Assembly (NCBI GenBank): GCA_028706005.1 | Contig: JAQWCI010000006.1 | Span: 1 to 36,265 of the forward strand | Length of the DNA: 36,265 nt | Direction: 5' to 3' | Source of the DNA: Lachnospiraceae bacterium | GTDB taxonomy: Bacteria; Bacillota; Clostridia; Lachnospirales; Lachnospiraceae | Shown here: positions 1 through 36,265 of the stretch, piece after piece | Layout: each line of letters opens with the position of its first letter | Numbering within the stretch: the stretch's first letter is position 1 | Notes under the pieces: generated by a model | What the model saw: only the letters and a program-made list of their open reading frames with translations | What the model was told of the DNA's origin: nothing | Databases searched by the model: none | Program-made: the position numbers and the translations under genes

Positions 1-46
1 TGATTATCATGTCAGTACATCAGAATTCAATTCAAATATTACGCGA

Positions 47-286
47 TCATGCGGCGTGAGAGCAGTCCTGTAAGAAGTTTTCGAATTCGTCATTGCAGCC
101 GCTGAATGAAACAATGAGTGGAGATCCGAGGTCAAGTCCCAATACTCCGAGAATAGACTTTGCGTCTACAGTGTAAGACTGGGAGCTGCTGTTTGCGATA
201 TCAATATCAAAATCACAGTGAGACGCGACACGAACAAACTCTTTTGCGGAATCGATCGAAAGAACGATGATTTTATGTTTTGTCAT
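47..286 (-). CDS. HPr-family (phosphocarrier-like) protein lacking the canonical active-site histidine motif
   Basis: MTKHKIIVLSIDSAKEFVRVASHCDFDIDIANSSSQSYTVDAKSILGVLGLDLGSPLIVSFSG...; HPr-like KSILGV (Ser46 region). Start at 286 supported by AAAGGAGG upstream; the track ORF start at 430 is too long. Confidence 0.75.
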   Translation of the reverse strand: MTKHKIIVLSIDSAKEFVRVASHCDFDIDIANSSSQSYTVDAKSILGVLGLDLGSPLIVSFSGCNDEFENFLQDCSHAA

Positions 287-422
287 AGGTGCCTCCTTTA
301 AGAAATCGTTTTCGCTGCTCTTTTGGATGCTATTATAATCGAACCGTTTGAAATGTAAAGCATTCTTTTTTGTACAATCGGAGAAGTATGACCACAAGAT
401 ACTTGCAAACACGCATAGAATG

Positions 423-446
423 AGCCACAATAACTGTGGCTTTTTA
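423..446 (+). terminator. Intrinsic terminator-like hairpin just upstream of asnA
   Basis: AGCCACA-ATAAC-TGTGGCT followed by TTTT. Confidence 0.6.
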
Positions 447-475
447 CAAATAACAGACAGGAGAATTCCGGCAAT

Positions 476-1483
476 ATGGAAAACCTTATAATACCTAAGA
501 ATTATGAATCAGCACTGAACCTTCATGACACGCAGGTCGCGATCAAGACTGTAAAGGACTGTTTCCAGCGTCTTCTTGCAGAAAGACTGAATCTGCTGAG
601 AGTCTCGGCACCGCTCTTTGTAGCGCCTGAGACAGGACTCAATGATAATCTTAACGGGATTGAGCGCCCTGTGTCTTTCGACATAAAGGAGCAGGGAAGA
701 GACGCGGAAGTTGTTCAGTCGCTTGCCAAATGGAAGAGATATGCGCTCAAGCGCTACGGCTTCCATCACGGAGAGGGCCTGTATACAGACATGAGCGCTA
801 TCCGCCGGGACGAGACCACTGATAATATTCATTCTATTTATGTCGATCAGTGGGACTGGGAGAAAATAATAGACAAGGATGAGCGCAATATTGAAACATT
901 GAAATCAACAGTGCGCGATATATACGCGGTTCTCCGCAAAACCGAGAAATACATGGCGATCTGCTATGACTATATAGATGAGAGCCTTCCGAGGGATATT
1001 TTCTTTGTGACGACATCTGAGCTTGAAGAAATGTTTCCTGACAATACACCAAAGGAAAGAGAGTATTTCATAGCAAAGGCCAAAGGCGCTGTATGCATAA
1101 TGCAGATAGGGGATGACCTGACGGACGGCAAACCGCATGATGGCAGAGCTCCTGACTATGATGACTGGAAACTCAACGGAGACATTATAGTATATTACCC
1201 GGTACTTGATATTGCACTTGAGCTCTCTTCGATGGGTATACGTGTCGATGAGAAATCTCTCGCGTATCAGCTTAAGAAAGCGGGATGCGAGGACAGAGCG
1301 GAGCTTCCGTTCCAGAAATCCATACTTGAGGGAAAACTTCCTTACAGTATCGGCGGCGGCATAGGCCAGTCGCGTATATGCATGTTTTTCTTAAGAAAAG
1401 CTCACATAGGCGAAGTCCAGTGCTCTATCTGGCCAGACGATGTTGTTGATGAAGCTGAGAACAATGGAATACATATTTTGTAA
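476..1483 (+). CDS. asnA: Aspartate--ammonia ligase (asparagine synthetase A)
   Basis: Full-length 335 aa with AsnA hallmarks (VSFDIKE, KWKRYAL, DMSAIRRDE, YSIGGGIGQSR). RBS AGGAG upstream. Confidence 0.96.
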   Translation: MENLIIPKNYESALNLHDTQVAIKTVKDCFQRLLAERLNLLRVSAPLFVAPETGLNDNLNGIERPVSFDIKEQGRDAEVVQSLAKWKRYALKRYGFHHGEGLYTDMSAIRRDETTDNIHSIYVDQWDWEKIIDKDERNIETLKSTVRDIYAVLRKTEKYMAICYDYIDESLPRDIFFVTTSELEEMFPDNTPKEREYFIAKAKGAVCIMQIGDDLTDGKPHDGRAPDYDDWKLNGDIIVYYPVLDIALELSSMGIRVDEKSLAYQLKKAGCEDRAELPFQKSILEGKLPYSIGGGIGQSRICMFFLRKAHIGEVQCSIWPDDVVDEAENNGIHIL

Positions 1484-1491
1484 TACTGCTG

Positions 1492-4056
1492 ATGTGCAGT
1501 ATTTACCAACGCGAATGCATGGCGATTGAGATGAAGACATCCGTCCGCAGCCTTGTCGAATTTCTGCTGCGGAACGGAGATATAGACAACAGAACAGGAA
1601 ATGCACCGGAAGATGCCATGCTGGAGGGGTCTGCAGCACACAGACGTCTTCAGAAGCAGGCCGGACCTGACTATGAGTCGGAGGTCTCTCTCTCTTGCAA
1701 GTGGGAATATAAGGAACCATATAATACGCTCATAGGGAGCTCACAGCCTGTAATCGCACATGATAAGAGTGCAGATATACAAGGCGGGAGCGCTCACACA
1801 TCTTTTTCAGTAATAGTCGAGGGACGCGCTGACGGGATATATACAGGAAATCTCCCCGACGATCCATCAAGTCCCAGAGCCCCGGTAATAGATGAAATCA
1901 AAACCACATATCGAAATCTCTACAAAATGACAGCACCCGAGCCGGTTCATCTGGCTCAGGCGTTTTGTTATGCATATATGTATTGCTCTGAGAATAATCT
2001 GCCATTCGTATACATCAGAGTCACATATTACAATCTTGACAATGAAGACATCCATTATTTCTATGAAAGAAAATCTCTGTCAGAACTCACTGAATGGTTC
2101 ACAGCGCTGATGCATGAATACCAGAAATGGGCTGAGTTCGCGCTGCGCTGGATGGACTGCCGGGGAAAATCAATTCATGAGTTGACGTTCCCGTATGAAT
2201 ATCGCAAAGGACAGAAAGAACTGGCATCCGATGTATACAGGACGATAGTGCACGAAAGGAAACTGTTCCTTGAAGCTCCGACTGGAACAGGCAAAACAAT
2301 TTCTGCTCTTTTCCCATCAATAAAGGCAATGGGTGAGAACAAGGCGGAACGCATTTTCTACCTCACGGCAAGGACAGTGACGGCATCTGTTGCTGAAGAA
2401 ACGATAGAGACACTGCGCAGCAGAGGCCTTAAGCTCAAAAGTGTTATATTGACCGCCAAGGACAAGATATGTGTACTTGATAAGCCGGACTGTAATCCTG
2501 ACGAATGTCCAAGAACACGCGGCCATTATGACAGGATCAACAAAGCGGTTTATGACATGTTGACTCATTCAGACAATATGAGCAGAGAAACAATAATAGA
2601 ATTTGCAGCAAAACATGAGGTCTGCCCTTTTGAAATGTCACTTGATCTCAGCCTGTTTTCTGATGTAGTGATCTGCGATTATAATTATGTTTTTGATCCG
2701 CATGTGTACCTTCGAAGATTCTTTGGCGACAGCATAGGTGACGCTGTAAGGAATAATTATATTTTTCTTGTCGATGAGGCTCACAATCTGGTGGACAGAG
2801 GCAGGGAGATGTACAGCGCTCGCGTGTCGGAGGAAGAACTGCGCTCAGTTTCAGGAGCGATTACTGCCGGCAGTCATGCTGCGCAGTATATTACGCTTGC
2901 GGATAACATAGACGAAGCGGCTGACGAACTGAGGAAGCTCAGGGCAGTCATGGGTAATACGCTGAGGGTGTGCTCTGAAGAGGATATAGCAGGTTTTGAT
3001 GAGTCGATTAACAACCTGTATAAATTCTTAAGTCTTCTGATGGACAATGAAAGACGGGCAGCAAGGCGTAGAAAAAAGAAGATATCGCGCAAAAGAGGGG
3101 AACTTCAGGAGAGAATACTGAACTTTTACTTTGAAATATCACATTACCTGCTGATAAGGGAACTTCTGGATGATCACTACAGGATATACACGGAATTATC
3201 AGATGGAAAATTCTATATCCGCCTGTTTTGCATGGACCCGGGAAAAAATCTGAAGTCATGCATGGACAGGGGAAGATCGACCATACTGTTCTCAGCGACG
3301 CTTCTGCCCATACAGTATTATAAAAAACTGCTCGGCGGGACGGATGAAGACTATGAGGTATATGCACATTCAGTGTTTGATCCGGATAAGAGAGCGCTGC
3401 TTATAGCCAATGATGTGACCAGTATGTACAAAAGGCGCGGACCTGAAGAATATGACAGGATAGCGCAATGCATAGAAGGAGTAATTTCAGGCAGACATGG
3501 AAATTACCTTGTTTTCCTGCCTTCATATGCATTTATGAAGGAAGTTGCGGACGCATTCGAGTATGATCACTGCGATCATAAAAGAATTGATACGATAAGG
3601 CAGACACAGAATATGGGGGAACAGGAACGCGCTGATTTTCTGGGGAGGTTCGAGACAAGTTCAGACGAGCATTCACTCATAGGCTTTGCTGTTCTCGGAG
3701 GAATATTCTCCGAGGGTATAGATCTGAAACATGATTCACTGATAGGAGTCATCATTGTCGGCACCGGGATACCACAGGTTTGCAGCGAGCGAGAGATGCT
3801 GAGACAATATTTTGACGGCACAGGAGTGAATGGTTACGACTATGCTTACTGTTACCCTGGAATGAATAAAGTATTGCAGGCAGCAGGACGTGTCATCAGG
3901 ACAGAAGATGATCTGGGGGTGGTGGCATTGCTTGACGAACGCTTTACCAGAATGAAGTATTTGAGACTTTTCCCAAGAGAATGGACAAATTATCAGACAA
4001 TTACAACGGACGAAGCGGGGCATGCTGTTGACAATTTCTGGAATGAGTGGCTCTGA
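1492..4056 (+). CDS. Rad3/XPD/DinG-type superfamily 2 DNA helicase with probable N-terminal PD-(D/E)XK nuclease-like domain; true start uncertain (1492, 1519 or 1531)
   Basis: Walker A EAPTGTGKT, DEAH box VDEAHN, four-Cys Fe-S type pattern (KICVLDKPDCNPDEC...VCPFE), C-terminal GRVIR motif. N-terminus EGSAAHRRLQ...RADGIY...VIDEIKTT resembles PD-(D/E)XK. Confidence 0.88.
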   Translation: MCSIYQRECMAIEMKTSVRSLVEFLLRNGDIDNRTGNAPEDAMLEGSAAHRRLQKQAGPDYESEVSLSCKWEYKEPYNTLIGSSQPVIAHDKSADIQGGSAHTSFSVIVEGRADGIYTGNLPDDPSSPRAPVIDEIKTTYRNLYKMTAPEPVHLAQAFCYAYMYCSENNLPFVYIRVTYYNLDNEDIHYFYERKSLSELTEWFTALMHEYQKWAEFALRWMDCRGKSIHELTFPYEYRKGQKELASDVYRTIVHERKLFLEAPTGTGKTISALFPSIKAMGENKAERIFYLTARTVTASVAEETIETLRSRGLKLKSVILTAKDKICVLDKPDCNPDECPRTRGHYDRINKAVYDMLTHSDNMSRETIIEFAAKHEVCPFEMSLDLSLFSDVVICDYNYVFDPHVYLRRFFGDSIGDAVRNNYIFLVDEAHNLVDRGREMYSARVSEEELRSVSGAITAGSHAAQYITLADNIDEAADELRKLRAVMGNTLRVCSEEDIAGFDESINNLYKFLSLLMDNERRAARRRKKKISRKRGELQERILNFYFEISHYLLIRELLDDHYRIYTELSDGKFYIRLFCMDPGKNLKSCMDRGRSTILFSATLLPIQYYKKLLGGTDEDYEVYAHSVFDPDKRALLIANDVTSMYKRRGPEEYDRIAQCIEGVISGRHGNYLVFLPSYAFMKEVADAFEYDHCDHKRIDTIRQTQNMGEQERADFLGRFETSSDEHSLIGFAVLGGIFSEGIDLKHDSLIGVIIVGTGIPQVCSEREMLRQYFDGTGVNGYDYAYCYPGMNKVLQAAGRVIRTEDDLGVVALLDERFTRMKYLRLFPREWTNYQTITTDEAGHAVDNFWNEWL

Positions 4057-4442
4057 ACAGTCCGAAAATCAATGTTTTCGCTTGTTAAGCGCCGCAATGT
4101 GCCGGCTCATCCGACACGAACCACTGAGCAGAACAATTCGCAGAATATTCAGACTATATATTAAATTGCAGATACAATAACCGACACGGTCCGTACAAAC
4201 CAAACGGTCAAAAGAATCAAAAATGTGGATAACTCGGTGGATTTGGGGGATTCCCGGCCAAAATGTGATTCATTATTATCGAAATGAGTATTCGCTCTGG
4301 TCAACGCAAAAAACGCAAGGAAGTTGTCAGACAATTCGCAGACCAGTACGGTCAACTGGCAAATCTGCACTGATTTGACTTGTTTTGCCAACACTGCACG
4401 TACTCAGGCATGATGACAATTATGACCGGTCAGGCTCTCAGG

Positions 4443-4471
4443 TTGAAAGTATGGAAGAATCTGTGTAAAAT
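4443..4471 (+). promoter_or_regulatory. SigA-type promoter for the amylase gene
   Basis: TTGAAA - 17 bp - TAAAAT, then AGGAGG before ATG 4526. Confidence 0.7.
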
Positions 4472-4525
4472 CTTTTTTTGTCGGGACATTTGTTTTTTTG
4501 ATGGACCGCGAGGAGGAAAGTTTAT

Positions 4526-5878
4526 ATGTGGGCAGATGAAAGTGTGTTTTATCAGATATATCCGCTGGGAATGTGCGGAGCACCAAGGGAAAACGACGGG
4601 AATGATCCGGAAGCAGAAGATGATGGGACGGGCAACAGAGTCGCACATAGAATTTTGAAGGTTATTGATTTCATACCTCATCTTAAGAAGCTGAATATAA
4701 ATGCAGTATATTTCGGACCTGTCTTCGAATCCGACTGTCACGGGTATGATACAAGGGATTACAGAAACATAGACAGGCGTCTTGGAACAAATGAGGATTT
4801 CAAAAAGGTCTGTGATGCTCTTCATAAGGAAGGAATCAGGGTGATCCTCGATGGCGTGTTCAATCATGTGGGACGCGGATTCTGGGCATTGAATGATGTG
4901 AGGGCCAACAGGCAGAACTCAGCATACAAAGATTGGTTCAACATAAGTTTTGACGGTAACTCTTCCTATAATGACGGATTCTGGTATGAGGGCTGGGAAG
5001 GCCACTATGAACTTGTGAAACTTAATCTTAAGAATGATGCTGTGATCAGCTATTTGCTCGACACGGTGAAACTCTGGTTCGATGAATTCGGAATAGACGG
5101 GCTAAGACTCGATGTCGCGTACTGTCTTGACAGAGATTTTCTGAAGCGCCTGCGCTCATTCACGAACGGCCTGGAGTCTGACTTCTGGATGGTGGGCGAG
5201 ATAATCGGCGGTGACTGTAATACCATTATGAACGACGATATGTGTCAGTCGGCGACAAACTATGACTGCTATAAGGGACTGTTCTCAAGTTTTAACTCAA
5301 TGAATATGTTTGAAATTATTCATTCGTTGATGAGGCAGTTCGGTCCTGAGCAGTGGTGCGTATACCGCGGCAAACATCTTGTCTCGTTCGTGGATAATCA
5401 TGATGTGACAAGAGTGGCTGATATTCTTTCAAATCCAAAACATATTCCGCTGATTTACGCGCTGTCTTTCGGGATGCCGGGGATACCATGCATCTATTAC
5501 GGAAGTGAGTGGGGGATTCGCGGTGACAAAAAGGACGGAGACAATGCGCTGAGACCGGCTGTCGAAAAACCGGAGTGGAATGAACTTACTGATTTTATCT
5601 CAAAACTTGCTGCGGCAAAACGCGGATCAGAAGCTTTGAACTACGGCGATTTCCGGAGCGTGCTGCTCACGAACCGTCAGTGTATTTTTGAGAGACAGAG
5701 CGAGAATGAAAGAGTGATGGTAGCTATAAATGCCGACGAAGCCGACTATAATGCGGATTTTGACGCCGGCTGCGGACAGGCCATCGACCTTATCACAGGC
5801 AAAACACATGATTTCGGCGGTGGAAGTCTCCTCCCCGCATACAGTGCACAGCTTTGGAAATGCGAAAGAAAGCGTTGA
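4526..5878 (+). CDS. Alpha-amylase family (GH13) glycosidase, cytoplasmic (cyclomaltodextrinase/alpha-glucosidase-like)
   Basis: GH13 motifs DGVFNHVG, GLRLDVAYC, GEIIGG, FVDNHDVTR. No signal peptide. Confidence 0.92.
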   Translation: MWADESVFYQIYPLGMCGAPRENDGNDPEAEDDGTGNRVAHRILKVIDFIPHLKKLNINAVYFGPVFESDCHGYDTRDYRNIDRRLGTNEDFKKVCDALHKEGIRVILDGVFNHVGRGFWALNDVRANRQNSAYKDWFNISFDGNSSYNDGFWYEGWEGHYELVKLNLKNDAVISYLLDTVKLWFDEFGIDGLRLDVAYCLDRDFLKRLRSFTNGLESDFWMVGEIIGGDCNTIMNDDMCQSATNYDCYKGLFSSFNSMNMFEIIHSLMRQFGPEQWCVYRGKHLVSFVDNHDVTRVADILSNPKHIPLIYALSFGMPGIPCIYYGSEWGIRGDKKDGDNALRPAVEKPEWNELTDFISKLAAAKRGSEALNYGDFRSVLLTNRQCIFERQSENERVMVAINADEADYNADFDAGCGQAIDLITGKTHDFGGGSLLPAYSAQLWKCERKR

Positions 5879-5903
5879 CAAAGCAGGGTCGCTGTAGTAA
5901 ATT
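5875..5903 (+). promoter_or_regulatory. SigA-type promoter of metNIQ, overlapping the 3' end of the amylase gene
   Basis: TTGACA - 17 bp - TAAATT. Confidence 0.65.
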
Positions 5904-5970
5904 CTGATACAATACTTAGGAAAACATACTAAACAAGTAGGAATACACAACGAAGGGAAAGCGCCGGCCT

Positions 5971-7032
5971 ATGTCAGATATTATTGAAGTAAAGAATCTG
6001 GTCAAGACGTTTACGACCAAGGACGCCACTATAGAAGCACTGAAAGGTATCGACCTCAATATAGAAGAGGGAGATGTTTTCGGGATAATAGGTATGTCAG
6101 GAGCTGGCAAGAGCACTCTTGTGAGATGCCTGAATTTCCTTGAAAAGCCGACTTCAGGAACTGTCATGGTGGAAGGCAGGGAACTTGAGAGCCTTAAGGA
6201 TGCGGAATTAAGAAAGCTTCGCGGCAGCATAGGGATGATATTTCAGGGGTTCAACCTTCTCATGCAGTCAAATGTAATCACCAACATAATGTTTCCTCTT
6301 GAGATAGCCGGTGCAGATAAGGATAAAGCTCTTGAACGTGCCAGAACCTTACTTAAGACGGTGGATCTCGCCGAAAAGGAGAAGGCATATCCGGCGCAGC
6401 TCTCCGGCGGTCAGAAACAGCGTGTCGCCATAGCCAGAGCTCTTGCCACGGAACCGAGGATACTGCTCTGCGATGAGGCGACAAGTGCTCTTGATCCGCA
6501 GACCACTGCATCGATCCTGGAACTGCTTCGTAAGATCAATAAAGAGATGGGCGTCACAATAGTTGTCATAACGCATCAGATGTCGGTAGTCCGTGAGATA
6601 TGCAACAATGTTGCGATAATTGAGGACGGAGCACTTGTCGAAACAGGCAGGGTGGCTGAGATATTTGCCCACCCGAAGAGCAAGGCGGCAAAACGTCTGA
6701 TAATCGAAGGAAAAGATCCGGACGAATGGGAAGCGCAGAACAAAGCAATTGCCGGAAACGGCAGTATGGAACTGCCTGCTGAGCTTCACGAGGACAGGAA
6801 GATACGTATTGTTTTCCAGACTAACTCGTCATATGAGCCGGTCATTGCAAATATGATCCTCAGATTTGGAAAACCTGTGAATATTCTCAGGGCTGACACA
6901 AAGAACGTCGGCGGTACGGCCAAAGGAGAAATGATATTGGGCCTTCCGAAGGAAAGGGACACGCAGGAAGAGATGATAAAGTATCTGAAAGAACGTGATC
7001 TTGCCGTTGAGGAGGTGACCGGGAATGTTTAA
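5971..7032 (+). CDS. metN: Methionine ABC transporter ATP-binding protein with C-terminal NIL domain
   Basis: Walker A GMSGAGKST, LSGGQKQR, LLCDEATSALDP, NIL-like C-terminus; followed by metI and metQ. Confidence 0.93.
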   Translation: MSDIIEVKNLVKTFTTKDATIEALKGIDLNIEEGDVFGIIGMSGAGKSTLVRCLNFLEKPTSGTVMVEGRELESLKDAELRKLRGSIGMIFQGFNLLMQSNVITNIMFPLEIAGADKDKALERARTLLKTVDLAEKEKAYPAQLSGGQKQRVAIARALATEPRILLCDEATSALDPQTTASILELLRKINKEMGVTIVVITHQMSVVREICNNVAIIEDGALVETGRVAEIFAHPKSKAAKRLIIEGKDPDEWEAQNKAIAGNGSMELPAELHEDRKIRIVFQTNSSYEPVIANMILRFGKPVNILRADTKNVGGTAKGEMILGLPKERDTQEEMIKYLKERDLAVEEVTGNV

Positions 7033-7693
7033 CTGGGATGCAACAGTAGTGAACATGATACTGAAGGGCATAGCTGAAACACTTTATATGACATGTGTTT
7101 CGACCATTTTCGGATATGTCCTCGGGCTGCCGCTCGGAGTCCTTTGTGCTGTCTCGGACAAGGAAGGAATCCGTCCGAATCAGCCATTGTACCGCGTGCT
7201 TGATATTGTTATTAATATAGTAAGAAGTATTCCTTTTCTTATTCTGCTGATTGTCCTTATTCCGTTCACAAGATTTGTTGTCGGAAAGAGCTATGGCTCG
7301 ACCGGGACAATTGTTCCGCTTGTAATATCCGCGGCACCTTTCATAGCACGTATGGTGGAGAGCTCAATAAAGGAAGTTGATCATGGGGTAGTAGAAGCGG
7401 CACAGTCAATGGGCGCATCTAACTGGACAATAATCCGCAAAGTGCTCCTTCCGGAATCGAGGGTTTCCCTTATAACAGGTGTTACGATCGTTTTCGGCAC
7501 AGTGCTCGGATACTCCGCAATGGCAGGAACAGTAGGTGGCGGAGGACTCGGAGACATCGCTATCCGTTATGGCTATTACCGCTACCAGGCCGATATCATG
7601 ATAGTCCCAGTCATACTTCTGGTGGCTCTGACACAGATTTTCCAGTTCGCTGGGATGAAACTCGCGTCAAAACTTGACAGGAGGAGAGCCTGA
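7025..7693 (+). CDS. metI: Methionine ABC transporter permease
   Basis: MetI-like permease with EAAQSMGAS loop and GTVGGGGLGDIAIRYGYYRY; overlaps the metN stop by 8 nt. Confidence 0.93.
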   Translation: MFNWDATVVNMILKGIAETLYMTCVSTIFGYVLGLPLGVLCAVSDKEGIRPNQPLYRVLDIVINIVRSIPFLILLIVLIPFTRFVVGKSYGSTGTIVPLVISAAPFIARMVESSIKEVDHGVVEAAQSMGASNWTIIRKVLLPESRVSLITGVTIVFGTVLGYSAMAGTVGGGGLGDIAIRYGYYRYQADIMIVPVILLVALTQIFQFAGMKLASKLDRRRA

Positions 7694-7844
7694 TCTGGCT
7701 CCCGGTCTACGGGAATGTTCCGGGCAGAAATGCCCGTTACAGATATATATGCACCAACAAGACAGATCTGCAATGCGACACTGAGCAGTCGCATATATGC
7801 GCAGATCCAAATCTGACAGACAGCTCAGTCATGGAGGAGATATT

Positions 7845-8753
7845 ATGAAAAAGAGGATTCTGGCAACTGTTCTTACATCTGTGATCATAGCCGGCGCTAT
7901 CGCAGGCTGTGGATCAACAGGCAGCACCGGCACAGCAACTGCAGCGACATCAGCGGCAGCAAATGAAGCTGCGACTTCTGGCGACGCAGAGGCTTCTGAT
8001 GCGGCAACCAGCGGCAGTGTTGTGCTGAAGGTGGCGGCAAGCCCCACACCTCACGCTGAAATTCTGGCGCAGGCAAAACCTATTCTTGCAGGGGAAGGAA
8101 TTGACCTTGAAGTAACTGAGTTCGAAGACTACGTTCAGCCGAACGAGGTCGTAGAATCAGGTGATTTTGATGCAAACTATTTCCAGCATGTCCCTTATCT
8201 TGAGTCATTCAATGAGGAAAAGGGCACACACCTTGTCACAGCCGGAAAGATCCATTATGAACCTTTCGGAATTTATCCTGGAACAAAGACAAGCCTTGAT
8301 GATATCGCTGACGGTGATGTCATAGCTGTTCCGAACGATACAACAAATGAGGCGCGTGCGCTGCTCCTGCTCCAGGACAACGGACTTCTCACACTCAAGG
8401 ATGATGCTGGCCTTGAGGCAACTGTAAACGATATAACTAAGAACCCTCATAACCTTAAGATCCAGGAGGTCGAGGCAGCACAGGTCCCGCATCTTGTAAC
8501 TGAAGTTGCCTACGTCGTAATGAACGGCAACTACGCACTGGAAGCCGGCTATACTGTTTCCAAGGATGCTCTCGCATATGAAGCTTCTGATTCTGAAGCT
8601 GCCAAAACATATGTAAATATCATCGCTGTCAAAGAGGGCAATGAGAACAACGATGCCATCAAGAAGCTTGTTGAAGTGCTGAAGAGCGACGAAATAAAGG
8701 ACTTTATAAATTCAAATTACAATGGAAATGTTATCCCTTATGACGGTGACTGA
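7845..8753 (+). CDS. metQ: Methionine-binding lipoprotein (NlpA/MetQ family)
   Basis: Lipobox IAGC, EVTEFEDYVQPNEVVESGDFDANYFQHVPYL. Start 7845 preceded by GGAGGAG. Confidence 0.93.
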   Translation: MKKRILATVLTSVIIAGAIAGCGSTGSTGTATAATSAAANEAATSGDAEASDAATSGSVVLKVAASPTPHAEILAQAKPILAGEGIDLEVTEFEDYVQPNEVVESGDFDANYFQHVPYLESFNEEKGTHLVTAGKIHYEPFGIYPGTKTSLDDIADGDVIAVPNDTTNEARALLLLQDNGLLTLKDDAGLEATVNDITKNPHNLKIQEVEAAQVPHLVTEVAYVVMNGNYALEAGYTVSKDALAYEASDSEAAKTYVNIIAVKEGNENNDAIKKLVEVLKSDEIKDFINSNYNGNVIPYDGD

Positions 8754-8786
8754 TTGACATTCAAATACTGACTTGTCATAATAAAG

Positions 8787-8834
8787 CGCCGATGGTAACT
8801 GACTTAACGTGCAGTCAGATCCATCGGCGTTTTT
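8787..8834 (+). terminator. Rho-independent terminator after metQ
   Basis: CGCCGATGG ... CCATCGGCG + TTTTT, with inner CTGAC/GTCAG. Confidence 0.9.
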
Positions 8835-8845
8835 GACTCAAGATG

Positions 8846-8859
8846 GCCTGTGAACAGTA
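8846..8859. repeat. Left copy of a perfect 14-bp inverted repeat bounding the 8869..9900 gene
   Basis: GCCTGTGAACAGTA is the exact reverse complement of 9997..10010. Confidence 0.85.
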
Positions 8860-8868
8860 ACGGGCTTC

Positions 8869-9900
8869 TTACTTGTTTTGATTCGATCCCGTCGCCTGAG
8901 TCGCTTGGCTTTGACTGGTAATCTTATTGTATCTTGTGCTTTTCCCACGTCCTGCTTTTATGATTAATGAGCTGTCACACATATCGCGCAGTATCCTTCC
9001 AGCAGTTGATGGGCTCACTTGCAGTATAGTTTCGACTTTTTCTCTGGTAATAGTGCCGTTTGTATCAATGCAGTCCAGCACCGTCTGCTGCTCTGAGGAG
9101 TTCTTCTCTTCACTTAAGTATAACGCATCATCATGAACCATCTGCGGCAATACTATCTTGAATGAATTAGGTGCCACCAATATTTCAGGCTTACTATCCG
9201 AAGCGCCATACGCATTGCGGATTTTCTGTATACCTGTTCCGTATGCTTCTATCAGGTCGAGGCGATAGAATATATCTGCCAGCTTTTTATTTCTGCACAC
9301 CGAAATGCCGAGCATAATGTCTTCTTTGTGAATTCCAGGCAACAGGCCACCAATAGAAACAAACTCAATTCTATCACTGTAAATGCTTATCAATGTGCTT
9401 GCACTGTATGAGTAATCCCTATGAATAATGCTATTAAGCAATGCTTCTCTTAATGCATCATCAGGAAATGACTTTTCATCCTTCCGATATAGTCCCTGGA
9501 ACGATGCTGCTGTTGGATTATTCAATTGCATAAATTCATAACTATCCTCAAGCTGTTTCAATAATGATCCATAAAACTCCTTACGATCCCTGAATTCAGT
9601 CTGATCCTTACCTGCAAATACCGCTGTCTTGACTGAAAATGGACATTGATCAGATAGCAACAGGCCTAAATTCGTCCATAATTTGTTTTGCTTTCTCAAT
9701 CCAAGCGTAATCATCTGCTCGTTTGCAAGCTTCATATTATGCTGCCTAAAGATGTCTTTAGCCTTACTAAAAGTCAGATCCTGCAAAACAGAAACTTCAT
9801 TTTCATATGTATCCCCATAGGAATTTGCGAAAGAAACAATTTCCTTCTTCAGTTCGTCAGTTACTTCACGTTTAAATTCTACGTTCTCGTTTTCATTCAT
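8869..9900 (-). CDS. AlbA_2/Schlafen-type putative transcriptional regulator with winged helix; AlbA_2 core apparently deleted
   Basis: ENVEFKREVTDELKKEIVSFANSYG and LREALLNSIIHRDYSYSAST...EFVSIGGLLPG...NKKLADIFYRLDLIEAYGTGIQKI are family hallmarks. Expected ~100 aa AlbA_2 core missing between FANSYG and DTYENEVSVLQDLTF. Confidence 0.85.
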   Translation of the reverse strand: MNENENVEFKREVTDELKKEIVSFANSYGDTYENEVSVLQDLTFSKAKDIFRQHNMKLANEQMITLGLRKQNKLWTNLGLLLSDQCPFSVKTAVFAGKDQTEFRDRKEFYGSLLKQLEDSYEFMQLNNPTAASFQGLYRKDEKSFPDDALREALLNSIIHRDYSYSASTLISIYSDRIEFVSIGGLLPGIHKEDIMLGISVCRNKKLADIFYRLDLIEAYGTGIQKIRNAYGASDSKPEILVAPNSFKIVLPQMVHDDALYLSEEKNSSEQQTVLDCIDTNGTITREKVETILQVSPSTAGRILRDMCDSSLIIKAGRGKSTRYNKITSQSQATQATGSNQNK

Positions 9901-9926
9901 AATCGAATCTCCTCTTTCTAGTCATC

Positions 9927-9955
9927 ATTCTACTCATTCTATTCATTATCGTCAA
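9927..9955 (-). promoter_or_regulatory. SigA-type promoter for the 8869..9900 gene, overlapped by AGAATGA repeats
   Basis: Minus strand TTGACG - 17 bp - TAGAAT; short leader to ATG 9900. Confidence 0.7.
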
Positions 9956-9996
9956 TATGCGTAGCTAGAATGATTAGTAATGATTAGAACATTTGA

Positions 9997-10010
9997 TACT
10001 GTTCACAGGC
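9997..10010. repeat. Right copy of the 14-bp inverted repeat
   Basis: TACTGTTCACAGGC. Confidence 0.85.
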
Positions 10011-10104
10011 GGTTCCTTCAGGAGCTTTGACAGTATAGATTACCTTTGCAGCAATAACATGATATAATTGACCCGAACATATTCTCCAGACATGAGGTGA
10101 ATAC

Positions 10105-11853
10105 ATGGGTGATCAGAAAAAAGCGGCCGATAAGTTATATGATATCAGGCGCACAATACTTGTTGTAGATGACGAAGAGGTGAACCGTGAACTTCTGAAG
10201 AAATATCTCAGGGACGATTACGAATTGCTGTTTGCATGCAATGGATTGGAAGCTCTCAGGATCTGTCATGAGAATGCCGGAAGAATAGCATTGATAATGC
10301 TCGATCTCGTGATGCCGGTGATGGATGGATATGAATTCATGGAAGTTGCAAGGAAAGAACCAGACATTTCCCTGATACCGATAATAGTCACCACGGTCAA
10401 GGATATGGAAGAGGACGAGATACACGCGCTTAAGCTCGGTGCAAGTGATTTTGTAACCAAGCCATACAGCCCGGAGATCATGAAATTACGTGTTTCACGG
10501 ACTATAAGTCAGGTCGATTCAGAGAGCATTATAAGTCGGCTTGAGAGGGATACTGTGACTGGTCTTTATTCAGAGAACTTCTTCTTTTCGTATGCCGACA
10601 GGCTCAAGATGGAATATCCTGATGTCAGTTGGGATGTTCTGTGTGTAGACATTGAAAATTATCATCTTGTGATCGATATGTATGGCAAGGAAGAGGCTGA
10701 GAATATCCTTAGAGCCATTGCTGATATACTCAGAGATGATATGTGGAAGAGTGGTGTCGGGATAGCATGCCGCTCGGATTCAGATCTGTTCTTTATGATC
10801 CTGCCGCACAGGAATGATTACAAAACTTTCCTCAGAAAAGTATTCAGTTCATTTGAATCAAGACCTGATATTCATCATGTTATACTGCATTTTGGTATTT
10901 ACCAGAACATAGACAGAGAAGAACATATAGAGAAAACATGTGATAAAGTCATATCCACTGTTTACAAGACTCGTGGTGTGAGTAGTCTTTGTATTACATA
11001 TTATGATAAGAAAATGAGGGATGAATTGATGGAAAGGCAGATTCTCATTGAGGAGCTGCCGAGCGCATTAAGGGATAAACAGTTTGAAGTGTATTACCAG
11101 CCAAAATGTTCATTGCCTGATGGAAAACTTGTAGGCGCGGAAGCACTTGTCAGGTGGAATAACCCCGAGAGGGGATTTATGCCTCCGGATTCGTTCATTC
11201 CGCTCTTTGAAAAAAATGGACAGATATATCAGGTTGATAAATTTGTCTGGGAGGAAACATGCAGACAGATAAGGGAATGGATAGATAAGTTCGGAAGCTG
11301 TGTTCCGATTTCTGTAAATATTTCGAGAACTGATGTTTATGATCCGAAGATGCCTGATGTCATCTCCGAATTTGTGAAGAAATATGATCTTGATATCAAA
11401 CAGCTCCATCTTGAAATAACTGAGTCAGCATACATGAGAGATCCTTCGCAGCTTGTAAAGATTGTTGAGAATCTTAGAAATCGCAGTTTTGTTGTGGAAA
11501 TGGATGACTTCGGAAGCGGGTATTCTTCGCTCAACATGATTGCCGGACTTCCAATTGACATTCTGAAGCTAGACATGAGGTTCCTGCGCGATGACCGGGA
11601 TGATGGCAAGCCGAAGGATTCAGAAAACAATGAAAAATCTGTACTGCTGCGCTCGATAATGGACATCGCCGATTGGAAAAAGGTGCCGGCTATCGCAGAG
11701 GGAGTAGAGACCAAAGACCAGGTGGGAATGCTCACAGACCTCAAATGCGGTTATGGTCAGGGCTATTTCTTCTCAAGACCGGTTCCTGCCAGAGAGTTTG
11801 AGAAGTTCCTTGAGAATCCCGAAAGAAGTCTTATACCGGAAACGGAAAATTGA
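10105..11853 (+). CDS. Response regulator with degenerate GGDEF and EAL (c-di-GMP phosphodiesterase) domains
   Basis: Receiver TILVVDDEEVNRELL...MLDLVMPVMDGYEF...TKPYSPEIM; GGDEF position reads SDSDLFF; EAL motif EALVRWNNP, DDFGSGYSSL, EGVET. Confidence 0.92.
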   Translation: MGDQKKAADKLYDIRRTILVVDDEEVNRELLKKYLRDDYELLFACNGLEALRICHENAGRIALIMLDLVMPVMDGYEFMEVARKEPDISLIPIIVTTVKDMEEDEIHALKLGASDFVTKPYSPEIMKLRVSRTISQVDSESIISRLERDTVTGLYSENFFFSYADRLKMEYPDVSWDVLCVDIENYHLVIDMYGKEEAENILRAIADILRDDMWKSGVGIACRSDSDLFFMILPHRNDYKTFLRKVFSSFESRPDIHHVILHFGIYQNIDREEHIEKTCDKVISTVYKTRGVSSLCITYYDKKMRDELMERQILIEELPSALRDKQFEVYYQPKCSLPDGKLVGAEALVRWNNPERGFMPPDSFIPLFEKNGQIYQVDKFVWEETCRQIREWIDKFGSCVPISVNISRTDVYDPKMPDVISEFVKKYDLDIKQLHLEITESAYMRDPSQLVKIVENLRNRSFVVEMDDFGSGYSSLNMIAGLPIDILKLDMRFLRDDRDDGKPKDSENNEKSVLLRSIMDIADWKKVPAIAEGVETKDQVGMLTDLKCGYGQGYFFSRPVPAREFEKFLENPERSLIPETEN

Positions 11854-11875
11854 CAGAAAAATTAGCAATCGTGCC

Positions 11876-11904
11876 TTGACATGAATTTTTGTTTATAGTA
11901 TATT
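11876..11904 (+). promoter_or_regulatory. Promoter of tRNA-Gly
   Basis: TTGACA - 17 bp - TATATT. Confidence 0.75.
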
Positions 11905-11938
11905 ATGACTTGCGCGTGACAAAACGCGAGTCATAAAT

Positions 11939-12011
11939 GCGATAGTAGCTTAGCTGGTAAAGCGCCACCTTGCCAAGGTGGAGACCACGGGTTCGAATCC
12001 CGCCTGTCGCT
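11939..12011 (+). tRNA. tRNA-Gly (anticodon GCC)
   Basis: GCGATAG...CTGTCGC acceptor stem, CCACC-TTGCCAA-GGTGG anticodon arm, GGGTTCGAATCCC T-arm; CCA not encoded. Confidence 0.95.
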
Positions 12012-12018
12012 TTCAAAA

Positions 12019-12053
12019 AAACCCCGCAAACTCAAGACTTGCAGGGTTTTTAT
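12019..12053 (+). terminator. Rho-independent terminator after tRNA-Gly
   Basis: ACCCCGCAA...TTGCAGGGTTTTT. Confidence 0.85.
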
Positions 12054-12181
12054 TATTGGCCTGAAAAAGTGATTTTTTGTTTTTTCAAAGTTTTTCAAAA
12101 AAGCATTAAGATTCCTTCCGCTGGATTGTTCTTCTTTTGAATCGACATTGTGGTTCCTTTCTCACTGATAAATTTTGTAAT

Positions 12182-12209
12182 AAAAAAGGGGCTCCCTTTC
12201 AGGAACCCC
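12182..12209 (-). terminator. Minus-strand Rho-independent terminator
   Basis: Minus strand GGGGTTCCTGAAAGGGAGCCCC followed by TTTTTT. Confidence 0.8.
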
Positions 12210-12304
12210 GTAAACTCTAAAACAATGATCCACTTCCTAAACTCATATTTCCGCCTCCATTTTTAGATTTATTGTAATCGAGGATCCCTATATTGTCAAA
12301 ACTG

Positions 12305-13207
12305 TTATTTTATCTCATTTACCGTACTGCCATAGTTTTCCTTTCTTGACGCATCTGATATATGGCCACGTTCTTCTTGCTGTTTTTGACGCCAGCGCGT
12401 ATATAATCCAATAGCATTAGTATAATATTTCATACCACCAGATTGATTGATTGGAGAAATATCAAAATATAGTAATTGCATCATTTCAATGTAAGTTTGA
12501 TGAAGTGAAGAAAAAACAACACTTTCATCAGCAGTTTTATGAGTGAAATTCATAGCAAAATATTCGAGGTCGTTCATTTCTTCAAGAACAATATGACGCA
12601 TGAAGTATTCAACAACCCCATTAACACTAATTGTGATTGTTCGATTTTTGCTATCAGTGTCCTTTTGTGTAATATAGTTTTCGACATTAAGGCCAAGAGA
12701 ATATATGTTATTGGCTTCCATTACTGCTTTAGCAAATATGTCCTGTTGTTTTATTTGCTCAGTTTTATCTATATTGGCATCAGTAGCAATCGTTTTCAAT
12801 TCATCCATATCAAAATTGACCATTTCATTTTTGTTTAGTTCTCTTACAACATCAGTGAGATGTGTTGCGTCATATACATACCTTATTGGCTGCGCAAGAG
12901 AAATAATATTGTTTTTGTAGTATAAAGACAAATCAATAGCCTTTTGAATCTGAACTGTTTTTGCATTGTTCCTGGCCGCACTGGAGCTAATATAATATTG
13001 CCAAACAGCAACAACAACACCACTTACCAAAAATATGTTTGTTACAATCTGGAGAAAAGCAGATGTATTAATAAGTGAAGCGTTGAATATAAAATGATAC
13101 GCAATTGGCAGTATTATCATCGCCATCACAATCAGTATCGTGATTAGGAAACGGCTGCCAGTGATTATACATTTTATAGAATTTGATGCATTTGAAGATT
13201 TTTTCAT
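12305..13207 (-). CDS. Hypothetical membrane protein with two N-terminal TM segments and a cytoplasmic helical domain
   Basis: 300 aa; hydrophobic FLITILIVMAMIILPIAYHFIF and LQIVTNIFLVSGVVVAVWQYY; GGAGA RBS-like upstream; AT-rich. Confidence 0.75.
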   Translation of the reverse strand: MKKSSNASNSIKCIITGSRFLITILIVMAMIILPIAYHFIFNASLINTSAFLQIVTNIFLVSGVVVAVWQYYISSSAARNNAKTVQIQKAIDLSLYYKNNIISLAQPIRYVYDATHLTDVVRELNKNEMVNFDMDELKTIATDANIDKTEQIKQQDIFAKAVMEANNIYSLGLNVENYITQKDTDSKNRTITISVNGVVEYFMRHIVLEEMNDLEYFAMNFTHKTADESVVFSSLHQTYIEMMQLLYFDISPINQSGGMKYYTNAIGLYTRWRQKQQEERGHISDASRKENYGSTVNEIK

Positions 13208-13455
13208 AATCTCTCCTTATTTTGAAGCACATTTATAATTTTGTCGTAAAAGACTTTGGCTGCAGTACGGTACAAGAAAGAACAGAAGATTAACAGAGAC
13301 GCGGACAAAGATGATATGTCCATTCCCACCATATTGTGGAACGGAGAATAAAGCAAACCTTAAATCCGAAATCATCGAATTTAGTGCATTATTTCAAAAG
13401 CTGTGAAATTTTGATGACTTCTGGTACATCACGAATGAATATAACAGACATAATA

Positions 13456-13488
13456 AAAGGCAGTCACCTGATTGTGGTGACTGCCTTT
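13456..13488. terminator. Perfect 13-bp stem hairpin, possibly a bidirectional terminator
   Basis: AAAGGCAGTCACC-TGATTGT-GGTGACTGCCTTT; T-rich on both sides (minus strand TTTTATTATG). Confidence 0.65.
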
Positions 13489-13601
13489 CGTTTATTCTTA
13501 TTTCCAGCTGTTATGCCAATAGCGTGAGACAGTTTAATAACCAGATCGATATCAACGCGTTTACTATCAAATTCTTTGAACCTTTTCCTTTGCCACTGCA
13601 T
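13464..13601 (-). CDS. Possible small protein or gene relic of 45 aa (below the ORF-track cutoff)
   Basis: Minus strand MQWQRKRFKEFDSKRVDIDLVIKLSHAIGITAGNKNKRKAVTTIR*, stop codon inside the 13456-13488 hairpin. No strong RBS. Confidence 0.3.
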   Translation of the reverse strand: MQWQRKRFKEFDSKRVDIDLVIKLSHAIGITAGNKNKRKAVTTIR

Positions 13602-13736
13602 CTTATTGATTGTAAGGGGGTTTTTGTAACACAAAAACAGCGTTTCCTTACACTTTACAACAATGACATATGGAAGTCTGTTGTCATATAGATAGTGGCA
13701 ACATCATTGTCAAATATTCGGGGAAAAGGAGTGAAT

Positions 13737-13871
13737 ATGAGAAGGAAAAAGAAGAGTAACATACTGAAGAGGCTACTTGCGGTAGCATTATGCGCCGCGA
13801 TGTCAGTAAGCCTTATGCCGACCAGCTCAATGGCCGAAGTTTCAGGGGTGGGAATGCGTCGTCTGATGTGA
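13737..13871 (+). CDS. Signal-peptide fragment of the adhesin (frame 1)
   Basis: MRRKKKSNILKRLLAVALCAAMSVSLMPTSSMAEVSGVGMRRLM*; AAAGGAG 5' of ATG. Confidence 0.7.
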   Translation: MRRKKKSNILKRLLAVALCAAMSVSLMPTSSMAEVSGVGMRRLM

Positions 13872-15160
13872 GTCAGAATGGCTTAACCATGAGCTTTTCT
13901 CCTCAGAGCATTGAAGAGGGAGCGACAACACAGGACATAGGTGTAAGTGTAAGATCAGATAACAACGATAAGAGCATAGAAGGTATAGAAGCCGACGGGA
14001 CATTTCATGAGGGCAGCAGTTTTACATATACTGCCACGGAAAATGGAACGGTGGCTTTTGTTGTGCGCTATAAAGATGTAATTGATAAATCTGATAACAG
14101 TGATGCAGCAGAAGATGCAACAACAGCAGGTACTGCGGATACAGCAGATACGGCGGATTCATCTTCAACAGCGGCAACTTCAGAAGAAGGAACGACAACA
14201 GAAGGAGCAACTGAAGGGACAACAGCTCCCGGGGCAGGCAGTACAGCAGATGGGAGCACAACAGAGGATCCTTCAGGTGGAGCGGCGACAGAAAAGCCGG
14301 CAGAAGGCAGCACTACTGAGACTCCTGCTGAGGAACCATCAGGCAGTACGACTGAAGACACAACGACTACAGCACCTGCAGAAAGTGCACCTGAAGAGAA
14401 CGCACCTGCTGAGAACAAAGATGAAGTCACATCGACATCATCTGAAAATACAACAGCAATGGCAGAGATCATTTCATCCGTCAGGAACATGTTCGTATTG
14501 ACTGTACAGGCAGCGGAAGGTGAGACGCCGGCAACAGAACAGACGCCTGCACCAGAGCAGATATCAGAACCTGCACCGGCAGATGAGCCGGCACAGGAAC
14601 CCGAGGAAGTACAGCCGGCATCTGAAGGCGAAGGAACGCCATCAGAGACGCCTGCAACAGATAATGGAAATGATCCTGAAACAGAAGTGACTGAGGCACC
14701 AACAGAGCCTGAAGGAACAAAACCGGAAGGCACGACAGGAACAGAAGAAGATACGACAGGCACACCTGAAGAAACAAGTGAAGAAAAGACTGAGACATTT
14801 ACATATGAGGTGACAGGTCTTGCAGAAGCAATAGATTATACATTCAAGATCAGCGGAATTGATGATACCACAGTGCAGGCAAGTACAAAGAAGACAGAAG
14901 AGCTCTTCCATATGCTTGACGGTGTAAAGCTTGCCATCTATCTTGCAAACGGAACAGATGAAGTGATCGATGAGACAATAACTTCTGGATATGAAGTTAA
15001 AGTAACAAATGTTGAGTTCACGGCAGCAGAGAAATCAGATAAAGACTACAGCTATACCTTTAAAGATGGCGATAAGGATATCAGTGCATCATATACAGAT
15101 GGAGATTCTTATAAGATCACTTATGCTGTCTACAATAAAGAAACAAAACAGGTCATTTAG
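13790..15160 (+). CDS. Adhesin N-terminal segment with T/E/P/A-rich low-complexity stalk, ends at TAG
   Basis: NASSDVSQNGLTMSFSPQ... then TTEGATEGTTAPG-type linker, then TFTYEVTGLAEAIDYTFKI. Confidence 0.7.
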   Translation: MRRDVSKPYADQLNGRSFRGGNASSDVSQNGLTMSFSPQSIEEGATTQDIGVSVRSDNNDKSIEGIEADGTFHEGSSFTYTATENGTVAFVVRYKDVIDKSDNSDAAEDATTAGTADTADTADSSSTAATSEEGTTTEGATEGTTAPGAGSTADGSTTEDPSGGAATEKPAEGSTTETPAEEPSGSTTEDTTTTAPAESAPEENAPAENKDEVTSTSSENTTAMAEIISSVRNMFVLTVQAAEGETPATEQTPAPEQISEPAPADEPAQEPEEVQPASEGEGTPSETPATDNGNDPETEVTEAPTEPEGTKPEGTTGTEEDTTGTPEETSEEKTETFTYEVTGLAEAIDYTFKISGIDDTTVQASTKKTEELFHMLDGVKLAIYLANGTDEVIDETITSGYEVKVTNVEFTAAEKSDKDYSYTFKDGDKDISASYTDGDSYKITYAVYNKETKQVI

Positions 15161-15625
15161 GGAACAGAAGCAGAGCGTACCATTACAGTAACAAAGGAAA
15201 AAGAAGCCTTCGATCAGACCGTAGAAGTAGACGGAGTAAAGATAAGGGTACAGGCAGAGGCAGGAGTATTCCCTAAGGGAAGCAAGCTTGATGCAAGCGG
15301 CCTTAATGATGAGAACAAAGACAGCAAAAAAGCAAGATCATCTCTTTCCAAAGAAGATCAGGCAACGCTCGAGAACATCGACAGTGCTGTAGAAGAAGAG
15401 AGAGCAGAGAAGAAAGACGACAAAACAAATGTAGCGCTGTCATATACCTTTGATATATTTGATATAAAGGTACTGGATGAAGACGGCAAGGAAGTAGAGC
15501 CGGATAATGACGCAGGAAAAGTAAAAGTATCATTCACTACAGATGAGATAGCGGATGATAACCTTACAACAGATGTTTATCATGTAACAGAGAATTCAGG
15601 TGCTGAAGATCTTAAAGCAGAGCAG

Positions 15626-18600
15626 ATGGATATCAATAGCGATAATGATACAGCATCAGCAGATACAAAGAGCTTCTCATACTATGTAGTAGAGTTTACA
15701 TACGGCGGCTTACAGTATGTACTGGATGGAGACAGCTCAGTAGCGCTGTCAGACATCCTTGATAAAGTAGGACTTACAGGAGAAGCTACAGACGCAAAGA
15801 GCAGTAATACCAAACTGTTCACGGTAAAGAAAGACGATTCGGATAAATGGATGGTCAAAGCGCTTAAGGCATTTACAAGCGATGAGACATTGGCAGTTAC
15901 TATAAAAAACAATGATACCGAGATCGAATATGTAATAAAGGTAACGGATGAGGAAACTGCATATTCGGGTGGTAAACTATGGCTTACAGACACTCTGAAT
16001 CACATCCAGAGTCCAACTGATAAAGGAGCCGGAACAGCAGATCCCAGTGAGTATAACCTCGCTACTGACACCAAGGACTTTGTTATTCACTATATAGCTT
16101 ATTCAAACAAAGCCGGAACTGAGACTACATACGGAGATCAGATACTGGTAGTTGATCTTCCGACGTACGGATTTACTCTTGCAGGTATGCCTACGGCAAC
16201 GAATGGGATAAAGGCGGTAACAGCATATGACGCAAGTGGGAATGTGACAACTGATTCCACAAAAGCAGTAAAACTGTCACTAAAGCTCGATATGGAATCG
16301 ATAGGAGCGACAGGCGATTCCGGCTGGCATTACAGTCTTCTGATGAAGAGAGCCGCGCTTAGTGACGCGGACTGCGCAAAGTGGCTTACAGATGGAAAAC
16401 TTACAACAAAGATCGATGCAAAGATCTGTATAGGTGATGATGACACCTTAATAAATGTAGGAAGCGGCTCCAACAAGCCTGAGTATATCTGGAATCTCAG
16501 CCCGAAGAACTATGACAGCAATGTGACAGTGGCGGGTGATCATACACAGCTTGTATCAAATGATCCTTCAGTAGCAAAAGACCAGCTGAATAATGTTTCT
16601 GACGCCTGGTCATTATATAATTATTCTAACAGGGATTATTATGTCTATACTCAGGGAACGATCCATGATGGCGATGAACCCCTTATGACACTTAAGCAGA
16701 TAAAGATCTATGTCCCGAAGAACGGTACAGAGACTGGTTCCTTTACAATCACTGGAGTTGATACCAGAAGAGATGCCACCTACTATGATATTGATCTTCA
16801 TAACAATAGTTATACTGTCAGTGATGTGCAGGATGATAATGACGGTAAAGGAAAGTACTACATTTTAAATCCAAACACAACAGCTTACAATAAGGGATCT
16901 TCTGATAATACCGCAGCTGACTACTGGTCGGATGCAATCACCTATGGAATCCAGGTAAGGTGGGCTATAGCAGATGGAGTAACAAAACTTGCTGATGATA
17001 CTCTTTATACAGCTTCAGATCCCGTATTCACATTTACTGTTCCTGATGGAACAAGTGGATCAAAAGATGTTGACGTCACAGGAGCAGGGCAAGGCGGCAA
17101 GATTCAGACAACTACTACGAATAAGGTGGATTGTTTTAAGTACACTTATATAGATAATGGATATAACCTTCGTAAATTCTCAAGTGGAGGATATTATTCT
17201 GACAACGGCGTCAGTGCAGACAGCTATTACAATGATGTTCGCTATGTATCTATCAGTAACGATAATTATTCTAAATATGATTCTGCTACTGGAAAATACA
17301 CTGGGTATGTTCCTAACAATAACGGAGCATGCACAGAGACTTATGAATTTCCTGAAGAGATACAGCCATCTCAGTGGAGCGGTTGGAGCAACGGCTTTAA
17401 CGCTGGGTCGCAGAAAATAAATAAGGTAGTATACTGGACAGCTGATGGAAACAGTCATGAAGCTCTTTTGAATCAGACGATACATATGACAGATCAAAAC
17501 GGGGGTAAAGCTGTTTCTGTTGATTTTGACACTTCAGGTGGAAGAGTCACTAAGGTTCAGGTCTACTGGGATGAAATATACAAAAATCATACAAATGGAA
17601 GTACAGCTGCTGTTCATTCAGCCTTTAACATCTATGTCACTCCGGAAGCTTCCGGTATGCTGCAGGTGAAGTACTCTTCAGAGTGTACGGATACTTCAGA
17701 AGGCGCAGTAATTAATCCAAACGATAACTTTGCTTCCCAGGCGGCGCAGGATGTCACCAGCCCTGTAAGTGAGAGCGGAGTTGCGGCAGACGATTTCATG
17801 TGGGTAATGGTAACAGAAAAGCCATGTTCAACTATTGATGTTGACCAGACTGATAAAATAGATTTAGGCTGGAAACCAATACAGTGTGATGATGGATTCT
17901 ATCGTAATAACTGGGAGCTGTATTACAACTATAATGGAGATTTAAAAGATACCAAGGCAACAGCGCTCAATCCGAGAATAGTGCTTAATGTATCAACGCT
18001 TAACATAGTTGGCCTTGATTCAGACGCTGACAAGATGGGCCTTCTTACTGGTAAGTTCACAGCAGCGGCGGCATTAAGCGGCTGGACGATAAAGTACACA
18101 CTTGCCGATAATGCGACCGGAACAGTCGGAGCAGAGCAGACATACACCGTTCCCGCTAATACAGCAGATGGGACTGAAATAAATCTGAATATTGATAGAA
18201 GTACATCTCATCTGGCAAGTTTGGAACTATCCTATGAAGGAAATTATAAGATAGGAGAAGCTTATACGGCTTCAGGAGCAAGTGATAACAAACTGCTGCT
18301 CTTTAAGAACATCGAATATGAGATGCGTCGTACAAACTGGGCAGGAGATAAACTCACAGTAGTTGATAATCCGACCGGATGGTATCATGCAGCAAGTGGA
18401 GAAATAAGAGTTCAGTTGCAGGGGAAATATTACAATGATGACTGCACAGATTATAATAGGCCGCATACCTCTACAAAAGGACAGACATTTGGAAGCGCTG
18501 ATTACAGTTATAGAGTCGCATATCAAATAGGTATCCTGGATCGTCATTATGTTGTCAATAACAATACTTCAGATAATCTCATTGCCGCAGAATCAGACGC

Positions 18601-21600
18601 AGATACTAAACTAAGCATCTATCAGACACAGACAGCAACTCAGAAAGTGACTTTCCAGACAAAAGCCTGGACTAAAGAAAGCAGTGCCGATATTAATATG
18701 ACTGGTACTGCCGGATGGGGATACAATGCTGAGATGCTTTGGACCTTCCCGGAGTCAGCTTACGTGGAGATAACTGATAGCCAGTTTGCTCCTGCTGTAG
18801 ATGATTGTTCTTTCCTTGGATATAACAACGCGTCAGGGAAAGTGAAGATCGAGAAGGTAATAGACTCTGACGGTAAAGTATGGATCAAAATGGCTGTAAC
18901 CAGTCAACTTACCGAACGGGAAAGAAGACAGATTGCAAAAGACTTTTTTTCAAACTGGTATGGAACGCCACAGACAAATTGTCTGAAATTCATGCAGGAC
19001 GCTGTAGTGATAGCGGTTCAGAGTAACCCGGCGACAGCGGTAACAAGCGCTGAGAATAACATCCATCATTATCCGTTTGGAACTGTATATTATGATGTCA
19101 GCAGTATAGAGACAACATTTGACGGAAGTAAGGAGAAGTATTACAGCTACGCGGAGCTTAGTGGAGATCTGGCACAATTATCAGCCAACGCATCAACAGC
19201 GCTTGGCGCAACAGCTGAAAAGAAACTCTTCTATGTCGACTTATCAAAAGTAGAGGTAACAGTAGGACTGCAATCCCTTATAGGAGCTAACCTCTATCCA
19301 GGGAAGGGATCTACTACAGTCTATCAGGCAGCAGAGGGAGCGAAGTTCCCGGCAGTTACATTCTATCCGGATGAGAAGAATGACCTTCACGCTCATTATA
19401 CGGTACAGGCACCTACAGTAGACGGAATAAAGGACTACACAGCAATCATCAAAGTGCCAAAGGCTGGAGATACGACATCCTATACAACAGACGCAGGAAC
19501 GGTACAGACAGATTCCAATGCCTATAACATGTATCTTACAGGTTCATGCTCACTGGTAGGAGACTCAAGGCCCGGAACGCATAACTACTTCTACAGTAAA
19601 GATGGCGGAGCTACATGGACAGAGGATGCTGCTAATACAAACATAACACTTGGAACAACAGCTTCCTGGACAGCAGCTGACTGGAAAGCGGTAACACATG
19701 TAAAACTATACCTTGATGAGATGAAGAAAGACTCAAAGGTAGTAGTAGGACTGCCACTTTCAGCTGATGGTAAGAATACAACTGATGATGTCAGCGATTA
19801 TATCGGAGGAACGTTCAGCTATAACATCGCAGGTTCAAAAGTAGACGGTCTCGTAAATCCTGCCCAGTATATCCAGGGAAGCTACACCATCAAGGGTACA
19901 TCAGGATCAGTATGGTGGGATATCAATGAAGATGGCATAAAGGATGAAAGTGAAAAAGCGGCAGGCGGAATCAAACTTGAACTCTTCTCACCTGCAACGG
20001 ATATACAGGATTATGATGGCAATACTATCTCTGCTAATACCAAGATAAGTGAGACAACTACAGCAGATGACGGCTCATATGTTTTGAAGAGCTATATACC
20101 TTTTGCAGATCAGGTAGCAAAGATAACGATGCCTGATGGAACAACACTCCTTACAAAGCTTTCCAGTGATACAGATGTAACGGACGTTGGAGATTCTAAC
20201 TTTAAAAGAGATACAAAAGATGTGACACTTCCGGAGCTTCCAAAGTTTGGACAGGCACTTGAGGGAGTAGGAGCAGGGCTTATAAAGCAGCCCACAATAA
20301 CAGCAAGTGATGTGTGGATCAACATAAAGGATGCGACAACAGCAGCAAACGCATGTCAGGGATCTGCAGCCAGTGAGAAGCCGAACAACCTTACACCCGC
20401 GATCACATATGCGAATGCAGCGGATTCATCTATAGCAACGATAGACGATACGGGTAAAGTAACACCTGTAAAGACCGGAGTTACAACAGCAACTATATCG
20501 GCATCCAACACACTTGCAGCTACAGATCAGAAGATAGACGCAGATACGGTAAGCGCGGAGTATAAGACATACGTGTTTAGCAACATAACCTATGACGCAA
20601 ACACAGGAACAGGGACAGTACCTACGGACGATGGAAAGTACTATCCTTCAGATACAGCGTCAACAGATACAGTAACGGTAAAAGATGGAAGAGATACAGT
20701 TACAAAGAACGGCTATTACCTTGTTGGATGGTCAGAAGATAAGGACGCGAATCCTGATGATACGGGTGCGTTCAATGCGCCTGGTAGCTCCTTCCAGACA
20801 GGAAATCGTACAGATAATGTAACACTGTACGCTGTATGGCATATCTGCGACCCGGTAACAGATAATCCGGAAGTAACAAAGACAGTAACAGTAACAGATC
20901 TTCCTATAGAAAAAGGAGACACAGAGACCTTTAAATTTGAGCTGAAACCGGTAAGTTCAACAGTGAGCGGTATGACAAAAGATAAGATGCCAATGCCTGA
21001 TGGGTCAGAAAAGGCAGAAACTGAAGATCAGAAGAAGACTGGAGAGGTAATAGTTAACGGTCCTGTAGTAAACAGCAGTGTAGCAACAGGAACATTTGTT
21101 TTTGGAGATATAACATTCAAGACTCTGGGAACATATATTTATAAGGTAAATGAAGTGGTCCCGGCAGATGATAAAAAGACAGCTGGATATGAGTATGATA
21201 CTACGATATATACAGTAACCTATACGGTCACACAGGATACTACGGATAATACCAAACTGGTATGCAGCAGAAAAGTAAATGAAGCCGAGGTGACAAAGGT
21301 CAATCTGTCATTTACTAACAGCTATTCACTTGCACCAACAACGGATGATCCGCCGGTGCAGAAGGACATAACAGTCACAGAGCTTTCACCTGAAAAAGAT
21401 GAGACATTTACATTTACCATGACACCTGTAAGCAGTACGGCTAAAGACAGAGTAAGCGGGGATGTACTTACAACAGCAACAATGCCTATGCCTGAAGGAT
21501 CAGAGAATCAGAAAAAACAGGTGAGTATTGTAGGTGGTAAAGACGCGGCAACTGGAACAGTAGGAGCTGCAGAGTTCGGGACCATAACATTTAATGCGGC

Positions 21601-22417
21601 AGGAACATATGTCTATGAAGTAAAAGAAGAGCCGGTGAGTACAGATGGATATACCAATGATACGACAGTCTATACAGTTACATATAAAGTAACGCAGGTG
21701 ATAAAAGATGGAGTAAATACGCTTAACAGCGTAAGGACCTTTACAAAACCTGATAGTACGGCTGGCGTAGATAAGATGACATTTAATAATACCTATACCA
21801 GGAAACCTGCCGAATCACCAACAACACCAACAACTCCATCGTCTTCTTCGCAGGAGCCCGCGCCAGCAGTGAAGTACCCTGCAGTAGCAGAGACGCCTAT
21901 AGAGAAAATGATAGGAGGAGATACACCTGATACAGCATCAGCATTTACATTTACATTAACAGCAGATAACGCGAAGTATCCAATGCCTACTAACAGCACA
22001 GATGGCACAAAGTCAGTGATTATCCTGGGAGCAGGAACAGGGACATTTGGAAAGATAGCATACAACGCGGCCGGGACCTACACCTATAAGATCAGCGAGG
22101 TAAACACAGGAATCGAAGGATACACATACGACACTAACGTTTACACGATGAAGGTAGTGGTAACAGAAGGTGATGACAGATTTACAGCCAGTACCACAAT
22201 AACAAGGTCGGACGGAACAGCAGCTGACAGATTTGCGTTCGGAAACGTCTACACTAAGCCAGTGGTAAAAGAAGTGCCATCGAGAGGCCCGCAGACCGGA
22301 GATGACAGTAACATGATGCTGTATGGCGGAATAACATTAATAGCATCTGCAGCACTTGTGCTCTTCCTTATTCTTGCAAAGAAGAGAAAGAAAGACGAAG
22401 AGGACACAGAGGAATAA
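15626..22417 (+). CDS. Adhesin C-terminal segment: SdrD B-like, Ig-like (Big_2-like), Listeria-Bacteroides-type repeat, three Spy0128/FctA-like pilin isopeptide domains, LPXTG-like anchor (open frame extends back to 15161)
   Basis: GSVWWDINEDGIKDESEKAAGGIKLEL; ITYDANTGTG...YYLVGWSEDKDA...NVTLYAVW; three copies of a KxxTVTxLPxEKxxTFxF...GTYxYxVxE...YDTxxYTVTY...FxNxY domain; PQTGD at 22289-22303. Confidence 0.85.
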   Translation: MDINSDNDTASADTKSFSYYVVEFTYGGLQYVLDGDSSVALSDILDKVGLTGEATDAKSSNTKLFTVKKDDSDKWMVKALKAFTSDETLAVTIKNNDTEIEYVIKVTDEETAYSGGKLWLTDTLNHIQSPTDKGAGTADPSEYNLATDTKDFVIHYIAYSNKAGTETTYGDQILVVDLPTYGFTLAGMPTATNGIKAVTAYDASGNVTTDSTKAVKLSLKLDMESIGATGDSGWHYSLLMKRAALSDADCAKWLTDGKLTTKIDAKICIGDDDTLINVGSGSNKPEYIWNLSPKNYDSNVTVAGDHTQLVSNDPSVAKDQLNNVSDAWSLYNYSNRDYYVYTQGTIHDGDEPLMTLKQIKIYVPKNGTETGSFTITGVDTRRDATYYDIDLHNNSYTVSDVQDDNDGKGKYYILNPNTTAYNKGSSDNTAADYWSDAITYGIQVRWAIADGVTKLADDTLYTASDPVFTFTVPDGTSGSKDVDVTGAGQGGKIQTTTTNKVDCFKYTYIDNGYNLRKFSSGGYYSDNGVSADSYYNDVRYVSISNDNYSKYDSATGKYTGYVPNNNGACTETYEFPEEIQPSQWSGWSNGFNAGSQKINKVVYWTADGNSHEALLNQTIHMTDQNGGKAVSVDFDTSGGRVTKVQVYWDEIYKNHTNGSTAAVHSAFNIYVTPEASGMLQVKYSSECTDTSEGAVINPNDNFASQAAQDVTSPVSESGVAADDFMWVMVTEKPCSTIDVDQTDKIDLGWKPIQCDDGFYRNNWELYYNYNGDLKDTKATALNPRIVLNVSTLNIVGLDSDADKMGLLTGKFTAAAALSGWTIKYTLADNATGTVGAEQTYTVPANTADGTEINLNIDRSTSHLASLELSYEGNYKIGEAYTASGASDNKLLLFKNIEYEMRRTNWAGDKLTVVDNPTGWYHAASGEIRVQLQGKYYNDDCTDYNRPHTSTKGQTFGSADYSYRVAYQIGILDRHYVVNNNTSDNLIAAESDADTKLSIYQTQTATQKVTFQTKAWTKESSADINMTGTAGWGYNAEMLWTFPESAYVEITDSQFAPAVDDCSFLGYNNASGKVKIEKVIDSDGKVWIKMAVTSQLTERERRQIAKDFFSNWYGTPQTNCLKFMQDAVVIAVQSNPATAVTSAENNIHHYPFGTVYYDVSSIETTFDGSKEKYYSYAELSGDLAQLSANASTALGATAEKKLFYVDLSKVEVTVGLQSLIGANLYPGKGSTTVYQAAEGAKFPAVTFYPDEKNDLHAHYTVQAPTVDGIKDYTAIIKVPKAGDTTSYTTDAGTVQTDSNAYNMYLTGSCSLVGDSRPGTHNYFYSKDGGATWTEDAANTNITLGTTASWTAADWKAVTHVKLYLDEMKKDSKVVVGLPLSADGKNTTDDVSDYIGGTFSYNIAGSKVDGLVNPAQYIQGSYTIKGTSGSVWWDINEDGIKDESEKAAGGIKLELFSPATDIQDYDGNTISANTKISETTTADDGSYVLKSYIPFADQVAKITMPDGTTLLTKLSSDTDVTDVGDSNFKRDTKDVTLPELPKFGQALEGVGAGLIKQPTITASDVWINIKDATTAANACQGSAASEKPNNLTPAITYANAADSSIATIDDTGKVTPVKTGVTTATISASNTLAATDQKIDADTVSAEYKTYVFSNITYDANTGTGTVPTDDGKYYPSDTASTDTVTVKDGRDTVTKNGYYLVGWSEDKDANPDDTGAFNAPGSSFQTGNRTDNVTLYAVWHICDPVTDNPEVTKTVTVTDLPIEKGDTETFKFELKPVSSTVSGMTKDKMPMPDGSEKAETEDQKKTGEVIVNGPVVNSSVATGTFVFGDITFKTLGTYIYKVNEVVPADDKKTAGYEYDTTIYTVTYTVTQDTTDNTKLVCSRKVNEAEVTKVNLSFTNSYSLAPTTDDPPVQKDITVTELSPEKDETFTFTMTPVSSTAKDRVSGDVLTTATMPMPEGSENQKKQVSIVGGKDAATGTVGAAEFGTITFNAAGTYVYEVKEEPVSTDGYTNDTTVYTVTYKVTQVIKDGVNTLNSVRTFTKPDSTAGVDKMTFNNTYTRKPAESPTTPTTPSSSSQEPAPAVKYPAVAETPIEKMIGGDTPDTASAFTFTLTADNAKYPMPTNSTDGTKSVIILGAGTGTFGKIAYNAAGTYTYKISEVNTGIEGYTYDTNVYTMKVVVTEGDDRFTASTTITRSDGTAADRFAFGNVYTKPVVKEVPSRGPQTGDDSNMMLYGGITLIASAALVLFLILAKKRKKDEEDTEE

Positions 22418-22447
22418 TTAATTTACAGATAAGGCAGTGTAATGAGA

Positions 22448-22484
22448 GGGAAGAGCCAGCAACAAGGCTCTTCCCTTTGTTATG
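22448..22484 (+). terminator. Rho-independent terminator after the adhesin
   Basis: GGGAAGAGCC-AGCAACAA-GGCTCTTCCC + TTTGTTAT. Confidence 0.9.
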
Positions 22485-22600
22485 TTGTCATGACGGTAGT
22501 TCCTGCCACTCTTTAGCATCGTTTATTCGAATGTAAATTTACGCCGCCTGCGTAAAACACTTAACTTGACAAACATATTAAGACCGATGACAATGATGCT

Positions 22601-23479
22601 ATGAAAAAATCAGAGCATAACAAACACTATATAAAGAATAAGATACTTTTGTTTGCAGCATGTGTTTTGACTGCTGGCCTGACGGCAGGGACGCTGCAGA
22701 CTGCAGCCGGGGAACAGGCGAAATACGACAATTATGTCGGCAAAACATTTTCCATCTGCGGTGACAGTATTTCCACTTTTGAGGGTTATACATATACGGA
22801 TCTTAATTATTATCCGAAGGATACTGATGTTGATATACCGCTTAAGACCTGGTGGGGCCAGATGTCCGGGATGACAGGGATGAAGCTGCTTTCGGATTCT
22901 TCAGTGGGCGGCTCGACAGTCTGCGGCAATCCGAATGATCCGGAGGGCAAGTGTTTTACCAGCGACTTAAGGCTTACGAGGTTAATGAATCTTGAGGGTG
23001 AGAAGCCGGACGTTATTTTTGTTGAAGGCGGCGTCAATGACATGGCGCAGAACCGTGTACTCGTTCCGGACACATTCCAACAGGCAGTAATAAATCTTAA
23101 TGATCCTGAAGGCCCGGATAATATAATTGTTTTTTCTGATGCTTATGACTTGCTGCTGACAAAGATCAGCAACCTTTATCCTGACGCGGAGATCATTTGC
23201 CTTACATGTGAAACAATTGCGACATTTGATAATGCTGACAGGACTTCATGGTACGAACCAAAGAACGGATTCGGCGCTACTGTCGAGGATTTTAATCAGG
23301 TAATCAGGACAGTTGCGGCTTATCACGGGGTGCGCGTTATAGATACTCACGAATGTGGCATCACGCAGGAAAATGTTGGCTTATTGATGCAGGAAGATGG
23401 CTTGCATCCTAATGCAACCGGCTGTATGATGATCGGACAGTATGTTGCGGGGCATATGAACAACAGTTCAGCATACTAA
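22601..23479 (+). CDS. Secreted SGNH/GDSL-family hydrolase
   Basis: N-terminal signal/TM; block I ICGDSIS, GVND, and block V DGLHPN. Confidence 0.85.
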   Translation: MKKSEHNKHYIKNKILLFAACVLTAGLTAGTLQTAAGEQAKYDNYVGKTFSICGDSISTFEGYTYTDLNYYPKDTDVDIPLKTWWGQMSGMTGMKLLSDSSVGGSTVCGNPNDPEGKCFTSDLRLTRLMNLEGEKPDVIFVEGGVNDMAQNRVLVPDTFQQAVINLNDPEGPDNIIVFSDAYDLLLTKISNLYPDAEIICLTCETIATFDNADRTSWYEPKNGFGATVEDFNQVIRTVAAYHGVRVIDTHECGITQENVGLLMQEDGLHPNATGCMMIGQYVAGHMNNSSAY

Positions 23480-23521
23480 TAAAAGTTCAGACGTGTAACG
23501 TCTGTATGAGGCAGTACAATC

Positions 23522-24853
23522 ATGCGGCCATTATGGAAAAATATCAGGCTTTCAACGTTTCAGATAATTATTTACGGTCATGCGGGAATGATCCTGCTCG
23601 GTGCACTTTTACTGATGCTTCCGATATCATCAACGTCGGGACAGGTGACACCGTTCATTGATACTCTGTTCACAGCCACATCTTCAGCATGCGTCACAGG
23701 ACTTGTAGTTCATGACACAGGAGCTTACTGGTCGTTTTTCGGGACGAGTGTAATAATAATACTGATTCAGATCGGCGGATTGGGCGTAGTGACAACAGCC
23801 GTTTCTGCAACGATGTTTTCCGGAAGAAAAATATCACTCATGCAAAGGAGCGTACTTCAGGAATCTATTGCCGCCACGCAGGTCGGAGGAATAGTCAGGC
23901 TGACCTCGTTTATACTGAGGGTGACAGCAATCTGTGAAATTTCCGGCGCGCTTCTCATGTTCCCTGTATTTGCACAGGATTTTGGCATTATCAGAGGCCT
24001 CGGCTATTCATTCTTCCATTCAATATCTGCATTCTGTAATGCCGGATTTGACCTAATGGGAGGAAAGCAGGAGTTTTCTTCGCTGACGTCCTATGTGAAT
24101 CAACCTGTGATAAATATAGTTATAATGCTGCTTATAATCATCGGTGGTATAGGGTTCCTCACATGGGAAGATATCAAGAAAAACAAATTTCATTTTCATA
24201 ACTATCGGCTTCAGACAAAGGTAGTACTGGTATTTACGATTGCACTGATCGCAGTGCCGGCGCTGTATTTTTACTTCTTTGAACTTAACGGAATGAGCGG
24301 GTCAAAACGTGTTTTCGCGGCGCTGTTCCAGGCAGTAACGCCAAGAACAGCAGGCTTCAATACAATTGATGAGGCTTCGCTAAGTGAGACAGGAAGAATG
24401 CTTACTATAGTGATGATGCTCATAGGCGGGTCGCCCGGGTCTACGGCAGGTGGTATGAAAACGACCACAGCAGCCGTCCTCATAGCATCCTGTATTGCAG
24501 TCTTCAGGCACATGGATCATTCCAATCTGTACTGCAGAAGACTTAAGCAGGAAGTCATCAGGAAAGCTTCGGCTATTTTCATTATGTATATCACGCTGTT
24601 CCTGGGGGCAGCGATGATAATAAGCAGGATTGAGCGTTTACCGCTTCTTTCATGTATGTTCGAAACGGCATCAGCTATAGGTACAGTCGGTCTTACTCTT
24701 GGCATAACACCGACACTGGGTACAATATCAAAGATACTGTTGATATTCCTTATGTTCTTCGGAAGAGTCGGAGGACTTACAATGATATATGCGACCGTAA
24801 GGAGAAGACCGGAAGTCGCAAGTTACCCACAGGAATATGTGACAGTGGGCTAA
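23522..24853 (+). CDS. TrkH/KtrB-family potassium uptake transmembrane subunit
   Basis: SACVTGLVVHDT, FCNAGFDLMGG, TPRTAGFNT, IGGSPGSTAGGMKTTT. Confidence 0.94.
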   Translation: MRPLWKNIRLSTFQIIIYGHAGMILLGALLLMLPISSTSGQVTPFIDTLFTATSSACVTGLVVHDTGAYWSFFGTSVIIILIQIGGLGVVTTAVSATMFSGRKISLMQRSVLQESIAATQVGGIVRLTSFILRVTAICEISGALLMFPVFAQDFGIIRGLGYSFFHSISAFCNAGFDLMGGKQEFSSLTSYVNQPVINIVIMLLIIIGGIGFLTWEDIKKNKFHFHNYRLQTKVVLVFTIALIAVPALYFYFFELNGMSGSKRVFAALFQAVTPRTAGFNTIDEASLSETGRMLTIVMMLIGGSPGSTAGGMKTTTAAVLIASCIAVFRHMDHSNLYCRRLKQEVIRKASAIFIMYITLFLGAAMIISRIERLPLLSCMFETASAIGTVGLTLGITPTLGTISKILLIFLMFFGRVGGLTMIYATVRRRPEVASYPQEYVTVG

Positions 24854-24874
24854 AGGGAGTGAAAAAGGGATAAT

Positions 24875-25522
24875 ATGAAAACGATATTGATCATCGGACT
24901 TGGCAGATTTGGAAGACATGTAGCAAGAAGACTCCATGAGATCGGTCATCAGATCATGGCGGTGGATAATAAGGAGGAGCGTGTTGAAGCGGCAATGCCG
25001 TATGTTACAAATGCGCTTGTCGGAGATGGCACGAGACATGATTTCATCGCTTCTCTGGGAGTGAGAGATTATGATCTGTGCATAGTGGCAATTGGCGATA
25101 ATTTCCAGAGTTCACTTGAGACCACATCACTTCTTAAGGAACTTGGAGCCAAAAAGGTAGTGGCGAGAGCATCCAGGGATGTACACGCTAAATTCCTGCT
25201 TCGCAATGGAGCAGATGATGTTGTATATCCGGAGAAGCAGGTAGCTGAATGGACAGCAGAGCGTTACAGTTCCGATCTGCTGTTTGATTACTTCTCAATG
25301 GGAGATGGATATGCGGTCATGGAGATAGAGATTCCTTCGACATGGGTAGGAAAGAAGATCAGTGATCTTGATCTGCGCAAGCGGTACAACATAAACATTC
25401 TGGCCACAAAGCGTGACAGTAAGATCAACATGCAGATATCTCCGGATCTGGAACTTACAGGCAAAGAGACTCTGTTGGTGCTTGGCAAAGATGATGAGAT
25501 ACAGAAGTGCCTGAATGCTTAG
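24875..25522 (+). CDS. TrkA/KtrA-family potassium uptake regulatory subunit (RCK_N + RCK_C)
   Basis: ILIIGLGRFGRHVARRLHEIGHQIMAVDN Rossmann motif; adjacent to the TrkH gene. Confidence 0.94.
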   Translation: MKTILIIGLGRFGRHVARRLHEIGHQIMAVDNKEERVEAAMPYVTNALVGDGTRHDFIASLGVRDYDLCIVAIGDNFQSSLETTSLLKELGAKKVVARASRDVHAKFLLRNGADDVVYPEKQVAEWTAERYSSDLLFDYFSMGDGYAVMEIEIPSTWVGKKISDLDLRKRYNINILATKRDSKINMQISPDLELTGKETLLVLGKDDEIQKCLNA

Positions 25523-25660
25523 TGCCGGGTCATGTGCTTCATGTTCTTTTTTGCACATAGATTTAACGCAATAGCAACATTTTGATTTGTGTTATGATGT
25601 AAAATCAAAAAGAAATGTGAACAAAGAACTGATAACTGATAACACAACGGAGGAGAGATT

Positions 25661-26677
25661 ATGAAAATTCTTGTAACAGGCGGCGCAGGTTATATCGGAA
25701 GTCATACGGTCATTGAACTGCAGAAGGCGGGACATGAGCCGATAATCCTCGACAATCTCTACAATGCGAGCGAGAAGGTCATATCAAGAATAGAAGCTAT
25801 CACAGGGAAAAGACCTGCTTTTTATAATACTGATATACGCGACAGAGAAGGTCTCTGCAAAGTATTCGATGAAGAAAAACCTGATGCAGTCATACATTTC
25901 GCAGGCCTTAAGGCTGTCGGAGAATCAGTGAAGAAGCCCTGGGAGTATTATGATAATAACATCACAGGCACGCTTACACTGGTAGATGTAATGCGTCAGC
26001 ATGGATGCAAAAATATGATCTTCTCTTCATCTGCAACGGTTTATGGAGATCCTGCCTTTGTTCCTATCACTGAGGAATGTCCCAAGGGGTCATGCACAAA
26101 TCCTTACGGATGGACAAAGTCAATGCTGGAGCAGATCCTCACGGATGTTCAGTACGCGGATAAAGAATGGAACGTTATCCTGCTCAGATATTTCAATCCT
26201 ATCGGAGCACATAAGTCCGGAACTATGGGTGAGAACCCGAACGGTATCCCCAATAATCTTATGCCATATATAACACAGGTAGCTGTAGGAAAGCTCAAGG
26301 AGCTTCATGTGTACGGCAATGATTACGACACACCGGATGGAACAGGTGTACGTGATTACATCCATGTGGTTGATCTTGCAAAAGGCCATGTGTGTGCACT
26401 GAAGAAACTTGCTCCAGGATCAGGACTGAACATTTACAATCTCGGCACAGGTCACGGTTACAGCGTACTCGATATCGTGAAGAATTTCGAGGCGGCAAAT
26501 GGAATAAAGATCCCTTATGTCATCGATCCGAGACGCGAAGGCGATATAGCTACATGCTACTGCTCAGCAGCAAAGGCAGATAAAGAACTCGGGTGGAAAG
26601 CACAGTACGATATCCGTGATATGTGTGAGGATTCGTGGCGCTGGCAGAAGAATAATCCTGACGGGTACGATGACTGA
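25661..26677 (+). CDS. galE: UDP-glucose 4-epimerase
   Basis: MKILVTGGAGYIGSHTVIEL, SSSATVYG, NPYGWTKSMLEQ. Confidence 0.96.
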   Translation: MKILVTGGAGYIGSHTVIELQKAGHEPIILDNLYNASEKVISRIEAITGKRPAFYNTDIRDREGLCKVFDEEKPDAVIHFAGLKAVGESVKKPWEYYDNNITGTLTLVDVMRQHGCKNMIFSSSATVYGDPAFVPITEECPKGSCTNPYGWTKSMLEQILTDVQYADKEWNVILLRYFNPIGAHKSGTMGENPNGIPNNLMPYITQVAVGKLKELHVYGNDYDTPDGTGVRDYIHVVDLAKGHVCALKKLAPGSGLNIYNLGTGHGYSVLDIVKNFEAANGIKIPYVIDPRREGDIATCYCSAAKADKELGWKAQYDIRDMCEDSWRWQKNNPDGYDD

Positions 26678-26699
26678 GTTTTATGGTACAATGTTTACC

Positions 26700-26972
26700 A
26701 TGAAAATCTGGTTCAGGGAATGGAAAGAAAATCATCTTATAAGGGATATTGTCATAGAGGACAAGACAGAGGATACAAGGACACATAAAGTGTTCCACTG
26801 TCTTGATGCCGCCTGTGAGAAGCTTGATCTGTCAAGGCCTATCTGGTTTGAGAGAACTCAGGAGGATTTCAGAAAGCACGCAAGGGCAAGATTCACCAAG
26901 GATGCTTTTATAGATTCTGTGGATTTTGATTTTCTGGAGATACAGGTAATAGAAGAAGATCAGGTGTTTTAG
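26700..26972 (+). CDS. Conserved-looking hypothetical protein (~90 aa)
   Basis: MKIWFREWKENHLIRDIVIEDKTEDTRTHKVFHCLDAACEKLDLSRPIWFERTQEDFRKHARARF...; start could be upstream (26616-26700). Confidence 0.65.
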   Translation: MKIWFREWKENHLIRDIVIEDKTEDTRTHKVFHCLDAACEKLDLSRPIWFERTQEDFRKHARARFTKDAFIDSVDFDFLEIQVIEEDQVF

Positions 26973-26982
26973 AGAACATATT

Positions 26983-27079
26983 GTAGAGTAGATATCACGC
27001 GTTAAGTGCCATGTGTACGGGATGTTGACCATGGACGAAGGTGTAAGGCGCCGCGGTGTGATATCGCTTCCGCTACTAC
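26983..27079 (+). promoter_or_regulatory. Tetrahydrofolate (THF/folE) riboswitch aptamer
   Basis: GTAGAGTAGATATCACGCGTTAAGTGCC...GGGATGTTG...GGACGAAGG...GGCGCCGCGGTGTGATATCGCTTCCGCTAC matches the remembered THF consensus (AGAGUAGAu-ucGCGUUAAGUG...GGGAUGU...ACGAAG...GCGGUG-aucgcauCCGCU); P1 GTAG/CTAC. Confidence 0.88.
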
Positions 27080-27080
27080 G

Positions 27081-27125
27081 TCGGGGAATGTCCTCCGATG
27101 CAGCAGTAAGCAGTGCATCAGGAGG
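27081..27125 (+). promoter_or_regulatory. Expression platform: SD-sequestering hairpin plus alternative anti-sequestor
   Basis: CCTCCGATGCA...TGCATCAGGAGG pairs the SD; alternative TCGGGG/CTCCGA pairing upstream. Confidence 0.75.
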
Positions 27126-27128
27126 AAA

Positions 27129-27668
27129 ATGATGAAAAAGCAGTCCCCTTATACGCTTGCGTATGCAGGCGTACTTATCGCAATGAACGTTGTCTTGTCC
27201 CGTCTCGTATCGATTCCTGTTGGAACATCACTCAGGCTGACAGTCAGCTCAGTTCCTGTTATTCTGAGCGGAATGTGGTTCGGATCGATACTGGGCTGCG
27301 CGACAGGTGTTCTTGGTGATCTCATAGGATGTGTGGTGTCAGGCTATGCGCCAAATCCTCTTATCACGTTGTCTGCGGCTCTTATGGGTACAATACCTGC
27401 GTTGCTGAAGCCGTTCATGATAAAGGAACATTCGCCAGTCAGGCGATATCTGAGGTTTCTTGCGGTAATTGCATTAACTATGATGATCACATCACAGGGA
27501 ACATCTACCCTGGGACTTGCTCTTATGTACGGTATGCCATTCCGGGCAACATGGCTCACACGTCTTCCGCAGACAGTATTTCTTATGGTTGTAAATTCGC
27601 TCCTTTGCAGTCTGCTGTATTCGCGTGTACATTTCCCGGTCATTGAAACTAAGAAAAACGTCGAATAG
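27129..27668 (+). CDS. ECF transporter S component, folate family (FolT-like)
   Basis: Multi-TM LRLTVSSVPVILSGMWFGSILGCATGVLGDLIGCVV; preceded by a THF riboswitch. The track start at 27006 lies inside the riboswitch. Confidence 0.88.
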   Translation: MMKKQSPYTLAYAGVLIAMNVVLSRLVSIPVGTSLRLTVSSVPVILSGMWFGSILGCATGVLGDLIGCVVSGYAPNPLITLSAALMGTIPALLKPFMIKEHSPVRRYLRFLAVIALTMMITSQGTSTLGLALMYGMPFRATWLTRLPQTVFLMVVNSLLCSLLYSRVHFPVIETKKNVE

Positions 27669-27729
27669 AACGTCATGCGTTTGATTTCAGACGTTGTGTT
27701 TGTGAGACACGGCCTGTGTGGAAATGTGA

Positions 27730-28968
27730 ATGAACAGTAGCAGAGAAAGAAATGAAAACGGATACTGGCTTGATGATGACGATAATGAATATGAGAGTTA
27801 TCACCATGACCGGAACAACAGACGATCAGATGTGCGATCTGGCAGACGATCAGATATTCGGCCGGGCAGACCGTCAGGCAGACGATCAGAGTCTTATCGC
27901 AGAAGGCAGAGACAGCTGAAGCTTTACCGCACCATTACGGTTGCGGCAATGGTCGTTGCTTTTTTTGTTGTTGCTGTTCTTACTATTTCACATTTTCATG
28001 GCAAAACAAGTGAAGTCGAAGCTGCATCCATTGAAACAGCCGCGGCGGCAGAGAGTATTCCTGCAGAGCAGAGCGCAATCACGGAATCAGGAGCTGAAAG
28101 TGCTTCTACAGGCGAGATGGCAGAAACCGCAGCCACGAACAGCATGGGCTTTTTCAACGGTTACAGTGTGGAAAAGGCCGCCAACGTGAAGCAGATGTCA
28201 GGTGACGAGGAGATGCAGAGCGAGTATGCGGTGCTGGTAGATCTCGACACAGGTGAAGTTGTAGCACAGAAGAACAGCGACACGGTGATCTATCCCGCTT
28301 CAATGACGAAGATCCTGACAGTTCTGACTGCTGCTGACCATATCACGGATCTCAATGATAAATTCACGATAACACAGGACATTACTGATTATGTATTCTC
28401 AAACGGATGCAGCGCTGTAAACTGGGAAATAGGTGAGACGGTGACGGTAAAGGATCTTCTTTACGGCACAGTCCTCCAGTCAGGTGCTGACGCAGCACTC
28501 GGTCTTGCGGATTATTGCTGCGGTTCTGAGGAAGCTTTTGTGGCGGAAATGAACGAAAAGGCCAAATCGCTGGGACTTGGAACTACGGCTGAATTCACAA
28601 GTTGTATAGGAGTGTTTAACGAGAATAATCACTGCACCGTGACAGATATGGCGATGATCCTCAAGGCTGCAGTAGAGAACGATATATGCAGAGAGGCACT
28701 TTCAGCGCATACATATACGACTTCTTCCACTACTGAGCATCCCGATGGAATAGAGATATCGAACTGGTTCCTCAGAAGGATAGAGGACAAGGAAACAGGT
28801 GGAACTGTAGAATGTGCAAAAACCGGTTATGTCAATGAATCCGGCAACTGCGCTGCCAGTTACGAGGTAACGGCAGCAGGCAAACATTACATATGTGTGA
28901 CAGGCAATTCCAGCAGTGCATGGAGATGCATATATGACCACGTGGAAATCTATTCCACGTACACGTGA
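27730..28968 (+). CDS. D-alanyl-D-alanine carboxypeptidase (peptidase S11, DacA-like) with N-terminal TM anchor
   Basis: SxxK = SMTK, QSGADAA, KTG = AKTGYV; TM ITVAAMVVAFFVVAVLTI after an Arg-rich repeat tail. Confidence 0.9.
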   Translation: MNSSRERNENGYWLDDDDNEYESYHHDRNNRRSDVRSGRRSDIRPGRPSGRRSESYRRRQRQLKLYRTITVAAMVVAFFVVAVLTISHFHGKTSEVEAASIETAAAAESIPAEQSAITESGAESASTGEMAETAATNSMGFFNGYSVEKAANVKQMSGDEEMQSEYAVLVDLDTGEVVAQKNSDTVIYPASMTKILTVLTAADHITDLNDKFTITQDITDYVFSNGCSAVNWEIGETVTVKDLLYGTVLQSGADAALGLADYCCGSEEAFVAEMNEKAKSLGLGTTAEFTSCIGVFNENNHCTVTDMAMILKAAVENDICREALSAHTYTTSSTTEHPDGIEISNWFLRRIEDKETGGTVECAKTGYVNESGNCAASYEVTAAGKHYICVTGNSSSAWRCIYDHVEIYSTYT

Positions 28969-28999
28969 TAAGAATGATGATCATTGAAGGTACTCATTT

Positions 29000-30802
29000 A
29001 TGAGGAAACTTGCTATATACCTTAAACAATACAAAATAGAAAGTGTTTTTGCGCCTCTGTTTAAAATGCTGGAGGCTCTTTTTGACCTCCTTGTTCCAAT
29101 AGTTGTGGCGGATATTCTCAATAACGGCGTGGGTACCGGTAATAACAGCCGTATCATACGTGGTTTCTTTATTCTTATCACGCTCGCTGCAATGGGACTT
29201 GCGAGCAGCATCACAGCCCAGTTCTTTGCGGCCAAGGCCAGTGTGGGTTTTGCCACGAATCTGAGGCAGGCCCTGTTCGACCATGTGCAGAGCTTCTCAT
29301 ACTCAGAGCTCGACAAAATCGGCACCGACACCCTGATGACAAGGATGACAAGCGATATAAATCAGGTGCAGAACGGACTCAATATGGCGCTCCGTCTGCT
29401 GCTCCGCAGTCCATTCATAGTATTTGGTTCAATGATAATGGCGTTTACCATAGATTTTAAGAGCGCACTTGTTTTTGCGGTCGCGATCCCGATACTCAGC
29501 GTCGTTGTCTATGGAATAATGATGGCGAGTATTCCCCTTTTTGGGAAAGCGCAGGTCTGCCTTGATAAGGTACTCGGGGTCACAAGGGAGAACCTGACCG
29601 GTGTCCGCGTGATACGGGCATTCTGCAAGGAAGAAGAGGAAGTAAAGAGTTTTGACGAAAAGAACGAAGCCCTGACAAAGATGGATCTTTTCGTGGGACG
29701 CCTGTCCGCACTCATGAATCCCGCGACGTATGTCCTCATAAATATCGCGACGATAGTCCTCATCAAAGCTGACGCTATACAGGTCGGATCCGGTGCAATC
29801 AGGCAGGGAGATGTCGTCGCGCTCTATAACTACATGGCGCAGATGATAGTGGAGCTTGTAAAGCTCGCGTCCCTTATCATAACGATCAATAAAGCCGTCG
29901 CGTGCGCAAAACGTGTTGAGACTGTAATGGAAATAAAGCCGGGAATGACTTATCCTGCAGCAGGCACGGCAGCAGGCGCGGCAACAGGTTCAGGCAATTC
30001 CGGCAAAACAACTGAAGCCGCCAATGCTTCTACAGGCGACGGCTCTGATGATGCCGTAGTCTTCAGAAATGTGAGTTTTACATACGAGGGTGGCGGAGCG
30101 CCGTCACTTGATGATGTTTCGTTTGCCATAAAGCGCGGCGAGACGGTGGGCATAACGGGCGGCACGGGAAGCGGCAAAACAAGTCTTGTGAATCTTATTG
30201 CAAGATTTTACGATGCAACGAGCGGCGCGGTGGAAGTGGATGGAAGGAATGTCCGCGATTATGCTGAAGGGGAACTGATTGAAAGCATTGGAATCGTTCC
30301 ACAGAAAGCAACGCTTTTCAAGGGGACGATTCGCGACAATCTGCGCTGGGGAAATGAGAATGCTTCAGATGAAGAGATAATGAATGCAGTAAGGACGGCC
30401 AGAGCTCTGGACGTTGTGAATGGCAAGAAGGGCGGTCTTGATTTCATGCTCGAACAGAACGGGAGAAATCTCTCGGGAGGGCAGAGACAGAGACTTACTA
30501 TAGCCAGGGCACTAGTCAGGTATCCGGAAATACTTATCATGGATGACAGCACGAGCGCTCTTGATTTCGCGACTGACGCGGCGCTGAGAAAAGCAATACG
30601 TTCACTTCCGGGAGACATGACAGTCTTCATCGTGTCACAGCGCACGGCGAGCATCATGAACGCTGACACGATAATTGTTTTGGATGATGGAAAATCAGTG
30701 GGACAGGGCAGACACTCCGAGCTCATGAAAAACTGCGGGGTATACAGGGAAATCTATTATTCACAGTTTCCGGAGAAACGTGCAAAGGAGGCTCTGACAT
30801 GA
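29000..30802 (+). CDS. ABC exporter half-transporter with degenerate catalytic residues
   Basis: TMD + NBD; Walker A GGTGSGKTS, LSGGQRQR, Walker B LIMDDSTSALD (E to D), H-loop VSQRTAS (H to Q). Confidence 0.93.
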   Translation: MRKLAIYLKQYKIESVFAPLFKMLEALFDLLVPIVVADILNNGVGTGNNSRIIRGFFILITLAAMGLASSITAQFFAAKASVGFATNLRQALFDHVQSFSYSELDKIGTDTLMTRMTSDINQVQNGLNMALRLLLRSPFIVFGSMIMAFTIDFKSALVFAVAIPILSVVVYGIMMASIPLFGKAQVCLDKVLGVTRENLTGVRVIRAFCKEEEEVKSFDEKNEALTKMDLFVGRLSALMNPATYVLINIATIVLIKADAIQVGSGAIRQGDVVALYNYMAQMIVELVKLASLIITINKAVACAKRVETVMEIKPGMTYPAAGTAAGAATGSGNSGKTTEAANASTGDGSDDAVVFRNVSFTYEGGGAPSLDDVSFAIKRGETVGITGGTGSGKTSLVNLIARFYDATSGAVEVDGRNVRDYAEGELIESIGIVPQKATLFKGTIRDNLRWGNENASDEEIMNAVRTARALDVVNGKKGGLDFMLEQNGRNLSGGQRQRLTIARALVRYPEILIMDDSTSALDFATDAALRKAIRSLPGDMTVFIVSQRTASIMNADTIIVLDDGKSVGQGRHSELMKNCGVYREIYYSQFPEKRAKEALT

Positions 30803-32541
30803 AGAAATCAGGTTCAGGGACTTTCCTCAAAGTGATGAAATACATAGGCAGATACAGGATGTTGCTCGTGATGAGCGTCGTCCTGGCCGGAGCCTCGGTA
30901 ATATTGCAGTTATATATTCCAAACCTCTTCGGCGACGCGATCGACGGCATTGTCGCAAAAGGAAATGTTGATTTTGACATGGTCGGCAACTATCTTGCGA
31001 GGATCCTTGTCCTTGTAATTATTTGCTCGGCGGTCACGTTCGTGATGAACATGGTCAACAATAAACTGACTTATAAGGTCGTTCAGGATATCAGATCTAC
31101 GGCGATAAGGCGAATACAGGAACTGCCGCTTTCATATCTTGATTCGCACAGCAGCGGCGATATTGTGAGCCGTGTTATTGCTGATGTGGACCAGATCTCT
31201 GATGGATTACTGCTAGGATTCACACAGCTGTTCTCGGGCGTGATAACTATTGTTTTTACGCTTATTTTCATGTTCCTCCGGAGCGTGCCGATAACACTGA
31301 TGGTCGTGGTTTTCACGCCGGTAAGTTTCCAGGTGGCAAAACTCATAGCGGGCCATTCATTTAAAATGTTCAGGCTGCAGTCTGAAACAAGAGGTGAGCA
31401 GACCGCGCTTGTGGAGGAAATGGTCGGCAGCGAGAAGACGGTCAAAGCATTCGGCTATGGCGAAAAGGCTTCGCAGCGCTACAGGAGCATCAATCTAAGA
31501 CTCCAGGAATACAGCCAGAAAGCCGTGTTCTACAGCAGTCTTACGAATCCTTCGACGAGAGCAATAAACAGCGTGGTCTATGCGCTTGTTGCACTCGCAG
31601 GTTCATTCCTCATTATGGGAGGAACTCTCACGGTCGGCGGACTTTCTGTCCTGCTGACGTACGCAAATCAGTACATGAAGCCGTTCAATGACATAAGTTC
31701 CGTCATAACAGAGCTCCAGAACGCGCTGGCATGCGCGACACGTGTTTTCGAGCTTATTGAAGCCAAGCCTGAGAGCCCGGATCCTGTAGCTGAAATGCCG
31801 ACAGCGGAAGGAGCCGTGAGAGCCGACAACGTCGCGTTCAGTTATGATAAATCGGCAAAACTCATAAGTGATTTCAATATAGAAACGAAGAAGGGAATGC
31901 GCGTTGCCATAGTCGGCCCCACGGGCTGCGGCAAAACTACTGTCATCAATCTTCTGATGCGTTTCTATGATGTGGACAGCGGTTCGATAAGCATTGACGG
32001 TCATGATATACGTGAGGTCTCGAGGCATTCACTCAGAAGAAATTACGGAATGGTCCTTCAGGACACATGGCTTATGAACGGTACTGTCAGAGAGAATATT
32101 GCTTTCGGGAAGCCGGATGCCACAGATGATGAGATCATAAATGCGGCTAAAGAGGCCCACAGCTGGGGCTTTATCAGAAGGCTCCCGGAGGGACTGGATA
32201 CAGTCCTGTCAGATGATGACCTGAGCCAGGGCCAAAAGCAGCTCCTTTGCATCACGAGAGTGATGCTCTGCCTGCCGCCGATGCTTATACTCGATGAAGC
32301 AACATCGTCCATCGATACACGAACGGAGATACTGATTCAGAACGCATTTGATAAACTGATGCGGGGCAGGACAAGTTTTATCGTGGCACACAGGCTTTCG
32401 ACTATAAGGGACGCTGACCTGATACTTGTGATGAAGGACGGCAGGATAATAGAGCAGGGCAATCATGAATCGCTCCTTGCAAAAGGCGGTTTCTACAGCG
32501 AACTCTATAATTCGCAGTTCGCACTGCAGGATGAAGGGTGA
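30799..32541 (+). CDS. ABC exporter half-transporter, partner subunit
   Basis: Walker A GPTGCGKTT, signature LSQGQKQL, Walker B LILDEATSSID, H-loop VAHRLST; ATGA overlap with the previous gene. Confidence 0.93.
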   Translation: MKKSGSGTFLKVMKYIGRYRMLLVMSVVLAGASVILQLYIPNLFGDAIDGIVAKGNVDFDMVGNYLARILVLVIICSAVTFVMNMVNNKLTYKVVQDIRSTAIRRIQELPLSYLDSHSSGDIVSRVIADVDQISDGLLLGFTQLFSGVITIVFTLIFMFLRSVPITLMVVVFTPVSFQVAKLIAGHSFKMFRLQSETRGEQTALVEEMVGSEKTVKAFGYGEKASQRYRSINLRLQEYSQKAVFYSSLTNPSTRAINSVVYALVALAGSFLIMGGTLTVGGLSVLLTYANQYMKPFNDISSVITELQNALACATRVFELIEAKPESPDPVAEMPTAEGAVRADNVAFSYDKSAKLISDFNIETKKGMRVAIVGPTGCGKTTVINLLMRFYDVDSGSISIDGHDIREVSRHSLRRNYGMVLQDTWLMNGTVRENIAFGKPDATDDEIINAAKEAHSWGFIRRLPEGLDTVLSDDDLSQGQKQLLCITRVMLCLPPMLILDEATSSIDTRTEILIQNAFDKLMRGRTSFIVAHRLSTIRDADLILVMKDGRIIEQGNHESLLAKGGFYSELYNSQFALQDEG

Positions 32542-32686
32542 CAGATAACGTGCCAATTATATAAATGACTTTTATCAGGAATATCAGTATAATGGAAACG
32601 TCAAAACAATTAATTGCGATCTGATATTTCACAAAACATAACGAAAATTCGTTACAGACTATTTATAAGAGGAGTGTGATCCAATT

Positions 32687-34096
32687 TTGGAACCTGGTAA
32701 TCTGGTTGAACTACTTATTTTGATAATTCTTATCTTTCTGTCATCGTGGTGCTCGTCCGCTGAGACGGCGCTCACGAGTGTGAGCAGGCTTCGTCTGAGA
32801 AGTCTGTCAGACGATGGCAATCAGCGGGCCAAACTTGCGCTCGATCTTCTTGAAAATCATCAGACAAAGATGCTTTCAGCAATACTCATAGCTAATAATG
32901 TTGTGAACTTGTCAGCTTCAGCGCTTACATCAGTCATTGCTGCAAGGCTTGGCGGCAATCTTGCAGTTACCATAGGAACGGCGATAATCACATTGGTGAT
33001 ATTGATCTTCGGTGAAGTTTCGCCCAAGACAGCTGCTACCCTGGAGTCTGAGAAGTTTTCCCTGAAATGCGTCAAGGTCGTGAAGTTCCTGATGGTCCTG
33101 CTGACACCGCTTATCTGGCTGATAAATGTTTTGTCGCGCGGCGTGTTGTTCCTGAGGCATATAGATCCGAGTGAGCGCAATACCCAGACAACGGAAGAAG
33201 AGCTCAGGACTATGGTGGAAGTCAGCCACGAGGACGGAGTTATCAAGAACGATGAGAAGGAAATGATAAATAATGTTTTCGATCTCACAGATTCTCAGGC
33301 CAAGGATATTATGGTTCCCAGGGTAGATGTAGCTTGTGTGGATGTCGAGATGGGGCGCGATGAAGTCCTCAAACTGTTCTCCGGCGAGAAGTTCACGAGA
33401 CTCCCCGTGTATGAGGAGAATCCGGATCACATAATAGGAATTCTCAACATGAAGGATCTGCTCCTTTGTGATACAACGAGACCGTTCCGCATAAAGGATT
33501 ATCTGAGGGATGCGTATTATACGCATGAATTTAAGAATACATATGAGCTTTTTCTCGAGATGAGAAAAGCAACAGTCACAATGTCCATAGTGCTTGATGA
33601 ATATGGAATCATGGTCGGAATCATCACCATGGAGGATATTCTCGAAGAAATAGTCGGTGAAATAAGAGATGAGTATGATCAGTCTGAGCTCAATGAGATC
33701 AGGAAGGTCGGCCCCGGGGACTACATAGTAGAGGGCAGTTGCAGCCTGAATGATATAAACGATGCGATCGGAACTGATTTTGAAAGCGAGGATTACGATT
33801 CTATAGGCGGGTATCTTATAGGACTCCTCGATCATATTCCGGAAAGAGGAGAGACAGCGAAGGATCGTTTCGGGAATCAGATACGCGCGATCGAAGTAGA
33901 TGGAAACCGCATAGTTAAGGTAAGACTTGGCGTAGCCGGCAGGAAGAAGGGACAGAATTCCGAGACGGAATCGACTGATGAAAATGCTGACAAGGACAAT
34001 AAAGATAATAACGATAAGAACAGGAACAAAAGTAAGAATCAGGATAACGATGAAGACAGCGACAGGGATTATGTGGATGGAAATGATATAGACTGA
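32687..34096 (+). CDS. Hemolysin C/CorC (DUF21-CBS-CorC_HlyC) family protein, TTG start
   Basis: SSAETALTSVSRLRLR, NNVVNLSASAL, FGEVSPKTAA, MVPRVDV, LPVYEENPDHIIGIL, VLDEYGIMVGIITMEDILEEIVGEI. Confidence 0.92.
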   Translation: MEPGNLVELLILIILIFLSSWCSSAETALTSVSRLRLRSLSDDGNQRAKLALDLLENHQTKMLSAILIANNVVNLSASALTSVIAARLGGNLAVTIGTAIITLVILIFGEVSPKTAATLESEKFSLKCVKVVKFLMVLLTPLIWLINVLSRGVLFLRHIDPSERNTQTTEEELRTMVEVSHEDGVIKNDEKEMINNVFDLTDSQAKDIMVPRVDVACVDVEMGRDEVLKLFSGEKFTRLPVYEENPDHIIGILNMKDLLLCDTTRPFRIKDYLRDAYYTHEFKNTYELFLEMRKATVTMSIVLDEYGIMVGIITMEDILEEIVGEIRDEYDQSELNEIRKVGPGDYIVEGSCSLNDINDAIGTDFESEDYDSIGGYLIGLLDHIPERGETAKDRFGNQIRAIEVDGNRIVKVRLGVAGRKKGQNSETESTDENADKDNKDNNDKNRNKSKNQDNDEDSDRDYVDGNDID

Positions 34097-34145
34097 GAAA
34101 AAGTTCTGCGCTGCGGACACGCGGGTTTGTCTGCATGGAGGGATT

Positions 34146-35033
34146 ATGTCGGAGCTGGACAGATATTGTTATGACGGTAAGGGTGATTTTGATCTGGACA
34201 AAATTGATACTGACGGTAATCTTGATAAAGATGGGAGAGAGGAGTTAAAGGAGAAGATCGAGCAGAAAACGGAAGCTAATAATGATAAGCTTTCAGCTCT
34301 TCAGGACAAACTCTATGCTGACGGCAAAGAGGGACTTGTGATAATCCTTCAGGCCATGGATGCTGCCGGCAAGGACAGCACAATAAAGAGAGTCATGAGC
34401 GGAGTCAATCCTCAGGGTGTCGATGTGGTCAGTTTCAAGCAGCCGGGCACTGAGGAGCTTGCGCATGATTTCCTCTGGAGGGTCGAGAAGAATATTCCCG
34501 CCCGCGGCAAGATCGGTCTCTTCAACCGCTCATATTATGAGGATGTTCTCGTCGTCAAAGTCCATGAAATGAACAAAACATATAAGATGCCGGATCGCAT
34601 AACAGGCATGGATACAGATAAGTTCTTCGCACGGCGGTACAAAGATATAAAGAATTACGAGGAGTATCTGTATAATAACGGGTATCGCGTGGTCAAGATC
34701 TTTCTGCATGTTTCGAAGGATGAGCAGAAGAAGCGTTTCCTTGAGAGAATCGACACACCGGAAAAGAACTGGAAGTTCTCGACTGCTGATATAAAGGAGA
34801 GGAAACTCTGGGACGATTACCAGAAGGCTTATGAGGATGCGATAAAGGCGACAGCGACCAAAGAAGCTCCGTGGTATGTGATTCCAGCAGATCGCAAGTG
34901 GTACACGAGATACCTTGTTTCGGAGCTGCTGGTAAAGACACTTGAGGATATAAATCCGAAGTATCCTGAACTCACACCTGATGCACAGAAGGATCTTGCG
35001 GAATGTGCAAAACAATTGAACGAGGAGAAATGA
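34146..35033 (+). CDS. PPK2-family polyphosphate kinase / polyphosphate:nucleotide phosphotransferase
   Basis: LQAMDAAGKDSTIKRVMSGVNPQGV, GLFNRSYYEDVLVVKVH, FLERIDTPEKNWKFS. Confidence 0.94.
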   Translation: MSELDRYCYDGKGDFDLDKIDTDGNLDKDGREELKEKIEQKTEANNDKLSALQDKLYADGKEGLVIILQAMDAAGKDSTIKRVMSGVNPQGVDVVSFKQPGTEELAHDFLWRVEKNIPARGKIGLFNRSYYEDVLVVKVHEMNKTYKMPDRITGMDTDKFFARRYKDIKNYEEYLYNNGYRVVKIFLHVSKDEQKKRFLERIDTPEKNWKFSTADIKERKLWDDYQKAYEDAIKATATKEAPWYVIPADRKWYTRYLVSELLVKTLEDINPKYPELTPDAQKDLAECAKQLNEEK

Positions 35034-35034
35034 G

Positions 35035-35535
35035 ATGAGCGAAAAGACCGGCATTATCTGGCACGACAGGAAGAGAAATTTTCTGGGACTTCCATGGACA
35101 TTTACTGTATATGAATTCAGCAACGACAGATTTTTTGTGGACAGGGGACTTATTAATTCAAGAGAGGATGAGGTCAGACTTTACCGCATAACGGACGTAT
35201 TCCTTACTCGCTCGCTATGGCAGAAGATCATAGGAACAGGGACGATACATGTTTCGTCTGCTGATCATTCTCTTGGCAATTTTGAGATTATCAACATCAA
35301 GGACAGCATGAAGATAAAGGAGCAGCTCTCAGCTCTCGTTGAGACGTCACGCCAGCAGAACCGCGTGTACACCAGGGAAAACATGAATACCGGAGGACCC
35401 GGATTCGGTCCGGGACCTGGTCCTGATTTCGGACCGGGACCTGGTTCTGATTTTGGCCCGGGACCTGATCATGAGCAGGGAACAGATGACGACGATGATC
35501 CAAATGCTCCGGACAATGATGACGACAACAGATAA
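35035..35535 (+). CDS. PH-like domain protein with Gly-Pro repeat tail
   Basis: Compact N-terminal domain (IIWHDRKRNFLGLPWTFTVYEFSNDRFFVDRGLINSREDEVRLYRITDVFLTRSLWQKIIGTGTIHVSS) then GPGFGPGPGPDFGPGPGSDFGPGPD. Confidence 0.8.
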   Translation: MSEKTGIIWHDRKRNFLGLPWTFTVYEFSNDRFFVDRGLINSREDEVRLYRITDVFLTRSLWQKIIGTGTIHVSSADHSLGNFEIINIKDSMKIKEQLSALVETSRQQNRVYTRENMNTGGPGFGPGPGPDFGPGPGSDFGPGPDHEQGTDDDDDPNAPDNDDDNR

Positions 35536-35543
35536 AAACAATT

Positions 35544-35673
35544 CGAGTCATCGAGTCACATCGTGACATCGAGTCATTGTGACGTCGGGTCATCGTGACG
35601 TCGGGTCATCGGGTCATCGTGACATCATGTCGTCGAGTCATCGAGTCACATCGTGACATCGGGTCATCGTGAC
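35544..35673. repeat. Short tandem/interspersed repeat array of GTCATCG / GTGACATCG units
   Basis: 40-bp unit at 35544-35583 and 35634-35673 (2 mismatches), ~9-16 bp sub-repeats between; GTCAC-ATC-GTGAC palindromes. Confidence 0.85.
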
Positions 35674-35711
35674 AGGAAATTGTTATCAATGAATACGATA
35701 GTAAAAAACTG

Positions 35712-35720
35712 TGATATAAT
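35712..35720 (+). promoter_or_regulatory. Extended -10 promoter element upstream of the queT leader
   Basis: TGATATAAT (TGnTATAAT). Confidence 0.55.
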
Positions 35721-35772
35721 AGCGACTGTTGCGTGCAAATAAAGGCATGCAGCAGTCGTTGTTTCATTATCA

Positions 35773-35834
35773 GCGAGTGTTTAGCATATTTTATTGTATG
35801 CACTCCTTCCCACTCGCAAACAAAACTAAGGAGC
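35773..35834 (+). promoter_or_regulatory. Candidate preQ1 riboswitch (class I-like tail, enlarged loop; class III not excluded)
   Basis: P1 GCGAGTG/CACTCGC, loop TTTAG, A-rich tail AAACAAAACTAAGGAG with TTAG/CTAA pseudoknot potential; upstream of a queT-like gene. Confidence 0.5.
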
Positions 35835-35835
35835 A

Positions 35836-35870
35836 AAGTCAAAAATTCCGCCAGCGCGAATTTTTGACTT
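35836..35870 (+). repeat. Perfect 13-bp stem inverted repeat in the queT leader
   Basis: AAGTCAAAAATTC-CGCCAGCGC-GAATTTTTGACTT; followed by AGGTTTGT/ACAAACCT and GCTCC/GGAGC hairpins. Confidence 0.8.
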
Positions 35871-35926
35871 AAAGGTTTGTAAAAGACACAAACCTCTGTA
35901 TGGCTCCGGTATGAGGAGCGTAGTAT

Positions 35927-36265
35927 ATGAATAATAACAGTAAGGTTCTTTTTATGTCACGTGCGGCAATGATCGCCGCTCTCTATGTAATTCTTACGAT
36001 GTTTGCCGCAGGTTTTGATCTTGCAAGCGGCGCGATTCAGGTAAGGTTCTCAGAAGCTCTGACGATACTTCCATTCTTCACACCGGCTGCAGTGCCGGGA
36101 CTCGCCATAGGATGTCTCATCAGCAACATAATCACAGGGTGCAATATTTTCGATATCATATTTGGAACTCTTGCAAATTTCATTGGGGCAGCAGGCACTT
36201 ATGCACTGCGGAAGCACAGGTATCTTTGCACGATTCCACCGGTCATCAGCAATACAATAATAGTG
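35927..36265 (+). CDS. queT: QueT-family transporter (queuosine precursor ECF S component), truncated by window end
   Basis: MNNNSKVLFMSRAAMIAALYVILTMFAAGFDLASGAIQVRFSEALTILPFFTPAAVPGLAIGCLISNII... Confidence 0.88.
   Translation, partial: MNNNSKVLFMSRAAMIAALYVILTMFAAGFDLASGAIQVRFSEALTILPFFTPAAVPGLAIGCLISNIITGCNIFDIIFGTLANFIGAAGTYALRKHRYLCTIPPVISNTIIV

Follow-up and report, generated by a model that had tools for sequence, protein, structure and literature searches.

Genes and Repeats at the Locus

The 36,265-nt stretch of DNA analyzed here (the window; Lachnospiraceae bacterium, assembly GCA_028706005.1) carries a single gene on the minus strand (8869–9900) between the metQ terminator hairpin (8783–8833, plus strand) and a receiver-EAL gene (10105–11853, plus strand). 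It encodes a 343-aa HATPase_c_4 protein with a C-terminal winged-helix-like region and lies downstream of a sigma-70-like promoter, TTGACG-17-TAGAAT (9927–9955, minus strand). Gene and promoter are enclosed by two exact copies of the 14-mer GCCTGTGAACAGTA in inverted orientation, at 8846–8859 (+) and 9997–10010 (−), with a spacing of 1137 nt. A previous reading of the sequence alone (the sequence-only reading) had described perfect 14-bp inverted repeats bracketing one gene with its promoter, a left repeat ending 9 bp from the stop codon, and the absence of both a transposase and a target duplication; its coordinates were exact and these observations were all correct.

This was the sole perfect 14-bp inverted repeat with a spacing of 100–1300 nt in the 36-kb window. 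A comparable repeat was present somewhere in 6 of 60 simulated windows with matched dinucleotide make-up; taken alone, a perfect 14-bp inverted repeat is not rare in a 36-kb window and is weak evidence. The pair was counted as real because the 12-mer CTGTGAACAGTA is in excess in the host genome, because many copies are present in the closest relative (the sister), and because the sister sequence breaks exactly there.

The G+C content between the repeats was 39.5%, compared with 44.7% for the window (approximately the 6th percentile). No target duplication was found at the repeats, as neither the sequences outside (CAAGATG and GGTTCCT) nor those inside (GGGCTTCT and GAACATTT) matched each other, and no remnants of miniature elements (MITEs, see below) above shuffled controls were detected in the flanks beyond them. 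No Rfam family was found at the site. Elsewhere in the window, a THF riboswitch was located at 26982–27077, upstream of a gene for an ECF-transporter-like membrane protein.

Identity of the 14-Mer

When counted by pattern searches, CTGTGAACAGTA was present in nine exact copies in the host genome (G000; 2.41 Mb, 233 contigs), against approximately 0.3 expected for a random 12-mer, and in 14 copies in the sister (G021), whose assembly is also fragmented. The search of host and relatives that the sequence-only reading had proposed thus located the motif elsewhere, both singly and in MITE pairs. That reading had named 14-mers scattered singly without relation to gene boundaries as counter-evidence; they do recur elsewhere, yet the breakpoints described below coincide with them.

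In both genomes, GTTACTGTTCACAGG (outer end first) is the terminal inverted repeat of a MITE family. The motif pairs of the sister are spaced 160–320 bp and ordered GTTACTGTTCACAGG ... CCTGTGAACAGTAAC, and five of its MITEs have 8/8 target duplications directly outside GTT/AAC (GTCACTTG, CTCGGACA, TTCCGAAA, GCGTTCAG, and GCGCAGTT). An 8/8 duplication (ACTGTATC) also borders a 79-bp MITE of genome G048, and a 319-bp MITE of the host, with a duplication matching at 7/8, marks the upper end of the size range (79–319 bp). Moreover, a congener (G051) carries a 2902-bp element whose ends, GTTACTATTCACGGG and CCTGTGAATAGTAAC, are near-identical to those of the MITEs and which shows the 8-bp duplications AATATAAG and GTCTCAGG. 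It encodes a 609-aa IS66 transposase (DDE_Tnp_IS66, PF03050, E 1.1e-13; NCBIfam NF033517, E 7.4e-48, under the cut-off with 163.5 vs. 180 bits). Target duplications of 8 bp are also given for IS66 elements elsewhere (PMC3281130, table).

The left arm at the locus, GCCTGTGAACAGTAAC (8846–8861, +), corresponds to the right-hand terminal repeat and agrees with the MITE end consensus at 16/16 positions, and the right arm, GATACTGTTCACAGGC (9995–10010, −), corresponds to the left-hand one, with 15/16 against the consensus GTTACTGTTCACAGGC. On the basis of these matches, of the 8-bp duplications of the MITEs and of the G051 IS66 element with like ends, the 14-mer is identified as the terminal repeat of an IS66-type MITE. 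A dispersed Lachnospiraceae repeat, one of the options in the sequence-only reading, was therefore the right idea. The orientation differs: the GTT/AAC tips point outward in all the copies with a target duplication and inward in the window, where the right end comes before the left one (GCCTGTGAACAGTAAC – gene – GATACTGTTCACAGGC) and the AAC of the left arm, its outer tip, points at the gene. The window ends, which match those of the G051 element and of the MITEs, are thus inside-out, frame a foreign gene and have no target duplication.

The interiors of these MITEs are tandem arrays of approximately 74-bp units, up to at least five, each consisting of a 40-bp palindrome (TTACCyGyGAA-N18-TTCrCrGGTAA) and a spacer of approximately 34 bp, with stems that vary in concert (CTGTGAA/TTCACAG vs. 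CCGCGAA/TTCGCGG). Such arrays were observed in the host on C64 (L273:334–653), C193 (L270), C160 (L271), C142 (L272), and C145 (L143), and in the sister on C72 (L071), C321 (L164), C185 (L262), and C180 (L255); no Rfam match was obtained for them. On contig C60 of the sister (L163:400–470), a MITE has inserted 8 bp away from where an EAL gene ends. The final codons of this gene (TGAACAGTAAC) look like a MITE end, which hints at a target preference for end-like sequence. The 34-bp tandem repeats GTCCGCCGGGCGTGAATGCCCGCCAGTGAACAGT, from position 11496 of host contig C32 onward (L005), are apparently not related to the MITE.

The Sister Carries a Gene-Less Palindrome

Contig C34 of the sister aligns with the window at 7700–8861 and approximately 10000–11900 with ~96% identity, including the metQ terminator hairpin and the receiver-EAL gene (96% identical), and only a palindrome lies between the two aligned parts. 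This 27-base sequence, GCCTGTGAAAGTAACATGTTCACAGGC, represents both arms merged over one common GTAAC, is gene-less and, as DNA, folds into a hairpin of −8.2 kcal/mol (z −4.9). The interval missing from the sister at this site, which holds the one gene with its promoter, is 8862–9996, with its breakpoint uncertain by approximately 5 bp because GTNAC is common to both arms in the sister. This alignment shows a true presence/absence difference, whose breakpoints lie at the palindrome center. The check for absence in a sister strain, also suggested by the sequence-only reading, therefore had a positive outcome. The other counter-evidence named in that reading, an interval conserved in all relatives without the repeats, was likewise not observed.

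A genus-wide search for right-left palindromes detected, besides the window/sister site, only C155 of the host and C477 of the sister, the latter being two MITEs side by side. The former (CCTGTGAACAGTAACGACTGTTCACAGG, C155:5808–5836, L274) is gene-less and less than 200 bp from a contig end, and it indicates that right-left palindromes arise without a cassette between their arms. No outgroup with the metQ/receiver-EAL locus was found; in a GTDB-wide search with the receiver-EAL protein, synteny was limited to the sister contig, and the next best match had 41% identity.

The Gene and Its Copy in the Sister

The sister has a homologue of the gene at a different place, on contig C397, where genes for a zeta toxin and a DUF6179 protein are its neighbors; apart from the regulator gene, the content of this contig has nothing corresponding to it in the host genome. 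The homologue encodes 434 aa, with 90% protein identity, and comprises two Pfam domains, an N-terminal SLFN_AlbA_2 and HATPase_c_4, whereas only HATPase_c_4 (E 8.5e-16) was recognized in the window protein. Compared with the C397 copy, the window gene has lost 312 bp (104 codons) in frame, and the deletion scar at 9815–9818 shows a 4-bp microhomology, CCAT. The window gene can thus be described, from the comparison of the two copies, as an SLFN_AlbA_2/HATPase_c_4 regulator minus 104 codons in frame, AlbA_2 included. The promoter TTGACG-17-TAGAAT is conserved in the sister's relocated copy, and by this comparison it moved together with the gene.

The dN/dS between the two copies was 0.08, a value that covers mostly the time before the deletion and gives no indication that the shortened gene works. 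Synonymous divergence (dS) was 0.27 between the gene copies and 0.15 and 0.19 for metQ and the EAL gene, respectively, so that the gene copies date from around the time of the species split or slightly earlier, and the gene was probably present already in the common ancestor. No homologue was found in the viral contigs searched, and the plasmid search returned distant homologues only. The weak partial matches obtained with PADLOC were rejected as evidence of a defense role.

Insertion Into a Palindrome or Deletion in the Sister

The reading that we favor, with a probability of about 0.5, is that MITE ends abutted as an ancestral palindrome and that a gene segment of approximately 1.14 kb was then inserted at its center. 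In the common ancestor, a right and a left MITE end would have adjoined between metQ and the receiver-EAL gene, forming a short palindrome. In the host lineage, the ~1.14-kb segment, carrying the AlbA_2/HATPase-type regulator and its own promoter, would then have entered the palindrome center, through capture of a fragment by end joining where the hairpin-forming palindrome had broken, or by another illegitimate route, with the repeats themselves not driving transposition. Two observations point to an insertion: the empty site of the sister with its ~96% identical flanks, and the position of the sister's gene beside a zeta-toxin gene without 14-mers. Insertion is also favored over deletion because a gene-less palindrome of a like sort exists independently (C155), and because a deletion would require two opposed, body-less MITE ends flanking the gene.

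For such an insertion, the simplest and most likely route would be end-joining capture where the hairpin broke, and the microhomology deletion scar in the gene, a mark of end-joining, fits it. A palindrome of 27 bp is short for the known hairpin-cutting nucleases, which weighs against this route. On the other side, breaks in E. coli are reported to concentrate at palindromes (PMC4245961, PMC3315005). As for the origin of a body-less right-left palindrome, one possibility is a side-by-side MITE insertion, comparable to C477 of the sister, followed by loss of the bodies. IS66 is not known to use the copy-out-paste-in IR-IR route. In the IR-IR junction of IS30-type copy-out-paste-in elements (PMC9333248), a right end also lies beside a left one, an arrangement shared with C155 and the sister's palindrome, but the palindromes described here have no adjoining element body.

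A serious rival, which we consider possible but less probable, is that the gene-filled state was ancestral; slippage across the inverted repeat would then have removed the interval in the sister and left a hairpin as its scar. The scar would merge GTAAC with G(A/T)TAC, the two inner pentamers, as in the nearly precise excision of Tn10-type transposons, which leaves an inverted-repeat hairpin like that of the sister, although Tn10-type ends face outward and the window ends inward. The one central GTAAC common to both sister arms agrees with this loss. A deletion also fits because the sister's arms are eroded and match the MITE consensus less closely than the window arms do, and the dS of the gene copies, near that of the flanks, is in line with a gene already present in the ancestor. 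Nevertheless, the outer flanks hold no MITE remnant that would account for opposed, body-less ancestral ends beside the gene, the sister has the gene at a different place with different neighbors, and simple slippage does not account for the one extra and the one missing base at the junction. With the locus found in the host and sister genomes only, insertion is the more probable direction of the change rather than a proven one.

The Cassette Question and Other Alternatives

The sequence-only reading had also considered a non-autonomous mobile cassette. Its mobile part is half right, the interval being missing from the sister and the gene sited elsewhere there; a cassette bounded by the repeats did not stand. 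Such a unit would be a mobile insertion cassette, with an IS66-type transposase acting in trans on the 14-bp repeats to move the gene, which we regard as improbable. In its favor, the repeats are IS66-type ends and the location of the gene differs between the sisters. However, the ends are inverted with respect to all copies with target duplications, the 8-bp duplication is absent, and both repeats are retained at the sister's empty site, where a transposed element would not leave them. Furthermore, the second copy of the gene, in the sister, has no 14-mers on either side, the 3′ side being readable for only ~45 bp, to the contig end. Since the tips face the gene and a flanking duplication is absent, there is no support for reading the interval as a composite transposon or a mobile insertion cassette with these repeats as its ends; the gene has relocated, though probably not by means of the repeats. 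The mobile insertion cassettes named for the Bacillus cereus group (PMC3281130) are similar in that IS-type inverted repeats enclose a single gene and no transposase, and they differ from the window in its reversed ends, its lack of a target duplication and the sister's gene copy without such ends.

As a candidate mobile insertion cassette, the host segment C135:1426–2058 (L003) is better than the window interval: its 633 bp lie between outward MITE ends and contain a single helix-turn-helix (XRE-like) regulator gene; no target duplication was seen there. The motif TTCTYACTTGTTTTG, which occurs at the left edge of the insert and twice in the sister's island, was considered as a cassette attachment site and dropped, its other genome matches lying within genes and being chance-like.

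Still less probable is an assembly artifact, in which repeat-induced chimeric joins placed the gene here; the genome is fragmented (233 contigs) and the repeat dispersed, but an artifact would need two false joins on 14–16 bp, below usual assembly k-mers. Against it also stand the open reading frame and the position of the breakpoint, at the center of a palindrome also found in the sister. The inversion substrate proposed by the sequence-only reading, in which repeat-to-repeat recombination flips the gene, is the least probable of all, as only the geometry of inverted repeats around a promoter-gene unit speaks for it, while a 14-bp repeat offers little length for homologous recombination, the window has no recognized invertase gene, no inverted state was seen, and the sister has no segment at the site.

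Split Palindromes and Gene Capture

The repeats are ordinary MITE ends; what is unusual, though explicable, is that a gene splits an inside-out palindrome of such ends. Perfect inverted repeats tightly around a gene need not bound a mobile unit; they may be the halves of a transposon-derived palindrome that was there beforehand. A more far-reaching idea, which we consider unlikely, is that right-left junction palindromes of IS66-type MITEs act as docking sites that repeatedly capture single-gene segments in this lineage. If true, they would provide a simple, transposase-free route for relocating single genes between closely related genomes. C155 is possibly a second docking site. Its palindrome directly adjoins the stop codon of an Rpn-family nuclease-like gene, and at the equivalent place the sister lacks this gene and continues into a PEP carboxykinase-like gene instead.
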